From contig NZ_QJSP01000016.1 in assembly GCF_003217475.1 (NCBI RefSeq), forward strand, positions 1-64,000: 64,000 bases of DNA, read 5' to 3'. The notes beneath the pieces are model-generated. The model was not told the DNA's origin and ran no database searches. It saw nothing but the letters and a program-made list of their open reading frames with translations. Both the position numbers and the translations under genes were made by a program. The DNA is from Williamsia limnetica (GTDB taxonomy: Bacteria; Actinomycetota; Actinomycetes; Mycobacteriales; Mycobacteriaceae). Positions 1 through 64,000 of the stretch are shown one piece after another. The stretch's first letter is position 1, and each line of letters starts with the position of its first letter.

Positions 1-27
1 GAACTCCTTCGGATAGGGCTTGGGCAT
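1..27 (-). CDS. IS3-family transposase OrfA, 5' end only (runs off window)
   Basis: Reading leftward from 27, the first codons give MPKPYPKEF, which I recognise as the usual N-terminus of actinobacterial IS3-family OrfA proteins. An AAAGGA ribosome binding site lies about 8 bases upstream. An in-frame ATG at 36 is possible but overlaps that site. Only nine residues are visible, so family placement rests on this signature. The insertion sequence presumably ends somewhere in 45-85; no inverted repeat could be confirmed because the other end is outside the window. Confidence 0.6.
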
Positions 28-122
28 GTCGAACATCCTTTCACCGTGAGATCAAATCTCACAGGTCAGATGTCAACCAAAGTGGGGGCAATCCCGATGA
101 GCCACAGGTAGAAGGCAAAGGC

Positions 123-395
123 ATGTCCACAAACAACAACACCCCCGACGACAGCTTCGGAAGGCCGACCGCCGAACTGATCGCCGCATCCATCCTGACA
201 CCACTGACCGTCCTCGCCATCGGCCTTTGGATGATGTCCACCGGCGGACCCCCGGGCAGCGGATCTAACACACTCACCTGGACAACCGGCGCAGCACTAC
301 TCCTCATCGACACCCTCGCCACCCTGGCCCTCCTCGGCATGGGCGCACTCGCCCTCGCAGCCAAAGTCCTCGGCCACCAACGCCCCACCCAGTAA
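123..395 (+). CDS. small two-helix membrane protein
   Basis: A 90-residue protein with two hydrophobic segments at about residues 18-38 and 53-82, separated by a Gly/Pro-rich loop, so it probably sits in the cytoplasmic membrane as a hairpin. An AGAAGG-type ribosome binding site precedes the ATG. It is followed 20 bases later by the 102-residue gene, probably in one operon. I do not recognise the family; no catalytic motif is visible. Confidence 0.65.
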   Translation: MSTNNNTPDDSFGRPTAELIAASILTPLTVLAIGLWMMSTGGPPGSGSNTLTWTTGAALLLIDTLATLALLGMGALALAAKVLGHQRPTQ

Positions 396-415
396 CGAAC
401 AAAGGACACCGCACC

Positions 416-724
416 ATGGAGAGCAACTCCACACTCAGCGACAGCGCAGACTGGTGGCTAGTCCTCTCTTCAAGAACAGAATTCGCCGACGGTACCCACG
501 GCCGCGAAATGCACTGCAAAGTGCTGCAATGGGAACGCCTCACAGACAATCACGGCCAACCAGCACTCACCGCCTGGCTCAACGCGCGACACCCCATCCG
601 CGCAGACCGACTCGAACAACACCGAGAAGCCGAAGGACTCTCCCGAGGCCCCTACGTCCGGCTGACCGCCGAAGACATCGAGACACTCCGCCAAGCCGGC
701 ACATGGCACACCATCGAACTCTAA
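416..724 (+). CDS. hypothetical protein, 102 aa
   Basis: Soluble, charged 102-residue protein with two Trp pairs or singles in the N-terminal third and no Cys. The ATG follows AAAGGAC. It forms a likely pair with the membrane protein just upstream, and a strong hairpin terminator lies about 100 bases downstream. Family not recognised. Its 3' flank is shared with that of the winged-helix gene ending at 8762 (the GAGCTxCCGCGACACCAAG segment), suggesting the two genes were brought in with related surrounding DNA. Confidence 0.6.
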   Translation: MESNSTLSDSADWWLVLSSRTEFADGTHGREMHCKVLQWERLTDNHGQPALTAWLNARHPIRADRLEQHREAEGLSRGPYVRLTAEDIETLRQAGTWHTIEL

Positions 725-822
725 ACACCAGAGCTACCGCGACACCAAGCCCTACCGCGACTTAGCGCAGCTCCCGCACAACCGGCTCCCAGCGTCGACG
801 ACCTGGAGCCACACACCAACCC

Positions 823-859
823 GAAGGCCGGCCACCCCACCAGGTGGCCGGCCTTCTTT
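823..859 (+). terminator. intrinsic terminator-like hairpin
   Basis: A 14-bp perfect stem GAAGGCCGGCCACC / GGTGGCCGGCCTTC with a 6-base loop, followed by TTTG. It ends the operon of the 102-residue gene. A degenerate copy of the same hairpin sits at 8853-8888 after the winged-helix gene. Confidence 0.7.
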
Positions 860-883
860 GTTGTCCGCTGACGCGGCCACGAC

Positions 884-1172
884 TGCCCGCTGCGCGGTCA
901 CCTACTCCGAGCGCCTACGGCGCACAGTGACACCGGCCTTCGGCCGGAACCCTTTTGTCCTTCTGGCCACTCGATTTTGACCGGCGTCGACCTCCACGCA
1001 AGACCCGGCTCCGCATTCGCTCCGGCCTGCCGGCTCGGAAACTTTTTCAACCCGTGCTTCGCAGAAAAACTTTCCGACCGAGTCTTGCGTTCCGGCCTCC
1101 TATGCCGGTCTGAATCGTGCTTGCCAGAAGGGCAAAAAAGTTGGCGGACACGACAACCCAGGGAGGCACGCC
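884..1172 (+). repeat. leader repeat family A, copy 1
   Basis: First of four related intergenic elements of about 300 bases. It starts with CCCGCTGCGCGGTCACC and contains the small hairpin GGTCAC...GTGAC. It carries distant inverted arms (TTTGTCCTTCTGGC at 954-967, GCCAGAAGGGCAAA at 1133-1146). It ends with AAAAAAGTTGGCGGACA and a ribosome binding site directly before the ATG of the next gene. No coding potential is convincing inside. Related copies start near 4699, 6192 and 8905. The mapped core may extend left to about 728, where sequence is shared with the flank of copy 4. Confidence 0.75.
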
Positions 1173-1355
1173 ATGTTCTATGACCCGTTCGTTGCGATGG
1201 AGCACGTCTACAACGAGATCAAAACCCCCACCGATCCGGCCTACGCCGACCTCGACTACGACACCAAGAGCGCTCTGCTCGACCTCGCGATCAGCAGCCC
1301 CGAGGCACAGAAGGTGGCCGAAACCAGGCTCGACCCCGCCGACTTCAACCTCTGA
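1173..1355 (+). CDS. hypothetical protein, 60 aa
   Basis: A 60-residue acidic, helical protein without Cys or membrane segment. The start is fixed by GGGAGG about 7 bases upstream of the ATG, which is itself the 3' end of leader repeat A1. The next gene begins 20 bases downstream, so the two are probably co-transcribed. Family not recognised. Confidence 0.6.
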   Translation: MFYDPFVAMEHVYNEIKTPTDPAYADLDYDTKSALLDLAISSPEAQKVAETRLDPADFNL

Positions 1356-1374
1356 GAAGCAAAGGAACCCACCG

Positions 1375-1758
1375 ATGAGCATCGCCAGCATTTACACCGA
1401 CATCGACGCCCTGACCGTCGCCGCCCCCAACCTCGCCGCCGTCCGCATGATCGCAACCCTGCGGGAGATCCCGTTCGAGCAGGCCCTGGTCGAGCAGGCC
1501 CGCGACTGGTGCACCGCCCTCGACGAAGCCATCGACCGGTCCGCGCAGGAAGCAGCCATCGCCATCGGTAACGCCGAAGGTGCCGCGATGACCGGTGCGC
1601 AGCGCGCGAAGTGGTACGCCGAAGCCCACGACCACCTGACCGAGGTCTACCGCCTCACCCAGATCAGGAATGTCGCCGCCCAGATGCTCGCCGACGCCGA
1701 CACCAACCGGCTCGATGGCCGACCCGTTCGCACCGTCGAACTCCCCGACCACCAGTAA
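1375..1758 (+). CDS. hypothetical protein, 127 aa
   Basis: Mostly alpha-helical 127-residue protein, Ala-rich, with a single Cys near residue 44. The ATG at 1375 follows AAAGGAA; longer readings of this frame start inside leader repeat A1 and lack a ribosome binding site, so I reject them. It ends before a hairpin that separates it from the ParB-like gene. Function unknown. Confidence 0.6.
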   Translation: MSIASIYTDIDALTVAAPNLAAVRMIATLREIPFEQALVEQARDWCTALDEAIDRSAQEAAIAIGNAEGAAMTGAQRAKWYAEAHDHLTEVYRLTQIRNVAAQMLADADTNRLDGRPVRTVELPDHQ

Positions 1759-1783
1759 CCACAAGGTTTCTGGCCCAAAAGAA

Positions 1784-1819
1784 AAGCAGCCGGGCCGACT
1801 GATACTCGGCCCGGTTGCT
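1784..1819 (+). terminator. hairpin between the 127-aa gene and the ParB-like gene
   Basis: AAGCAGCCGGGCCGA and TCGGCCCGGTTGCTT form a stem of about 15 bp with one mismatch and a short loop. There is only a weak T tract after it, so it may attenuate rather than fully terminate transcription into the ParB-like gene. Confidence 0.55.
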
Positions 1820-1845
1820 TCTCACCCACAGTAGGAGAAAACACC

Positions 1846-3525
1846 ATGACAAACAACACCGCTACCGCCACCACTGTCGCGCAGACCGGCGAGTTCGTCG
1901 CCGCCGACCCGAACACCCTCGTCATCGATGACAACGTACGCACCGACGCCACCCTCGACAAGGCATTCGCGGCCTCCATCGCCGCCAGAGGCGTCCTGCT
2001 GCCGGTCCTGGCCACCCGCGACGACGACGGCACCCTGCGGGTGCGAGACGGACAACTGCGCACGCTGGCCGCTCGTGAGGCCGAGCTGGCGACCATCCCG
2101 GTCTACGTGATCAGTTCGGCGGCTGCCGATGACGCCGCGACCATCGAGCGGATCAGCGACCAGCTCCAAACCAACGAGCACCGCACGCAGCTCAACAACA
2201 CCGACCGGGCGACGGCAATGCAGCAGTTGCTCGACCTGGGACTGTCGAGGACCAAGATCGCCAAGACCACCCACACGTCGAAAAAGACGGTGGACGCGGC
2301 CCTGGCCATCGCCGGATCCGATACTGCGATGGCAGCGGTCAACGACCTGCTGACCCTGGACCAGGGCGCGATCATCGCCGGATTCGAAGCAGACCAGGAC
2401 ACTGACGCCGTCACCGAGCTTCTCGACGCCGCCGCGCAGGGCCGGTTCGACCACAAGCACGCCGAGCTGCTCGAAACCGCCGCCGACCGCGCAGCTCTGC
2501 GCGAGGGGATGGCGCACTGGCGGAACGAGGGCTTTCACGTCAGCGCCGTACGCCCCCAATACCGCAGCGCCTGGACCGAATTGAGCGAGTTGGTCCACGC
2601 TGAGACCGGCGAGCGGGTGAGCGATGAGCAGTTCGAGGACCTCACCTCTGAGCACGTGATGGCGTTCGTGGAGACCGACTGCGACGAAATCTACGTCAAC
2701 GCCGCCGGTGAGCAGGTCGCTGCGTCCTCGATCGATTGGAGCGTGCAGGACGCAGACCCCGACGTCGCCGCGACTGAGGGAATGGCTGACCCGCGCACCC
2801 TCACCGAAGGCGAGGAGTGGAACCACTACGTCACCTGGTACCACAACGATCCGGCCCGCGACGGCCTGGAAACACTCAGCGAGTACCGCAAGCGCAGCCG
2901 GGCAGCGGCAGCCGATGCCGACCTACCCGGTACTGCCCCCGCTGGTGACGCCGAGGTGCAGGACGACGGCGAAAGCCCCGACGACCGGGCCGACCGGCTC
3001 GCACGCGAGCGCGCCGAGCGTGAACGACTGCAAGCCGAGGCCGAGAAGCGCGAACGCCGCAAGGTCCTCACACTCAACAAGTTGGGTGTGGCGGCACAGA
3101 ACGTGCGCCGCGAGAAGCTGACCGAGGCATTCGCCCGCAAGACCCTGCCCAAGGGCAAAGCTGCTGTGGTCGCGGCGTTCCTGGCAACGACGGTGTGGCG
3201 CAACGCCGATCTGTACAACGCCGCCCGCCAGGACGCCGACGCCAAGAAGATCGCCGCCGAGCTGCTCGGTGCCGATCCCCTCGACGCGCTCGACGGTGCC
3301 GCCGCCGAACGGGCCCAGCTGATCGCGCTCGCGATCACCTGCGCCGCGCACGAGGCCAACCTGCCCAAAGATGCCTGGCGCGGAGGCCACGCGTACCTGC
3401 GCACCGTCGGAGACGCCCGCACCCGATACCTGCGGTTCCTGACCGAGACGTTCGGCTACGCGCTCTCTGACATCGAAAAAGTCGTCACCGGCGACATCAC
3501 GACCGACGACATCGACATCAGCTGA
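1846..3525 (+). CDS. ParB/RepB/Spo0J-domain protein, 559 aa
   Basis: DNA-binding protein of the ParB superfamily. Residues about 18-85 match a ParB N-terminal domain, but the usual GxRRxxA box is replaced by GQLRTLAA. About 115-165 looks like a helix-turn-helix (SRTKIAKTTHTSKKTVDAA). About 370-420 is a highly charged coiled coil rich in Glu and Arg, followed by a helical C-terminus. At 559 residues it is much longer than chromosomal ParB. No ParA gene is adjacent; the plasmid's parA lies at 59.9 kb with its own partner. This protein is therefore more likely an accessory ParB-like regulator or nuclease than the segregation ParB. The start is supported by TAGGAGA upstream. Confidence 0.75.
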   Translation: MTNNTATATTVAQTGEFVAADPNTLVIDDNVRTDATLDKAFAASIAARGVLLPVLATRDDDGTLRVRDGQLRTLAAREAELATIPVYVISSAAADDAATIERISDQLQTNEHRTQLNNTDRATAMQQLLDLGLSRTKIAKTTHTSKKTVDAALAIAGSDTAMAAVNDLLTLDQGAIIAGFEADQDTDAVTELLDAAAQGRFDHKHAELLETAADRAALREGMAHWRNEGFHVSAVRPQYRSAWTELSELVHAETGERVSDEQFEDLTSEHVMAFVETDCDEIYVNAAGEQVAASSIDWSVQDADPDVAATEGMADPRTLTEGEEWNHYVTWYHNDPARDGLETLSEYRKRSRAAAADADLPGTAPAGDAEVQDDGESPDDRADRLARERAERERLQAEAEKRERRKVLTLNKLGVAAQNVRREKLTEAFARKTLPKGKAAVVAAFLATTVWRNADLYNAARQDADAKKIAAELLGADPLDALDGAAAERAQLIALAITCAAHEANLPKDAWRGGHAYLRTVGDARTRYLRFLTETFGYALSDIEKVVTGDITTDDIDIS

Positions 3526-3532
3526 CCAACAA

Positions 3533-3571
3533 CCGTGCGGGGCAGATCGCACCACGATCTGCCCCGCACGG
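3533..3571 (+). terminator. strong intrinsic hairpin after the ParB-like gene
   Basis: A perfect 15-bp stem, CCGTGCGGGGCAGAT and ATCTGCCCCGCACGG, with a 9-base loop, located 8 bases past the stop codon. It lacks a T run, as is common in high-GC actinobacteria. The 210 bases that follow, up to about 3784, hold no gene I can support. Confidence 0.7.
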
Positions 3572-3784
3572 CAGCGGCCCTGTCGGCGCCCGCTGCTATC
3601 GTCAACGCCGAGCCTGGCCAGCAGTCCCCCCGGACCAATCCCCCCGATTGAAGCTGGCCAGGCTCCTCTATTTCCCGGCCGCGATCGGGCGGTGCCCCGG
3701 CTCGGTTCTGAACCGGCAGCACCTAAGCCGGGGCCAACGCTCCCAGGCACCCGACCTGCTGGTGGGCTACCCGGCGACGTTCCC

Positions 3785-4076
3785 GGTCACACCGGGTGTC
3801 GGACCTGCGGCCCGAGCTTCGCTGCTGTGGTCACCATAGGGGGCGCGCGCCTTTTCAGTGTCGCTGGCCGGGGGCCCGACCAGTCAACCCACGCCCCTGC
3901 GGTGTCGCCCGTTCTCCGCTGCGCTACGCCCGTGCGCTCCAACGATTTTCATCCCGCACTCGCTGCGCTCGCATGAAATTCGTCTCTGGCCGCCGGGACT
4001 CTTCGGGGTTGACAGCCCACCCCGGCCAGCGCGAACGCAAGGCGTCAAGCGCCACCAACCACGAAGGGCTCACCTC
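3785..4076 (+). repeat. leader repeat family B, copy 1
   Basis: Intergenic element sharing long stretches with 11158-11457: CTGCGGCCCGAGCTTCGCT, GTGGTCACC, GGGGGCCCGA, TCAACCCACGC, TTCTCCGCTGCGCT, CATCCCGCACTCGCTGCGCT and GGGGTTGAC. It ends at the start codon of a small gene, as family A does, but lacks the inverted arms of family A. Several plus-strand open frames cross it; they are repeat-driven and have no ribosome binding sites. Confidence 0.7.
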
Positions 4077-4292
4077 ATGACCATCTCCTAGATCCTCGAA
4101 GACACCCGGCAGTCCATCCATCAGGCCGTCGCCGCCGAGAACGGCACCGACCGGCAACGATCAGCTGCCCACCATGCCCAGAGCCTGGCCAACACCATCC
4201 TCACCGACCCCGCTGCCACAGGCCGGGACCTGGGCAGGGCCCGGTACTACCTCGAGGAAGCCATCGGCATCCAAACCCTCACGACCGACTAA
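4077..4292 (+). pseudogene. small gene with in-frame stop at codon 5
   Basis: The ATG at 4077 opens a 72-codon frame that has TAG as codon 5 (4089-4091) and otherwise stays open to TAA at 4290-4292. The downstream part reads as a normal helical protein (ILEDTRQSIHQAV..., ending GIQTLTTD) with typical high-GC codon use. A hairpin terminator follows, as for intact neighbours. Possible readings are a recent nonsense mutation, internal initiation, or stop readthrough. It is preceded by leader repeat B1. Confidence 0.6.
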
Positions 4293-4301
4293 CCCGGTCG
4301 G

Positions 4302-4333
4302 GGCCGGCGGGTCACCACCACGACCCGCCGGCC
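4302..4333 (+). terminator. intrinsic hairpin
   Basis: A perfect 12-bp stem GGCCGGCGGGTC / GACCCGCCGGCC with an 8-base loop, just after the TAA of the broken small gene, followed by TTC. Confidence 0.65.
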
Positions 4334-4399
4334 TTCACCGCCGCCGCACACCCCGCCTATCCGGGCGGGGCGCCAATCACCAGAGCGAAAGGCTCACAC

Positions 4400-4609
4400 A
4401 TGAACGTCTACACCACGATCGCCGGAATCCAGTACGGGCCGCTGGCCATTACCCAGGCCAGCTTGGTCCACCGCGTCGGATTGATCCGAGTCGAGATGGC
4501 CGACGGATCAACACCCACCGCCCAGACCCACCTCAGTCCCACCACCACCCAGACCGTCGAGCTGTTCCCCCGGACCATCGGCTACTGGTCCCTACAGGTA
4601 GCGCCGTAA
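4400..4609 (+). CDS. hypothetical protein, 69 aa
   Basis: A 69-residue protein with alternating hydrophobic residues suggesting a small beta-rich fold (repeated Val/Ile/Leu with Thr). GAAAGG lies 8 bases before the ATG. It has its own terminator directly downstream and so is probably monocistronic. No recognised family. Confidence 0.55.
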   Translation: MNVYTTIAGIQYGPLAITQASLVHRVGLIRVEMADGSTPTAQTHLSPTTTQTVELFPRTIGYWSLQVAP

Positions 4610-4631
4610 GGCCCCCGGGCACCGACAGCCT

Positions 4632-4658
4632 GGCCCACCCCCACCGGGGTGGGCCTTT
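4632..4658 (+). terminator. intrinsic terminator
   Basis: Stem GGCCCACCCC / GGGGTGGGCC with a very short loop, followed by TTTGT. It closes the 69-residue gene. Confidence 0.7.
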
Positions 4659-4698
4659 GTCGTGCGCTGACACGCGCATCGGCGGCGAGGGAGCTGTG

Positions 4699-5001
4699 TG
4701 CCCGCTGCGCGGTCACCTACTCGGAGCGCCTACGGCGCACTGTGACCCGGCCCTGGCGGGCCGGGATCTCATTTGCCCTTCTGGCCTTCCGATCATGACC
4801 GGTTCGTCCGCCGCTTCGGACTGCTGACCTGCGGCCCTAACGGGTCGGACACTTCTTCACCCGCACTCGCTGCGCTCGCAGAAAAACTGTCCGATCACCA
4901 GCCACTCCGCTCTGTCCTCGGCCGGCCCAATCGTGCGTGCCAGAAGGGCAAAAAAGTGGGCGGACACCAGGTCTGCCGCACCCATGCAGTGGAGGTCACC
5001 A
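4699..5001 (+). repeat. leader repeat family A, copy 2
   Basis: Best-preserved copy for seeing the structure. It starts with CCCGCTGCGCGGTCACCTAC and the hairpin GGTCAC...GTGACC. Next comes CCGGCCC/GGGCCGG, then the left arm TTTGCCCTTCTGGC at 4772-4785. The middle holds GTCCG...CGGAC, GTCGGACA...TGTCCGA and CTCGCTGCGCTCG. The right arm GCCAGAAGGGCAAA is at 4939-4952. AAAAGTGGGCGGACACCAGG and GGAGG then lead straight into the next ATG. Confidence 0.8.
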
Positions 5002-5436
5002 ATGGACATCAACGACGTAGCCAACCAAATCAACCCACGCCGCGCGCAGCTGGCCCTCGCGCAGATCATGGCGGCACTCGGAGCCTACGAGAATTGGTCG
5101 CCTGCGCACCTGGAGTGGATCGCCGACCACGCCACAATGGCATGGACCGGAACCGGTCTACCTTCCATCGCCGACCAGGACGGCGACGCGGTCGAGTTCT
5201 GGAAAGGTGTCGTCGACTCCACCGCGATGGCCGCGCCAGTCGACCCATTGGCGCGGTGGGCCGAGATGTTCAATGACCCGGAGCTCGCAGGCGAGATCGC
5301 CGCAGCGCTCAACTGGATCCAGGCTTACGCGACCGCGGCCGCGCTACGCGCCGCTGGGAACCCGCAGGCCGCTGAGACGTTCCTGGCGGCCCACAGGGCC
5401 CGCGCCACCATCGACGGCGAAACGCACCAGTCCTGA
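5002..5436 (+). CDS. hypothetical protein, 144 aa
   Basis: Helical 144-residue soluble protein, Ala/Trp-rich, Cys-free. The ATG at 5002 follows GGAGG supplied by leader repeat A2; an upstream in-frame ATG at 4984 overlaps that site and is less likely. Family not recognised. It sits in the array of small accessory genes and is followed 88 bases later by a frameshifted Cys-rich gene. Confidence 0.6.
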   Translation: MDINDVANQINPRRAQLALAQIMAALGAYENWSPAHLEWIADHATMAWTGTGLPSIADQDGDAVEFWKGVVDSTAMAAPVDPLARWAEMFNDPELAGEIAAALNWIQAYATAAALRAAGNPQAAETFLAAHRARATIDGETHQS

Positions 5437-5524
5437 CACGACCCCAGGCCCGTGCGGTGGGGTGCCCCCAGTGTCGGGGACACCCACCGCCCGTAGCCAT
5501 CCTCCGCGCGGAAATGAGAACTAG

Positions 5525-5870
5525 ATGACGGCTCCACCAGAGCTGTTCGCCCGCTGCGTCCTTCCCGGATGCACTCGCCCTGCCGACGAGCAGGGCCATC
5601 CCTGTCCCGACTGCGCCCGCGCATTCACCGGGTACCTGCACCCCGCCGCCGCACCGCCGCTGACCGAAGCCGAGCAACACGACCGCGACGAGCACATCCG
5701 AGCAGCGCAGCGCGGCCCACCGCACCGTCGCCGCCGCAGCGGCGGCCGCCGACGCCACCGGCGAGGCGTTGACCAAGCCGAACCAACGGTGCTGGCTCTG
5801 CGACGAACGCCGCACCTGCACCCGCATCAGCGGGCAATGGGAATGCCGACAGTGCCAGAGCGTCACCTGA
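5525..5870 (+). pseudogene. Cys-rich zinc-ribbon-like protein, frameshifted
   Basis: The frame from ATG 5525 gives CVLPGCTRPADEQGHPCPDC, a plausible four-Cys zinc ribbon, then helical sequence to about 5715. After that it degenerates into Arg/His repeats typical of a wrong frame. In the frame shifted by one base, the text becomes sensible (AAHRTVAAAAAAADATGEAL) and ends with CWLC and CRQC pairs before TGA at 5868. The intact ancestor would be about 115 residues with two metal-binding ends. One extra base near 5700-5715 (mutation, sequencing error or programmed shift) explains this. Confidence 0.6.
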
Positions 5871-5922
5871 GCTGCGCCCCCGATCACCACCCGACAACCT
5901 CTACCAAGGAGACCCGATCCCG

Positions 5923-6249
5923 ATGAGCTACGCCCACTCCCCCGCCCTCGCGACACTGACCACCCCGGACACCACCGCCACGATCGTCGCCGCCAGCGGC
6001 GACACCGTCGTTCTCTGGTGGACAGACAACGCCGCCAACGAATGGTCCGAAACCCACACCGACCTCGCGACCGCACTGGCGCGGCTGGCGGTGCTGCAGC
6101 ACTGCATCACCCACACCGAAGGCTTCGCCCACACCGATCCGCACGACTTCGCCAGCGCCGCCGCACCATTCCTGGACCGCAGCACCACCATGCCCGCTGC
6201 GCGGTCACCTACATGGAGCGCCTGGCGGCGCGCAGTGACCCGGCCCTAG
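5923..6249 (+). CDS. hypothetical protein with repeat-derived C-terminus, 108 aa
   Basis: Residues 1-90 look like a genuine Thr/Ala-rich small protein (SGDTVVLWWTDNAANEW, then two helices). From about residue 91 on, the codons lie inside leader repeat A3, whose conserved start CCCGCTGCGCGGTCACC begins at 6193. The last 18 or so residues are therefore encoded by the repeat and the original 3' end has probably been lost. The ATG at 5923 lies downstream of AAGGAGA. Confidence 0.55.
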   Translation: MSYAHSPALATLTTPDTTATIVAASGDTVVLWWTDNAANEWSETHTDLATALARLAVLQHCITHTEGFAHTDPHDFASAAAPFLDRSTTMPAARSPTWSAWRRAVTRP

Positions 6250-6499
6250 CGGGCCGGGAACGCTTGTTTTGTCCCTTCTGGCCTTCCGATCATGAACGGT
6301 TCGTCCGCCGCTTCGGACTGCTGACCTATGGCCCCTGCGGGGTCGAAAACTTTTTCCACCCGCACTCGCTGCGCTCGCTGAAAAACTGTTCGATCACCAG
6401 CCACTCCGCTCTGTCCTCTGCCGTTCAGTCTCTCCTTTGCCAGAAGGGCAAAAAAGTTGGCGGACACCGGGTCTGCCGCAGTGAGACCGGGAGGTCACC
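6192..6499 (+). repeat. leader repeat family A, copy 3
   Basis: Same order of blocks as copy 2 (GCGCGGTCACC, CGGCCCTAGCGGGCCGGG, left arm near 6268-6283, TCGTCCGCCGCTTCGGAC, CGCACTCGCTGCGCTCGCT, right arm GCCAGAAGGGCAAA at 6439-6452). It ends with GGGAGGTCACC directly before the 222-residue gene. Its 5' part overlaps the end of the preceding coding frame. Confidence 0.8.
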
Positions 6500-7168
6500 A
6501 TGGCTAAAGGCAAAGCGAATACGCCCACCACCGAAGCGCGCCGCGTTGACAGCAGCCGCCCCGGGCACACCCCCACCCCGCTACCCCTGCGGACCAACGG
6601 CGTCGTCAGCAACGTCAACATCACCGTCTGCGGAGAGCAGCACGGCCGCATCACCACCATTGCCCCAGGCACCGGGACCCCGGTCCTGCAAATCGAGTTC
6701 ACCGGCATCACGATGCAGTTCACCAACTGCGAGCAAGTGCAACTGACACTCGGACTGTTCGCCATCGCCCGTCAGGCCCGGATGGGCATGGCCCGGATGC
6801 ACCAGCTCCCCGGCATCATGAGCGAGAACAACGTGGGAGTGCAGACCACGATGATGTGGACCCGGCCGCCGAACGGAGCCGCACACCGCGACCAGTTCAC
6901 CCACCCCGTCACCCGCAAAGTGTCCCCCTACGTCACCCTGCGGATGCCGCCGCTGACGTTCGCCCTGATGGACACCACCGCCATCGAAACCATGCTCGCC
7001 ACCATGAAAAAGGCCCACAAGCTGGCCATTGCCCTGTTCGACGACGGCGACACCTACGCCAAGAACTCAGCCGCCGACAGCTGGCGACCCCGCGCTCAAC
7101 ACCGCTTCAAGATCACCGGCACCGGCTGGATCACCAACGGCCCCACCCCCGGCAACGGCAACCGCTAA
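6500..7168 (+). CDS. hypothetical protein, 222 aa
   Basis: A 222-residue soluble protein. Residues 1-35 are polar and probably disordered; about 36-90 look beta-rich (VSNVNITVCGEQHG, then TPVLQIEFTGITMQF); the middle is Met-rich. Two Cys residues, no membrane segment. The start is set by GGGAGG 7 bases upstream at the end of leader repeat A3. It is the largest repeat-led cargo gene. Family not recognised. Two hairpins follow. Confidence 0.65.
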   Translation: MAKGKANTPTTEARRVDSSRPGHTPTPLPLRTNGVVSNVNITVCGEQHGRITTIAPGTGTPVLQIEFTGITMQFTNCEQVQLTLGLFAIARQARMGMARMHQLPGIMSENNVGVQTTMMWTRPPNGAAHRDQFTHPVTRKVSPYVTLRMPPLTFALMDTTAIETMLATMKKAHKLAIALFDDGDTYAKNSAADSWRPRAQHRFKITGTGWITNGPTPGNGNR

Positions 7169-7178
7169 CTCCCGGTAT

Positions 7179-7255
7179 CCCCAGACCCGAAGTTATCCAC
7201 ACAAAACAGGTCTGGGGACCCCATATGCCGCGCGGCCCGAGGGGTCGCGCGGCAT
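7179..7255 (+). terminator. two consecutive hairpins, first with a DnaA-box-like loop
   Basis: Stem 1 is CCCCAGACC (7179-7187) with GGTCTGGGG (7209-7217); its loop contains TTATCCACA (7193-7201), a perfect DnaA-box consensus. Stem 2 is ATGCCGCGCG (7225-7234) with CGCGCGGCAT (7246-7255). Position after the 222-residue gene suggests termination; the DnaA box may be chance. Confidence 0.55.
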
Positions 7256-7298
7256 CCTTGTCACCACCGGAACCACTCACCGACAAGGACACCCCACC

Positions 7299-7613
7299 AT
7301 GATCTGCTGGAGCATCACCGCCTACACCGCAAGCAAACCCGACGACGTCCTCATCGACGCCAACGCCGCCACCACCTACACCGACGCCCACCGCGCCGCC
7401 GGCGATGCGGCACTCGCTGCGCTCGACCACATCGCCGGCGAACAACCCCACGCCGTCCCCTTCCTCACCATCAGCATCGACGACCAACCGCTCCTGCTGG
7501 CCTGCGCCAGCAAAGACGAACACGGCACCGTCGACCACGCCTCACTCAAGGCCGCCGCCGCCCACGTCCGCGACACCGGACAGGCATACGCACCCACCAC
7601 CACGCCCTGGTGA
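7299..7613 (+). CDS. hypothetical protein, 104 aa
   Basis: A 104-residue protein with a beta-alpha pattern (MICWSITAYTAS..., then a long Ala-rich helix, then FLTISIDDQPLLLACAS). The ATG at 7299 is preceded by AAGGACACC; longer readings of the frame run backwards into the 222-residue gene and are rejected. No family recognised. Confidence 0.55.
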   Translation: MICWSITAYTASKPDDVLIDANAATTYTDAHRAAGDAALAALDHIAGEQPHAVPFLTISIDDQPLLLACASKDEHGTVDHASLKAAAAHVRDTGQAYAPTTTPW

Positions 7614-7759
7614 CTTACACCGCAGTGCCCACACCGCGCGGGCCGGGCTTTGTCATGTCGGCGCGACTGGCGTCTGCTCGCCGGGAGACTTCCACCAGCT
7701 GGTTCCAGGCGAAGACGCTTCGCAACCGACGCTGGGCCTTCGGCCCGCGATCGGTGCCC

Positions 7760-7990
7760 TCAATCAATACCGGCCCCGGCCCCACCGCGAGGTGCCGCAA
7801 GAACCTGTCCGAGGTCCCGCCAAACGCTCATGACCAGCGCCAATACCGTCCCTGCCAATGCCCAGCTACCCAAAAACCACAGGACCGGGGTCGCAGCCAG
7901 AACGGCGAGCAGCAGACCAACAACCAACCAAATCAGACGAAATCCCCGCGAATCGGGGTTCTTTATCTTTCGCAACCTGACTAGACTCAT
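7760..7990 (-). CDS. small membrane protein, 76 aa
   Basis: Minus-strand gene inside an otherwise plus-strand array. MSLVRLRKIKNPDSRGFRLI is a basic head, followed by two hydrophobic segments (about residues 20-38 and 40-58). GGAGGAAG precedes the ATG at 7990, which is why I prefer it to the upstream in-frame start. The divergent winged-helix gene starts at 8154, so the 160 bases between may hold both promoters. Function unknown. Confidence 0.55.
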   Translation of the reverse strand: MSLVRLRKIKNPDSRGFRLIWLVVGLLLAVLAATPVLWFLGSWALAGTVLALVMSVWRDLGQVLAAPRGGAGAGID

Positions 7991-8153
7991 AGCTGTCTTC
8001 CTCCAACGGAATCGACACACATGCCCCCGTCCCGTGCCAGCGGAACGGGGGCAAAGTCGTCTCATAACGACCTACATCCATTCTGAGCCGGGTAACGGAC
8101 AGCCCTAGCATCATCGACAACACTTAAACCCGATTTTATGGTTGAATTCTGGT

Positions 8154-8762
8154 ATGTCGCGTGGACTTGGACGGCGTCAGAGCCAGGTACTTGCATCTAT
8201 GAAATACGTTGGTGCACAAGATCGCAAAGTTCAAAGCCCACACCGATATAGATGGTTCAACCTCTACATGTGTGGCTTGTTAACCGAGAAGACACCCACG
8301 GCCGAACGGTCTGCACTGAACCGGAGCATCAGAACGCTGGCAAGGGACGGACTCCTGGAAATTTCGCATGAGTTCCCCTACGACCTTCTCTGGATCGCAC
8401 GCCCTGGCGCCTACGGAGATACACAGCGCTCTCCGCTTAACCTCGCAGTCCTCGACCCCAGACCCGTGCTCCCAGGTCAGCAACTATGGTTTCGGAAGCC
8501 AGGGCTCCCGAAGCTCTTTACCCCAGAGCTCGTCGAAGATATGGGTGCTGAACTCGAAGGCGTGCTGCCCGACGGCGATGCAACCTGGTCAATGGTGATG
8601 GAATTCTCCTTCGGAGATGGATACTTCGCAGAATTTTCTGGCGGACGCGATCCACATCAAGCACTGAACTCAGAAGACGGCCAGTTCGCACGCTGGTACC
8701 TCTACGGACCAACACCCAAAACGCCTCGCCCACGCAAACAACGACCCACCGACGCACGATAA
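8154..8762 (+). CDS. probable winged-helix DNA-binding protein, 202 aa
   Basis: Base composition is visibly lower in GC than its neighbours, suggesting separate origin. Residues about 40-75 (ERSALNRSIRTLARDGLLEI) resemble the recognition helix and wing of a winged-helix regulator that senses replicate or alternate states; the remainder has no match I know. The ATG at 8154 is chosen over a TTG four codons earlier. It is a plausible regulator of the divergent small membrane protein. Its 3' flank resembles that of the gene ending at 724. Confidence 0.55.
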   Translation: MSRGLGRRQSQVLASMKYVGAQDRKVQSPHRYRWFNLYMCGLLTEKTPTAERSALNRSIRTLARDGLLEISHEFPYDLLWIARPGAYGDTQRSPLNLAVLDPRPVLPGQQLWFRKPGLPKLFTPELVEDMGAELEGVLPDGDATWSMVMEFSFGDGYFAEFSGGRDPHQALNSEDGQFARWYLYGPTPKTPRPRKQRPTDAR

Positions 8763-8852
8763 GAGCTCCCGCGACACCAAGCCCTCCCGAACCCGCGCCG
8801 CTCCCGCACAATCACCCCGACAGCCACGTGCGTCAGGGACCAACACCCTTCG

Positions 8853-8888
8853 AGGCCAGGCCACCGACATCAGGTGGCCGGCCTTATT
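8853..8888 (+). terminator. hairpin, degenerate copy of the one at 823
   Basis: AGGCCAGGCCACC pairs with GGTGGCCGGCCTT with one mismatch, followed by ATT. The same stem in intact form ends the first operon of the window, so terminator and leader repeat appear to have spread together. Confidence 0.55.
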
Positions 8889-8904
8889 GCTCGCCACGCG
8901 AGCA

Positions 8905-9205
8905 ACCATGTGGAACCGCCTGCGGCGGCGCAGTGACCCGGCCTGCGGCCGGGATCTGATTGTTTTCCCTTCTGGCCTTCCGATTGTGACCGGCGTCGTC
9001 CTGCGCGCAAGGCCCCGCCTGCGCTGCGCTCCGGCCCTACGGGTGCACAAACTTTTCACACCCACACTCCGCTGCGCTGCGCGTGAAAACTTTGCGCCCG
9101 CGGCCTTGCACTCCGTCCTCCTAAGCCGGTCTTTATCTCCATTGCCAGAAGGGCAAAAAAGTTGGCGGACAACAGGTCTGCCGCACGTAGGCCGGGAGGG
9201 TCACC
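8905..9205 (+). repeat. leader repeat family A, copy 4
   Basis: Most diverged copy. Blocks kept include GTGACCCGGCC, the left arm TCCCTTCTGGCC near 8964-8976, CGGCGTCGTCC, an expanded CTGCGCTGCGCTCCGG block, the right arm GCCAGAAGGGCAAA at 9144-9157, AAAAAAGTTGGCGGACA, CAGGTCTGCCGCA, and GGGAGGGTCACC before the next ATG. Confidence 0.75.
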
Positions 9206-9649
9206 ATGAAGAAAACCGCAGCCGTCGACGCCAAGGGACTGACCCTGTCGGTCTACCGCAACGCCCAGTACACCACCGACTTCACACTCGGAGGACTCAC
9301 CGGCCGCCACAACGCAGTGACTCTCGTCGGTTTCCAAACCCCGGACGATGAGGACGAAGACCGCGCGTTCTACCCGCTGACCGGTATGCACGTCACCCGA
9401 CTTCCCAAGGGATGCGAGGTGTTCGCACCCACCGAGCACGCCCCGGCCGTGATCCTGCGGTACAGCGCCGCCCTAGACACCCGAGCACCCCGCCACATGC
9501 ACCTGGCCCCCGTCGACGCCGGACCCCGACGCGGCATGGCGGGAGGCAACTACGCAGGAACCTCCGACAGTCGCCTCCCGGAGCTGATGGAGCAGCTCAC
9601 CGGCTACCGCCAGCACATCATCGCCGTGCATGACCGGTTCGAGGGATGA
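9206..9649 (+). CDS. hypothetical protein, 147 aa
   Basis: A 147-residue protein, beta-rich in the first half (LTLSVYRNAQYTTDF, HNAVTLVGFQTP) with an acidic DDEDEDR loop. The ribosome binding site GGGAGGG comes from leader repeat A4. It probably heads a group with the 91-residue and DUF3560 genes downstream. Function unknown. Confidence 0.6.
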   Translation: MKKTAAVDAKGLTLSVYRNAQYTTDFTLGGLTGRHNAVTLVGFQTPDDEDEDRAFYPLTGMHVTRLPKGCEVFAPTEHAPAVILRYSAALDTRAPRHMHLAPVDAGPRRGMAGGNYAGTSDSRLPELMEQLTGYRQHIIAVHDRFEG

Positions 9650-9730
9650 GCGTGCCCGGGATCTACAGCGGCACCCCCCGCCCAGCAAGCCGCCCTGACC
9701 GACGCACTACACAGCTGAAAGGCCCCACCC

Positions 9731-10006
9731 GTGAACGCATGGATCGCAGACAAAGACCCCGCAGCAGTCAGCGCAATAGCCGATCGCATCGCCAAGAACG
9801 AACCCGCACGGATTACCGAGGCCGCAGGCGATCGCACGTTCGCCGTGTGGATGCTCGGAGTCGACCGCGAGCTCCGCGCCACCACCGGCTTCAACCACTC
9901 CGACCTCCCGGATTGGACCTGGCGCAGCGCCTACGACGACGACCTGGCCCCCGACGACGCCGCGGCCGACGCTCTGCAGTTCTGGCAGGAGTACGGCGAC
10001 CTCTAA
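9731..10006 (+). CDS. hypothetical protein, 91 aa
   Basis: Acidic 91-residue helical protein rich in Trp and Asp (PDWTWRSAYDDDLAPDDAAAD). It starts with GTG at 9731, nine bases after GAAAGG; the next in-frame ATG is only three codons later. A perfect hairpin follows the stop. No recognised family. Confidence 0.5.
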   Translation: MNAWIADKDPAAVSAIADRIAKNEPARITEAAGDRTFAVWMLGVDRELRATTGFNHSDLPDWTWRSAYDDDLAPDDAAADALQFWQEYGDL

Positions 10007-10020
10007 ACCACTCGGCCCGC

Positions 10021-10057
10021 CAGGGCCGGCCGCCGCCCCCATCGGTGGCCGGCCCTG
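10021..10057 (+). terminator. intrinsic hairpin
   Basis: A perfect 11-bp stem CAGGGCCGGCC / GGCCGGCCCTG around a 15-base loop, 15 bases after the 91-residue gene. Confidence 0.6.
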
Positions 10058-10099
10058 GCCCCCTCAACTCCTCAACCACTTGTGAAAGCAGGCCCCACT

Positions 10100-11122
10100 A
10101 TGACCATCACCATCAGCCACACCGCCGCAGACGGAACGCTCGTCGAGGGCACCAGCAAAGGCGACGGCACCAACACCGTCCTGAAAGCCCACGGTTTCCG
10201 GTGGTTCCGCACCCTCGGACTCTGGGGCATCGCCGCCAGCCGCGACCGACAACCCAACGAATACAAGATCAACCGCGCCGCTGACGCGCTCCGTGCCGCC
10301 GGACACACCGTGACCGTCGACATCGACCGAGACCACAGGCCCGCCGCCGACGCCGAAGCCGACCGCCTGGACCGGCAAGACGGCCGCGCCGCCGCCCTGG
10401 CCGCCAAAGCCGCGCGCAAACACCAAGCCGCCCAGGCGGCGTGGGACAAAGACAAGGCCGCGACCGCCGCACTGCCCCCGGGAGGCGAACCGATCAAGGT
10501 AGGCCATCACTCCGAAGGCTGGCACCGCAACGCGCTCGACAAGGCATGGAAAACCCTCGGCGCGGCCGTGGCCGCAGAGGCCACCGCCACCGACGCCGAC
10601 CATCGCGCCCAGGCCGCCGCCGCGACCACCGGCCACCGCTACAACCCGACCACCGTCGCCAATCGCATCGACACACTCGAAGCCGAACACCGCCCCGACC
10701 AACGAGCCCTCGACGGGCACACCCGCACCCTGTTCACCGATGCCCGCGGAGACAAGCGCACCGAAACCACCCCAGCGGCGACCGGTATGCACCGAGACCG
10801 CATCATCGCCCGGATGGCTCAGCTCGCCGAGGACATCGCGCACTGGACGAGCGTGCGGGCCGACCAGATCGCCGCCGGCCAGGCCACCAACTACACCCGC
10901 GAAACCATCACCCCCGGCGACCTGGTGCGCGACCGCTACAACGACTGGCTACGAGTGCGCCGCACCAACGCCAAGAGCGTGACCGTCGAATACCCCGCAC
11001 GCCACGGCGACGGGATGCTCACCGCGACGATCAAATATCCCGATCTCACCGGCCACCGCGCCGCGACCCCTGCCGCCGACGACGAGTATCCGAACCCGGC
11101 CACGACCCGCCAGGCCGGGTAA
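10100..11122 (+). CDS. DUF3560 domain-containing protein, 340 aa
   Basis: Residues 1-75 carry the typical DUF3560 opening in which a short beta segment (TITISHTAADGTLVEGTSKG) is followed by HGFRWFRTLGLWGI. Residues about 75-200 are an Ala/Arg-rich helical coiled region, and the C-terminal part (about 265-330) is beta-like. DUF3560 proteins are common on actinobacterial plasmids and phages; their role is not established. The ATG at 10100 is preferred to GTG at 10082 from the domain edge. Confidence 0.7.
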   Translation: MTITISHTAADGTLVEGTSKGDGTNTVLKAHGFRWFRTLGLWGIAASRDRQPNEYKINRAADALRAAGHTVTVDIDRDHRPAADAEADRLDRQDGRAAALAAKAARKHQAAQAAWDKDKAATAALPPGGEPIKVGHHSEGWHRNALDKAWKTLGAAVAAEATATDADHRAQAAAATTGHRYNPTTVANRIDTLEAEHRPDQRALDGHTRTLFTDARGDKRTETTPAATGMHRDRIIARMAQLAEDIAHWTSVRADQIAAGQATNYTRETITPGDLVRDRYNDWLRVRRTNAKSVTVEYPARHGDGMLTATIKYPDLTGHRAATPAADDEYPNPATTRQAG

Positions 11123-11157
11123 CTGCCATCGTGTGATCGCGTAGCGGATCTCACTTG

Positions 11158-11457
11158 CCCGCTGCGCGGTCACACGAGGATTCGGGCCTGCGGCCCGAGC
11201 TTCGCTCCTGTGGTCACCAGGGGCGCGCGTCTTCTCAGTATCTCAGGGCGGGGGCCCGAGCGGTCAACCCACGCACCGGCGCTTGTCGCCTGTTCTCCGC
11301 TGCGCTGCGCCCATGCGCTCCAACCACTTTCATCCCGCACTCGCTGCGCTCGCAGGAAAGTGGCTTCCGGCCGCTGGCACTCTCCGGGGTTGACCGCCCA
11401 CCCTCGCCCTGAGCGACTGCGAAGCCGACAGCGTCGCCCACAACGAGAGGAACCATC
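11158..11457 (+). repeat. leader repeat family B, copy 2
   Basis: Matches 3785-4076 over most of its length with the same block order, and additionally starts with CCCGCTGCGCGGTCAC, the block that begins family A. This links the two families. It ends with GAGAGGAACCATC before a 55-residue gene. Confidence 0.7.
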
Positions 11458-11625
11458 ATGATCAACAACCTCACCATCATCGGACAAGCCGACATTCTCA
11501 CCACCGCCACGTCGCTGGCACGCAGCGCCGCCGACGCGGCGGCCGCCGGCACTACCGCCAGCTACGACAGCGGCTGGTACCTCCCGGACGGCACACCGTC
11601 CGATCCCTTCGGGGAGAACAACTAG
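11458..11625 (+). CDS. very small protein, 55 aa
   Basis: ATG at 11458, TAG at 11623-11625, with GAGAGG 7 bases before the start. It begins MINNLTIIGQADILTTATSL, continues with an Ala-rich helix and ends PSDPFGENN. A clean terminator follows, arguing that this is an expressed unit. It stands in the same position relative to repeat B2 as the broken gene at 4077 does to B1, but the two proteins are not similar. Confidence 0.5.
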   Translation: MINNLTIIGQADILTTATSLARSAADAAAAGTTASYDSGWYLPDGTPSDPFGENN

Positions 11626-11636
11626 CAGGCCGCACC

Positions 11637-11660
11637 GGCCCCACCCGCAAGGGTGGGGCC
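11637..11660 (+). terminator. intrinsic hairpin
   Basis: A perfect 10-bp stem GGCCCCACCC / GGGTGGGGCC with the tetraloop GCAA. Because the next gene is on the other strand and ends at 11672, this probably terminates both directions. Confidence 0.7.
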
Positions 11661-11671
11661 ACACTGCCGCT

Positions 11672-11971
11672 CTACAGAACGTTGATCGGCGCGTTCAAAA
11701 ACCACGGCGCATTCGGCGCCATGCTGGGCGCAAAGCATGTCGCCCGGTTCGAGGTAAACAGCGGTGCGAGAGCCGGATTCGCCCGAGCGAAGTTCGCGCA
11801 ATGCTCAGGCCCGCGGAACGGACCGTACTCGTAGTAGGTGGAATCGTCCCACCAGTACCGAGTCTTCTCGACCACGTGCACGGTGTCGGCGGCCGCCGGC
11901 CCCACACCCGCCCCGACACCGGCCGCCAGCGCCGCCGCCGCCACTGCACCACACATCGCTCTACGTATCAC
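11672..11971 (-). CDS. small secreted protein, 99 aa
   Basis: An N-terminal Sec signal peptide (IRRAMCGAVAAAALAAGVGA, cleavage after AAA near residue 28) precedes a mature region of about 70 residues rich in Tyr and Trp with two Cys (one before and one after the TSNRAT segment), possibly one disulfide. I choose GTG at 11971 because AAGGGA lies 7 bases upstream; a longer reading adds 24 residues without a ribosome binding site. Function unknown. Confidence 0.6.
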   Translation of the reverse strand: MIRRAMCGAVAAAALAAGVGAGVGPAAADTVHVVEKTRYWWDDSTYYEYGPFRGPEHCANFARANPALAPLFTSNRATCFAPSMAPNAPWFLNAPINVL

Positions 11972-12409
11972 AAGGACATCCCTTCGAGTTGGCCACACCG
12001 GCACACACACCACGCGTCCACCGACCACACAGGAGCCAGACAATCAGCACATGCCAACGCCAAAACCGTGCCGTGACAACTGCTCTCACGACACGACAAT
12101 ATGGCGATGCGGCACAGCCGCAACGAAAAGAGATGCCCGACGCCAATCTGGCAACACCAAGACTACCGCCCGCGACCTGCCACCGCATAGGGCATTGCCT
12201 GATAGGCGATCATCTCGTAAACCGACGCGCACACGTCAAGTGGATTCCGACACGAAAGACCCACGCGCTGCGCTTATTTCGCGGCCCTTTCCCGCCTCCA
12301 CCACTGGACCCGCACGCCCCGGCCCAGAGCGGCGCCAAATATCAGGAAAAGCCCAGGTCTCACTACCTAACGAGACCCGCAAACAGTAACCGAAAAGTGA
12401 CCAAAATCA
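11972..12409. other. gene-poor 440-base stretch, lower GC
   Basis: No frame here has both a ribosome binding site and sensible sequence. Base composition is lower in GC than the flanks. It contains the upstream region of the secreted-protein gene on the left and a promoter for nrdH on the right. Confidence 0.5.
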
Positions 12410-12438
12410 TTGCAGTACAACGCAATACGCGATACCAT
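12410..12438 (+). promoter_or_regulatory. predicted sigma-70-type promoter for nrdH
   Basis: TTGCAG (12410-12415), a 17-base spacer, then TACCAT (12433-12438), agreeing with the actinobacterial TANNNT -10 rule. It lies 54 bases upstream of the nrdH start. By inspection only. Confidence 0.4.
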
Positions 12439-12491
12439 GGACGCATACACAACGAACCCCAGTCGCACGAAACTTCGGAAGGTCGCCCACG

Positions 12492-12731
12492 ATGACTACC
12501 GCCACGATCACCGTCTACACCAAGCCCGCCTGCGTGCAATGCAACGCCACCTACAAGGCCCTGGACAAGAACAACCTCGACTACAACGTCGTCGACATCA
12601 CCGAAGACACCGCCGCACGCGACTACGTGATGAGCCTGGGCTACCTGCAAGCCCCCGTCGTCGTGGCCGGCGAAGACCACTGGTCCGGGTTCCGCCCCGA
12701 CCGCATCAAGGCCGCCGCCGCAGCGGCATGA
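12492..12731 (+). CDS. nrdH: NrdH-like glutaredoxin, 79 aa
   Basis: Small thioredoxin-fold redoxin that normally supplies electrons to class Ib ribonucleotide reductase and is recharged by thioredoxin reductase. TITVYTKPACVQCNATYKAL contains the redox CVQC motif of NrdH; residues 45-70 carry GYLQAPVVV with the cis-Pro and the WSGFRPDRI end typical of the family. The length is normal. No nrdE or nrdF lies nearby, so the plasmid carries only the reductant, as many actinobacterial phages and plasmids do. The following gene starts 15 bases downstream. Confidence 0.85.
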   Translation: MTTATITVYTKPACVQCNATYKALDKNNLDYNVVDITEDTAARDYVMSLGYLQAPVVVAGEDHWSGFRPDRIKAAAAAA

Positions 12732-12745
12732 AGAGAGGAATCCCC

Positions 12746-13018
12746 ATGAGCACCATTCGCCGCAACACCTACGCCGACCGCGCCGCCCACTTCCAGGCCG
12801 CAGCTGACGCCGCGCACGCCGCCGGTGAGATCGGGCAGGCCACCGACCTCGAGGCGCTGGCCCAGCGAGCCCTCCAAGCCCACCAGGACCGCGCCTGGCG
12901 GCACGCCGAGGGACTGCGTTACGACAACGACGAGTGCTGCCACGAATGCCACCAGCACATCAGCGACTCCCACGGCCCGAGCTGCATCTACGCCGACGCC
13001 GCCTACGCCACCACCTGA
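12746..13018 (+). CDS. hypothetical His/Cys protein, 90 aa
   Basis: A 90-residue protein, helical and Ala-rich up to residue 65, then DECCHECHQHISDSHGPSC, a cluster of four Cys and several His that could bind zinc. AGAGAGGA sits before the ATG at 12746. It is encoded between nrdH and the DnaB-N gene, probably in one operon. Family not recognised. Confidence 0.6.
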   Translation: MSTIRRNTYADRAAHFQAAADAAHAAGEIGQATDLEALAQRALQAHQDRAWRHAEGLRYDNDECCHECHQHISDSHGPSCIYADAAYATT

Positions 13019-13053
13019 CCCGCACCCGACCGATGACTGACCAGGAGGATCCC

Positions 13054-13668
13054 ATGACGATCACCGCCACTGACATGAGCGCCGACACTGTCTCGGCCGG
13101 CGAGCTGCCCGACGACGAGCGCGCCGTGACCGTGGGTCAGTTCCCCGGCGGCCTGGGAGCCGACCTCGACACCGAGAGCACCATCACCCTTGCTGTCGAA
13201 GCTGCGTTCCTCACCGCGCTGATGTGGGCGCCGGCCGACATGGCCCGTCAGATCCGTCAGATCCTGGTCACCAGCGACAGGTGGGACCCGTTCTGGAGCG
13301 CCCCGCACCGCGAGATCTTCGACGCCGTCTGCGCGGTCCTCGACAGCGGGGCACCACCGAACCCCACACTGGTGCAAGCGCACCTGTTCGAGACCGGTCA
13401 CCTGCGCCGTGTCGAGCAACACCTGCTCGCGATCATCTCCCCGACCCAAGGCCCCATGGTCGGAGGTGCGGACCTTCCGCACCTGGCCGCCAAAGTCGTC
13501 GACCAGTGGTACCGCCGCGGCTACGCCGGACTACTGACCCGCATGGCCCAAGTCCGCGAGAGCGTAAGCGTTGAAGAGCTTTCCGGGCACTGGGCCAACC
13601 TCACCGGCCACCAGCTGCGGGCCGAAGAACTCTGGCTCACCAAACGCGACGAGCTGGCCAAGCTATGA
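13054..13668 (+). CDS. DnaB N-terminal-domain protein without helicase domain, 204 aa
   Basis: Residues about 45-150 resemble the N-terminal domain of replicative DnaB helicase (ESTITLAVEAAFLTALMW, then DPFWSAPHREIFDAV, then NPTLVQAHLFETGHL). There is no Walker A ATPase part; the protein ends near residue 204. In DnaB this domain contacts primase and shapes the hexamer, so a free copy could recruit or modulate the host replisome (inference). AGGAGG precedes the ATG at 13054. The next gene overlaps by 4 bases (ATGA). Confidence 0.7.
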   Translation: MTITATDMSADTVSAGELPDDERAVTVGQFPGGLGADLDTESTITLAVEAAFLTALMWAPADMARQIRQILVTSDRWDPFWSAPHREIFDAVCAVLDSGAPPNPTLVQAHLFETGHLRRVEQHLLAIISPTQGPMVGGADLPHLAAKVVDQWYRRGYAGLLTRMAQVRESVSVEELSGHWANLTGHQLRAEELWLTKRDELAKL

Positions 13669-13877
13669 CACCGGACCCAACGCCACGAGGTGGACCGGTG
13701 CTGCGGGCCCAAGACCTGCACAAGATGGCCTGGCACATGCACTACGACGAGCACATGAGCTGGGAACAGATCGCCACCGAACTCGAGGAACCGTTGGCCG
13801 CCGTCGAAAAGATGGCCGCCGCCTACGCCCACCACACCGACGCCCTGGCCGCCGACCGGCAACACACCCTGTTCTGA
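13665..13877 (+). CDS. small HTH-like protein, 70 aa
   Basis: It starts in the ATGA overlap with the DnaB-N gene, so translation is likely coupled. WHMHYDEHMSWEQIATELEE resembles a sigma-like or Xre-like helix-turn-helix. Short, and probably a DNA-binding partner of the upstream product. The 128 bases after it hold only a 27-codon frame at 13892 without a good ribosome binding site. Confidence 0.5.
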   Translation: MTPDPTPRGGPVLRAQDLHKMAWHMHYDEHMSWEQIATELEEPLAAVEKMAAAYAHHTDALAADRQHTLF

Positions 13878-14005
13878 CCCGAAGACAGTCGATGAACTAC
13901 TACCCAGTTCCCGGCCACACCCACGGCGCCGATGTGTCCCTGCAGCGCAGCCACCGCGGCATCGAACGCGGATAGACCCACCTCCAACCTCGAAAGGCTC
14001 CTACC

Positions 14006-14245
14006 ATGGCCGTCATGACCCACGACCCCGAATGGGCCGTACGTTTCCCCGAGCTGTTCGCCGGACTGAGCGAGCAGCAGAAATGGAACGTGCACAACAA
14101 CATCGCCAGCCACGTGATGGAAGGCTGGGCACCCGACCGCGACGACATCGCTGACTTGACCGCGTTCGAACGCGGCGACATCGACCGTGCTGAGTACGTG
14201 CGCCGAGGCCTGGCCCGTGTGAGCGCCCGGTTTCGACAGCAGTGA
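14006..14245 (+). CDS. vbhA: VbhA-type Fic antitoxin, 79 aa
   Basis: Small helical antitoxin that blocks the ATP site of the Fic protein. The family's inhibition motif (S/T)xxxE(G/N) is present as SHVMEG (residues about 37-42, inside NNIASHVMEGWAPDRDDIA), followed by the usual FERGDIDRAEYVRRGL tail. It lies 31 bases upstream of the fic start, the standard antitoxin-first order, with GAAAGG before its ATG. Its partner is now split by a transposon, so this copy may be without a target. Confidence 0.75.
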   Translation: MAVMTHDPEWAVRFPELFAGLSEQQKWNVHNNIASHVMEGWAPDRDDIADLTAFERGDIDRAEYVRRGLARVSARFRQQ

Positions 14246-14276
14246 CTCCACACACGCGATAGCGAGGCGACCACGG

Positions 14277-14684
14277 GTGACGACACCGGCCGAGTACTTC
14301 TGGCCCGGGACGACCGTCCTGATCAACAAACTCGGGATCCGCGACGCCGACGAACTCGCGGCCGCCGAGTACGTTCTGACCACCGCCGCCGAGCGCGACA
14401 TCCGCGCCGGCATCATCGACATTCCGCGAACGTTCGACGCCGTGCACCTCGACGCGATCCACCGCGAGCTGTTCGGCGAGATCTACGAGTGGGCCGGCCA
14501 GCACCGGGGAGTCGACATGTCCAAAGGCGGGCTCGAGTTCGCCGACGTCACGCGCATCGACTCCTATCTCGCCGACACCGCCCACATCATCGCCGGTACC
14601 GACTGGCCGCACCTGGAGCGCGCGGCGTTCGTCGAAGAAACCGCCCGCGTGTATTCCTACGTCAATACCGCCCATCCGTACCGT
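14277..14684 (+). pseudogene. fic: fic toxin, 5' half (split by transposon)
   Basis: Encodes the first 136 residues of a Fic-family AMP transferase (GTG start). It runs through LDAIHRELFGEIYEWAGQHR and FVEETARVYSYVNTAHPYR. The catalytic motif HPFxxGNGR is cut right after HPYR; the next bases belong to the inserted element and the frame closes 16 codons later. The missing part, beginning EGNGR, resumes at 19705. Joined, they give a normal protein of about 262 residues. Confidence 0.85.
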
Positions 14685-14791
14685 TATCTGTACCGCAGGT
14701 CGACGTGTACGACACGTAGAACACGGGCGTAGAACCTCCGCCATTCTTCGTGTTGGACGGATTATCTTAACCGTCAACGACGGAGGTCCAG

Positions 14792-15874
14792 ATGCGAGTT
14801 CAACTGGTCATCGCTCCCCACGACGAGAGCCGTTCTTGGACTGTGCTCGACGACGACCTCGATGTGGTCGGCCCGATCGAGTCATTTTTGGCTCACATGT
14901 CCGCAGTATGCCGGTCCCCCAACACTGTTCGCGCATACGCCCACGACCTGAAAGATTTCTTCACCTATTGCCGGGCATGCGGGCTTGAGTGGGATCGAGT
15001 CAGCCTCGAAGACGTGGGCCGATTCATTCCCTGGCTTGGTCTGTCCGACGAGGCACGACATGGTGGGACAGCGTCTGTTCCGATCCGCGCCGCACGGTGC
15101 GCGCCGGTCACCGTAAATCGAAAGCTGTCGGCGGTGTCGTCTTTCTATCAGTTTCACGGGCGTAACGGTGTCGGACTCGACAAGTCCATGCAGGCCTGGC
15201 AAAGGCAAAGTCAGGTCGCAAGTTCCTGGGCACCGTTCCTCGCGCATCTGGGAAACCATCCCGTTCGCAAACGGGTCATATCACTGAAAACAGATCGGCT
15301 CGGGCCACGAGTTTTGCCGCCCGAGCAGGTCGACGCGGTGATCGGTGCGTGCGTCCGGTTGCGTGATCGGTTCTTGTTTACTTTGCTTCGCACCTCCGGT
15401 TTACGTATCGGCGAAGCGCTCGGGCTGCGGCATGAAGATCTGAACCCTCGACGCTGCGAGGTTGCCGTGTGGTCCCGAGTCAACACCAATCACGCTCGCG
15501 CTAAGTCACGTTCGCGGGTCGTACCCGTGCCAGCGGCGGTGCTTGCCCTCTACAGCGACTACCTCCACGAGGAGTACGGTCCGCTTGATTGCGACTATGT
15601 CTTCGTCAATCTGTGGGGTAGTCCTCGAGGCCAGGCCATGTCGTACTCGGCGATCCACAGTCTGGTGCGGCGCCTCCGCGCCGACACGGGTGTGGCTTTC
15701 AGCCCGCATAGTTTCCGCCACACCTATGCGACCGAGCTGCTGCGCAGTGAGGTGCCCGCTGAAGTGGTGCGAGTGTTGTTGGGACATTCGTCGATATCGA
15801 CGACCGTCGACACCTACGGCCACTTGACTGCTGAGGACACTCGACGCGCCCTGGTCAAGGCAGGTGTGCTGTGA
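14792..15874 (+). CDS. tnpA: TnpA tyrosine recombinase of Tn554 type, 360 aa
   Basis: Site-specific tyrosine recombinase. N-terminal SAM-like core-binding domain about residues 25-150 (NTVRAYAHDLKDFFTYCRA). Catalytic domain 175-355 with Arg in RTSGLRIGEALGL, HSFRHTYATEL, and the nucleophile Tyr in LLGHSSISTTVDTYGHL. Length matches the 361 residues of TnpA in Tn554. GGAGG precedes the ATG. It overlaps tnpB by 4 bases, so the three genes form one coupled operon. Confidence 0.88.
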   Translation: MRVQLVIAPHDESRSWTVLDDDLDVVGPIESFLAHMSAVCRSPNTVRAYAHDLKDFFTYCRACGLEWDRVSLEDVGRFIPWLGLSDEARHGGTASVPIRAARCAPVTVNRKLSAVSSFYQFHGRNGVGLDKSMQAWQRQSQVASSWAPFLAHLGNHPVRKRVISLKTDRLGPRVLPPEQVDAVIGACVRLRDRFLFTLLRTSGLRIGEALGLRHEDLNPRRCEVAVWSRVNTNHARAKSRSRVVPVPAAVLALYSDYLHEEYGPLDCDYVFVNLWGSPRGQAMSYSAIHSLVRRLRADTGVAFSPHSFRHTYATELLRSEVPAEVVRVLLGHSSISTTVDTYGHLTAEDTRRALVKAGVL

Positions 15875-18141
15875 ACCGCGGATCGCTCGCGAGGGCAGAT
15901 GACATGGACAGTCTGACCGCGCGGATCGCGGCAGCGCTGCGCCCGGAGTTCGACCAGGCGGTCATTGTCGCGCCGGTCGGGCATCCGGTGCTGGGTTTGC
16001 CGCCCTGTCGTGTGCTCGGATGCGCCGGCGGTGCGATCACCCGTGCTGGCCTGTGCAAGGGGCACCACACCCGCTGGCATCGCGCCGACCGGCCCGACGT
16101 CGGCCGCTGGGTCCAGACAGATCAGCCGCCGCTTCAGCCCCAGCGGATACTCGCTTCGTGTGCCGTTGAAGGCTGCCGCAGAGGCCAATGCGCCGCGACC
16201 TTGTGCAGTGGCCACTATCAGTTATGGAAGCGAAGTGACCGGCCCAAGCTGGGTCAATGGATCATCGGACAACAACCGCTTTCAGCCTTCCCGAGATCGG
16301 TCTGCGCGATCGGCGATTGCACCCTCGATGCCGAGACCAAGAAGCGACCGCTGTGCCGCAACCACGATCACCGATGGCGAACGAACGGCATGCCACCGAT
16401 CGAGCAGTTCGTCATCGACTGCGATGTGCGCGGCGCGGACATCTTCGATCTGCGCGGCCTGCCTGACCGCCTTGTCCGGGAAATTCAGTACGGACTCCAA
16501 TGCCGAGTCGACGAGAGCCGGCTCAAGACTCAACCGCGGCGACTGATGCCGATGATCCGCTGTCTTAGCCAGATCGGCGCACATTCGTTGCGTGAGCACA
16601 CGATCGAGGAGTGGGACGCGGTTCTGTTCACAGGCGCGAGTCTGGGACGGACCAATTCCGTGATCGCTTTCGTCCGTGACACGCTCGCGTCTCTAGACCG
16701 GCTGCAAGGCCTGGTCGGTTGGGACACCGAGTACCCGCGAGACATCTGGAAGCTCACCAACCTGGGTTTCCCTGCCACCAGGCTCGCGGTGCTGCGGTTC
16801 GATCGCATTCATCCCCACTGGATGCGGGACCTCGCCAAGCGCTGGTGCCGATGGCGACTGTCCACCGGCAGCAGTGCGGGTGTGGTCGCGTCGAATCTGT
16901 ATGCACTGACACGGTTCTGCCGATTCCTCGAGGAAACCGGCAGAGGTGTCCCCACGCCAGCTGCCCTGGACCGGCCGATGATCGAGGAGTACCTCGCGTG
17001 GGTGGCCGTCCGATGCCCGGACCCCAATACACGCCGCAAGGATCTCGGCGGTCTCGCGTCGTTTCTTCGCACGCTGCAACAACACCGGTGGGCGCCTGAC
17101 CTCTCGCCCGGAGCTGTACTTTTCAGAGAAGACTACCCACCGATTCCCGCGCCGAAAGCGCGTGCGCTGTCCGAGTTCGTCGCTTCACAGCTCGAACTCG
17201 AATCCAACCTCTGTCGGTTCGCCGAACCCCGTTTTCGGGTGCTGACCGAGATCTTGCAACGAACGGGACTGCGGGTCGGCGACGCCCGGCGACTGACAAT
17301 AGACTGCATCGACCGCGACCAGCACGGGGCCGCGTACCTGCGCTATCACAACCACAAAATGCGACGCGACGCACGCACACCGATCGACGACGCTCTCGCC
17401 GAAGCGATCACGGCTCAACAGCAAAGAGTGCGCAAGCAGTTCCCGACCGGGCCGATACTGTTCCCGATGATCGTCGCGAACCTAGACGGGACACGGCCGA
17501 TCGACCGGGCTGCCTACGCGCAGAACCTCGACGCGTGGGTATCGGCGTGCGAGATCCGCACCGAAGCTGGCGATAACGTGCATGTGCGTCCACACCAGTT
17601 TCGTCACACGTATGCCACCAGGCTGATCAACAGCGGAGTTCCCCAGCACGTCGTCAAAAAGCTACTCGACCACGACTCCGACACTATGACGGCGCATTAC
17701 GCGCGGCTCTCCATGGAAACAGTGCGTGAGGAATGGTCCAGAGCGACCAAGGTCGACATCCACGGTCAAGAAATCCGCGAACTCGACGGTGAACTCGCAG
17801 AAGCAGTCTGGTTGAAGAACAGTCTGTCTCGAGCGAAGATGGCGCTGCCGAACGGCTACTGCACCCTCCCGCTGCAGCAGACCTGCGAATACGCCAACGC
17901 GTGCCTGACTTGCCCGATGTTCCTCACCACACCAGAGTTCCTGCCACAGCACCGCACTCAACTCATCGAAACCCGGGTCCTGATCGAATCGGCCCGTGCG
18001 CGCGGCCAACAACGCGTGCAGCAAATGAACGAAACCGTCGAGAAGAACCTGCTCAACATCATCGGTACGCTCCAGACCGCACCGAGCACCTGCGCCGACG
18101 CGCAGCGAGGTCGCGACCACAAGGACAACGATGCGCGCTGA
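15871..18141 (+). CDS. tnpB: TnpB tyrosine recombinase of Tn554 type, 756 aa
   Basis: Second recombinase of the trio, GTG start in the overlap with tnpA. The first 180 residues contain three repeated Cys/His units of the type CxxxxCxGxxxxxxLCxGH or similar (PCRVLGCAGGAITRAGLC, ASCAVEGCRRGQCAATLC, and CAIGDCTLD...LCRNH), probably zinc-binding and DNA-recognising. Catalytic domain near 440-615: RTGLRVGDARRLTID, HQFRHTYATRLINS and LLDHDSDTMTAHYARLS. A C-terminal Cys cluster (CEYANACLTCPMF) follows. TnpA and TnpB are both needed in Tn554. Confidence 0.85.
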   Translation: MNRGSLARADDMDSLTARIAAALRPEFDQAVIVAPVGHPVLGLPPCRVLGCAGGAITRAGLCKGHHTRWHRADRPDVGRWVQTDQPPLQPQRILASCAVEGCRRGQCAATLCSGHYQLWKRSDRPKLGQWIIGQQPLSAFPRSVCAIGDCTLDAETKKRPLCRNHDHRWRTNGMPPIEQFVIDCDVRGADIFDLRGLPDRLVREIQYGLQCRVDESRLKTQPRRLMPMIRCLSQIGAHSLREHTIEEWDAVLFTGASLGRTNSVIAFVRDTLASLDRLQGLVGWDTEYPRDIWKLTNLGFPATRLAVLRFDRIHPHWMRDLAKRWCRWRLSTGSSAGVVASNLYALTRFCRFLEETGRGVPTPAALDRPMIEEYLAWVAVRCPDPNTRRKDLGGLASFLRTLQQHRWAPDLSPGAVLFREDYPPIPAPKARALSEFVASQLELESNLCRFAEPRFRVLTEILQRTGLRVGDARRLTIDCIDRDQHGAAYLRYHNHKMRRDARTPIDDALAEAITAQQQRVRKQFPTGPILFPMIVANLDGTRPIDRAAYAQNLDAWVSACEIRTEAGDNVHVRPHQFRHTYATRLINSGVPQHVVKKLLDHDSDTMTAHYARLSMETVREEWSRATKVDIHGQEIRELDGELAEAVWLKNSLSRAKMALPNGYCTLPLQQTCEYANACLTCPMFLTTPEFLPQHRTQLIETRVLIESARARGQQRVQQMNETVEKNLLNIIGTLQTAPSTCADAQRGRDHKDNDAR

Positions 18142-18526
18142 CAACTCCCCGGCCCTGGCCGACAGCGCGCGCAAACGCGCCCAAGAGACAGCACACCGCG
18201 CGGCGCAGATCCTTGCCGACGCCGAAGGGCGGCAGGAAACTGTCAGCGTTGTCGAGTTCGCGCGTCGCGCCCGCGTCTCCCGCTCCTGGGTGTACTCGCA
18301 ACCGGGCATCGTCGAACGGCTACAGCAGTTGAACGCGGCGACGTCCACGGAGAATGATGGCACCGTTCGCGCACCTGCGAGCATGCGAGCCAGTGACGAA
18401 TCCCTGCTCATGCGACTCGAACTGGCCCACCGAAGAATCTTGGCCCTCACTGCAGAGAACCACCAGCTTCGCGACCAACTCGCTCGAACGCTCGGCGAAC
18501 TTAGGGCCGCGCGAGCTCGAGTTTGA
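18131..18526 (+). CDS. tnpC: TnpC-like accessory protein (DUF6262 type), 131 aa
   Basis: Small third member of the operon, overlapping tnpB. Residues 35-70 form a helix-turn-helix (SVVEFARRARVSRSWVYSQP) and 90-128 a Leu-rich coiled coil. This is the arrangement of DUF6262 proteins found beside recombinase pairs, and the length is close to the 125 residues of TnpC in Tn554, which influences orientation and frequency of transposition. Confidence 0.75.
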   Translation: MRADNSPALADSARKRAQETAHRAAQILADAEGRQETVSVVEFARRARVSRSWVYSQPGIVERLQQLNAATSTENDGTVRAPASMRASDESLLMRLELAHRRILALTAENHQLRDQLARTLGELRAARARV

Positions 18527-18848
18527 ACTGCTCCGACACCGGTGCTCCGCGGGTCGTCAGTGACCAGCCGACGATCTGTTCCTTTCGGTCGCTCGCGTGC
18601 GGCCACCGACCCGTGGTTGTGGCTTACGTAGGCCCAGGTACTTCGGCTTGATCTGAACCCGTTCGCGACTCGCTGGTGGTACTGCGGCGGTTTGATCTGG
18701 CCCGCCTTATGGCGGCTCGTCAAAGCCCTTTACGAGCGAAACCGGCAGTGGTCGAGATCAGAGGAATCGAGCTGCTCATCATTGACACGGGAACCACCAT
18801 TTACTGACTCACCACAACGCGAGCAATGCTGGTCAACAGGATGCGACT
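18527..18848. other. non-coding stretch inside the transposon
   Basis: About 320 bases between tnpC and the end of the convergent cargo gene. No frame with a ribosome binding site was found and composition is less GC-rich. It may hold a terminator or decayed cargo; nothing could be identified. Confidence 0.4.
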
Positions 18849-19376
18849 CTATTGCCCTTCGCCGAAACGAAGCACATTGCCGAAGGGATCGGATACCTCA
18901 ACAGTGGGACCTCCAGGTCCATCAGTATCGATGCCCGGTTGAACCCGCCGGTGGCCCCGGCCAGAGATCTCGGAATGAAACTCCGCAGCACTAGAAACCG
19001 GGACCCACAGAGCCGTCCCCGGAATGCCGTCACCGTGGTGCTCAGACAAGTCGATCACCGTCTCGCCCCGCATAATCCGCATATAGATAGGAAGGTTCTT
19101 CTCGAACCGGTGCTCCCACTCCACGGCGAACCCTAAATAGTCGAGGTAGAACTCTCGTGCAAGTGCCTCATCCTGGATCCGCAGAATCGGTATGGCGCTC
19201 CCAGTCTTGAGTGCGCGGCTATTTAGCCGTGCTGACGCCGTATTCCAGTCTGAGAAGCCAAGTTGCCTCGACACGATCTCTAGAGCTCGGCTGTGTCCGA
19301 TAGGCAGCTTCGCTGCAGCTAACTCGTTCCGCAGCGTCTGAGCAGCAGCCTTCGCCTCATCGATCGAAAAACCCAT
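18849..19376 (-). CDS. glyoxalase/bleomycin-resistance-like cargo protein, 175 aa
   Basis: Residues 1-55 (FSIDEAKAAAQTLRNELAAA, then LEIVSRQLGFSDWNTASARL) form the helical extension found in glyoxalase-superfamily proteins. Residues 60-172 form one VOC domain (AIPILRIQDEALAREFYLDY through SDPFGNVLRFGEGQ), as in bleomycin-binding or antibiotic-modifying VOC proteins. It is convergent to the transposition genes and lower in GC, as expected for cargo. The substrate cannot be told; drug sequestration is an inference. Confidence 0.75.
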   Translation of the reverse strand: MGFSIDEAKAAAQTLRNELAAAKLPIGHSRALEIVSRQLGFSDWNTASARLNSRALKTGSAIPILRIQDEALAREFYLDYLGFAVEWEHRFEKNLPIYMRIMRGETVIDLSEHHGDGIPGTALWVPVSSAAEFHSEISGRGHRRVQPGIDTDGPGGPTVEVSDPFGNVLRFGEGQ

Positions 19377-19701
19377 GATTCACCTCCCGGTGCCCAACTA
19401 GCCGGCGCTCGCATTACCGACCGAAGCACCCAGGGATATAGGCGAACCAGGCCAGTCACATGTCAGTTGTTCACCATTCCGGACACCCCGGAGCGAGCGG
19501 CAGGTCAACTGATACCTCTACCCAGGCTAACAGGGCCACGAGCGACCCGCTCGCGAAACTGGAGCCGAATCAAGCCCCAGCGGGGTCGGGCATCAGTTGA
19601 CAGCCACAGCCAGACCCGAGCTATAGCTCGTCAACGACACTGTCTGCGACGCAGAACCGCATTTCACGCCCATGTTTCGGGAGATTCCTAAAGATAAGTT
19701 T

Positions 19702-20085
19702 CGTGAGGGAAATGGCCGCGCCAGCAAACTGTTCCTGGCACACCTGACCGAGCAGACGCAGTTCGACTTCGACTTCGAGACAGTGCATCCCGACGTATGG
19801 AACCAGCGATCGATGCTCACCCGCCCGGACCTCGGCCAGTACCTGCCCCACCACCGGGAGATGCTGCCGGTGTTTGATCACATCACCATCGACCGCCCGC
19901 ACGCCCCGACCGCCGGCACCGAAGAACACGACCGGGTCGAGCACCTGAGCCTGACTCCCGAACCGCTCACCTATGAGCAGCACCCCGAACCAGTCAGCTA
20001 CACCCAGCACCCCGAGCACGAGACCCGCTATCGCGGGTACGGCGGGCCGGAATCACCTGGGCACCACCGCGGCATGAGTCGCTGA
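19702..20085 (+). pseudogene. fic: fic toxin, 3' half
   Basis: Resumes the Fic catalytic motif as EGNGRASKLFLAHLTEQTQF and continues with the helical C-terminal part (DVWNQRSMLTRPDLGQYLPH) and a His/Pro-rich tail. The open frame extends upstream into transposon DNA to an ATG at 19672 (MFREIPKDKF), so a fusion fragment lacking the catalytic His could be made if transcribed. Followed by the second VbhA-like gene. Confidence 0.82.
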
Positions 20086-20118
20086 CACCGCCCACGGGCA
20101 CACGAGGAGATCAACGCC

Positions 20119-20331
20119 ATGGCCGACGAATCTCTGACCCCACGAGAGCAGCGCATCCTGGCCGGAGTGAATGCCGGTGAGGTGATGGAAACCGGCACTG
20201 AGCTGTCCGAGAAGGACATTGCCGCAGTCCTGCGGGTGGCCCGTGGACAGAGCACCGCCGAGGACGAGCGAGACCGCATGCTCGCCGAGATCCGGGCCGC
20301 ACGCGAGGAAAGAGAGAACGACGATGAGTGA
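20119..20331 (+). CDS. second VbhA-like protein with altered motif, 70 aa
   Basis: Aligns with the upstream antitoxin: VNAGEVMETGTELSEKDIAA against IASHVMEGWAPDRDDIAD, and VARGQSTAEDERDRML against FERGDIDRAEYVRRGL. The inhibitory (S/T)xxxE(G/N) motif is changed to GEVMET. It sits directly after fic and overlaps the nuclease gene by 8 bases. It could be a diverged antitoxin, a modulator, or a relic. ACGAGGAGA precedes the ATG. Confidence 0.55.
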   Translation: MADESLTPREQRILAGVNAGEVMETGTELSEKDIAAVLRVARGQSTAEDERDRMLAEIRAAREERENDDE

Positions 20332-20905
20332 TCGTCGACGCACCACCACCGCTGTCGCGGCGAGCCTGGCGGCCGTGGCCGCGCTGCTGACGAGCTGCAC
20401 GACCGACAGCAACGCCGCACCCACCGACACTGTGAGCAGTTCGATCACCATGGCGACCGGAGTTCCGGCTGAAGCGGGCCCGGAGGTCTCCGTCACCCGA
20501 GTCATCGACGGCGACACCATCGTTGTTCGCACCGCCACTGGTGAGGACCGCACGGTCCGTCTGATCGGCGTCGACACCCCCGAGACAGCCAAACCCGGCG
20601 CACCGGTCGATTGCTTCGGCCCACAAGCATCCGAGTACACCAGCGCCATGCTCACCGGACGGGTCGTGCGCCTGGAGGCCGATCCCGCGGCCGGAGACAC
20701 CGACCGCTATGGCCGGCACCTGGCGTACGTGTGGACCGTGCACGATCAGCGGCTGTTCAACCTCGCACTGATCGAAGCGGGCGCGGCCCGCGAATACACC
20801 TACCGCGACACCCGATACCGCTACCGCGACACGTTCCGCGCTGCCGAACGCAACGCCCAGTCGAAAGACTTCGGACTGTGGGGAAAGTGCCCGCCGCCCG
20901 AGTAG
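20324..20905 (+). CDS. secreted thermonuclease-like lipoprotein, 193 aa
   Basis: Staphylococcal-nuclease (SNase) family. Signal peptide ending in a lipobox (LLTSC, Cys near residue 25) suggests anchoring outside the membrane. The SNase domain, about residues 55-190, includes VTRVIDGDTIVVRT, VRLIGVDTPET and DRYGRHLAYVW, with the catalytic Arg/Glu/Asp context preserved. I start at ATG 20324 inside the ATGAGTGA overlap, since longer readings remove the signal peptide from the N-terminus. SNases are common on conjugative actinobacterial plasmids. Confidence 0.85.
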   Translation: MSDRRRTTTAVAASLAAVAALLTSCTTDSNAAPTDTVSSSITMATGVPAEAGPEVSVTRVIDGDTIVVRTATGEDRTVRLIGVDTPETAKPGAPVDCFGPQASEYTSAMLTGRVVRLEADPAAGDTDRYGRHLAYVWTVHDQRLFNLALIEAGAAREYTYRDTRYRYRDTFRAAERNAQSKDFGLWGKCPPPE

Positions 20906-20980
20906 ACCCCGCCAGTTGTCAGAGGGCCCAGGCACACTGAGCGCCAACCACCGACCGGTCCAGCAGAAAGAAGGATGACC

Positions 20981-21286
20981 ATGGCCGCGATCATTTTCGT
21001 CGCCGCCGCACTCGCGGTCGCCGCGATGCTCCTGTGGGGCATCGGGTCCGCCGTTGCCCGCGTGGTCGGCATTATCCTGCTCATCGACGGCCTCGGCGGT
21101 ATCGCCCTGCACTCCAGTGCACTCGCCGGCACCCACTACGTCACCGAAGCCGCGATCGGGCTCGGGCTGTGGCTCGCCGGACACTGGCTCTACGCCATCA
21201 AGCACCGCCTCTGGCGCTCACACCTGGCCCTGGTGATCTGGCGGCTACCCGGACTGTCACTGCTCGCGCCTATCCCCACCCGCTAG
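20981..21286 (+). CDS. small membrane protein, 101 aa
   Basis: Three hydrophobic segments (about 3-18, 24-42, 50-68) and a basic C-terminal tail. ATG at 20981 is 6 bases after GAAAGAAGG; the ATG at 20975 is too close to that site. No known family. Confidence 0.6.
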   Translation: MAAIIFVAAALAVAAMLLWGIGSAVARVVGIILLIDGLGGIALHSSALAGTHYVTEAAIGLGLWLAGHWLYAIKHRLWRSHLALVIWRLPGLSLLAPIPTR

Positions 21287-21291
21287 TGCCT

Positions 21292-21309
21292 CCGGGCGGT
21301 GTCGCCCGG
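21292..21309. terminator. bidirectional hairpin between convergent genes
   Basis: CCGGGCG / CGCCCGG with the 4-base loop GTGT, in the 27 bases separating a plus-strand and a minus-strand gene. Confidence 0.55.
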
Positions 21310-21313
21310 CCGA

Positions 21314-21592
21314 TTAGTCTGGGTACGGCCACAGGTTCATGATGTCGACCATCAGGCGGTGGACCGACTTCCCATACTCGGTCGGCTCCCAGTCTTCGTC
21401 GGTGCTCGTGGCTGTCTCGGTTTGCAGCGCTTGAGCCAGTCGGCCGATCTGGGCGGTCGTCGGGGATGTCCATCCGGCGACTTCTGATTCGAGTTCAGGA
21501 TCTCGGCGCCGCAAGACCGCCGTGAGGAGATCGCGCTGGGCGGCGTCCAGCTGCTCGAGCATTGCGGCTCCGTTCGGCAGTCCTCCGGTCAT
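21314..21592 (-). CDS. candidate immunity protein, 92 aa
   Basis: Acidic helical protein (DPELESEVAGW, TETATSTDEDWEPTEYGKSV) starting in a 4-base overlap with the end of the secreted Pro-rich protein upstream, so made in fixed ratio with it. Cytoplasmic, no signal peptide. Small acidic proteins directly downstream of secreted nuclease-like toxins are usually their immunity proteins; this role is inferred from position only. Confidence 0.45.
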   Translation of the reverse strand: MTGGLPNGAAMLEQLDAAQRDLLTAVLRRRDPELESEVAGWTSPTTAQIGRLAQALQTETATSTDEDWEPTEYGKSVHRLMVDIMNLWPYPD

Positions 21593-22587
21593 GCGGTCGC
21601 CGGCCCGTTGGGATCAGGTGGCATGCACAACAGGTAGCCACCCAATTGTCCACAGGTGCCCAACGGGACGGTAGGCACCTTGATCTCCGGTAGCGGAGGC
21701 AGAGTCGGCAGCGGCGGCATCGTCGGTGCCTGCGGAACGGTCACCACAGGCGGCGGAGACGTAGTCGATGGTGGTGGCGGTGGAGCGTTCCGCCACCCAC
21801 CCCGGTTCGTCGCGATCGCAGTAACGATCTCGCCAGCTGGATTGAGAACGATCGTGGCGTTCGGGCCAACGTATTTGAAGCTCCACCGGCCCAGCTCATC
21901 GCGTTCGATGCTCGGGTTGCCGCTGTTGAACGCGTCCTCGATTGCTTGGTCGTTGACGCCGCGGCCACCGTCGCGACCGGTGACTTGAGCATCTCCGTGC
22001 TTTGTCCGACCAGTGATCGATGTGGGGGGCTCGGGCACCCCAGGTCCGGGTTGGACTGTTGTGCGTGGAGCGGGCGTGGTGGTCTTGGGTGCTTGGGTTT
22101 TGGGTGCCGGGGTCTTCGGTGCTGTGGTCTTGGGTGTTGTGGTCGTCGCAGACGGTGACGGCGTCGATGGTGTCTGCGTTTGGTCCAGGGCCGTCGCCGG
22201 CGAGATCTTGTCCGGCTTGTCCCTGTTCTTGTTTCTCTTCTTGGTCGGGGGCGATGCTGGTTGCGCCTTGGTCTTCGGTTCGCTCTTGTTCGGCCCCCGG
22301 TCGGGTGTCGCGATCGGCTTGCGCTGCTTCGGCGGCGCCGGTTGAGCCGACTTGGGCTTCGGCGCGGGCGCCTGCTGCGGTGGTGCCGGCGGCGCCTGTT
22401 GCTTGGGCTTCGCCTGGATTGGTGCCGGTTTAGGCGGCGCGGGCTTCGGGTTGACCATCCCGGCCGGTGGGCTCGGCGCAGCGGCCACGTCGGCGACCGC
22501 AATCCCCGACAACATGGACACGCCCACGGCGATCGCGGCTAGCCGCAGACCGACCCGTCGGACAAGTGGATTGGACTCAGATCTCAT
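21589..22587 (-). CDS. secreted Pro-rich protein with RNase-toxin-like domain, 332 aa
   Basis: Signal peptide, residues 1-37. Residues 38-185 are a long Pro/Lys/Ala linker with repeats of the type PKTxAPK. Residues 195-266 form a compact domain (KHGDAQVTGRDGGRGVNDQA, WSFKYVGPNATIVLN, EIVTAIATNRGGWR) that follows the pattern of BECR-fold RNase toxins and DUF4258-like domains: one conserved His, a basic region, and two terminal beta strands. A Pro-rich tail with two Cys ends the protein. A wall-spanning linker plus toxin-like domain suggests contact-dependent or surface action; the enzymatic role is inference. Confidence 0.5.
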   Translation of the reverse strand: MRSESNPLVRRVGLRLAAIAVGVSMLSGIAVADVAAAPSPPAGMVNPKPAPPKPAPIQAKPKQQAPPAPPQQAPAPKPKSAQPAPPKQRKPIATPDRGPNKSEPKTKAQPASPPTKKRNKNRDKPDKISPATALDQTQTPSTPSPSATTTTPKTTAPKTPAPKTQAPKTTTPAPRTTVQPGPGVPEPPTSITGRTKHGDAQVTGRDGGRGVNDQAIEDAFNSGNPSIERDELGRWSFKYVGPNATIVLNPAGEIVTAIATNRGGWRNAPPPPPSTTSPPPVVTVPQAPTMPPLPTLPPLPEIKVPTVPLGTCGQLGGYLLCMPPDPNGPATA

Positions 22588-22714
22588 GGCATCCCCCGAT
22601 GTCGACTAAAACGTGATGTGCCCGGAACCTATCAACCCCGCCCAGGGCACGCGCGCCGCTGTCAATCCATCGACCGACAACGAACGCCCGCCGCACGAGA
22701 AGCGTTAGGCGCCG

Positions 22715-23242
22715 CTACTGGATCGGGATGTCCATGGCGAAGAGTGTTTGCTGCCCGGGCATTCCGGCGCCTAACGCTTCTGAGACCGCCGCGCTGTTCC
22801 AGCCGCCGTGGCTGGTGATGGCGGCGCGGATGGCGTGCGCGCGGGCCCGGCGGGCCGCGCGGTCGAGGCCGGTGGTGCCTCGGCCCCATCCGCTGCCACC
22901 TCCGCGCCCTTTGTATCCCATGTCGGTGAGGTTGTCGGACTGGGTGCCGGCCACGACATGCCCGCGCCCGACGCGCACGCACAGTGGGTTGTCGCATTCG
23001 TGCATGGCCACCAGCCCGGCCGCGATCTCGCCTTCGGCGGCGGCGACGGCGAACCGCTGCGCCCTGACCACTTTCGGGCCATCGGGTCGGCCGAGCCAGA
23101 ACCGGCCGTACCCGTCGTCGCCGATGGCGGCGGCAAACACCGCGCACGCTTTGTCGCCCGGTCCGGCGATGACCAGCCGCTCAAAGCGGGCGATCTCGCC
23201 GGCGTGGACCAACGGGTCGACGACGAGTCGGTGACTGGTCAT
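22715..23242 (-). CDS. HNH-type endonuclease, 175 aa
   Basis: Residues 80-115 match the zinc-binding core of HNH homing-type endonucleases: HECDNPLCVRVGRGHVVAGT followed by QSDNLTDMG. The N-terminal half provides a beta-rich substrate-binding part (FAAAIGDDGYGRFWLGRP). Such genes appear as free-standing nucleases on plasmids and phages; no intron or intein context is visible. It lies 6 bases after the next gene upstream on the minus strand, next to the relaxase region. Confidence 0.75.
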   Translation of the reverse strand: MTSHRLVVDPLVHAGEIARFERLVIAGPGDKACAVFAAAIGDDGYGRFWLGRPDGPKVVRAQRFAVAAAEGEIAAGLVAMHECDNPLCVRVGRGHVVAGTQSDNLTDMGYKGRGGGSGWGRGTTGLDRAARRARAHAIRAAITSHGGWNSAAVSEALGAGMPGQQTLFAMDIPIQ

Positions 23243-23248
23243 AGGTGA

Positions 23249-23743
23249 CTACGATGCCAGCGCGGCCGGCCCCTGGCCGTGATCGCCGCCCGGCGGTGTG
23301 TCGGGTTCACCCGCCTCGGCCGCAGACGGTTGCGGTGCTGCGGGTGGCTCGCTCGCCTCGGCTGCACCTTCCCCGGAGGAGTCGCTGCGGGCCGGGTTTG
23401 GCGCGGTGTCGGTGTGCAGCTTGATCAGTCGCCGCACCTCGCCGTCGGTGAGGTCGCTCAGTTCGGCGAGCGCTGCAATGGTTTCACCGCGATCGCGGAT
23501 CGCGGTCAAGGCTGCGCCCATCCGGGCGTGCGCGCCGGCGATCTTGTCGTCGCATTTGCTGCGGGCGGCCAGGATTGCTTTGTCGCGGACCGCTTCGGCG
23601 GCCGCTACAGTGTCGCCGGCCTGGATGACCGTTGCGAGATCGGTTTCGTTGTCTTTGTCGCGCTGGCGTTGCGCTTCGCGCTGCGCCGCTACTTTTTTGC
23701 GCGCCAACTCGCGCGCAGAGACTTTCTTGTCGGTGGTAGCCAT
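23249..23743 (-). CDS. putative relaxosome accessory protein, 164 aa
   Basis: A basic coiled N-terminus (ARELARKKVAAQREAQRQRD) is followed by a helical middle and a small segment LAELSDLTDGEVRRLIKLH that could be a DNA-binding helix pair; the C-terminal 50 residues are acidic, Pro/Ala-rich and probably disordered. It is divergent from traA across a 458-base gap that probably contains oriT, the usual place for an accessory nicking protein. Family not recognised. Confidence 0.5.
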   Translation of the reverse strand: MATTDKKVSARELARKKVAAQREAQRQRDKDNETDLATVIQAGDTVAAAEAVRDKAILAARSKCDDKIAGAHARMGAALTAIRDRGETIAALAELSDLTDGEVRRLIKLHTDTAPNPARSDSSGEGAAEASEPPAAPQPSAAEAGEPDTPPGGDHGQGPAALAS

Positions 23744-24201
23744 CAGTCGGGGCCCTCACAATCTGTTCCATGGGACAACCCGCACAGGGTGTGTCCGAAC
23801 GTCCGGCTCAGGCCCCTTTGGGTAGGGGTCAGTGCCGCGGGTTCTCTTCCATGCACTCGACGCCAGTGGAATGCAGCACCCACGCTACCGGAGTGTGGTG
23901 GCCGAGTGGGGGTTCTGGCAGACCTATCGCCGCCGGTGTCGCACACCGCCCGTTCTCGGCCCTGGGGGCCTCGTCCTGGTGCTGGTGTGCTCGTTCTCTG
24001 TCTTGGTCTGCCTGTCGTGATTTTTCAAGATTGCGGTTGCTGCGCTCCCTTCTGGTCGTGTCTTCTGCCGATGACCTGCCCTTTTGTTCCACAGCGTTGC
24101 TGTGTGGTGTTGAGATCTGACACACCTCTGGCAGATCATCTGAATATGGGGCGGCCTGGTTTCTTCCGACCCGGCTGCGCGCGGGTTATGGTGCTCCGGT
24201 G
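23744..24201. promoter_or_regulatory. oriT: probable oriT / divergent promoter region
   Basis: A 458-base intergenic region between traA and a divergent small gene. It holds several short inverted repeats: CGGTGT-CGC-ACACCG (23934-23948), CACAGC-GTT-GCTGTG (24090-24104) and the dyad CAGAT-C-ATCTG (24132-24142). MobF relaxases recognise a hairpin just before the nick, so either of the first two could mark nic. The dyad near traA may be an operator. No direct homology to a known oriT was recognised. Confidence 0.45.
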
Positions 24202-27200
24202 ATGACCCTGCACGTGCTGCACGCCGGTGACGGCTACAGCTATCTCACTGACCAGGTGGCCAGTGCAGATCGCGAGCGCGAGCGGGGCCAGGAGCTGGCC
24301 GATTACTACACCGCCCACGGCACTCCCCCGGGCATGTGGTGGGGCGATGGGCTCATCGCGCTCGAGGACGAGCGCCTGGCCGGCGGCCGCGCCCACGAGG
24401 CTTTGATGGTCAACGGCACGGTCGCCGAAGCGCAAATGAAGGCGCTGTTCGGGGAAGCGTTGCACCCCAACGCCGATGCCCTGATCGAGTCGATGATCGA
24501 CGAGGGCATGAAGCCCGATGCGGCGATCAAAGCCGCCCGACTGGGCCGCCGGTTCCCGAAGTACAGCAACGATATCGAGCTGGTGAACGCCACGGAGATG
24601 AGCGCGGCAGCGTTCGTCGCCGATCACAAGCGCCGCCCGACGGTCGCCGAACTGCGGGAGATCGAACGTGGCCACGGCCGCCGTTTGTTCGAAGACGACA
24701 AGGGCCGCGCCCCGCTCACCGATCGCGAGCTGGTGTCGTGGATGGCCCACGAGAAAGGCAAAGTGCGCCAGCCCGTTGCGGGGTTCGACCTGGTGTTTAC
24801 TCCCCCGAAGTCGGTGTCGGTGCTGTGGGCGTTGGGTGATGAGAACACCCGCCGGACTATCGAACGCTGCCACCATGAAGCGGTCAACGACGCCATCACG
24901 CACCTGCAGAAGGAAGCAATTTTCACCCGCTCCGGGGCCAGTGGCGAACTGCAGGTCGACACCAAAGGGCTGATCGTGGCGCAGTTCGATCACTACGATT
25001 CGCGCGCCGGTGACCCGAACTTTCATACCCACGCCGCGGTGTCACAGAAGGTCCAGGGCACCGACGGGGTGTGGCGATCCATCGACTCTAAAGCGCTGCA
25101 CCGTGCGGCGGTGGCGCACTCGCAGCGCTACAACGGTGCGGTCATGGACCTGGTGTGCCGCGAGCTCGGCGTCGGCCGCGAGGTCCGCGATATGGGCGAA
25201 GGACGCCAGGCGGTCATCGAGATCGCCGGGGTCCTCCCGGAGCTGCGTGAAGGGTTCTCCGGCCGGCGTACAGCGATCGAGGCCCGCTACGACGAGCTGC
25301 TGCGCACCTACCGCGACGAGCATGGATATATGCCGGCCAAACGCACCATGTACCGGATGATGCAGCAGGCCAACCTCGACACCCGCGAGGGTAAACAGAC
25401 TGGCGCTTCGCTGGCCGAGCTGCGCGTCGGGTGGCGCGATCGAGCCTTGGCGATCGTCGGTTCCGAGCGTGCGCTGGGTCGCATGATGGACCGTGTGATG
25501 GGCCGCGAGAGCGCCGTGGACCGCCCGTTCGAGGGGGTGCAGCCCGAAGCCGAGCAAGTGATCGAGAAGCTCTCGCAGCGCCGGTCTTCGTGGACGATGC
25601 ACCAGCTGCGCGGCGCCGCCGAAGCACATGTAGCGACCGTGGCGTTCGACGATCCAGCCGCCCGCAGGGCCGCGATCGACGCCGTGATCGACCACGCACG
25701 CGGCCAGGTGATCGCCCTGGCCACACCCGAGTTCGCGCCCACCCCGGCCGCGCTGCAACGCGCCAACGGCGAATCCCAGCTGGTCCGCCACGACGAAACC
25801 CTGCTCACCACCACCGCCGTCTTGGCCGCTGAAGACCGGGTGCACGCCGCCGCCGCGACCCCCACCGGGCACGTGCTCACCCGCGCGCATGTCGGGCACA
25901 TCTGCGAGCAGCTGCAGGCCGAGAACGGCCGCGAACTCAACCCCGGCCAACGCGCCCTGGTGGAGCATTTCACCGGCTCCGGTGCGCTGCTCGCCGTCGG
26001 TGTCGGCCCGGCCGGCGCCGGTAAAACCACCGCCATGACCGCCGCCACCCGCGCGTGGGAAGCCGCCGGACACAACGTCATCGCCCTGGCACCGTCGGCG
26101 GTCGCCGCTGAAAACCTGGGCGAGGAAATCGGTATCGACGGCATCACCGTGGCCCGCCTGACCTACCCCTATCGGGGCAAGATGGCCGACTCCGGGATCG
26201 CAGCGGGAACCATCGTCGAGTCAGTTCCCATCGGTCCCGGCACGGTGCTGCTCGTCGACGAAGCGTCGATGATGTGCACCGCCGATTGGGACGCACTGGT
26301 GTCCATCGCGCATGAGCGCGGCGCGATCATCCGCGCCCTGGGCGACCCCGCGCAGCTCGACGCCGTCGAATCCGGTGGCCTGCTGCGGTCCTTGGCTGAG
26401 CACACCTACGCACCCGAACTCGACGAGGTCGTGCGGTTCGGCGATGACCATGTGCAGGCCAAGAACTCGATGGATCTGCGGGCCGGTGACCCGGCCGCCA
26501 TCGACCTCTACGCCCGCCGTGGGTGGGTGCACGATGGCACCCTGGCTGAACTGAAAACCCATGTGGTGGACGACCATATCGCCGACCTCGACGCCGGCCG
26601 AAACAGCATTGTCCTGGCCTCGACGGTCAACGATGTGCGCGAGCTCAACCAAGCGATCCAGTCCATTCGCCGCGCCGACGGTGTCGCCCGCACCGGCCGT
26701 CTGGTGGGGTTGTCCGATCAGCACATGGCCGGCGTCGGCGACCAGGTCGTCACCCGATCCAACAACCGTCGCCCTGATGGCCGCACCAAAGGCGGCACCC
26801 GCCCCGGCTCCTATGTCCGCAACGGCGACGTGTGGACGGTGGTGAAAGTGCACCGCGACAAGACCCTGACCCTGCGCCACCGCGACCACCACGGCACCGT
26901 CCGCTTGAGCGCCGACTACGTGCGTGAGCACACCGAACTGGGCTACGCGATGACCATCCACCGCGCTCAAGGTCTCACCGTCGATGTGACCCGGATGCTG
27001 CACTCAGTCTCGACGAACCTGTCCGGGTTGTACGTCGGACTCACGCGCGGGCGCTCCCAAAACCACGCCTACGTCCCGCTGGATCAGGAACTGCCGATCG
27101 ACGTCGAGAAGGTTCACGTCGACGGCGTGCAGCGCGCACCGACCGCCATCGAATTGCTCAAGGTGTCGGTCGGCCGGGACAACGGTCAACGCACCGCCAC

Positions 27201-28671
27201 CGAAGAACTGCGGACAGCTCTGGCCGCCGCCCACGACCCCGAACGCCTGGCGATCCACTACCACGCCGGGCAACGCATCCTGCGTGACGCCTACCTCGAT
27301 CGAGTCCTGGAACAGGCTCTGCCCGAGACGATTCACCACACCATGCGCGAGGCTCACCCCGACAGCTACTACCGCCTGCGCGAGGTCCTGGTGACCGAAC
27401 ACGACGCCGGCGGACACCCCGTTCATCTGCTGACCGACGCCTTGGGCGATCACCGATCCTTGGCTGATGCGCACGACCCGGCGGCGCTGATCGTGCATCG
27501 GATCAGCGAACTGCGGGCCACAACACCCCTGCCCGCACGGACCGATCCGGACTGGCTGGCGCCGCTGCCACCGCGTCACCCCGGCATCGATGCTGAGCTG
27601 GCGGACTGGTGCGCGGCCGGCGCTGCAGCGCATCAGGATGCGGTCGCGCGTCGCACCGACCCGCTGACCGGCGCAGTGGCCGATTACCGCCGCACCCTCG
27701 CCGACATCGACCGGACCCGCCTCGATACCGGTCTGGCGGTACTACCCGCCGAGGACCGCCCCCAGGTGGAACACGATCCCGAGACCGCCCGGTTGAGCGC
27801 CTTGCTGGGCCGGGCCGAGCGCGCCGGACACACCCCCGACAAAGTGGTGGCCATCGCCGCCCGAGACCTCTACGCGGCTGAGCGCGACATCTCCGCCGCG
27901 GCCATCGCCGACCACATCGAACAGTCCCTGCCGCGGGCGCAGGCAGTGGATCGTCGACGCTGGCTCGAAGAAAACGCCACCGCCGCCCGTCATCTGGCGG
28001 CCGCCCGCATCGACCTGTCCGACCCGCAGCTCGCCGGCATTGTCGACGACATCCGGGACCGCGAACGGGCCACCGGCGAGGCCGGCAAGATGCTGGTCTC
28101 ACGGTGGGTGGCAGGCGTCGCCCGCGACCGCGACGACCCCACGGCCGACCGCGACGCACTGGTCTCCGCGTGGCGCACGCTGCATCCTGATCCCACGCGC
28201 GGGGCTGTCGATCCTGCGGTGCCACCGTGGATTCCAGCGCCCCCGCTTGGCGATAGCGGCGCCGGTGCCCGCTACCAGGCAGTCGCGGACGCCGTGCGCC
28301 AGGAAGGCCGCAGCGTCGCCGAACAACGACCACTGTGGAGTGAAGCGCTCGGTGACCGCCCGACCGAACCCGCCACGCAGCAACGGTGGGAGCAGCTCGC
28401 CGGGCACGTCGCCGCCTGGCGCAGCGAGCACCAGATCGACGTCGACGAGCACCCGCTGGGCTCGATGCCGGAGGCAGGTAACGGTCGCGGCCACTACAAG
28501 AATCTCGAACGGGCACTGAACGAGCACCAACGGGCGATGGCGGCCGAGCGGGAGCACGCGGCGCGGGCTGCAGAGTCCGAACACGAACACGCTCACTACA
28601 ACCAGCTCGACCATTCACGCGGCCGTGAGAACGGGCGCACACATGACCGTGGCAACGGACGGCACCTGTAA
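24202..28671 (+). CDS. traA: MobF relaxase-helicase TraA, 1489 aa
   Basis: Initiates conjugation by nicking oriT and unwinding the strand to be transferred. TrwC-type relaxase domain about residues 1-340: candidate catalytic Tyr in GDGYSYLT (residues about 11-13), and metal-binding His in HYDSRAGDPNFHTH (about 264-277). Helicase part: Walker A GPAGAGKTT at about 601, Walker B LLVDEASMM, and GDPAQLDAV downstream, an AAA_30/UvrD-like RecD-type helicase. The last 500 residues are charged and helical. ATG 24202 is used; GTG at 24199 is immediately adjacent. It is transcribed away from oriT and convergent to the T4SS operon. Confidence 0.92.
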   Translation: MTLHVLHAGDGYSYLTDQVASADRERERGQELADYYTAHGTPPGMWWGDGLIALEDERLAGGRAHEALMVNGTVAEAQMKALFGEALHPNADALIESMIDEGMKPDAAIKAARLGRRFPKYSNDIELVNATEMSAAAFVADHKRRPTVAELREIERGHGRRLFEDDKGRAPLTDRELVSWMAHEKGKVRQPVAGFDLVFTPPKSVSVLWALGDENTRRTIERCHHEAVNDAITHLQKEAIFTRSGASGELQVDTKGLIVAQFDHYDSRAGDPNFHTHAAVSQKVQGTDGVWRSIDSKALHRAAVAHSQRYNGAVMDLVCRELGVGREVRDMGEGRQAVIEIAGVLPELREGFSGRRTAIEARYDELLRTYRDEHGYMPAKRTMYRMMQQANLDTREGKQTGASLAELRVGWRDRALAIVGSERALGRMMDRVMGRESAVDRPFEGVQPEAEQVIEKLSQRRSSWTMHQLRGAAEAHVATVAFDDPAARRAAIDAVIDHARGQVIALATPEFAPTPAALQRANGESQLVRHDETLLTTTAVLAAEDRVHAAAATPTGHVLTRAHVGHICEQLQAENGRELNPGQRALVEHFTGSGALLAVGVGPAGAGKTTAMTAATRAWEAAGHNVIALAPSAVAAENLGEEIGIDGITVARLTYPYRGKMADSGIAAGTIVESVPIGPGTVLLVDEASMMCTADWDALVSIAHERGAIIRALGDPAQLDAVESGGLLRSLAEHTYAPELDEVVRFGDDHVQAKNSMDLRAGDPAAIDLYARRGWVHDGTLAELKTHVVDDHIADLDAGRNSIVLASTVNDVRELNQAIQSIRRADGVARTGRLVGLSDQHMAGVGDQVVTRSNNRRPDGRTKGGTRPGSYVRNGDVWTVVKVHRDKTLTLRHRDHHGTVRLSADYVREHTELGYAMTIHRAQGLTVDVTRMLHSVSTNLSGLYVGLTRGRSQNHAYVPLDQELPIDVEKVHVDGVQRAPTAIELLKVSVGRDNGQRTATEELRTALAAAHDPERLAIHYHAGQRILRDAYLDRVLEQALPETIHHTMREAHPDSYYRLREVLVTEHDAGGHPVHLLTDALGDHRSLADAHDPAALIVHRISELRATTPLPARTDPDWLAPLPPRHPGIDAELADWCAAGAAAHQDAVARRTDPLTGAVADYRRTLADIDRTRLDTGLAVLPAEDRPQVEHDPETARLSALLGRAERAGHTPDKVVAIAARDLYAAERDISAAAIADHIEQSLPRAQAVDRRRWLEENATAARHLAAARIDLSDPQLAGIVDDIRDRERATGEAGKMLVSRWVAGVARDRDDPTADRDALVSAWRTLHPDPTRGAVDPAVPPWIPAPPLGDSGAGARYQAVADAVRQEGRSVAEQRPLWSEALGDRPTEPATQQRWEQLAGHVAAWRSEHQIDVDEHPLGSMPEAGNGRGHYKNLERALNEHQRAMAAEREHAARAAESEHEHAHYNQLDHSRGRENGRTHDRGNGRHL

Positions 28672-28722
28672 AGCGCCGGGCACACACATGAAAAGGGACG
28701 AGAGTCCCACCAGCGATGCGGT

Positions 28723-28761
28723 GTCACGGGATGTTCCTGGCCGGGAATAACATCCGGTGAC
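28723..28761. terminator. long inverted repeat between convergent traA and transfer operon
   Basis: GTCACGGGATGTT and AACATCCGGTGAC pair over 12 of 13 positions around a 13-base loop. A smaller hairpin GGGAC-GAGA-GTCCC lies at 28695-28708. Being between two convergent units, a two-way terminator is the simplest role, although there is no T run. Confidence 0.5.
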
Positions 28762-28886
28762 GCCGAGCTGGTGAAACTCTCGCCCGTAGCGGCACCACGC
28801 AGCAGGGGCTGCATGGGACCGGGTCTCAGAAGCGATCGCGCACGGACTACGCAGCAGCCGGGCGCGGGATCGCTACACACGCATCG

Positions 28887-29501
28887 CTATGTATCGACCG
28901 CCTCTGTAGCGGAATCGGCGGCGCGATGGAATCGGCGACTGCTCTGGTTGTAGGTCCACACCGCACCGGCGAAGTTGACTCCGCTGTCATCATCGACGGC
29001 CTCGCCGCGTTCCATCAGTTCTGCCATGACCACCTCATCGAGGACCGTCACGTCCGTGGGCACAGCCCGGCCGCGCAGGTCCTCGGCAATGGTTTGGCGC
29101 GCAGTGGAGGTCAGCGGCGGCACCGCCCGCGGGCGAGCATTGCACTCGTCCGCGGTGCAGTCGCCGACGGCGGCGTTCGCCCGAATCCGCTCCAGGCACG
29201 ACCACATTTCCAGTCGGTGCCAGACGATCATCTGATCGTGGTAGCGCACCACTTGGCCTTTGGGCGTACTCAACCGCTGATAGGACGCGGTGTGCCCGGC
29301 CATGAGTGCGGTCAGCTCTTCTACCGCGGCCGGGTGGTTTGGCCAGCAGCCGGGCAGTTTGTTGTGGGTGAGGCCGTACCGGTGCCGGAGCCATTCGACC
29401 CAGTCGATCAGTTCATCCCATAGTGCGGCTGCTTCGACGGCATCGAGGTACCGCCAGTTCAGCGGCCCTGGTGCGAACGTCGACGGCGCGGGGGTGCTCA
29501 T
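28887..29501 (-). CDS. DUF4913-family protein, 204 aa
   Basis: Residues 25-110 match the DUF4913 pattern: LWDELIDWVEWLRHRYGL, then CWPNHPAAVEELTAL, then a Trp-His segment and MWSCLERIR followed by two further Cys. DUF4913 genes are typical companions of T4SS coupling proteins on actinobacterial plasmids; function unknown. It starts in an ATGA overlap with the coupling-protein stop, with GGAG before ATG 29501, and is the last gene of the transfer operon. Confidence 0.7.
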   Translation of the reverse strand: MSTPAPSTFAPGPLNWRYLDAVEAAALWDELIDWVEWLRHRYGLTHNKLPGCWPNHPAAVEELTALMAGHTASYQRLSTPKGQVVRYHDQMIVWHRLEMWSCLERIRANAAVGDCTADECNARPRAVPPLTSTARQTIAEDLRGRAVPTDVTVLDEVVMAELMERGEAVDDDSGVNFAGAVWTYNQSSRRFHRAADSATEAVDT

Positions 29502-31318
29502 GCCCATCTCCTGACCGGTGCGATGGTGTCGGGGTCCTCGCCGGTGGACGGGCACACTTTCTCGAACGCAGCTGTCGAGGCTGCGATTTCACGTTTCCAT
29601 TCTTTGCGAGCGAACACTGTGGGCAGGTGCACCAGAAACGGTGCCGCGCCGCGGGTGATCATCAGCCCGTGGTCGGAGTCGAGCTGGCGGATCTCGTGTT
29701 TCTCCAAGACCCGCCGGGTCCGCAAGCGCGGTGGGTGCTGTGGGTCGGTGATCGGCTCGTACTCCTCGATCGTCCCCGACAGCGAGGACAGCTCCTCGAG
29801 GTGGCGATCATCTGTCATACCGGCCAGCACGATCCGGACCGGTGCTGAGTTGATGAACAAATCGCCTTCGGTCTGCCCCCAGCGCACATGCATTTGCGTG
29901 CGGTTGTGTGCGAACGCCCAGATGCTGATGCCCCGGCCGCCGATGTCGTTGATCATCCCCGGCAGGCCCGGGATCGGTGCGACGGTGTTGACCTCGTCGA
30001 GCACCAGGCGGGCGGGTGGATCGAGCCGGCGGCCCGGTACTCGCTGCGAATGCCGGTTGAGCAGGTGGTGCACTTCGCTGGCCAGGACCGCCACGATCGG
30101 TGCGACCGACCCGCTCGTTCCGTCGGAGAGCAGGTACAGCGTGTTCGGTCCCCCGAGCACCAGGTCGGCCAGGTCGACGGACTCGGCGGCCGGGGTGTCC
30201 ACAGCCGCCATCAGGCGCGGGTCAGAGAGCGGCGCGACCAGTGTGGAGACGGCATGGAACATGTCTTCGCTGGAATCGGCTTCGCTCTCGACGATCTGGC
30301 GCAGCTCAGCGGCCCACGATGTGTTGACGATGTCGAGGATCTCCAGCGGCTGTGTGGCCCGCCGGTTGGTCACCCACGCCCGCACTTTTTCGAGTCCGAG
30401 ACCTTCGGCGGCAGCAGCGTAGAGATAGCAGCGCATCAACGTTTGCGCTTTCCCCTGCCAGAACGAGGCATCTTTGGTGTCCCCCATGGGCACTGCTTTG
30501 ACCCATGCTTCGGCCCGCCGGGTGGCCACCCGCTCGTCGGTGCACCCCGACAGCAACGACCACCGCATCGGGTGGGGGTGGCCGATCAGGTTCTCCGGGT
30601 CGAAGATCTCCACGCGCCCCACCGCGGAGCGGTACTTGTAGGTGTATTCGACCAGGTCGCGTTTGGTGGAGGTGGCCAGCAGAAAACCGGGAGCATCCCA
30701 GCAGCGTTGCACCGCCAATCGTGCAGTTTTGCCCGCGCCGGTCTGGGCGAAGCACAGCACACAGTCTCGGTGCTGCAGAAAGATCGGCGATCCGCCGATC
30801 ACGTTGTCACCGAGATACGTTGCCGCCGCCGCTGAATCGATACTCGACGGGCGGCGTTCGGCGAGGGAACCGAAGTCCTGCCGCGCCTTCTCGGCGGCGC
30901 CTTTTTCGTTCATCTGCAACCGCACCAGTTCTCGGTCGTCGCCGAGACCGGAATGTCGTCCGTTCTTGCGTTGCGCTCTGCGTTGGGCGATGGATTCGCC
31001 GACCCCGGACAGTGCCCCGGCGACAACGAAGCACACGATCATCATCAGCCAGGTCAGCACCGGCCCGCCCGGGACCGGTTGCGAGGGCCACGCGGCGGCC
31101 GGATCTGCCGGGGAGGTGAATACGGCTTTGTAGCCGCCGGCCCCGAACGGGCCCGATGGCCAGGCGAATCCGTGTCCGGCCAGCAGACCCGACAGTGCCC
31201 CGGCGAAGGGGATGGTGGCGGTGGCCACGAACACCGCGAGTGCCAGCGGCCACACCCACCACGCGATGATCGGGGTTCGTGGCGGGGTCGGGGTGGGCCG
31301 GGACCCGGGAGTACTCAT
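29498..31318 (-). CDS. virD4: type IV coupling protein, VirD4/TraG-like, 606 aa
   Basis: Hexameric membrane ATPase that brings the relaxase-DNA complex to the secretion channel. Two N-terminal membrane segments (about 21-45 and 90-112). Walker A QTGAGKT near residue 191, Walker B RLVLDEVN near 435, and the conserved IWAFAHNRTQMHVRWG region near 465. TraM/TraD-like C-terminus. The ATG at 31318 overlaps the previous gene by 4 bases; longer readings lie inside that gene. Confidence 0.9.
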   Translation of the reverse strand: MSTPGSRPTPTPPRTPIIAWWVWPLALAVFVATATIPFAGALSGLLAGHGFAWPSGPFGAGGYKAVFTSPADPAAAWPSQPVPGGPVLTWLMMIVCFVVAGALSGVGESIAQRRAQRKNGRHSGLGDDRELVRLQMNEKGAAEKARQDFGSLAERRPSSIDSAAAATYLGDNVIGGSPIFLQHRDCVLCFAQTGAGKTARLAVQRCWDAPGFLLATSTKRDLVEYTYKYRSAVGRVEIFDPENLIGHPHPMRWSLLSGCTDERVATRRAEAWVKAVPMGDTKDASFWQGKAQTLMRCYLYAAAAEGLGLEKVRAWVTNRRATQPLEILDIVNTSWAAELRQIVESEADSSEDMFHAVSTLVAPLSDPRLMAAVDTPAAESVDLADLVLGGPNTLYLLSDGTSGSVAPIVAVLASEVHHLLNRHSQRVPGRRLDPPARLVLDEVNTVAPIPGLPGMINDIGGRGISIWAFAHNRTQMHVRWGQTEGDLFINSAPVRIVLAGMTDDRHLEELSSLSGTIEEYEPITDPQHPPRLRTRRVLEKHEIRQLDSDHGLMITRGAAPFLVHLPTVFARKEWKREIAASTAAFEKVCPSTGEDPDTIAPVRRWA

Positions 31319-31641
31319 CGCAGCTCTCCCTCGTCGATACCGGCGGTGTAGGCGATCTGGCCCCGCACCAGTGAGAGCCAGTGCGCGACCGGCGGGGCTG
31401 CTACGTCGAGTGGGTCGAGGTAACTGGTCAGGGCCCGGTAGATCAGCGCGGCGAGCTGTTTGTCGGTCTGCTCGTCGATATTCGTCCACTGCCGTGGGTC
31501 GCACGAGTAGAGGATCTCGGCGACCAGTCCGTGCTGCGCGGCGGGGACGCCGGTCATGGTCTGGGCTGCTTTGTGGTGCTGGAACTGTGCGCGGTGCAGC
31601 ACTTCTCGCGGCCAGGTCAGGGGCAGTGGGTGGTCAAACAT
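31315..31641 (-). CDS. hypothetical transfer-operon protein, 108 aa
   Basis: Helical 108-residue protein, His/Gln-rich (LHRAQFQHHKAAQTM). Starts at ATG 31641, sharing one base with the previous stop (TGATG), and overlaps the coupling protein start by 4 bases, so translation is coupled on both sides. Family not recognised. Confidence 0.6.
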   Translation of the reverse strand: MFDHPLPLTWPREVLHRAQFQHHKAAQTMTGVPAAQHGLVAEILYSCDPRQWTNIDEQTDKQLAALIYRALTSYLDPLDVAAPPVAHWLSLVRGQIAYTAGIDEGELR

Positions 31642-32006
31642 CAGACGAAGTCCTCTCGTTCGTTCAAAGCAGCAGCAGCGGTGGCCGCCGACAGCCCGTA
31701 GCCGGTGGGGTCGGCAATGATCTGTGCGCAGGCGCGGGCCAGCGCAGTGCGGCCGGCGTGGGCGCCGGCATCGGTGGTGAGGTCGGCGACGACGAACACC
31801 GACGAGCCCGCCCCGGCGGGCAGGAAATCCAGGTGCAGCCGCGCCGACGGTCCCAGACAGGCGATGGCAGCGGTCATCGCCCGGTAGATGCCGCGTTCGT
31901 CGACGCGGCCGGGAGCGGCCGCCACAGCGTCGACGATGGCCTCGCACCGAGTCCAGCGCCGCCGCCGGGTCTGGGGGTGCTGACTGCACGCCACGCCCGC
32001 GTTCAT
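31641..32006 (-). CDS. hypothetical transfer-operon protein, 121 aa
   Basis: It opens MNAGVACSQHPQTRRRRWTR, followed by a beta-alpha pattern with LHLDFLPAGAGSSVFVVADL. ATG at 32006 overlaps the previous stop by 4 bases. No membrane segment and no motif known to me; probably a cytoplasmic helper of the coupling protein. Confidence 0.55.
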   Translation of the reverse strand: MNAGVACSQHPQTRRRRWTRCEAIVDAVAAAPGRVDERGIYRAMTAAIACLGPSARLHLDFLPAGAGSSVFVVADLTTDAGAHAGRTALARACAQIIADPTGYGLSAATAAAALNEREDFV

Positions 32007-32269
32007 CGCGTGCTGACCCGGCTCGGTCGGTCCAGCTCGGACCACGCCAGCGCGTCGCGTAACACCGACCTCGCCTGCTCCCGTTGAGTCGGAGTCGATT
32101 CCGGGCGCACGATCACGTCACTGGCCTGCACAGCGGCGTGGTGAGCGTGGCAGCGGCGGCGGGTGCTCGCCTCCGGTTCGCCGCCCGCGTCGATTAATGC
32201 TTGTTCAGCCTCGCCGAGCAGCTGCGCGGGATCGTCCGCGAGCGCCGCCGTTGCCTCTTCGGCGGTCAT
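32003..32269 (-). CDS. hypothetical transfer-operon protein, 88 aa
   Basis: Small helical protein with a CHAHHAAVQ segment, acidic N-terminal half and basic C-terminal half. ATG at 32269 lies in a 4-base overlap with the preceding stop; the region upstream in the same frame belongs to the neighbouring gene. Function unknown. Confidence 0.55.
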   Translation of the reverse strand: MTAEEATAALADDPAQLLGEAEQALIDAGGEPEASTRRRCHAHHAAVQASDVIVRPESTPTQREQARSVLRDALAWSELDRPSRVSTR

Positions 32270-32910
32270 GACGCGGGAAGGAGGGCGTCGAGTTTGATCT
32301 CCCGCCAGGTCCGGTAGCCCGGCGCGCGGCACAGCGCAATGGCCGGGTTCTGATCGGAGAGCTCGACGGTCACCGCAACCCGATGCCGCGAAGCGGTCGC
32401 GGCCAGGTCCTGAGCGGTCAGGTCGTGGTGGCTGGTGTGCAGGATCAGCCGCACCGAATCCAGGCCCGCTTTCTCGCGGGCTTTGCCGGCCAGGAAGATC
32501 GCTTTGTCAGCAGCGGAGCGTTCGGCAGACAGATCATCACCGACCCGGTAGATCATGTCTTTGGCATGGAACTCGCCGTACCAGGATTCGTGGTCGTTGT
32601 CGGCCGCGCACACCGCGTAGGTGCCGACCTCACCGTCGCCGGCGCTGCACAGTTCGATGACCGGCGCCGCTGACGCTGCGGTCGCGAGCTCGGCCGCCTC
32701 GGCAGCAGTGGTCTGGTCCCGGATCTGGTCGTAGTCGATGTCGAGTTGCTTGCGCATCTCGGTTTTGACTTTCGGCCACAGCGCTTTGGTGGTCACTCCC
32801 GCTGTGTCGGCCCACGCCCGGATCTCGCGGTGGGTGCGTGCGGCCCGCAGCGCCTGCGCGCCCTCTGCCACTGCGGTCTCGGCGGTGTTCCAGTCATCGC
32901 TCTGTGTCAT
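32266..32910 (-). CDS. hypothetical transfer-operon protein, 214 aa
   Basis: A helical N-terminal third (EIRAWADTAGVTTKALWPKV resembles a small DNA- or protein-binding helical domain) and a beta-rich remainder (GEVGTYAVCAADNDHESWYG, VRLILHTSHHDLTA). GGAGA precedes ATG 32910. Leads the four-gene, tightly overlapped block that ends with the coupling protein. Family not recognised. Confidence 0.6.
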   Translation of the reverse strand: MTQSDDWNTAETAVAEGAQALRAARTHREIRAWADTAGVTTKALWPKVKTEMRKQLDIDYDQIRDQTTAAEAAELATAASAAPVIELCSAGDGEVGTYAVCAADNDHESWYGEFHAKDMIYRVGDDLSAERSAADKAIFLAGKAREKAGLDSVRLILHTSHHDLTAQDLAATASRHRVAVTVELSDQNPAIALCRAPGYRTWREIKLDALLPAS

Positions 32911-32983
32911 GGTCTGTCTCCTTCGTTGTGTGATCGGTGTTCTCGTGCCCTTGGGTGGGCTGATCGCGGGTTGCGATGCGGGG

Positions 32984-33649
32984 TCAGTTGGTGAGGAGCC
33001 AAAAGCCATCTGCCTGATCGCCGTCGTTGGGGTGCAGGAGGCGATGGGGCCGGCCGCTGTCGCTCAAGGTGGCCGTGATCGCCTGCGCCACAGGCAGGGG
33101 TAGGTGCGGGGAGGTCATTGCCCAGGGCTCGACGAGGATGGTGGCGTCGGGGCTGACCCAGAGGATGACGTCGAGCGCTGCGAACTCGTCGGCCGTGCGG
33201 GCACGGGTGAAGGCGTCGGTGATGGCTTCCCAGGTGGCGCTGTGGGGCGCGAAGCAGTCGGCGTCAGGGGCTAGGAAGTCGGGGTGCTGGGCAATGAGTG
33301 CTGGCCAGTCGATGGGTGTGGTGGTGCGTCCCCACTCGGGCCAGGGCCCTTCGGGGTCGGTGAACACTGCTCCCGACAGGGCTCGGTGCAGCCACTGCGG
33401 CAACGGTGCATCGGCGGACAGAGTGTAGGTGTCGCCGTGACCGCAGGAGCTTCCTAGTGTCGTCCGAGGCGTCAATCCGTTGTCTACCAGTGCATCTGCC
33501 AGGGCGATGGCCTGCTCGCTATAGCCGTCGGTGTAGCGGTATGACGTATCGACCTCATCGAGATCCTCGGTGTCGAGAGCACTAGGGGTGGTACTGGTCC
33601 AGAGTTGCTGTACGCGCCGAATCAGTCGGGGTGTCACGGGTGATCGCAT
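32984..33649 (-). CDS. hypothetical protein, 221 aa
   Basis: Soluble acidic protein with Trp/Pro-rich middle (FTDPEGPWPEWGRTTTPIDW). AAGGAAGG lies upstream of ATG 33649. Located between the VirB4-like ATPase and the coupling-protein block in the same orientation, so probably part of the transfer operon. Family not recognised. Confidence 0.55.
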   Translation of the reverse strand: MRSPVTPRLIRRVQQLWTSTTPSALDTEDLDEVDTSYRYTDGYSEQAIALADALVDNGLTPRTTLGSSCGHGDTYTLSADAPLPQWLHRALSGAVFTDPEGPWPEWGRTTTPIDWPALIAQHPDFLAPDADCFAPHSATWEAITDAFTRARTADEFAALDVILWVSPDATILVEPWAMTSPHLPLPVAQAITATLSDSGRPHRLLHPNDGDQADGFWLLTN

Positions 33650-33709
33650 GGTCGGGGCCTTCCTTTGGTCTTGCATCGGATGTGTCAGTGGGCGCGCGCG
33701 GACGGTGGT

Positions 33710-35380
33710 CTAGGCGGGCGTTCCTTCGAGGACGTCGTTGGTGTTGGTGAGCGCGATTTCGTCGCTCGAGCGCATGTGTTGCATGAGGATGGGGTCGCGG
33801 TTTTTCATCACGACCAGGCACTGTCCGCGTCCGAGTTGCATGAGCACATCACGGGTTTCGGGCGGCAGATGGTACATGTCGCAGACCGCCTCGGCGTCGT
33901 CGGCGCGGCCCTGTTTGTAGAGCTTGACGATGTCGGCTTCTTGCATCAGCGCCCGCGACGGGGAGTCGGCGGGATGGTCGGAGAGGTGATGGAACGCGCT
34001 GGCGGTCGACAGGCCCAGGCCGCGGGATAGTTTCATGTTCGCTCGGGCGGTGTCGCCGGTGGACCCATCTCCCAGGGACCAGCCTTCTTCGAAGACTTCG
34101 ACGGTTTGGGTGCGGTTGGAGGAGCGGGCCGCGAGCCGGTTCGACAGCCACGTTTGGGCCGTCGTCATCACGACCTGCACGGCTTTGCCCTGCTCAGGCA
34201 GGCCGGAGATGTCGAAGTGCACGAACGGATGCTCTAGGGCGGCGCGGACTTCGGGACTGGTGGGTTGATCGACCAGGCCGCGTAGTTCGCCATCGATGAG
34301 TTCGAGCAGGGTCAGGCCGGCATCGACGCCCCATTCCAGGGAGCGCCCGGCCCAGCGGGTACCGAAGTAGGCTCCGTCGCCGAGGTTTTCCAGGATCGAC
34401 GGTGGTAGGTCAGTGCCGGTGCGCAGTGCTTGATCAGCTGCCGAGGACAGGCCGGGGTCGGGGTCGAGGAGTTGGTAGGCGACTTCTTTGAGCAGTGGTT
34501 CGCGGCCGGCGGCCCGGGCGCGGTCGTTAACGATGGCCAGGGCGCGGCGCACGGCGGCGCGCATGGCCGGGGTGATGGGTTGTTCCATGGCGTCTTTGAG
34601 GACGGCCAGCAGCAGCGATTGTTGCCCGGCCGGGACGACGCCTTCGATGCCGCCTTGGTGGCGGCCGTCGGTGGAGATGTCGGGGTCGAGCAGGTTGAGG
34701 CTGACCCCGGCGCCGTCGCGGAGGAACTCGATCGACTTCACGCCCAGGACATCGGCGATCGCTCCGTATTCCCCGCGGCCACCTTGGCGTTTCTTGTCGA
34801 ATACGACCACTTGCCGGTTGAGCAGGAGTTGTCGGAAGGCACTGGTTTTCATGTCCGAGGACTTGCCGGATCCGACGTCGCCGATGTTGCAGGTGTTGAC
34901 CCCGTCGATGACGCCTTCTTTGTACAGTTCGAACGGGTCGAGGCGGACGACTGATTGGCCCATCAGGTTTTGTCCGGTGATGAGCCCGGAGTGCTGCACG
35001 GCGCGGCGGGTGGTGAAGAGGTTGAGCGCTTCGGCCTGGCGGGTGGTGGTCCAGCCGCCGGCGGGACGGCGTTCGTACCAGCCGGAGCGATCGAGCCAGC
35101 GTTTGCGCATCGGCGGGTCACGGCGTTCCATCATCGACCCGTAGGAACCCCAACCGTCCAGGTCGATCTCTGAACCCCGCTGGCGGGCTTGCTCGTTGAG
35201 AAGCGCCGCCTCCTCCAGGTCGTAGCGCTCGACGCCGTTGTCGTCGAGGTACACCGGGGCCTCGTCGCGTCCGAGCACCCACCGCATCCAGCCGCGGGCT
35301 GCGGCCATCCGCGATGGGTCCTCGTCGGCGTAGAAGTCTTCGGCAGGGTGGTGGCCGTGGCGGCCGGTCGGTGTGCTCAT
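33710..35380 (-). CDS. virB4: VirB4-type ATPase, motor half, 556 aa
   Basis: Energises T4SS assembly and substrate transfer. Walker A GDVGSGKSS near residue 166, followed by a typical VQVVMTTAQTWL and VEVFEEGWSL (Walker B region) and the C-terminal DVLMQLGRGQCLVVM. The N-terminal domain usual in VirB4 is absent here and appears encoded by the preceding gene (SCO6880-like), 17 bases upstream. ATG 35380 chosen; longer readings have no ribosome binding site. Confidence 0.85.
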   Translation of the reverse strand: MSTPTGRHGHHPAEDFYADEDPSRMAAARGWMRWVLGRDEAPVYLDDNGVERYDLEEAALLNEQARQRGSEIDLDGWGSYGSMMERRDPPMRKRWLDRSGWYERRPAGGWTTTRQAEALNLFTTRRAVQHSGLITGQNLMGQSVVRLDPFELYKEGVIDGVNTCNIGDVGSGKSSDMKTSAFRQLLLNRQVVVFDKKRQGGRGEYGAIADVLGVKSIEFLRDGAGVSLNLLDPDISTDGRHQGGIEGVVPAGQQSLLLAVLKDAMEQPITPAMRAAVRRALAIVNDRARAAGREPLLKEVAYQLLDPDPGLSSAADQALRTGTDLPPSILENLGDGAYFGTRWAGRSLEWGVDAGLTLLELIDGELRGLVDQPTSPEVRAALEHPFVHFDISGLPEQGKAVQVVMTTAQTWLSNRLAARSSNRTQTVEVFEEGWSLGDGSTGDTARANMKLSRGLGLSTASAFHHLSDHPADSPSRALMQEADIVKLYKQGRADDAEAVCDMYHLPPETRDVLMQLGRGQCLVVMKNRDPILMQHMRSSDEIALTNTNDVLEGTPA

Positions 35381-35397
35381 CAGCAGACGCTTTCGGT

Positions 35398-37050
35398 TTA
35401 GTTGCGGGTGAATTTGGTGCGTGCCAGACCGCGGCCAAGGGGCAGGGTCCAGAACTGGGCGATGTCGTGGTCGTCGTCGCACCAGCGGATCTCGGTGATC
35501 GCTGAATCGCCGGCGGCGGCGGTGACGCGGGCACAGGCCCGGTCCAGGTCGTCGCCGTCGCGGCCGGTGACCGCGATCGCCATGGACCAGATCACCCCGT
35601 GGTAGCCGCTACCGGCCTTGAGGTCCTCGCGCCGCCGCGCTGAGGAGGACGCCATCACTTCTTCGGACCCGTCGCTGATCTGGCCCTTCTTCTCCAGTTC
35701 GATGGCTTTGGCGGCGTCGGTGGTGGCGTGGCGTTTGGTGGCCAGACGGGCAATCCGCGCCGGCACCAGATCCAGGCGTACTGAAATGGTGCGGATGGTG
35801 GGCGAGGGCGGCAGGCCGTCGCCGGGGTCGCCGGGGTCGGGCTCGACCCGCGAGAGCAGCGGCGTGAGCCAGGCGGGGCCCAGATGCACCGGCGGGATGG
35901 AGCTGGGCGGGACGATCCCGACGCGGGTGTGCCAGAACTCCTCGCGCCGGTCGGGGTCGGTGGAGCGGCGCACCAGGACCGCGTCGCGGCCGCCGAAGAA
36001 GGTGGGAATCCAGTTGTACCAATTGGCGCCCTGGTGCCGGTCGAGGGCGAACGAGGGGTTGATCATCGCTCGCATCACCGCGCACGCGCGCTGCTCACCG
36101 AGGACATCGACGCGGCCGAACCCGGCCGCTTGCAACGACCGCTGGATGCGGGCTGCTTCGTCGCGGATGACTTGGGCGACACCGCCCTCGGGTTTCGCGT
36201 TCTTACCGGTGGCGATACGGGAGGCTTCGCGCATCAGCCGCCCGTTCTCCGGGACCGCGATCGACAGATACGAGTGCGGTTCCTCCGAGTGCGGCCGGGC
36301 GTCGTCGATGAGATGGCCGTAGGATCGGATGGCCGGGGTGAGCTGTTCGACCCGCTCGGGTGGCAGTTGAGCCACTTTGCGCTCCACCCACTCCTGGTGC
36401 GGGTCCAGATCCGCGGGCACGACCCTCAGCACCAGTTGCAGGCTGCGGGTGAAGACAGTGTCGCGGGCGGCGGCGTTGAGCACCGATTCGCTGTAGGCGG
36501 CCTGGTTCTGGGCCCACCGCTCGTTTGACCGCAGCCCTTCGGCCAATCCCTGCACGGCCAAGATGATCTGAAAGTACGGGCGCTCCCCCGGGTTGTGGTG
36601 CCACAGGATGAACAGATCGTCGAGGCCTGTACCGGTCAGGTCCAGCGGCTCACACGCCCCCAGGGCGGGTGGGCTGGTCCAGCCCGGATCGACGTCGGGG
36701 TTGCCGTAGTCGGGGTCGGCGGCGATACCGAGCTCCGGGTCGCCGGGGGTGAGCCACACATGACGACCATCGCGCCGCCGCCACCACGTCGCTACACGAT
36801 GAGCGCCGATCCCGGCTAGTGATTCATCGTTGAACAACTTGAGCGTGGATCCCAATGTGGATATGGCGATGACCGCGCAGGCCAGGAGTCCGGCGATGCC
36901 GCCGAACTGCCCACCGATGATTACCAGCGCAGCGATCGATCCCAGCGCGCCGGCGGTCCACACGATCGACTGCGCGATCGGAAACCCGCGCGAGGCCACC
37001 TCGCCGCCCAGAATGGAGGTCCGGACTTCTTCACGCATCTCGGTTGTCAT
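35398..37050 (-). CDS. SCO6880-family T4SS membrane protein, 550 aa
   Basis: Two membrane segments near residues 28-72 (TAGALGSIAALVIIGGQFGG, then LLACAVIAISTLG), followed by a long cytoplasmic region with GDGRHVWLTPGDPELG-like text seen in SCO6880 proteins. It corresponds to a PrgI/VirB3-like membrane part plus the N-terminal domain of VirB4, so together with the next gene it makes a two-piece VirB3-VirB4 unit. No Walker motif in this half, as expected. Confidence 0.75.
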   Translation of the reverse strand: MTTEMREEVRTSILGGEVASRGFPIAQSIVWTAGALGSIAALVIIGGQFGGIAGLLACAVIAISTLGSTLKLFNDESLAGIGAHRVATWWRRRDGRHVWLTPGDPELGIAADPDYGNPDVDPGWTSPPALGACEPLDLTGTGLDDLFILWHHNPGERPYFQIILAVQGLAEGLRSNERWAQNQAAYSESVLNAAARDTVFTRSLQLVLRVVPADLDPHQEWVERKVAQLPPERVEQLTPAIRSYGHLIDDARPHSEEPHSYLSIAVPENGRLMREASRIATGKNAKPEGGVAQVIRDEAARIQRSLQAAGFGRVDVLGEQRACAVMRAMINPSFALDRHQGANWYNWIPTFFGGRDAVLVRRSTDPDRREEFWHTRVGIVPPSSIPPVHLGPAWLTPLLSRVEPDPGDPGDGLPPSPTIRTISVRLDLVPARIARLATKRHATTDAAKAIELEKKGQISDGSEEVMASSSARRREDLKAGSGYHGVIWSMAIAVTGRDGDDLDRACARVTAAAGDSAITEIRWCDDDHDIAQFWTLPLGRGLARTKFTRN

Positions 37051-37073
37051 CAGTTCAGCTCTCTCACCGTCGG

Positions 37074-39383
<2,310 letters not shown>

Positions 39384-39412
39384 TCCAGATGCTCCCTCGC
39401 CAGTGCAGGGGT

Positions 39413-40141
39413 TTAGTCGACGTAGAAGCTGTAGTAGCCGCCGGTCGCTGTCTGCGACAGCGGAGACTCTGCTTCAGGGAAGGTGGTGTCGGCCGGGTTC
39501 GGACCGGGTGCGAACTGCCAATCGACAGCCTTCCAATCGGTACCGCTCCAGGACAGAGTGACGGTCGTCGTCGACCAGATGGTCTGGACCCCGACCTTGC
39601 CCTCAGTGCCGATCTTCGACTGACCCGTATCCAGTTGCCACACACTCACTACCGCCCGTGCGGGATCGAACGAGGTCACTGTCGTCAGCACAGGGATGGT
39701 GTTGTAGACGTTCTCCGTCTTACCGCGGCCTGACGCCTGATCGAGAACGTCGATCAGCGCTTGCGTGGGGTTGGTTCCCACCGCCTGCTCTTGCAACTTC
39801 TCACCGGAGACCCGTCCCTGATCGGCCTGGGTCAGGGCTTGAATGAAGTTGACCGCTGCGGTGACAGCCCCCGGCTTGTCCCGGGTGTAGCCCGACGGGA
39901 TGCCGTTGGTGATCGATTGCGGTCCGTGCGCGGATCCAATCCCCTGGGTTGCTGAGTTCTTCTCTCCGTCAACGGAACCGCCGCTGTCACCGCCGCCGCC
40001 GCACGAGGCGGCCACGATGATGACCAGCAGCACGATGACGGCCAGGGCGCCGCCACCGATCCACCATGGCTTACGCGACGGCTTTGCAGTGGCGCTGCCG
40101 GCGGCTAGCGGGCCCCCGACCTGGCTGTAGTTGCGGGCCAT
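39413..40141 (-). CDS. VirB8-like bitopic protein, 242 aa
   Basis: A short cytoplasmic head, one membrane helix (residues 27-47, IGGGALAVIVLLVIIVAA) and a periplasm-side domain whose order of helices and strands (AAVNFIQALTQADQGRVSG, VLTTVTSFDPARAVVSVWQL, TVTLSWSGTDWKAVDWQFAP) follows the NTF2-like fold of VirB8/TcpC. Start ATG 40141 overlaps by one base with the stop of a 28-codon leader frame. Confidence 0.7.
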   Translation of the reverse strand: MARNYSQVGGPLAAGSATAKPSRKPWWIGGGALAVIVLLVIIVAASCGGGGDSGGSVDGEKNSATQGIGSAHGPQSITNGIPSGYTRDKPGAVTAAVNFIQALTQADQGRVSGEKLQEQAVGTNPTQALIDVLDQASGRGKTENVYNTIPVLTTVTSFDPARAVVSVWQLDTGQSKIGTEGKVGVQTIWSTTTVTLSWSGTDWKAVDWQFAPGPNPADTTFPEAESPLSQTATGGYYSFYVD

Positions 40142-40227
40142 CACCACTCGCCCCCAACTAGGGTCGCCACGCACGGATGCGCGTCAGGCGTTGGTGGTGT
40201 GGTTCTGGCTGGGTCAGTGACCATCAT
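40141..40227 (-). CDS. 28-aa leader peptide candidate
   Basis: ATG 40227 (with a second ATG directly after it) follows a perfect AAAGGAGA site at 8 bases. The frame closes with TGA whose A starts the VirB8-like ATG (TGATG). Such an arrangement usually couples translation of the larger gene to that of the short one. The peptide itself (MMVTDPARTTPPTPD...) has no recognised role. Confidence 0.4.
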   Translation of the reverse strand: MMVTDPARTTPPTPDAHPCVATLVGGEW

Positions 40228-40278
40228 GAGGTTGTTCTCCTTTGATCTTGCGGTAGCCGTGGTGGATTCGGGTGGGTG

Positions 40279-40446
40279 TCAGAAGGCGAGGCTGATGGCG
40301 ATCATGATCAGCGTGAGCACCAGCGCCGCAGCGAAGATGAGCGCGACGCGGAAACGGCGTCGGGCGTGGTTGTTGCCGCGGACCCGGGGAGGCACTGGAC
40401 TGGCGGCGTTGATGGGCCTGCGGGCGCGGGGGCTGGGTGCGTTCAT
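40279..40446 (-). CDS. single-helix membrane protein, 55 aa
   Basis: ATG 40446 after AGGAGA, stop TGA at 40279-40281. A basic N-terminal half with many Arg/Pro, then one membrane helix RVALIFAAALVLTLIMIAIS up to the C-terminus. Positioned between the pilin-like and VirB8-like genes, where T4SS operons often encode a small VirB3-like or lipoprotein-like component. Function inferred from place only. Confidence 0.55.
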   Translation of the reverse strand: MNAPSPRARRPINAASPVPPRVRGNNHARRRFRVALIFAAALVLTLIMIAISLAF

Positions 40447-40494
40447 GGTGGGGTTCTCCTGTAACGGTTGATGGTTGAGCTGGGCAGTGAGGTG

Positions 40495-40923
40495 TTATCC
40501 GCCGACGGCGAACAGAACGCCGGTGATCAAGATGGAGGCTCCGGCGCAGGCACCCAGACCCACCAGGGCGTCGTAGAATGATTGTTTGGCTTCGACTTGC
40601 TGACCGGCGAAGCCGCGTTTGTTGGCCATGCCCATTTTCGCGCCGGCCGCGATGACCCAGATTGCGCAGCATGCTAGGCATGCTGCCCAGAACGCGCCCA
40701 TGAGTCGGCGCCAGCTGTCCCCGACCCCGGTTCCCCAGAGCGAGAAGTCCGGCAAGATCCCTTCAAGGGGATTCCATGCCGCCGCCAGCACAACGGTATT
40801 GCCGGCGGTCTCGGCGCCGGCCACTCCGGTGCCGGCGAGCCAGGCCAGGGCTGTGAGTCCGGCGATCACCGCCGCTCGACGACGGGTGCGTGGCCGGGTG
40901 ATGGTGTTGGTGGTGCTGGTCAT
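40495..40923 (-). CDS. VirB2-like pilin candidate, 142 aa
   Basis: Signal peptide, residues 15-38 (AVIAGLTALAWLAGTGVAGA), then two membrane helices, about 72-95 (LMGAFWAACLACCAIWVIAA) and 117-140 (LVGLGACAGASILITGVLFAV), with a short basic loop between them. This is the layout of VirB2/TrbC pilins. It starts in a 4-base overlap with the ParA-like gene. Confidence 0.6.
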   Translation of the reverse strand: MTSTTNTITRPRTRRRAAVIAGLTALAWLAGTGVAGAETAGNTVVLAAAWNPLEGILPDFSLWGTGVGDSWRRLMGAFWAACLACCAIWVIAAGAKMGMANKRGFAGQQVEAKQSFYDALVGLGACAGASILITGVLFAVGG

Positions 40924-42488
40924 CGGTTACCTCCTTGTGTGTGAAATGAATCGGTCCGGTGCGGCGGCATCGGGCCGGGGATGGGTTGCTGCGTGGAGCC
41001 GGGGTGCCAGGTCGGCGCGGCGGCCATCTGCTGCAGATAGGCCCCGGGTGGGCCGTACCCCGGCTGCGAGACCGGGGCGCTATAGGGGGCGGGCCGGGTG
41101 ATCGACGCCGGCACCTCGCCTGCGGTGTACTCCACGGGCGCACCTACCCGCAGATGCGCGAGACGGTCGGCGATCTCGGCCGCGACCCGGGTGTAGGCCA
41201 CATGGGTGGTGTACGCCAGCTGCGATTCAGCGATCCGGGTTCCGGACCCTTCGAACAGCGGCTCATAGGGGACGTCGACGATCCGGGTGATGCCCAGATC
41301 GTGCAGGTCAGCGATGATCGCGTCCCGGTCGGCGGGGTCGGCGCTGCCGGGAGTGGGCGCGATCGCCACCACCGCGCCGGTCACCAGGTCGCCGCGCCCC
41401 CCGCGCCCGCGCAGACCGTCGAGCATTTCCAGGACCGCCCGCGCTGCGTCGCGGCGGTAGGTCATCGGAATGACCAGCTGGTGGGCGTGCGCGGCCGTCC
41501 ACTGCCAGTTATCGGACAGGTCTTCTCCAGCGGTGTCGACGAACACCCCGACGCGGTGCCGGCGCAGGACGGCCGCGATGGCGTCGCATTCGGTCGCGCC
41601 GATGGCTTTGACGCGCGAGGAGGTGCTGTCGGAGGCCAGGACGTCGACCTTGGTTCCGGGTTGGCGGCGCAGGTAGGTGTTCAGGGCGCCTGCGGTGGCG
41701 TTCGGGCCGGCGAGCTCGGCGGCGTGCTCGAGCAGATCCCACACGTGCAGCTGCTCACCGTCGGTGGTCGCTTCTGCCCGGTCTGCCAGCGTCCCTTTGG
41801 ATTCGGTGTTGTCCCATGCCACGATCCCGGCGCCGTAGAACATGCCGAAGATGTAGGACAGCATCAGCGTGGTCGGGGTTTTGCCCTGTCCGCCTTTGGG
41901 GTTGGCGATCATCACCTGGAACCACGGCGGCAGGACCGCGCGGGTGATGGTTTCGGTGTCGTAGCGGTAGTCGATCTCGTCGGGCTGCGGAGCGAGCTTC
42001 ATGCCCAGGGTCTGGTTGAGCCAGCCCCGCTTGCCCCACTCGGCCGGGTCGGTTTCGATGCCCGGGCTCGCGGCGAGCAACCCGGTCCGCCGGACCTGCT
42101 CGCGGTAGACCTCATCGGCCTCGATATCGGGAGCCGCGTCCGGTCGTGGCTGCCTGGTCTGGGCAGGCACCGGTGCAGCGGGCGCGGTGAACTCGACCGT
42201 CGGGGCGTCCCCGGCACCTGGTTGCGGGGTGCTGCGGGGTGCGGTGATCTGCGCGCGCAGGGCTTCGGCGGCGTCGCGGGCGCTCACACGCCGGGCGGTC
42301 TCGGTGTCCCCAGTGGTGGGGTCATCGACAGCGGTGTCGTCGACGTCGGTCTGCTCGGTGTCCACCTCGGGTTCGGGGTCGGGTTCGGTGACCCGGCGCA
42401 GCGTTTGCGCCCGCAGGTTGACCGGGGTTTCGGCGTCGTACGGACTGCCGAACTCAGACTGCGGAAAAGTGTTGTTGGAGTAGCTCAT
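40920..42488 (-). CDS. ParA/MinD-like ATPase of the transfer operon, 522 aa
   Basis: Residues 1-185 are acidic and Pro-rich, probably disordered. Residues 190-450 form a deviant-Walker ATPase: NPKGGQGKTPT near 198, the second site GVFVDTAGEDLSD near 318, and switch-like VIPMTYRRDAARAVLEM. The C-terminus is Pro/Gly-rich. Unlike the plasmid's parA it lies between pilin-like and lipoprotein genes, so it likely positions or primes the secretion machinery. Similar ATPases are seen with actinobacterial T4SS and with ESX systems (EspI-like); the role is inferred. Confidence 0.75.
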   Translation of the reverse strand: MSYSNNTFPQSEFGSPYDAETPVNLRAQTLRRVTEPDPEPEVDTEQTDVDDTAVDDPTTGDTETARRVSARDAAEALRAQITAPRSTPQPGAGDAPTVEFTAPAAPVPAQTRQPRPDAAPDIEADEVYREQVRRTGLLAASPGIETDPAEWGKRGWLNQTLGMKLAPQPDEIDYRYDTETITRAVLPPWFQVMIANPKGGQGKTPTTLMLSYIFGMFYGAGIVAWDNTESKGTLADRAEATTDGEQLHVWDLLEHAAELAGPNATAGALNTYLRRQPGTKVDVLASDSTSSRVKAIGATECDAIAAVLRRHRVGVFVDTAGEDLSDNWQWTAAHAHQLVIPMTYRRDAARAVLEMLDGLRGRGGRGDLVTGAVVAIAPTPGSADPADRDAIIADLHDLGITRIVDVPYEPLFEGSGTRIAESQLAYTTHVAYTRVAAEIADRLAHLRVGAPVEYTAGEVPASITRPAPYSAPVSQPGYGPPGAYLQQMAAAPTWHPGSTQQPIPGPMPPHRTDSFHTQGGNR

Positions 42489-42530
42489 AGGTGTCCTCCT
42501 TCGAGGTATTGGTGCACTGTCGGTGGCGGG

Positions 42531-43151
42531 TCATCGCTGGGCGAGTTGACTCACCTCCCAGAAGTCGGCGGCCGTGCGCACGCAGATCACCCACGCCGAC
42601 GAGATCGCGGGCTTGCCGATCTGGTTACCTTCGGGAGTCCGCGCGATCTGCTGGACCTCGTAGACGAAGAACTTGCGGTCCGCGGTCTGCGGAGCGCCCT
42701 GATCGGGCAGCAACCGCCAGGTAGGAGTGACCACCGCGTCTTGCTCGGCCCAGGTCAGCCACTGCCCGCCAGGGCTGTTCGACCCGGTGGAGAACAAGCT
42801 GTCGGCGAACGCCGCCGTCAGCAGCGGCGCAGTGCGGGCGGCGGCGTCGTTGGGTCCGTCGTCACTGCCGGTGTCCCAGGAGAACCAGATCTTCACCGCA
42901 GCCTGAGCGAGCTGCTCGGGATCAGACCGGTCGACCAGCAACGCCTTGTCCAGCGCCGTCGCCGGCGTCGGGGCCGTCGGTTCGGTGGTGGCGGGAGCGT
43001 CATTGGGGTCCCACTGCTGCGCCGGGGCCAGCGGTGTGGCTGTCGTCGAGGCGCTGGGGCTGTTGTCGTCGCTGGAGCAGCCCGCGACAAAAGCCAAGGT
43101 CAGGGCGAGGGTGGCCACAGCCAGCCAGGGCCGGCGGGTGATGGTGCTCAT
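42531..43151 (-). CDS. lipoprotein, possible VirB7/VirB8-type component, 206 aa
   Basis: Signal peptide with lipobox (LAFVAGC, Cys about residue 25), a Ser/Thr/Pro linker to residue 65, then a helix-strand domain (AVKIWFSWDTG, AVVTPTWRLLPDQG, FFVYEVQQIARTP, AWVICVRTAADFWEV) resembling the NTF2-like part of TcpC/VirB8. It overlaps the hydrolase gene by 4 bases. Confidence 0.65.
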   Translation of the reverse strand: MSTITRRPWLAVATLALTLAFVAGCSSDDNSPSASTTATPLAPAQQWDPNDAPATTEPTAPTPATALDKALLVDRSDPEQLAQAAVKIWFSWDTGSDDGPNDAAARTAPLLTAAFADSLFSTGSNSPGGQWLTWAEQDAVVTPTWRLLPDQGAPQTADRKFFVYEVQQIARTPEGNQIGKPAISSAWVICVRTAADFWEVSQLAQR

Positions 43152-45145
43152 CCGAATCTCCTTGCGTCGATGCCGCCGCCGAGATTCGACAGCGGCGATA
43201 CTTTGACCACATCGCCTGATTGGGGGGCTTCGATCATCTGGCCGCCGCCGATGTACATGGCCACGTGCTGGGGGTTGCCGCCGCCCGGGAACACCACATC
43301 GCCCGGCTGTAAGGCGTTGATGGGGACGGGTTTTCCGCGTGGGTCGTTGAGCTGCCTGACCGTGTAGTGGTCGAGGATGATCTTGTGGTCGGAGGCTTGG
43401 GCGATGGCGTAGATCATCAACCCGGAGCAATCGAACCCGATCTTGTTGAAGTCGCCGAAACTGTCGGCCACCCCGCCGTCGGCGATGCCTTTCGACGGGC
43501 CATTGGCGGTGCCACCGCCCCAGGCGTAGGTCGTGCCGCGCCAGCGCATCGCCGCGTCCACCGCTTTCTTCCCGAACGGGCCACTGAGCGCGAGATCGGC
43601 CGCCCCGCCGCCCGCAGGGTCAGGGGCGCTGAACTTGGCGATCGCGTTGGCCGGGATGTTGCGGACGTAGTTCTGGGTTTGGGTGTTCTGGCAGACCCCG
43701 CCTTGAGAGGCGGTCGCGCCGGGGCCGCAGTTGTACATCGACAGGTACAGCTCGGTCAGATCGCCCTGCAGGCTTCCGTCCTGCAATCCCTTCTTGGCGA
43801 TGCCGACGAGCTCGCAATCGAACGAGGCCATCGACATCACCGCATCGGGAACGGTGTACGGGTCTTTGGTGCCGTTCCCGTCGCCGTCAACGCCCTTCTC
43901 AGGCCACACCGACGGAATGAACTGCGCGTTCCCCATCGCCCCTGAATCGGCGTTGTACGCCTTCGGGTTGAAGCCGCCGCCCTCGTTCTCCAGCTGCGCC
44001 GCCAGCAGCGGTGCGGTGACCTCAGGGCAGGTCTGGGCGGCTTTGATGATCCACGGCTCGTACTCGGGCGGGACCGATCCCGGCTTGAGGACCGCTCCGC
44101 CGCCGGCACCGGGGAGCACGCACCCGGCGGCGGGGGTGACGGCGGCCGCGAGCTCCACCTTCGGTGCGGCGGCCGTCCCAGACAGGAAGGTGCCTGCGGG
44201 TGCGGGCTTTTTGTCGGTGACCGCTGCTTCTTTGCTGGTGGTGGGCCAGGCGTTCCAGCCTTGGCCGATCAGGACGCGGTTGGCGACCTCCATTTGTTGC
44301 TGCGGTGTGGCTTTGTTGGCGGTTGGTGCGAACTCGTCGCCGCCGTGGCCGGTCCAGGTCGATGGCGCGAACTGCAACCCGCCCTGGTAGCCGTTGCCGG
44401 TGTCGATGGCCCAGTCGCCGCCGGATTCGAGTTTGGCGACTTTTTCCCAGTCGGCGACCGAGACCACTGACGGATCAGAGGGAGCGGGGGCGGCGTTGAC
44501 GTCGGTGGCCGCTGGTGGTCCGCGCGGTGCGGCGGGATCGGCGGACGGGTCGCTGGTGGGTTGGCCGGGTTCGCCGGCACCGGAGAGCCAGGGCATTGGG
44601 TCGACGGCCTGGCCGCCGCCCAGGCGGGTGCCGTCCCACAGCTCGAAATGCAGGTGGGGGCCGGTTGATTCTCCTTCGTTGCCGACGGCTGCGATCTCTT
44701 GGCCCGCTGAGACTTGATCGCCGGTGCGGACTTTGAGCGAAGCGCCGGTCATGTGTCCGTAGACGTTGGAGAACTTCTTGCCGCCGTCGTCGAAGTCGAT
44801 GATGATCCAGTGCCCGAACCCTTGCGCTGTCTCAGCTTTGGCGACGGTGCCGCCCATGGCGGCGTAGATCGGTGTACCCAGCGGGGCGGAAAAGTCTGAG
44901 CCCTGATGCTGCGTGCCCCACCGCGGCCCGAAGGGGCTAGAGAGCTGGTAGGTGCCGGTCTTGAGTGGCATGACCTTGCTGCCGGGTCCGGCCAGTGTGG
45001 GCCCTGAGGTGGCGACCTGGGGCAGGCAGTCGGTCGGTGGCGGGTTGTCGTCGGAGCCGAAACCGAAGAAGCCGATGATGACGATGAGCAGTCCGACCCC
45101 GCCGGCGAGCGAAAGTTTCTTGCTGGTTCCAGCTGATGATGCCAT
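43148..45145 (-). CDS. four-domain cell-wall hydrolase (M23 + Rpf-like + SLT + NlpC/P60), 665 aa
   Basis: One N-terminal anchor (residues 12-30). Then M23 metallopeptidase with H80, D84 and HLHF at 164-167. Next an Rpf-like transglycosylase with candidate Glu240 (VAKLESGGDWAI) and GGLQFAPSTWTGHGG. Then an SLT-type region with LENEGGGFNPKA near 386 and GNAQFIPSVW. Finally NlpC/P60 with FDCSG (Cys near 574) and the QHVAMYIG His near 628. All key residues appear present. It should open a passage through thick mycolate-type walls for the T4SS, and is far longer than the usual one- or two-domain T4SS hydrolase. Confidence 0.9.
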   Translation of the reverse strand: MASSAGTSKKLSLAGGVGLLIVIIGFFGFGSDDNPPPTDCLPQVATSGPTLAGPGSKVMPLKTGTYQLSSPFGPRWGTQHQGSDFSAPLGTPIYAAMGGTVAKAETAQGFGHWIIIDFDDGGKKFSNVYGHMTGASLKVRTGDQVSAGQEIAAVGNEGESTGPHLHFELWDGTRLGGGQAVDPMPWLSGAGEPGQPTSDPSADPAAPRGPPAATDVNAAPAPSDPSVVSVADWEKVAKLESGGDWAIDTGNGYQGGLQFAPSTWTGHGGDEFAPTANKATPQQQMEVANRVLIGQGWNAWPTTSKEAAVTDKKPAPAGTFLSGTAAAPKVELAAAVTPAAGCVLPGAGGGAVLKPGSVPPEYEPWIIKAAQTCPEVTAPLLAAQLENEGGGFNPKAYNADSGAMGNAQFIPSVWPEKGVDGDGNGTKDPYTVPDAVMSMASFDCELVGIAKKGLQDGSLQGDLTELYLSMYNCGPGATASQGGVCQNTQTQNYVRNIPANAIAKFSAPDPAGGGAADLALSGPFGKKAVDAAMRWRGTTYAWGGGTANGPSKGIADGGVADSFGDFNKIGFDCSGLMIYAIAQASDHKIILDHYTVRQLNDPRGKPVPINALQPGDVVFPGGGNPQHVAMYIGGGQMIEAPQSGDVVKVSPLSNLGGGIDARRFG

Positions 45146-45272
45146 GGGGTCGACCTCCTCACTTTGGTTGCATTACTTCGCTTTTCACGCGCCCGGCCAG
45201 GACAAGCAAAAAGAGGAAAGGGGGTGCGCGGGCTATTCGCGCAGCCGTTGTGTCAGGTGCTCATCAGCTCCT

Positions 45273-47546
45273 TCACCCGCCCAACGCTGTGCGGAAGAAG
45301 TCGTAGAGCCATTCGAGTGCGGGTTTGCCGTCGATGACGAGCTTGTCGTAGGAACCGTGCGCGTTCGAGGCGTAAAACGTTGCTGCGGTAAGTCCTTCGC
45401 CGACGAGCTTGGACAAGTCCTGGGCGCCCTGGGAGGACACCAACTGCGTCAGCGAGCCGAACATCGCGGTCATGTCCTGGCCGCCGCTGGCGGTCGCGAG
45501 AGCTTGCTGCTCGGGACTGGCGCCGGCGCCGAGGAGCTCCGGCGACATCTTCGCGCCGGGCTCGAGCACACCGAGCGCGACCGAGGCCAAGTCCAGGCCG
45601 ATCGGCAGCAGCTGCGTCAGTGCGAACAGGTTCCGTGTTTCGAGGACCTGCCAGGCCACTTCCTGGATCTGGCCGACGTTCTTGGCCAACCGGATGATGT
45701 CGAGGTTGCCGAGCAGCCCCAGGACCACCGACGCGATCGCCGTGGTGCCGGAGGTGTCGGGAACGAGAGCGACCAGCTTGGCGGCGGTCTTGAAATCGAC
45801 CTGCGCGGCCATCTTCACCCACGGAGAGAGCTGGTTGTTCAGATCGCCGGAGATCTTGTGGGCACCGGCGATGTTGCCGGTAAAGATCTGCTGCGGCAGA
45901 GCCTGCAAGTTCGCGACGATCCCGGCGTAATCAGTGCTGGTGACCGCGGTAATCACGTTCATTCCCTGCCCGATCAGCACATCGGGCTTGAGACCGCCGA
46001 GCACCGAGGACGCGGAGGTCAGCGCGGTCTTGTCAGCAGCATTGAGCGGGGCGACCTGCGCCACCAGCTGCGCGGCCGAGGCGGTGAGCCCGGCGATGTC
46101 AGGAGCCGATGTGGTGGCTCCGGTCGTACTGGATCCGGGGGCGGGGAGCGCGTTCGTGCCTTGCCACGGCGCGCTCCCCTCCCCCGTCCCTGATCCAGGC
46201 GGCGAACCTGGATCGACCACTCCCGCACCCTCGCCCTCTAGGGGGGTTGAGGACGACGGCGCAGTAGTGGACAGTGTGGTCGTCGACGAGCTGGTGGTCG
46301 TCGACGTCGAAGCCGGCGCACTCGGCGCCGCAGTAGTCGTGGTGGTCGGCACGGTCGGTTCTGCCGGCGACACGTCGGGTGCGGTGGCCGGGGTCAACGG
46401 CACGGTGGGACCCGAGCCCAGGGCCTGCGAGAGGCCGGACGCGATCGTGGTGGCGGTGTTCAGGATCGCGGGAATGTCCATCCCGCCCAACGTCGTGAGC
46501 AGCGCGTTGGCCTGCCCTGTGGGGGTGGCCGGATCCGCGCCCTGGACGTACTTGGTGGCGCCGGGGGTGGTGGCGACCCACTGCTGAGTGTCGGCGACAG
46601 CAGTAAACGTCTCCAGGATCTGACCGGCCAGAGACGCCAACGACGCGAGCTGACTGGCTTGCCCGCCCGAGGTCGGCGCCCCCTGCTCGGACAATTGCCC
46701 GAGCCCGGTGGCCAGTGCATCGGTGGTCGCCACCGTCCCCGGAATGTCGGTCCGCGAGTAGTCACTGGTCAGGCCAGACACATCCGGAGTGGTTGCTGCC
46801 GGTCCGGATTCGGTGCTGGTAGTGCTGACCGGGGCAGTGGTACTGCCAGGGCTGGTTTCGCCGTTGCCGGCCGAGCCGAGGGTCTGGCCGAGGCCGGCGA
46901 GGAAAGAATGCTGCGAGGAGTTGGTGGAGCAATACAGATCGCCCGGTGCGCAGAGCTGCCGGACTTTGGACTCGAGTTCGCCGAAGCCGCCGTCGCGGGT
47001 GCCGGCGATGCCCTTGCCGTCCGGGGTGGGCCCGGCGACGGGCGCGTTGCCCTGCTTGGGGTCGGCGACCAGGCCGACAGCGTCGACCTTGCTGGCATCG
47101 ACGGGGCCTTTGCCGTGCCCGATCTGCCAGGCAACGTCCCCGGCAACATCGGCGCCCTGGGAATACCCGCCGAGCACGTTCTGCGAGGTGGGGCACCGCT
47201 TGATCAGATCCTGCAGCCGCGCCACACCTTCGGATTCCGATTGTGCGTAGGTCTTACCTTTGTCGAATGCCGACGCCGAATAGTTCGGGTAGATGACGGT
47301 AATCGTTGAGCCGTACGACTTCTTGAGCTTCTCCCCCACCGCACCGAGCAGACCGGCCGGTTTGGTCGGATCAGCCGCCGGCGACGTTTCCCACGTCCCG
47401 GGAACCAGGTAGGCCATGTACTGGGTACACCCCGACCCGAGGTCGGCGGCACCGGCCGGCCCCGGCGCCACGGTGCCCATCGCGACGACGGTGGTGGCCG
47501 ACGCGGCGACGAGCGCGGCGCGGTGTGTGATCGACAAGCGGCTCAC
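45273..47546 (-). CDS. cutinase-family protein with large C-terminal extension, 757 aa
   Basis: Signal peptide, residues 1-34. Residues 40-215 form an alpha/beta hydrolase of the cutinase family: GGYSQGA with Ser129, KVDAVGLVADPKQGNAP around the likely Asp, and a candidate His in SSQHSFLAGL. Six Cys in this part could make disulfides. Residues 216-757 are a low-complexity Ser/Thr/Pro stretch between two helical regions I cannot place. Cutinase-like enzymes in this group act on mycolate or other wall lipids, so a wall-remodelling or mating-contact role is plausible. Confidence 0.75.
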   Translation of the reverse strand: MSRLSITHRAALVAASATTVVAMGTVAPGPAGAADLGSGCTQYMAYLVPGTWETSPAADPTKPAGLLGAVGEKLKKSYGSTITVIYPNYSASAFDKGKTYAQSESEGVARLQDLIKRCPTSQNVLGGYSQGADVAGDVAWQIGHGKGPVDASKVDAVGLVADPKQGNAPVAGPTPDGKGIAGTRDGGFGELESKVRQLCAPGDLYCSTNSSQHSFLAGLGQTLGSAGNGETSPGSTTAPVSTTSTESGPAATTPDVSGLTSDYSRTDIPGTVATTDALATGLGQLSEQGAPTSGGQASQLASLASLAGQILETFTAVADTQQWVATTPGATKYVQGADPATPTGQANALLTTLGGMDIPAILNTATTIASGLSQALGSGPTVPLTPATAPDVSPAEPTVPTTTTTAAPSAPASTSTTTSSSTTTLSTTAPSSSTPLEGEGAGVVDPGSPPGSGTGEGSAPWQGTNALPAPGSSTTGATTSAPDIAGLTASAAQLVAQVAPLNAADKTALTSASSVLGGLKPDVLIGQGMNVITAVTSTDYAGIVANLQALPQQIFTGNIAGAHKISGDLNNQLSPWVKMAAQVDFKTAAKLVALVPDTSGTTAIASVVLGLLGNLDIIRLAKNVGQIQEVAWQVLETRNLFALTQLLPIGLDLASVALGVLEPGAKMSPELLGAGASPEQQALATASGGQDMTAMFGSLTQLVSSQGAQDLSKLVGEGLTAATFYASNAHGSYDKLVIDGKPALEWLYDFFRTALGG

Positions 47547-47613
47547 AGTGGTTTTCCCCCTAGACTGGGGACGCTGATGTGCGTCCTGCGTTTGTGTGGA
47601 CCATCGGCAACCC

Positions 47614-47663
47614 GCGGCCTGGGAGCGTTACTCGACGCCAATCTGATTCCGCTCCCAGGCCGC
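47614..47663 (-). terminator. 14-bp perfect stem in the transfer operon
   Basis: GCGGCCTGGGAGCG and CGCTCCCAGGCCGC flank a 22-base loop between the gene ending at 47734 and the cutinase-family gene starting at 47546. No T tract on either strand. Likely an attenuator that lowers expression of distal genes, or an RNA processing site. Confidence 0.5.
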
Positions 47664-47733
47664 TCTATCGCACCCGGTGGGCCCAATCCCACCGCCCCGG
47701 CGCGAGGTCCGTTACTGCAGCTCATCGCTGTTC

Positions 47734-48546
47734 TCACCGCTTGATCGACACGTTGGTGGGTATGGCCGTGATCACGGTCCGGTCGCCCTGACGGGCGGTC
47801 TCGATCACCTGAAAGGTCAACTCCGGCTCGGAGTTCGGACGGAACTCAGCCAAACGAACCTCGTAGGTCCCGTTGCCCCGGTCCGTGATCTGCAAGCAGT
47901 GCGTCGTGCCCGGCGGCATCGCGTCGATACTCGACTGCAGGCTGGCGGCGTCGCCGACCAGGGCGTCCGGGGCGACTGCCTCGCGGGCGGCCACGCCCGA
48001 GCGGGTCACGTAGTAGCCGTAGTCGAACTTCTTGATCGCCTCGACACCGGTATCGGTCCCTCCGGCGTCTTTGCCCCAGGAGACCGCACCCACTGCTGTC
48101 GATGGGCACGCGGGGTCGGTCACCGACGGCGGCGGCACCGCCACCGTCGGCGACTGAATCTGATCTAGGGCAGGCAGATCGGCGTTCGGTGCGTCATCTC
48201 CACCGATCACCTTCGACACTGCCCACCCGCCGGCGATCACCACCGCAACCACGATCAGGGCAGCGACGACCACGACACCCGCCACCACGGGACCGCGGCG
48301 GCGACCGCGCCCCGTGGTGACTGATGCCCGCCGGGGCTGGTCAGTGCCCTCGACCCTCGGCGCTGCCGCTCTCGGCGCTGCGGCCGGCAGTGCTTGCGCC
48401 TGTCGGGTCGCGGGCTGGTTCCACCCTCGGCGGCCGCCACGCATCGCGCGGGGCACGCTCGCACCAGCTGCGGGCATAATCGCCCGCGGCCGGCGCGCAG
48501 GTCCGGGCCGGCCCGATCCTGGCCGACGAGTGCGTGTGGCAGGCAT
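47734..48546 (-). CDS. single-pass membrane protein with extracellular domain, 270 aa
   Basis: A basic, Pro/Ala-rich cytoplasmic head to about residue 85, membrane helix near 88-112 (VVAGVVVVAALIVVAVVIAG), then an outside domain with two Cys and strand-rich segments (FDYGYYVTRSGVAAREAVAP, TYEVRLAEF, PELTFQVIETARQGDRTVI). The layout resembles small NTF2-like or SnoaL-like outer domains of secretion operons. ATG 48546 lies 16 bases after the upstream stop. Confidence 0.6.
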   Translation of the reverse strand: MPATRTRRPGSGRPGPARRPRAIMPAAGASVPRAMRGGRRGWNQPATRQAQALPAAAPRAAAPRVEGTDQPRRASVTTGRGRRRGPVVAGVVVVAALIVVAVVIAGGWAVSKVIGGDDAPNADLPALDQIQSPTVAVPPPSVTDPACPSTAVGAVSWGKDAGGTDTGVEAIKKFDYGYYVTRSGVAAREAVAPDALVGDAASLQSSIDAMPPGTTHCLQITDRGNGTYEVRLAEFRPNSEPELTFQVIETARQGDRTVITAIPTNVSIKR

Positions 48547-48562
48547 GGCAGGTGTCCCCGTG

Positions 48563-49822
48563 CTACTTGTCCGCCGGGGCAAACTGCGGGAACTCCACCC
48601 GCACACCGGGGATGACCTGCTCGATCTGCGTACTGACCTGCGCCGTCACATCGGCAACTGTGTCGCGGGCGGTCTGCGCGAGAAACCCGATCGCTTCATA
48701 CGGGGCGTCGGCCTGCTCAGCGGACCACTCCAGCGGCACAGACACCGGGCCAACGTCGACACTGCCCGACACATCGCCTGCAGAGTTGACGACGTAGGAC
48801 ACCGTGCCGTTGCCGGGCAGGCCGTCGGCGTTGAGCTCGAATTGATTGGCCTCGGGGTTGGGTGGTTCGGGGTGGCTCAGCTCGGATTCGGGTGTGCCCG
48901 GCGCAGGCGGGGCGTCCTTGCTTGCTCCCGGATCGCCGGCACCGAACAGCCAGCCCAGCAGACCGCCAGCGACGCCGCCGGCGATGGCACCGGCACCGCC
49001 CACAATGAGCAAGCCGCCCGCGGCACCGGCCGCGCCACCGGCCGCGGCACCGATCAGCGGGGCCACCGGGGTGAACGGCGGCACAAACGGAGCGACTGCG
49101 GTGCCGATACCCAAACCAATCAAGGCCCCGGTCGCGCCGAACACGACGGCCGCCAGAGGCCCGGTCAGCATGAAGCCGGTGACACTACCGGCGACAATGC
49201 CCACCATTGTGGCCGCTGCCTGACGGCTAGCTTCGTCCTCGGGTACACCGATAGAAATCAACGTCGTCGCGATATCAGCAGTCCACTTCGCGTTCCACCG
49301 ATTCCACGACCGGGTATCAGGATCGCTGAGCCAATCCGGTTGTGGGCCGGTCTTATTGCCGAGCATCACGTATCCCGGCCGCGGCAGTACCGGTGTTACG
49401 GGCTTGGTTTGTTTGGGGAGATGGATCGGTCCCTGCGGCACCGGGTTATATACCTGTGGGTACACCGGAGCGGGCTCGTCCCATCCCTGCACCACCGGGG
49501 GCGCGGCCGGGTCCCACACCGGATCGGGAACCGACCCCGGCCCCGAATCGACAACGGGAGCAGTCTCGACAGGTGCAGTCGGCGCGGGCTCGGGAGTCGG
49601 AGTGACACCACCCTGACCAGGTCCGGCAGACGGTGGAGCTGTTACACCGCCCTGACCCTCAGGGTCAGCGAACGCGGTGCCGGCACCGAAGCTCATCACG
49701 GCTGCAGCTGCCACAGCAGCCGCAATCATGCGACGTGACGTCGACGACGGAGTGGACAACGAACGGGAAACGCGCGGTTCGACGAGCGCATGGCGGGGAC
49801 TGTAAATAGATCTCGAAGACAA
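48563..49822 (-). CDS. secreted Gly/Ala- and Pro-rich protein, first gene of the transfer operon, 419 aa
   Basis: Signal peptide near residues 30-52 (MIAAAVAAAAVMSFGAGTAFA), a Pro/Val-rich linker to 150, a helical patch (ADIATTLISIGVPEDEASRQ), then two strongly hydrophobic Gly/Ala segments between 205 and 295 able to insert in membranes, and a soluble C-terminus with strands (GTVSYVVNSAGDVSGSVDVG). It may insert in the outer mycolate layer (inference). It is the first gene after the long upstream regulatory gap. Confidence 0.6.
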   Translation of the reverse strand: MSSRSIYSPRHALVEPRVSRSLSTPSSTSRRMIAAAVAAAAVMSFGAGTAFADPEGQGGVTAPPSAGPGQGGVTPTPEPAPTAPVETAPVVDSGPGSVPDPVWDPAAPPVVQGWDEPAPVYPQVYNPVPQGPIHLPKQTKPVTPVLPRPGYVMLGNKTGPQPDWLSDPDTRSWNRWNAKWTADIATTLISIGVPEDEASRQAAATMVGIVAGSVTGFMLTGPLAAVVFGATGALIGLGIGTAVAPFVPPFTPVAPLIGAAAGGAAGAAGGLLIVGGAGAIAGGVAGGLLGWLFGAGDPGASKDAPPAPGTPESELSHPEPPNPEANQFELNADGLPGNGTVSYVVNSAGDVSGSVDVGPVSVPLEWSAEQADAPYEAIGFLAQTARDTVADVTAQVSTQIEQVIPGVRVEFPQFAPADK

Positions 49823-50380
49823 GGGATTTCCTCTGCAAGGTTAGGGAAATTGAAGGGGTGCATCGACGAAGCGTCTAACGAGCACTCCAAAAACCGCCTA
49901 CCCTGAGAGGGTCGGCAGTCGCCAAATGCGGTGGTTGCGTGACTAGACCCCGGACCCCCCTGGACGCCAATCTTTGGAAGGGTTCGGGGTCGATCTAGCT
50001 GTTCATGGAGGCGCTAGAACCAATAGTTCGTGTCTGTCGCTGAGAAGCGGCGTGAACTGCACGATCTGCGGCGAACTGACAGAGTTGTTCGCCAGGTGAT
50101 ACCGACGCGGTGTGTATGCGCTAAAACCCATTCCAGACTCCCCCAAAATCACGGCACGACTGTGCCCGAAATTGCGACCACCGGCGAGTCATCAAACCGA
50201 TGAGAAGAGTCCTCCCTGACGGGAGCGCGAAAGGATAGTAAGCAGATGGATGTCCGTTCCGCAAGCGACACGGCCGTGTCGTCACCTTGTCAGCACCCAT
50301 GCAGATAGCGTAAGCCGCGTACCGACGAACCGCAACTGTTTTTCGCAAGTATTGTTCGTCCGAAGGCTGGGAGGTCTGCT
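49823..50380. promoter_or_regulatory. 558-base divergent control region of the transfer operon
   Basis: No supported gene. It contains an inverted repeat GACCCCGGACCC (49946-49957) with GGGTTCGGGGTC (49980-49991), 11 of 12 matching around a 22-base loop. The divergent genes are the transfer operon (minus) and a double-HTH repressor-like protein (plus), so promoters and operators for both should lie here. Confidence 0.5.
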
Positions 50381-50923
50381 GTGAGCGGCCACAATGAAGA
50401 CGGACAGGGAGTTGGCGGGGTCAATGGCGGAGAGGCGGTACGGCGGGTGCCACGCGGCGGTACGGCAGGCTTTTCTCCGGCGGCACTGCGGCGGGCTCTT
50501 GAGCGACACAACCTAGCGATCGAAGACTTGGCGGATGAGATCGGAGTCTCGCGCCAGGCGGTGTCGTCGTGGTTGGGAGGCGTGACTACGCCGTCCCCTG
50601 CGTCCCTGGTGAGCACCGCCAAAGCTGTGGGCCTCACGCCAGCGGATCTGACCCCCGGTGTGTCTGACCACCCGTATTTGGCGGACCTGCGTGGTCGGGC
50701 CGGGCTGACTCAGACCGAGGTGGCCAAGAGCCTGGGCATGGCCAAGAGCGTTCTCAGCGACATTGAACGAGGCCGGCGGGCGCCCGATCCCAGCCTGGTG
50801 ACGCTCATGGCGCCTTTGTACGCGGTCTCGGAGAAAGCGCTACGCGCGGCGTGGGATCGGGGTGTCGAGGATCGAGCGCATGTGCGTGAGGCGCGGTCCA
50901 GGGCGCGCCGACGCGTCAAGTAA
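50381..50923 (+). CDS. transcription regulator with two Xre-type HTH domains, 180 aa
   Basis: GTG start with GGGAGG upstream. First helix-turn-helix about residues 32-85 (ALRRALERHNLAIEDLADEI, SRQAVSSWLGG), second about 98-155 (LADLRGRAGLTQTEVAKSLG, SVLSDIERGRRAPDPS). Basic C-terminus. Two DNA-binding units in one chain suggest binding at paired operators. Divergent from the whole transfer operon, it is the best candidate for its regulator. Confidence 0.75.
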   Translation: MSGHNEDGQGVGGVNGGEAVRRVPRGGTAGFSPAALRRALERHNLAIEDLADEIGVSRQAVSSWLGGVTTPSPASLVSTAKAVGLTPADLTPGVSDHPYLADLRGRAGLTQTEVAKSLGMAKSVLSDIERGRRAPDPSLVTLMAPLYAVSEKALRAAWDRGVEDRAHVREARSRARRRVK

Positions 50924-50950
50924 AGGTCGCAATTTTTGATCGTTCCCGAT

Positions 50951-51118
50951 TTAAGGGACGTCGATCTCAGTTTCGCCTGGCTCCGCCTTGCTCTTGCCGT
51001 CAGCGTAATCCTGGACGGTGGCCATGCTCATCGCGACCGCCCAGCCCATTTTCAGGCTGCCATCCGGGTACGTCGCCGCCTCTGTGTCGAGTCGGGCATC
51101 GCGAGCAGGGTTCGTCAT
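50951..51118 (-). CDS. hypothetical protein, 55 aa
   Basis: Two adjacent ATG codons (51121 and 51118) follow GGAGG; 51118 has the better spacing. Small acidic protein with MGWAVAMSMATVQDYADGKS. Convergent with the double-HTH gene and 62 bases after the PAS/GAF-like gene. Function unknown. Confidence 0.45.
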   Translation of the reverse strand: MTNPARDARLDTEAATYPDGSLKMGWAVAMSMATVQDYADGKSKAEPGETEIDVP

Positions 51119-51179
51119 CATCAATCCTCCATGTTGGGTTGGTCGTGTGCGCACTGCCATTGCCATTGCGTCGTGCGCC

Positions 51180-52265
51180 CTACCACAGCAGCGGCCCCCC
51201 TTGCTCGGAGCTGTCGCCGCGATCTTCGTGAGGAGCAACGGTTTCCACGCGAATAAGTCCGTGGCCGAACACTCCCGGTGTCGCGGCAGCGAGCAGGAAT
51301 TTTGCCTCGATCCAGTCGGTGTCCGGGAACCTAACCCATGCTCGGTACTCCTCTTTGGTCGTTTCTGCCTTCGCGAGTCTGAGCTGGGCGGCGGTCATCT
51401 CCTCGATGTTGTCCTGGTGAAACTCCGGATTGTTAACCAGCCAACCGTCCAGAGGAGCCGGGGGTGGTGTGAGCCAATCGGCCACAATGCCGGTGGCAAA
51501 GTCGATGTGACCGATGCCGACCGGGTCATCTCCGGCGATCAGCGCAGCAGTGGTCCGAGCAGTACGCCGGTCATAGGTATCGGTGAGCTGTGGTTTCTCG
51601 ACGTCGGAGATGTCGTGCACGAGCCCCCGAAGCATCCACACTCCCTCGTCTTTGCGGACCGCTCGCATAGTCATATATGCCTGCCGCACAACGTTATCCA
51701 TCCTCTTCAGGGTTAACCTGCTGTCGAATGTCGCACCGTGCTCGACAAGGTTGGAGCGCATCTCGGCGATGAACCGACCGAGCTCACCTTCCCGAGGGAA
51801 AGCTTCAAAGTGACGAAAAATCTCCGGGCTCACACGCTGTTCCTTGGGTTCAGCGTGACCGAGGATTTCTGTCTCGATGGTGCGGCCGTGATAGGTGATC
51901 TCCGTGGCAGGATCCCATTCGAAGGCCCCAATGGCCCGAACGGGTGGCACAGGCTGGTCGGTAGGGCCGATCCACACTTGCGCGCCGTACGAAACACCCA
52001 GCGGACCAAGGATGGGGTCGGCGATGAGCTGAAGTGGCGGGTATCCCTCTTTCACGGTCACCGCCTGCTCGACGCGCTCGAAGCTGGTGACGGCCGCCTT
52101 GACCGCATCCAGGATGGCGGCGTCGATGTCGAGCTGCCTATAGTGCTCGCGCCGACGTATCGAGACGTACTGGCGCGGCTTCTTGCCGTCGAAGATCAAC
52201 GTTGGTTCGCCGTCGGCCATCCACTCAACGATGTTCCAGGTCGAACTGTTCTCAGTGCTGTTCAA
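51180..52265 (-). CDS. PAS/GAF-like sensory protein (DUF5593-like), 361 aa
   Basis: It opens with WNIVEWMADGEPTLIFDGKK and continues with VKEGYPPLQLIADPILGPLGV and VWIGPTDQPVPPVRAIGAFE, a pattern I associate with actinobacterial PAS/GAF-like sensory proteins of the DUF5593 type. No histidine kinase or output domain is visible. It neighbours an MBL hydrolase and a GGDEF-EAL protein, so a signalling role is likely. No membrane segment. Confidence 0.5.
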   Translation of the reverse strand: MNSTENSSTWNIVEWMADGEPTLIFDGKKPRQYVSIRRREHYRQLDIDAAILDAVKAAVTSFERVEQAVTVKEGYPPLQLIADPILGPLGVSYGAQVWIGPTDQPVPPVRAIGAFEWDPATEITYHGRTIETEILGHAEPKEQRVSPEIFRHFEAFPREGELGRFIAEMRSNLVEHGATFDSRLTLKRMDNVVRQAYMTMRAVRKDEGVWMLRGLVHDISDVEKPQLTDTYDRRTARTTAALIAGDDPVGIGHIDFATGIVADWLTPPPAPLDGWLVNNPEFHQDNIEEMTAAQLRLAKAETTKEEYRAWVRFPDTDWIEAKFLLAAATPGVFGHGLIRVETVAPHEDRGDSSEQGGPLLW

Positions 52266-52300
52266 AGTGTTCCCCTAACACCCTTCGAGTGTGTTCACAC

Positions 52301-53185
52301 TCATGCTTGACCTCGTGGCTGGACCACGCCCCGTCGAACATTGTGGGCCATCGGCGAACGCTGCCCGACGCAGGATTCAGCATGAAGTATGTCAAATTGC
52401 TTCTGATCATGAGAACAGAAGACCCGGACAGCGGGGTCCGCCGCGAGAGCAGACAGGATTTTGTGGTTGCTTTCCACAGCCTGGGTATCGGTCGCCAGGA
52501 GCCGTTCGGCGACCCCGGTGACCCTCGATTGGATCGACGGGCTGTCAAGGCCGATCGCTGCGCGGTGCATGAACGCGTCTCCGGCATGGATCAGCCATCC
52601 CCGGCCTGGATCTCGCACCGCCACCGCCGAGTGCCCTGTTGTATGGCCGTGCAGCGGCACCATATACAGCCACCCCTCTGCATCAACCTGGGTGGCGGCC
52701 AATCCGAGTACGTCCGAATCGGGGGCCGCAGCGACTACCACGCGAGTGGATATTTCAGCGATGTGCTTCGGGCGGTATCGGATCCTCTGCTTCTGTGATG
52801 ATCGGCTGACCGCCACCTCGAGCTCGGCTCGCGTTGTGTACACCAAGGCGCCCGGAAAATCCGATGCGCCGCCGATGTGGTCGTAGTCAAGATGCGTGGC
52901 CACAACGCCAGCAACATCACTCGATGACCATTTGCCCAGTTGAGTGAGCTGAGACAGCACCGTCTCGCAGTCACGCAACGATGGTCGCAGGGGGCGAATG
53001 GCTCCCCCCAACCGTTTACCTGGTTGCGCGATGTCTGCCGTTCCCAGACTGGTATCGATCAGAATCAGGCCATGCTCGAACTCGCACGCAAGAACGTGCG
53101 TAGCCAGCAGGGCTCCCGGCCACGGCCTAAACGTGCCGCAATTCAGGTGGTGCACTTGCCTGAGACGGCCCAGAGATTCGATCAC
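52301..53185 (-). CDS. MBL-fold metallohydrolase (lactonase-like), 294 aa
   Basis: Metallo-beta-lactamase fold. THLDYDHIGG near residue 105 is the HxxxDH-type zinc motif in which the first His pair is partly replaced (Leu-Asp-Tyr-Asp-His). Further ligands are likely in PLHGHTTGH near 185 and LIHAGDAF near 205. N-acyl-homoserine lactonases and related enzymes share this layout (CGTF start, HLDYDH, HAGD). GTG 53185 is chosen because AAGGAGG lies 6 bases upstream; longer readings begin within the next intergenic space. Confidence 0.8.
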   Translation of the reverse strand: MIESLGRLRQVHHLNCGTFRPWPGALLATHVLACEFEHGLILIDTSLGTADIAQPGKRLGGAIRPLRPSLRDCETVLSQLTQLGKWSSSDVAGVVATHLDYDHIGGASDFPGALVYTTRAELEVAVSRSSQKQRIRYRPKHIAEISTRVVVAAAPDSDVLGLAATQVDAEGWLYMVPLHGHTTGHSAVAVRDPGRGWLIHAGDAFMHRAAIGLDSPSIQSRVTGVAERLLATDTQAVESNHKILSALAADPAVRVFCSHDQKQFDILHAESCVGQRSPMAHNVRRGVVQPRGQA

Positions 53186-53426
53186 GATTAGCCTCCTTGA
53201 GGCACGACGAATGGAAGGCATAGCGCCTTCTGCTTCAGCAGAGGCCCATGCGGCCATCCGGAACCGAGACCGTCAGGAACCGGGAATCAATGTTGAACCT
53301 AGCAGCAGCTGGCCGCCGCGTCTGTGGTGCCATTGTGGGTAGCGGGATTGAGCGTTACGCTCAATTCGCAAGACAGCTGTCGCCAGCGCGGGGTTGGCGA
53401 GCGCAACTAGAGTCTCGGGGACTTAC

Positions 53427-53732
53427 ATGCTGCATTCGGCTCTACTCGTTGCCCTGATCGCTGTTGTGATCGGCGCGTTCGCGATCACTGTCGTGCTCGC
53501 GATCCACCAGCTACGTCATCCCGAGTGCCAGGGCATCATCGATGCTTACGACGAGGCCAGGGCTGCTGGCTCAGCCACAGTGTCGCGCAGCGAGCTCCTC
53601 GCGGCACTCGCCGAGGTAGCGGCGGCGAAAACAACGCCCACCGACGCGAGACGACCGCTTCAACGGCACCTTCATGCCACGGGCAACCGCGGGATGCTCT
53701 CTGATGGTCGCCGGCCGGGGTCGGTCCTCTAG
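53427..53732 (+). CDS. possible single-pass membrane protein, 101 aa
   Basis: MLHSALLVALIAVVIGAFAI forms one membrane helix, followed by a basic, polar tail. Placed between two minus-strand genes and not preceded by a clear ribosome binding site, so existence is uncertain. It reads well up to about residue 75; the end is Arg/Gly-rich. Confidence 0.35.
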   Translation: MLHSALLVALIAVVIGAFAITVVLAIHQLRHPECQGIIDAYDEARAAGSATVSRSELLAALAEVAAAKTTPTDARRPLQRHLHATGNRGMLSDGRRPGSVL

Positions 53733-53753
53733 GGATCCAGAACGCTTCTAGCA

Positions 53754-56273
53754 CTATCGCAGATGCCGGGCCGTCTCAGCGGCGGATGCGCTGGCGTGAA
53801 GGTATGGCCCCTGCGCTTGTGTACAGCCCAGGTCGGTCATCGCCCGCAGTTCGTCCGCACTGGAGACCCCATCTGCAATGACTACGAGGTTCTCTGAGCG
53901 GGCAATGCCCACGATGCTCTCCACCACAGTTCTCGCGAAGTGCGATGTCGAGTAGCGGTTGACGAATGACGCGGCAATCTTGATCCCGTTTACCGGTAGT
54001 TGTTCTAGCTGCTCCAACGACGAGTACCCCGACCCGAAATGATCAAGGACGATCCTCACGCCCAAAGCGCGCAGGTCTTCGAGCTGCGCGCGCGGAATCA
54101 CGATGCTTCGCCGGGTCCCGCTCTCGTCGCTGAACGCAGTCTCGCTGACTTCAAGTCGTACATCGGCTGGCCGGACGGACGATTTCTCGACCGCCTCCCG
54201 TATCCCGGTGACCAGGTGGACATCGCGGAACTGGCCGGCAGACACATTCACCGCCAGCGTCAACTCGCCGGGTCGGTACCCGAAAACGGTGGTCAGATCC
54301 GCCAGGGCTTCGACCATCACCTGACGGCCGAGCGTCTCAACAAGATTGGATTGTTCAGCAAGAGGCATGAACTCAGTCAGCGCGATCTCACCCCTGGTGG
54401 GGTGCATCCAACGCGGATGAGCTTCTACAGCCACAGGTAGTCCAGTCGCGGTGTCGTAGATGAGTTCATAGGAGTTCCGGACCTGCGCCTCGTTCCCCGC
54501 AGTATCGAGCGCCACACGCAGATCCTGCTCAAGTTGCTGGCGGTACTGAAACTTCTCTCGCAGAGGCACCGAAAAGAGCACGGCGCCAGCCCTGTCCGAT
54601 TGCTTGGCGTAGTACAACGCAATATCCGCATCGCGCAGCAGGTCGACCCCGCTGCGCTGCTCAGCGAGGAGGTCAGTACCGACGCTTCCTACGCTCGCGG
54701 TCATGCGGACACTGCCCGCGCCGGCCTCGATCGGGTCAGTGGCGATCGCCGCGAGGAGGTGGTCGGCCTGACCAGAAATCGATGCCCCAGGTGAGCTGGC
54801 AGGACTGATGACGACAAACTCGTCACCGCCGATACGGCCGACGACAGAGCCCGGTACTGCGGCGTGCAGGAGGCGTTGCGCCACAATGCGCAGCACCTCA
54901 TCGCCGTAGCTGTGGCCGAGTGAATCGTTGATCATCTTGAAGCGATCGAGATCGAGGTAGTGCACATTGACCAGCGGGACTGCTCCGCGCTCCGGCTTTG
55001 CGAGATCAAGCCGCGCAAGCAAGCCCGAACGGTTCAGGAGGCCAGTGAGCCCATCGTGAATTGCTCTGTGTCGCTGATCTTCTGCGTCGACGGTCTGCTC
55101 GGTGATGTCGGTCAGCGACGTAATCAGGGTTGGGTTGTCCTGATCGATGTCAAGAATGTGACAGCTCACCGAGAACCACCGAAGGCCGGCACCGGTCCGC
55201 CGGGCCCTACGACCGGTGAAGCCCACACCGGTCCGCAAGACTTTCGCGATGAGGTCCTCTCGCTGATCGTCTGGAAACTCGATCGGCAACGTCGCAATTC
55301 CCAGGCCGGGCACATCTGCGGGCGAAAGCCCTAACAGGTTGAAAGCCGCCGGGTTCGCCAACTCAATCACGCCCTCGGACGTCGCAACAATAATTGCTTC
55401 GTTCAGCTCGGAGATGACAGTGCCAAACCGCTCGATCGACTGCCGAGCCGACGCCATGTCAGCGCACAGGAGAACGAATCCCTCCCCCATCGCTGTCACG
55501 GAAATTCGAATGTTCAGCGACGCACCACTGGCATGACTGTGCACCGCATCGAGAGTTCCGCCGAGCGCCAATGCTGTCGGCGCATCGAACCGGGCATTGA
55601 CGACTTCGTGGAAAGGTCGCCCGACAGCAGCGTTCGCCGATAGTCCGTACACACGCTCTGCAGCCGGGTTCCAGGCTTCGATCACGCCGTCGGCGGTGAG
55701 CGCAATGACTGCATCGCTGACGTGATCGACCAACGCCGCCTGGTACTGCAACGCAGCCTCGGCCGCTTTTTTGGTCGATATGTCGCGCATGATCACCTGG
55801 AATGCTGGGCGGCCATCCCACTCCGTACGGACCGAGACAATCTCAGCGGGCTTGGTGGAACCATCGGCCAGGAGCATCAACGCCTCAGCAGGCTCGGTGG
55901 CAGCCCCGTCCTCCCCCAGATTCATGAGACGTTCAAGCATCTCCGGAATGGAATCGGGATGGACGAATTCAGTGATGTATCGGCCGATCATGTCCTCTTT
56001 GGATCGCACACGGGCTAGCCGCACACCTGCCGGATTGATGTAGACGACAACACCGGCCTCGTGCACCGCGATCGCGTCGGGGCTCAATTCCACCAGCAGT
56101 CGATACCGCTGGGCTATTGCCGACGAAGACTCGGTGTCGGTGGATACCTCTGCCGGCGAAAGAAAGCCGCCAGACGTTGGATCGGCACTACTCACCCCAA
56201 TTTCACCCCCCGTCATTGCGCGCGTCCCCACCGGACATTCTGTCCAGCCTGGATCAAGTGCCGCCGGCTCCAT
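53754..56273 (-). CDS. PAS-PAS-PAS-GGDEF-degenerate EAL signalling protein, 839 aa
   Basis: Three PAS-like sensor domains (about 50-170, 175-275, 285-395), a diguanylate cyclase domain with intact RIGGDEF (GGDEF at 482-486) and no RxxD inhibition site before it. The EAL-type domain (about 595-839) has key residues altered: EAL reads EAH (617-619), DDFGTG reads DHFGSG, the LKID Asp is Ala, and the AEGVE Glu is changed (ADGVS). Synthesis of cyclic di-GMP is plausible; breakdown is not. No membrane segments. Start uncertain; an ATG at 56216 is an alternative. Confidence 0.85.
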   Translation of the reverse strand: MEPAALDPGWTECPVGTRAMTGGEIGVSSADPTSGGFLSPAEVSTDTESSSAIAQRYRLLVELSPDAIAVHEAGVVVYINPAGVRLARVRSKEDMIGRYITEFVHPDSIPEMLERLMNLGEDGAATEPAEALMLLADGSTKPAEIVSVRTEWDGRPAFQVIMRDISTKKAAEAALQYQAALVDHVSDAVIALTADGVIEAWNPAAERVYGLSANAAVGRPFHEVVNARFDAPTALALGGTLDAVHSHASGASLNIRISVTAMGEGFVLLCADMASARQSIERFGTVISELNEAIIVATSEGVIELANPAAFNLLGLSPADVPGLGIATLPIEFPDDQREDLIAKVLRTGVGFTGRRARRTGAGLRWFSVSCHILDIDQDNPTLITSLTDITEQTVDAEDQRHRAIHDGLTGLLNRSGLLARLDLAKPERGAVPLVNVHYLDLDRFKMINDSLGHSYGDEVLRIVAQRLLHAAVPGSVVGRIGGDEFVVISPASSPGASISGQADHLLAAIATDPIEAGAGSVRMTASVGSVGTDLLAEQRSGVDLLRDADIALYYAKQSDRAGAVLFSVPLREKFQYRQQLEQDLRVALDTAGNEAQVRNSYELIYDTATGLPVAVEAHPRWMHPTRGEIALTEFMPLAEQSNLVETLGRQVMVEALADLTTVFGYRPGELTLAVNVSAGQFRDVHLVTGIREAVEKSSVRPADVRLEVSETAFSDESGTRRSIVIPRAQLEDLRALGVRIVLDHFGSGYSSLEQLEQLPVNGIKIAASFVNRYSTSHFARTVVESIVGIARSENLVVIADGVSSADELRAMTDLGCTQAQGPYLHASASAAETARHLR

Positions 56274-56405
56274 TGAAGCAGCAAATCAACCTTTAACCCA
56301 CACCTAGAAAACAAACGGACATCGCAGAAACGTGCCAGGTCAGGGACCGTAGGAGCGCACGAGTCCTCGTGTGCCTTTGCTTTGCTAAAGAGATGAGAGA
56401 CCACT

Positions 56406-57590
56406 ATGAATATCAATACTCGCAGACAGCCCATCAACATCACCGGGGTCGGGGCCGTCACTGCCTACGGATGGGGTCGGGAAGCGCTGTGGACCGGCCT
56501 CGCCTCGGGTAAGCCCGCCGCTCAATTGACTGCCGGTTTCGGGAAAACAATTGAGGAGTCGGGATGGGTCGCCACCATTCCGTCCGGAGGAGATCTGGCA
56601 GACGGATCTACCCGCTTTGCTCGAGCGATGAGGTGGGCAGCCCGCGACGCCATCGAAGATGCCTACGCACGTGGCTGGACTCCCGGTCAGCGGGTCGGCC
56701 TTGTCCACGCCACCGTGCTCGGTGACCTCGAGCTGGGTCGCGCCTTCCAACCAGGGCAAGGATCGCAACTGTCGATCCGGGAGTACCTGGGTATGGCGCC
56801 TTCGACACCCGCGTCGACCTTGATGCAGGACTACGGTTTCCACGGTCCAGCGGTCAACGTCTCGGCGATGTGCACGTCCGGAACCGTTGCGATCCTGACC
56901 GCCAAGATGTGGCTCGACAACGACATAGTCGATGACGTCCTGGTCTTGTCCACCGATCTGTCCGCAACGCCGGAGGTCGTGTCGACCTTCGTTCGGCTGG
57001 GTGTTGCGATCACCGATGCTGAACCGCTCGATGCCTGCCGGCCGTTCCAAGAAGACAGCCGCGGTTTCGTCTTCGGCGAAGCCGCGGTGGGTTTCGTGAT
57101 GTCCAAACAAGAGACCGACAGCTACCTGAACGTCTTGGGCGGGGCGATGAGTCACGACGGCTTCCACGTCACCTCGGTCGATCCCTCGCTCACCCACGTG
57201 AAGTCGTGCTTCACAGATGCGCTGGCCGACGCAGACGTATCGGCGGACCAGGTCAGGTATCTCAACGCTCACGGGCCGGGCACCAAACAGTGTGATGCCG
57301 CCGAAGCCGCGGCCGCGTCAGCGCTGTTGCCGGCAGACGTAGGTATTTACTCCGTCAAGCCCCTCACGGGCCACTGCCAGGCGGCGGCCGCCGCAGTAGA
57401 GATCGCGGCGGTGGCCATGAGCTTCACCCAGCGTGCAGTGCCGGCGACCCCGACAGTGGCCAAAGGCGATCAGCGCCTCGTCGACGGGTTGACCCCAGCC
57501 ACGCCCGGAATCACCTTGAAGTCGTCGCTGGGTATGGGCGGGCACAACTCGGTCACGGTCCTCGCCCCACCGACGTCGTCGAGTAGCTGA
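56406..57590 (+). CDS. beta-ketoacyl synthase-like enzyme, 394 aa
   Basis: Thiolase-fold ketosynthase. Catalytic triad present: Cys156 (NVSAMCTSGT), His289 (NAHGPGTKQCD) and His323 (KPLTGHCQAA), with a Gly-rich C-terminus (SSLGMGGHNSV). The length is that of single-domain KAS II/chain-length-factor type enzymes. It stands alone without acyl carrier protein or reductase genes, so the product is unknown; a role in a dispersed lipid or polyketide pathway is possible. Confidence 0.85.
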   Translation: MNINTRRQPINITGVGAVTAYGWGREALWTGLASGKPAAQLTAGFGKTIEESGWVATIPSGGDLADGSTRFARAMRWAARDAIEDAYARGWTPGQRVGLVHATVLGDLELGRAFQPGQGSQLSIREYLGMAPSTPASTLMQDYGFHGPAVNVSAMCTSGTVAILTAKMWLDNDIVDDVLVLSTDLSATPEVVSTFVRLGVAITDAEPLDACRPFQEDSRGFVFGEAAVGFVMSKQETDSYLNVLGGAMSHDGFHVTSVDPSLTHVKSCFTDALADADVSADQVRYLNAHGPGTKQCDAAEAAAASALLPADVGIYSVKPLTGHCQAAAAAVEIAAVAMSFTQRAVPATPTVAKGDQRLVDGLTPATPGITLKSSLGMGGHNSVTVLAPPTSSSS

Positions 57591-57606
57591 TCGTCGTAGG
57601 ACTTGG

Positions 57607-57652
57607 GTGGGGCGGCGCGCGAAGGGTGGTCAGTCAGCCCGCGCCGCCCCAC
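57607..57652 (+). terminator. intrinsic hairpin after the ketosynthase gene
   Basis: A perfect 12-bp stem GTGGGGCGGCGC / GCGCCGCCCCAC around a 22-base loop, 17 bases downstream of the stop. Confidence 0.65.
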
Positions 57653-57815
57653 GCAGGGTCGGTACACGCAGCTCAGCGCCGGAGATCCCCGAAAAACCAA
57701 CCTGATGCTAATTCAGATTCCTGCGGTGTGTCGTGCCCTCGTATGTCTGGGATTGCGGCAGCATGAGCAGCGGCGTCCAGGAAGAACATTTTTCCTACCG
57801 GAAAGGGGTCAGCTC

Positions 57816-58109
57816 ATGCCACAACGGCATAAAGGCGATCGCGACCAGGTCACCGTTCGACCACTGAAGCAGCTTGGCGTCAACGAGGTTGCCGATCGGG
57901 CAGGCTACTCCGCGAGCCAGTACGTGGCGGACTTCCTGGCGATCGCACTCGGACACCCCGAGCTGGTTGCGGGCCCGGACAAAAAGAAGGGGCAGCCGAG
58001 CAGTGCGCTTCCCGGTATGCCCAGTGAGCAAGAGCTGCGTGCCATCCAGGAGCAACTGGATCGCAGAGGACGCGCGGACGCTGGCCAGGAGGTCGTCACC
58101 GCCGCCTAA
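57816..58109 (+). CDS. small regulator-like protein upstream of rep, 97 aa
   Basis: Residues 8-45 (DQVTVRPLKQLGVNEVADRA, then YSASQYVADFLAIALGHPEL) have the strand-helix-helix look of a ribbon-helix-helix or similar antitoxin/copy-control protein; the rest is polar with an acidic helix. GAAAGG precedes ATG 57816. It lies directly before the replication gene, where copy-number repressors are often found. Confidence 0.5.
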   Translation: MPQRHKGDRDQVTVRPLKQLGVNEVADRAGYSASQYVADFLAIALGHPELVAGPDKKKGQPSSALPGMPSEQELRAIQEQLDRRGRADAGQEVVTAA

Positions 58110-58133
58110 CTGAAACTTTGAGCGTCAATAACT

Positions 58134-58241
58134 GAAAAAGAACAAGCCCCCCGGCTGGAACCGGAGAGCCTGTTCGAAGTTTTGAGAGAAGAGTTCGCCG
58201 CTCCGCTCTCGATATCCCCGAAGGGACTGTCTTGCGTGACA
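58134..58241 (-). ncRNA. candidate antisense RNA over the rep leader
   Basis: The minus strand carries TTGCAC (58277-58272), an 18-base spacer and TACCCT (58253-58248), predicting a start near 58241. About 105 bases later a textbook intrinsic terminator follows. The RNA would cover the rep ribosome binding site and start codon. The start codon itself lies in the loop of CTGTC-TTGCGT-GACAG, suitable for loop-loop pairing. This is the architecture of plasmid copy-control countertranscripts; promoter strength and existence of the RNA are unproven. Confidence 0.5.
58135..58175 (-). terminator. intrinsic terminator on the minus strand
   Basis: Read leftward: GAACAGGCTCTCCGG, loop TTCCAG, CCGGGGGGCTTGTTC (15 pairs, three of them G-T), then TTTTT. 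No minus-strand gene lies upstream of it within the rep region, so its presence calls for a minus-strand transcript. Confidence 0.7.
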
Positions 58242-59488
58242 GGTCTCAGGGTAGCGCGCACCCTAAGGGGTGTGCAATCCCTGCACATAACGTGTCGGAC
58301 ACAACCTCCGACGTATCACTCGCGCCCCGCCGTTACTGCGGGTCCACTCCCCTGCGCCCGCGCCGTGGCCACGCCACAACTGCCCGCGGCCGCCTGTTCG
58401 CGATCATCGCCCACGCCAGCCCCGGCAAAGACGCCGACTCGATCCTGGCCAAGATGGGCGTGCGCGACAGCATCGCCCTAGACCTCGGCCGCGACGCCTA
58501 CGCCGGTGTTCCGTGTTGGAACAGCGACGAACACTGGATCACCTGGGCAGTGCCGGTCGCCTACGCCCAGTACTACAAGCAGATCCGGCACCGCATCGGC
58601 GCTCACAGCACAGAGCACCGCAAAGACGACATCTCACTCAAGACCCTGATTAAAATCGCCGCTGCACACGCTGTGCGCGCTGACTACGGCACTGGCCGCA
58701 ACTGCCGGCCGACCGTCGACCTCATCGCCGAGATGACCGGCCACGGCGAGCGCACCGTTCAACGTGCCCGCCAAGTACTCCGGCTCATCGGCGTCGCAAC
58801 GGAGATCTTTCGCGGCCGCCAACGCACCCTCAACGAACGCCTCGCTTCCCACCGCGTCGGAAGCAGCGCCCAGGGATGGGCGTCGGTCTACGCGCTCCAC
58901 AGCCCACAGCTTGTGGATAAATCCGCAGGTAACAGTGTCGCGGCACCCCACCTCGGAGAGCACCCTTTAGGGTGCCTATCCCCCCTTGGTAACTACTCAC
59001 TAACCCCCACCAGCACAGCTGGGAAGCTCAAAGGCCGCGCTGCGCGCGACCAAGCTCCAGACAGGACGAGGTGGATCGGGCCTGAACCCGACGAGAAAGG
59101 GCTCCTGCTGGCGTCCAGATGGCGCCAGGACCCACGAACTCCGACTTGGGCCCGTCGATACACCCCAGCCGCATGGTCACACGTTCTGGCTAAACCAGCC
59201 GCCCATGGATGGACCTGCCGCGACCTCAATGCACTGCTCCGCGACTACACGCTCGCCGGCAACGGCAACTGGATTGCAGCGCGTCCACATCGCCCAATCC
59301 CACTGCTCGCGATGATCCTCAATCAGCACGACGACCTGCGCAACCGGCCGGCGGCTATCGATGATGCGCGTGAAGACGAGGCCAACCACCTGCGGATCGC
59401 CGCTGCTGCCTGTCCTCGTTGCGACGATAAGGGCTGGGCCCTCCCCTACTCCGACGTCGCTGTGCGCTGCACACACGGGGCTCAATGA
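58232..59488 (+). CDS. rep: putative plasmid replication initiator, 418 aa
   Basis: Soluble DNA-binding protein with a helix-turn-helix near residues 155-195 (TVDLIAEMTGHGERTVQRAR) and a C-terminal Cys pair plus Cys-His (CPRCDDKGWALPYSDVAVRC), as in several actinobacterial plasmid Rep proteins. TTG 58232 is used because AAGGGA lies 5 bases before it; GTG 58292 is an alternative. Context supports Rep: next to parAB and the repeat array, an antisense RNA candidate over its start, and DnaA-box-like TGTGGATAA inside the gene (58912-58920) and TGTGGATCA just after it (59553-59561). No helicase or primase motif is evident. Confidence 0.6.
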   Translation: MRDRSQGSAHPKGCAIPAHNVSDTTSDVSLAPRRYCGSTPLRPRRGHATTARGRLFAIIAHASPGKDADSILAKMGVRDSIALDLGRDAYAGVPCWNSDEHWITWAVPVAYAQYYKQIRHRIGAHSTEHRKDDISLKTLIKIAAAHAVRADYGTGRNCRPTVDLIAEMTGHGERTVQRARQVLRLIGVATEIFRGRQRTLNERLASHRVGSSAQGWASVYALHSPQLVDKSAGNSVAAPHLGEHPLGCLSPLGNYSLTPTSTAGKLKGRAARDQAPDRTRWIGPEPDEKGLLLASRWRQDPRTPTWARRYTPAAWSHVLAKPAAHGWTCRDLNALLRDYTLAGNGNWIAARPHRPIPLLAMILNQHDDLRNRPAAIDDAREDEANHLRIAAAACPRCDDKGWALPYSDVAVRCTHGAQ

Positions 59489-59577
59489 CCCGGCGTGTGC
59501 GCACTTCAGAGGTGGTGGATCACGCTCGCTCCGCCCACCGCCGGGCGTGGATTGTGGATCAACCACCGACCGTGAGC

Positions 59578-59830
59578 AGTGTTGTAACGTTAGAATGTTG
59601 GAACGCTGTAACATTTTAATGTTCAACATATTGAACACTGGAACGTTGCATGTTTACAATGGCTTAGCGCTGCAATCGCATAACATTGAAAGTGCGTAAC
59701 TGCAGAACGTTCCATGCCTACAAGCCCTGAACGTTGTAGTGTTCAAGTGTTGCAACGCTGGTTCGTTTAAAGCCTGGTTCCGCCAAATGCACAACGTTGT
59801 AACGGCACAACGTTTGACTACTGCAGTTCT
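59578..59830. repeat. octad-repeat array (probable centromere or origin iterons)
   Basis: About 32 degenerate copies of the 6-mer A(A/G)(C/T)(G/A)(T/C)T followed by two free bases, stepping every 8 bases. Examples: AACGTT at 59586, AATGTT 59594, AACGCT 59602, AACATT 59610, AATGTT 59618, AACACT 59634, AACGTT 59642, AACATT 59682, AACGTT 59706 and 59730, AGTGTT 59738 and 59746, AACGCT 59754. The phase slips by one base before 59793 and continues with AACGTT at 59793 and 59809. AT-rich relative to surroundings. Located just before parA, a further three perfect copies follow parB. Confidence 0.8.
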
Positions 59831-59856
59831 GCCGTTACAACTCTGAAAGGACGCCC

Positions 59857-60573
59857 ATGACGTACATCATCGTCTGTCACTCCCGCAAGGGAGGGGTGGG
59901 CAAGAGCACGCTCGCCTACGAACTTGCATGGCAATTGGACGCAGTACTTGTGGACCTGGAGCACGACGGTGGGGGAGTGACGAAGAAATGGGGCGACCGT
60001 CCCCTCGACCGGGTGCGCATCCCGATCTTGGACTCCATCCGCTCCGGTGGGACGCCCAAACCGTTGAAAGGCTTTCACAAACCGCGGTTAATTCCTGGAC
60101 ACCCTGACCTTTACGACCAGGCCCCGGATGAGAACGCCATGGCCGACGCGCTGATGAAGTGGGCAAATGAGTGGGACACCGACTGGGTGGTCGTAGACAC
60201 TCACCCTGGTGCCAGCCCGCACGCTCATGGCGCTATGACAGTCGCCAACATCGTTTTGGCGCCGACGCCGCTGCGCATCTCGGATCTGGATGCGACTGAA
60301 CAGATGGTCGCCGACATGGTGGACTATCCCGTTGTCATTTCGCCAACGATGGTGCCGCCGGTCCCGGCCGCAAACCTCATCAAACGGCTCGAGAAGATCG
60401 TCGCCGGAACACCGGTGCAAGTAGCGCCGCCCATCCCCGAGGCTCGCGCCGTCGGCACCCGAACCAAACGCGTCGCCATCACCTCCGAGGATCCGCCTCC
60501 CAAAGCGCTGGCCAAGGTGGCCACTGCCCTTACTGAAACAGCCGAGTTTGTGAAGGAGTACGTGCGGTCATGA
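59857..60573 (+). CDS. parA: ParA partition ATPase, 238 aa
   Basis: Small ParA of type Ib style, without the N-terminal HTH of larger ParA proteins. Deviant Walker A SRKGGVGKST near residue 10; DWVVVDTHPGASPHAHGA carries the Walker B-like Asp near 112. Binds ATP and nucleoid DNA and moves plasmid copies through contact with ParB on the centromere. GAAAGGA precedes the ATG. It overlaps parB by 4 bases. Confidence 0.9.
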   Translation: MTYIIVCHSRKGGVGKSTLAYELAWQLDAVLVDLEHDGGGVTKKWGDRPLDRVRIPILDSIRSGGTPKPLKGFHKPRLIPGHPDLYDQAPDENAMADALMKWANEWDTDWVVVDTHPGASPHAHGAMTVANIVLAPTPLRISDLDATEQMVADMVDYPVVISPTMVPPVPAANLIKRLEKIVAGTPVQVAPPIPEARAVGTRTKRVAITSEDPPPKALAKVATALTETAEFVKEYVRS

Positions 60574-61052
60574 GCGGTCTCGACGCCCTGAGGCAACAAA
60601 ACAACCGAGGTAAGGGAGGCGGCCGGTCAGTACCGCCAGCACGGCACAAGCCTCGTGAAACTCCTGTGGAGCTCGCACCACCTCCTACTCCCGTTGCGGA
60701 GACGCCGGCCGCGCCGACAACGCCCGCGTCACCGCCCAGAAAAGAACGCGCTGTGTCGCCGCCGACAGCCGCGACCAAAAGCGAGCCAGCCACTGGAGCA
60801 GCAGCACCCGCAACCACCAAGCCGGAAAAGGTTGCGCCGAGCACGATCTATTTCGACAAAGAGTCCGATGACTGGCTAGAGCAAGCGTGCATTATCGGTC
60901 GCCAAGGCCGCCCGAAGATCGACACGCGAAGCGGATTCGTACGGCTCGCGGTACGACTTCTAGCCGAAACCATGTCTCCGGAAGAAGCAGTGGCCCACCT
61001 GCGTGCCCATGCTGACAGCAACACCAACCGAACCGGCCGTCCACGCCTCTAA
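60570..61052 (+). CDS. parB: ParB-type centromere-binding protein, RHH-like, 160 aa
   Basis: The first 90 residues are Pro/Ala/Thr-rich and disordered with a basic start (ParA-contacting tails are usual here). Residues 95-150 have the ribbon-helix-helix order: a strand STIYFDKES, then DDWLEQACIIGR and TRSGFVRLAVRLLAETMS. RHH ParB proteins bind short tandem repeats, matching the octads before parA and directly after this gene. Translation is coupled to parA. Confidence 0.75.
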   Translation: MSGLDALRQQNNRGKGGGRSVPPARHKPRETPVELAPPPTPVAETPAAPTTPASPPRKERAVSPPTAATKSEPATGAAAPATTKPEKVAPSTIYFDKESDDWLEQACIIGRQGRPKIDTRSGFVRLAVRLLAETMSPEEAVAHLRAHADSNTNRTGRPRL

Positions 61053-61080
61053 CGTTTCAACGTTCTAACGTTACAACTAC
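61051..61080. repeat. second octad block, three perfect units
   Basis: AACGTT at 61051, 61059 and 61067, exactly 8 bases apart, then AACTAC at 61075. Same unit and spacing as the large array before parA. It starts at the parB stop codon and lies before the DUF2637 gene, so it could also act as an operator for that gene. Confidence 0.75.
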
Positions 61081-61147
61081 CGCTCGACATAAGTCGGTCC
61101 TGGCGGTGTTTGCCCACCAACCAGGACCTCGACCACAGACAGGACCT

Positions 61148-61939
61148 GTGACCGTGACTACTGACTCTAAACGCCCGCCCATCGAACGGATCGCTGTTGC
61201 AACAGCCATTGCCGTCACAGTTGTTCTGGCCTTGGGCAGCTTCGCACTGAGCTTCTCGGCGCTGTGGGACATCGCTACAGAGATCTGGCCCCAGCGTGAA
61301 CTCTCCTGGATCGCGCCTGTGCTGATCGACGGAACGATCCTGCAGGCCACCATCTCGCTCGTTGCGGCAGCCAGCGATCCGACTCCGGCCCGGCGCCGGT
61401 TCTTCTGGCTCTTGCTCGCCGTGGCCGCCGTCATTAGTATCAGCGGCAACGCATTACACGCCTATGTCACCGGGACCGGGTCACTCTCACCGGTCGCGGC
61501 GGTCATCGGTGGGACGATCCCGCCGGCCTTTCTTTTGCTCTCAACCCACGGCCTAATTTTGCTCATCCGTCCGAGCGCCCGTCCGACACCGGAACCGTTC
61601 GCACACGAGCTATCGAGCGATGTTCTGGCGGCAGAGATCGATGACCAGGACCTAGTCGACGTCGAGAGCAGCGAGGCGCAGCCAGTCGAGGAACGACCCG
61701 TAGGGGAGTACCTCGAACCGGCACGTCACCTACGAGAGCAAACGAACTCCACTACCGAGACCCCGACGATCGCCCGCATCCTGTGGCTCGCAGAAAGTCG
61801 CCCCGCGCTGTCCAAGCGGGCCATTGGGGCCCAGGTGAACGTGCACCACAACACGGTGGCCCGGCTCCTCGATGCGTGGGCCGCCTACGCCCCGGTCTAC
61901 TGGGAAACCGAACGGATCGACGAGCTGGCCCCCGCCTAA
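61148..61939 (+). CDS. DUF2637 membrane protein with HTH tail, 263 aa
   Basis: Four membrane helices in residues 12-145 (AVATAIAVTVVLALGSFALS, LSWIAPVLIDGTILQATISL, FFWLLLAVAAVISISGNALH, AAVIGGTIPPAFLLLSTHGL), the DUF2637 layout with the conserved region around APVLIDG and the helix HAYV. The tail (about 205-255) holds a helix-turn-helix-like segment KRAIGAQVNVHHNTVARLLD. DUF2637 proteins accompany plasmid spread and maintenance genes in actinobacteria. GTG 61148 follows AGGA. Encoded after parAB. Confidence 0.75.
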   Translation: MTVTTDSKRPPIERIAVATAIAVTVVLALGSFALSFSALWDIATEIWPQRELSWIAPVLIDGTILQATISLVAAASDPTPARRRFFWLLLAVAAVISISGNALHAYVTGTGSLSPVAAVIGGTIPPAFLLLSTHGLILLIRPSARPTPEPFAHELSSDVLAAEIDDQDLVDVESSEAQPVEERPVGEYLEPARHLREQTNSTTETPTIARILWLAESRPALSKRAIGAQVNVHHNTVARLLDAWAAYAPVYWETERIDELAPA

Positions 61940-62268
61940 GGCGGCCGCCGGTCAGGAACTCGAATTTGGCTCGCAGGAAGCCAAAACTGGCTCTCCAGAA
62001 AGCATTTAGCGTTAGCGCTGCTCACCTCACAAGTAACCAGGCCCGCCCAAATTCCAGAACTCATACGAATCCAGGCCAACTGGCGCCCCGGCTGCACTCG
62101 CTCGATACGAACACCGAAGGCCCGCGTCTCCAACGACACCGGACTCCGGCCGGCGGTCAAGAACGCCCAGCTAAGAGTCGGCAACAGGTGGACCTCCACC
62201 TGTCGTGGGGGGTCGAAAATATGCAGAGTGGGGGAGTGCTGCCAAAAGTCGAACATAGTTTCGATATA
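61940..62268. other. non-coding stretch with one palindrome
   Basis: No gene supported. It contains the perfect 9-bp inverted repeat ACAGGTGGA-CC-TCCACCTGT at 62184-62203, which could be an operator or a small terminator, and a run of short AT-rich motifs near 62255-62275 where the truncated TetR gene begins. Confidence 0.5.
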
Positions 62269-62511
62269 CTAGCTTGGTGCGGGCCGGTGGGACAGGAATG
62301 TCCGGGTGGTGCCGTCGAAGTGCCGGTAGAACGTCGTTCGAGCCACCCGCGACATTCGGGAGACCGCCCCGACCGTGACTGCATCAACCCCGCCGGCACT
62401 CAACAGGGCAGATGCCGCATCAACTAACCGATTGCGTGAACGAACTAATCGTGGGTCTTTGTCATCGATTACGTCCTTGGGCTGGGGTCCCGAGTCGCGC
62501 CTGGCCGCCAT
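62269..62511 (-). pseudogene. truncated TetR-family regulator, 80 aa
   Basis: Contains the complete TetR helix-turn-helix (RSRNRLVDAASALLSAGGVD, then AVSRMSRVARTTFYRHFDG) but ends 15 residues later, whereas TetR proteins continue for about 120 more residues of ligand-binding domain. Start ATG 62511 assumed. It probably is the remnant of the regulator of a nearby gene, possibly the P450, cut by a rearrangement at about 62270. 62512-62966 holds no convincing gene. Confidence 0.7.
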
Positions 62512-62966
62512 CACCGCACCCACAGTCCCATCCCCGAGACTGCCCGGGCGTCGGCGATCTCCGTTGTCACGAAGTGCTGCTGATAGTAGCGAAAGTCGAG
62601 TCGACCCGGGCAGGCCACTCGTGAAACTCACCTGCACCACACTCCGAGGCGATAGGACAGCTCGGGGCTGCGCCGCCCGCTGGGGGCGTCCTCCGGCGGC
62701 GACGTGCCTCGTAGAACACAATTGTGTGCGGGCGACCGGGCTGCGGCGGGGGCTGCCTGAAGGGCTTGTCCGGGCGTACGGCGTGAACCGCCGACGCAGC
62801 TAAGGTGCACGCGCACAAGTGAATCCGGGTTTCCGATCGCGGTGACGACATCTCGGGTAGGAGGGGAGCGGGCACAGGTCATAGGCGGGTGTAATGCGTC
62901 GGGCTGCGCCGCGTTGCGCAGTCGCAGCGCCCCTAGCCTATGGACGTTAGCTGGGCGAGAGTGTTG

Positions 62967-64000
62967 TCATTGAGTGGCCACTGGGAGCGAGATCAGACCA
63001 CGGAACGAGAGACCCGGTCGCCATTTAGCCTCTCCTGTTGCGGCGAGCTCAGGGAACCGATCCAGTAGTCGCGGGAACAGCTCAGCGCCTTCCATGCGGG
63101 CGAGCGCGGCGCCGAGGCAGAAATGGATGCCGGCGCCGAAGGACAGCGGCCGCGAAACAATCCGGGTGATATCGAGGGCGTCGGGGCGTGTGACGTGGTC
63201 AGGGTCGCGGTTGGCTGCACCGAGCAAGGTGACTACGACCTGTCCCGGCTCAAGGTCGACCCCGGCGATTTGTGTCGGTTCCAGCACGGTACGTCCGTTC
63301 GTCTGAATCGGGGCGTCATATCGCAAGAGCTCTTCGATAGCGTTGGCGGACAACGCAGGTTGCCGGCGTAGGAGGTCGGCTTGACAAGGGTTGGCTAGGA
63401 GCGCGGCTAGCCCGTTGCCGATGAGATTGGTGGTGGTCTCGAAACCGGCGGCGAATAGCAAGATCGCGGTACCGACGCATTCGTCGTCGTCGAGTCTGTC
63501 CTCGCCGTGTGCTGCGGCGAGTCTGCTGAGTAGATCGTCGGCCGGGTGAATTCGTTTGGCTGCGAGTAGCGTTCCAAGGTATGCGGCCAGATAGTCCTCG
63601 GCGCGGGCCGCTCGCCGAACAGCTTGTGCATCGGACATCGGCTCCAAAGGTGCTACCAAGTCGCGGACAAAGTGGGCGGCTAGCTCTCGTCCTTCGGCGG
63701 GCAGGCCAAGTAGATCGCCGATGACGGTCACGGGAAGCGGCAGTGCGAGATCGGTCATCACATCGACGGTGGGTTTGTCGGCCATCTCATCAAGTAGGTG
63801 CTCGATGGTCGCGACGATACGAGTGCGCAAGAACTCGACGTGGCGGGTCGTGAAGACGTCGGTGATCAACCGGCGAAGCCGGGTGTGATCAGGTGGGTTG
63901 CGGAAAAGCATGGTGCGTCGGAAGCGGTGCATGGCTTCGCGCTGTAGCTCGACGGGCACCTCAGTAAGTCCAAACCCCAGTGACTCGTCGGCCTTGCCCA
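62967..64000 (-). CDS. cytochrome P450, C-terminal part (runs off window)
   Basis: About 344 residues are visible; the frame stays open to the right edge, so the N-terminus (roughly 50-80 residues) is missing. I-helix AGFETTTNLIGNG, ExxR in EELLRYDAP, the heme loop FGAGIHFCLGAALAR with the Cys ligand, and NPPDHTRLRRL from the C-helix region. A typical soluble bacterial P450 needing separate redox partners, none of which is in view. Substrate unknown. Confidence 0.9.
   Translation of the reverse strand, partial: GKADESLGFGLTEVPVELQREAMHRFRRTMLFRNPPDHTRLRRLITDVFTTRHVEFLRTRIVATIEHLLDEMADKPTVDVMTDLALPLPVTVIGDLLGLPAEGRELAAHFVRDLVAPLEPMSDAQAVRRAARAEDYLAAYLGTLLAAKRIHPADDLLSRLAAAHGEDRLDDDECVGTAILLFAAGFETTTNLIGNGLAALLANPCQADLLRRQPALSANAIEELLRYDAPIQTNGRTVLEPTQIAGVDLEPGQVVVTLLGAANRDPDHVTRPDALDITRIVSRPLSFGAGIHFCLGAALARMEGAELFPRLLDRFPELAATGEAKWRPGLSFRGLISLPVATQ

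Follow-up and report, generated by a model that had tools for sequence, protein, structure and literature searches.

A tandem array of about 30 octads directly upstream of parA in Williamsia limnetica is very probably (at a probability of roughly 0.9) the centromere, parS, of a type I partition system with a ribbon-helix-helix (RHH) ParB. This is the best reading because of the periodicity of the array, its conservation together with parAB, the layout of the locus and the predicted RHH-like fold of the ParB C-terminal domain. The locus combines a short ParA with a Walker ATPase, a parB gene directly downstream and conserved tandem repeats beside the operon, as type I systems do. A second, short run of octads follows parB, and the arrays flanking parAB probably serve as operator as well as centromere. 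Coordinates refer to the window, which is the whole stretch of DNA analysed, the first 64,000 nucleotides of a contig of 124,697 bp; the arrays, parA, parB and their immediate neighbours all lie on its forward strand.

The octad array

The main array (parS-L) occupies positions 59578–59792 and consists of 27 units in register, each an AACGTT core followed by two free bases. A slip of −1 base at 59793 changes the register, and register analysis places three further octads at 59793–59816, where the units starting at 59793, 59801 and 59809 match the core at 6, 4 and 6 of 6 positions. From 59817 to 59856 the sequence reads as a weak array tail and a leader, with a Shine-Dalgarno-like GAAAGGA before parA. 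A preliminary description of this DNA had counted about 32 units with a single one-base slip near 59793; the array and the slip both stand, while the count comes to about 30, the stretch 59817–59830 being weak.

That description had proposed lag-8 autocorrelation against shuffled controls as a check, and the result upholds the array as a real tandem repeat. Between 59578 and 59830 there are 100 matches at lag 8 against 61.9 ± 7.2 in dinucleotide shuffles (z 5.3), a value reached by none of 2000 shuffles, and lags 16, 24, 32 and 40 are likewise never matched in 2000. Across the contig, the array's identity at lags 8, 16 and 24 (0.418) is equalled by none of 12,445 segments of 253 bp, and the eleven top-scoring segments all overlap the octad array. 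Lag 7 is not raised over the same interval (z 0.9, dinucleotide shuffles), which agrees with the earlier statement that the period differs from 7-bp heptads and leads to rejection of a heptad array of the pSM19035 type.

The register that starts at 59578 is well defined: 16 of its 27 hexamers match AACGTT at no fewer than 4 of 6 positions, against counts of 0, 0, 0, 0, 0, 0 and 3 per 26–27 hexamers in the seven other phases. Octad positions 1 to 8 carry 1.65, 0.70, 0.41, 0.41, 0.36, 1.02, 0.12 and 0.02 bits. The strongest are position 1 (A in 28 of 30 units) and position 6 (T in 22 of 30), and the low values at positions 7 and 8 bear out the claim that the last two bases are unconstrained. The AACGTT core is a palindrome, as expected for the site of a symmetric dimer. 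Degenerate units are common, 11 of 30 matching the core at only 1–3 of 6 positions and many of the central octads being among them, and the GC content of the array is lower than that of the window (0.43 against 0.65).

The preliminary description, which placed the octads next to parAB, missed a second run after parB. This short array (parS-R, 61051–61077, 3.4 copies) reads AACGTTTC AACGTTCT AACGTTAC and starts within the parB stop codon, which it overlaps. In a four-unit score the main and downstream arrays are joint best on the contig at 21 of 24, and the next score elsewhere is 15; the lag-8 signal of the 150 bp after parB is not significant by itself, 103 of 300 shuffles being as high. Beyond parS-R lies a hairpin, GGTCCTGG...CCAGGACC (61096–61128), within an 86-nt fold of −29.6 kcal/mol (z −2.35). 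It is a possible end of the parAB transcript, and inverted repeats resembling it are visible by eye in the Gordonia relatives. No T-run terminator was found after parAB, and no RNA family between 57000 and 64000 reaches the Rfam gathering scores. The following gene (61106–61939, start codon uncertain) encodes a DUF2637 protein (PF10935, 4.7e-09), a frequent neighbour with tblastn matches in 14 of the loci examined.

Elsewhere on the contig, a scan of ten large ORFs identifies a phage-type integrase (15871–18141), a TrwC-type relaxase (24199–28671) and a TraG/TraD-type coupling protein (29498–31504). With these three genes, a mobile plasmid, or an element resembling one, is the probable nature of the replicon; the contig ends do not overlap in a way that would show a circle.

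ParA and ParB

The parA gene (59857–60573) encodes a 238-residue Walker-type ATPase (KGGVGKS) with no added N-terminal domain. The protein matches PF13614 from residue 3–4 onwards (2.2e-07, 31.5 bits against a cut-off of 27), and its family profile finds ParA/Soj structures in the PDB (best 2.6e-09). It is 57–72% identical to ten aligned plasmid or genome homologues, and homologues in this range occur on plasmids of Rhodococcus, Prescottella, Gordonia, Mycobacterium, Mycolicibacterium and Mycobacteroides. Among sampled genomes parA relatives are rare: with the window's own genome counted each time, they are present in one of nine genomes of the genus (E ≤ 0.001) and in 11 of 401 drawn from the family (E ≤ 1e-50). 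A first scan of genome contigs with a single query sequence gave no match, and tblastn against 50,697 phage records gave none for ParA (E ≤ 1e-3), nor did ParB match the phage records.

The parB gene (60570–61052) overlaps parA by 4 bp, and some overlap of the two genes recurs in the loci with full parA under a longest-ORF rule. Its 160-residue product is predicted to consist of an N-terminal helix, a Pro/Ala-rich linker and a C-terminal DNA-binding domain. The relatives share an N-terminal GLDxLxxxR...PPPRH, a variable Pro/Ala-rich linker and a C-terminal SIYLDxxTDxxLExVRxAGR...RSAVVRLALxRL, the last domain being 36–52% identical in homologues on Rhodococcus, Gordonia, Prescottella and Mycobacterium plasmids. 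In the plasmid records examined, whose gene table covers protein genes alone and so says nothing about a marked centromere, these proteins are annotated "hypothetical protein" or left unannotated.

The full-length AlphaFold2 model of ParB is poor (mean pLDDT 59) and its structural matches are uninformative (best Z 2.7), which led to a separate model of the C-terminal domain. This second, confident model (mean pLDDT 85) has an extended, strand-like N-terminal segment followed by three helices; the predicted RHH domain spans 60831–61034 and opens with the extended STIYFD. Its structural matches, though weak, lean towards RHH proteins: they include the RHH DNA-binding domain of PutA (Z 4.7, 2.0 Å over 43 residues) and the RHH domain of PrpA (Z 4.5, 4.8 Å over 51 residues), ranked behind TTHA0139 (Z 5.8, 4.0 Å over 66). 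All have Z below 8, a range where a common arrangement can suffice. Foldseek gave no match for the domain at E ≤ 0.001. By sequence, the best solved structures for ParB are TTHA0139 (0.0088) and Lin2189 (0.024). The ParD antitoxin family TIGR02606 of NCBIfam matches 3 of 17 ParB members (best 2.1e-06). For Pfam RHH_1 there are matches in 6 of the 17, the best E being 0.0067; equally strong matches in one or two members involve the unrelated families ParD (0.0014), HTH_32 (0.0024), TSCPD (0.0026) and RepB_primase_C (0.0044). The ParB encoded in the window is itself without a match to any RHH family or other informative family. The RHH fold is accordingly graded as likely rather than proven, since both family and structural matches are weak. 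A partition system with a helix-turn-helix/CTPase ParB is rejected, because a profile search finds no ParB-CTPase domain in ParB or 12 aligned relatives; HTH_32 is matched weakly by one of the 13 sequences (0.012).

Conservation of the octads

Conservation was assessed in loci whose ParA is about 57% or more identical to that of the window, by scoring lags 8, 16 and 24 together over the 400 bp that precede parA against 300 dinucleotide shuffles. In all 19 such loci, the window included, no shuffle reaches the observed value, with z from 3.2 to 26; near-duplicates within this set are L003/L013 (98% over 701 bases) and L007/L022 (identical over 2 kb). Three loci were left out, one because the parA match starts at residue 16 (L012) and two for having less than 100 bp upstream (L006 and L023). 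In 18 of the 19 loci the leading period is 8 or twice 8; the exception, L017, is led by periods 12 and 6. Seven loci from another collection, ranked without shuffles, have period 8 at the top in six and in second place in L033; within this set L032 repeats L010 and L036 repeats L005. Directly 3' of parB, octads are detected in 12 of the 19 loci at no more than 5 of 300 shuffles. The window is among the seven that fail this test, and in most of the seven the octads are visible by eye. The earlier proposal to look for conserved octads in related plasmids is thus answered positively, and octads beside parAB in 19 loci, with a predicted RHH-like C-terminal domain, support its claim of a centromere served by the ParB encoded at 60570.

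Farther afield the signal is mixed. The M. avium plasmid pMA100 reaches z 4.0 at lag 8, with lag 12 stronger still. Under mononucleotide shuffles, two distant relatives give a positive result, L069 (0 of 300, z 7.1) and L068, which repeats L035; L070 and L071 are marginal (4 and 7 of 300) and L072 has no period-8 signal (76 of 300 as high). Octads are absent from a Nocardiopsis locus with a 43% identical ParA and a neighbour annotated as a ParB/RepB/Spo0J protein, where 239 of 300 shuffles equal the observed value. One locus, L009, carries the same octads and parAB within a contig of 4.43 Mb, perhaps as an integrated plasmid. In a Mycobacteroides chelonae plasmid (L019, 2655–2958) the octad array has turned into an almost perfect satellite of 16 bp with 19 exact copies of GTTTGATCGGTACAGC. 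Finally, a Mycobacterium intracellulare plasmid (L067, 246–445) has a different period-8 array beside a different ParA (z 6.2, 0 of 300 shuffles).

The octad cores vary: AACGTT in the window, TCGAGT in phage RedRock, an ACGT type in L067 and possibly ATGC-like cores in the marginal L070 and L071. A tentative generalization, more doubtful than not, is that the 8-bp step could be a geometric rule shared by many actinobacterial small-ParB centromeres, with the pitch of the ParB coat conserved while core and ParB diverge, and with a readable specificity switch in which Lys instead of Pro at one strand position of ParB accompanies G-C instead of A-T in the half-site. The ParA of L065 itself, which has no period 8 upstream (z −1.2), counts against such a rule. 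At the third position of the predicted ParB strand (VAPSTIYFD in the window), the 13 loci with Lys or Arg have a mean G-C half-site fraction of 0.56 and the nine with other residues have 0.27, with A-T half-sites; this Lys/Pro correlation is post hoc, ignores relatedness, has exceptions in L035, L019 and L021, and includes loci with only 2–4 sites.

Recognition of the octads supplies both the ParB and the centromere of these plasmids. Incompatibility among Gordonia, Rhodococcus and mycobacterial plasmids could become predictable from the core sequence, and the arrays of this one family, naturally varied in length and core, offer a good test set for the assembly of RHH-ParB coats and for changes in their specificity.

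Centromere, operator or origin

That the array is a low-complexity or chance periodicity without function is a negligible prospect: its degeneracy and low GC content would fit, yet none of 2000 shuffles reproduces it, its period and core recur in other plasmids, and the shuffles, the 19-locus test and the contig-wide comparison together refute it. A more serious alternative, though an improbable one, makes the array solely the operator of parAB and puts the true centromere elsewhere. The array does end close to where parA begins. Of 26 loci, seven (L010/L032, L011, L016, L031, L034 and L060, all of mycobacterial type) have a TATAAT −10 box within the last octads, 6–7 nt ahead of the parA start, which is what an operator would show. 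This position suggests a leaderless parA promoter shut by ParB in these loci; the window has no TATAAT before parA, and its two promoter-like matches sit inside the array. Thirty units far exceed the needs of an operator, however, and a second array lies after parB, away from the parA promoter. Moreover, no other comparable octad run was found on the contig beyond the arrays flanking parAB, and both arrays of RedRock are parS loci recognised by ParB (PMC7157519).

The preliminary description also suggested that the array might double as an origin, the octads then being iterons of the adjacent Rep, and this too is very unlikely. The rep-like gene (58331–59488, start uncertain), a neighbour outside the centromere, stops only 90 bp before the array. 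Its product has matches in 218 plasmid records (41–45% identity in the 15 of 218 listed) and is 36% identical to the product of a gene annotated as replication protein in NZ_CP046102. A rep gene also precedes octads and parA in Gordonia pG135 (L063) and pCP113 (L074, L076) and, across a 1.7-kb gap, in the viral contig L060, weak rep-like matches (25–33%) occur in L016, L031, L032 and L035/L068, and the array's GC of 0.43 would suit an origin. Against this, all five loci with a rep homologue (36–45%) and without this parA in the stretch examined (L064, L065, L066, L073 and L075) have no octads; a sixth rep locus, L067, has the different period-8 array that lies beside its own, different ParA. 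A rep match occurs in only 6 of 31 loci with ParA at least 50% identical over 200 residues, and mostly a weak one, many of these stretches covering 1.5 kb on each side only; octads are, furthermore, present downstream of parB. A 38-bp non-coding element upstream of rep, CCCCGAAGGGACTGTCTTGCGTGACAGGTCTCAGGGTA (58216–58253), is common to four other plasmids, in 4 of 9 other rep loci, and is itself a candidate origin or RNA element. It is identical in L073, L074 (Gordonia pCP113) and L075, has three differences in pG135 (L063) and was not found in the remaining 5 of the 9, and three Rhodococcus plasmids share without change a 39–42 bp segment spanning it. The element contains the inverted repeat CTGTC-TTGCGT-GACAG and has no Rfam match. 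As far as the compared sequences tell, the octads track parAB and not the neighbouring rep, so that the origin is rejected as the main reading and the suggested double role is not supported.

A model for partition

With the array read as a centromere, ParB would cooperatively coat, in the form of dimers, the approximately 30 contiguous octads upstream of parA as well as the 3–4 octads downstream of parB, each palindromic 8-bp core probably taking up one dimer. The coated DNA would recruit nucleoid-bound ParA-ATP through the basic, flexible N-terminal tail of ParB, and the coat would stimulate the ParA ATPase and move plasmid copies apart. Binding at the upstream array would probably also repress parAB, because this array reaches almost to the parA start. 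For binding, repression, ATPase stimulation and partition alike, the model is inferred from RedRock, pSM19035 and TP228. In pSM19035 the ParA ATPase is fully activated only by four or more contiguous repeats, and spreading from parS is said not to occur with RHH-ParB proteins (both from PMC9499535). For a system that does not spread, a long octad array would be one way to gain ParB copies.

Comparison with known partition systems

In TP228 the tetramer boxes and their spacers make up an 8-bp step, and the repeats of pCXC100, from an actinobacterial host, are about 9 bp long. The pCXC100 ParAB system of Leifsonia resembles the present locus in being of type Ib with a centromere of direct repeats only (PMC5016525). 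TP228 ParF-ParG-parH likewise pairs a ParA with an RHH protein that has flexible N-terminal tails, uses an array of short boxes with spacers and has a ParG that is also a repressor; it differs in its degenerate tetramer boxes, its A+T-rich spacers and its E. coli host (PMC7308502). The pSM19035 omega/delta system shares an RHH-ParB, predicted in the window, on contiguous short repeats, but its period is 7 bp, its iterons are spread over three distinct parS sites (9, 7 and 10 of them), and its partition genes are transcribed separately (PMC5016525).

The literature searched, including the available parts of PMC5434932 and PMC6794481, yielded no account of octad centromeres in the Rhodococcus/Gordonia/Mycobacterium plasmid family; subscription papers were mostly outside this search, which makes it weak evidence of absence. 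Tandem repeats beside parA had been postulated as the centromere of a related phage in 2013 (PMC3585329), and in mycobacteriophage RedRock each of the two parS loci presents eight 8-bp repeats, which ParB recognises (PMC7157519). The preliminary description thus overstated the novelty of the array, since RedRock already has parAB with two parS loci of 8-bp repeats.

The likeness to RedRock is close in layout. In the RedRock record, as in the window, 8-bp direct repeats lie on either side of an overlapping parA-parB: TCGAGTNN sites flank the gene pair and period 8 tops both flanks. Both systems have a small ParB, that of RedRock matching RHH_1 below threshold (15.9 against 20.5 bits). RedRock ParB reportedly represses parAB via parS-L (Dedrick et al., 2016). 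The differences are in sequence and scale. The core is TCGAGTNN in RedRock and AACGTTNN in the window, the repeats number eight and eight against about 30 and 3–4, and the ParB proteins of 89 and 160 residues have no detectable similarity (hhalign probability 0.1). By analogy, the window locus would work as RedRock's does, while it is placed outside the RedRock sequence family because the motif and array size differ and ParB similarity is undetectable.
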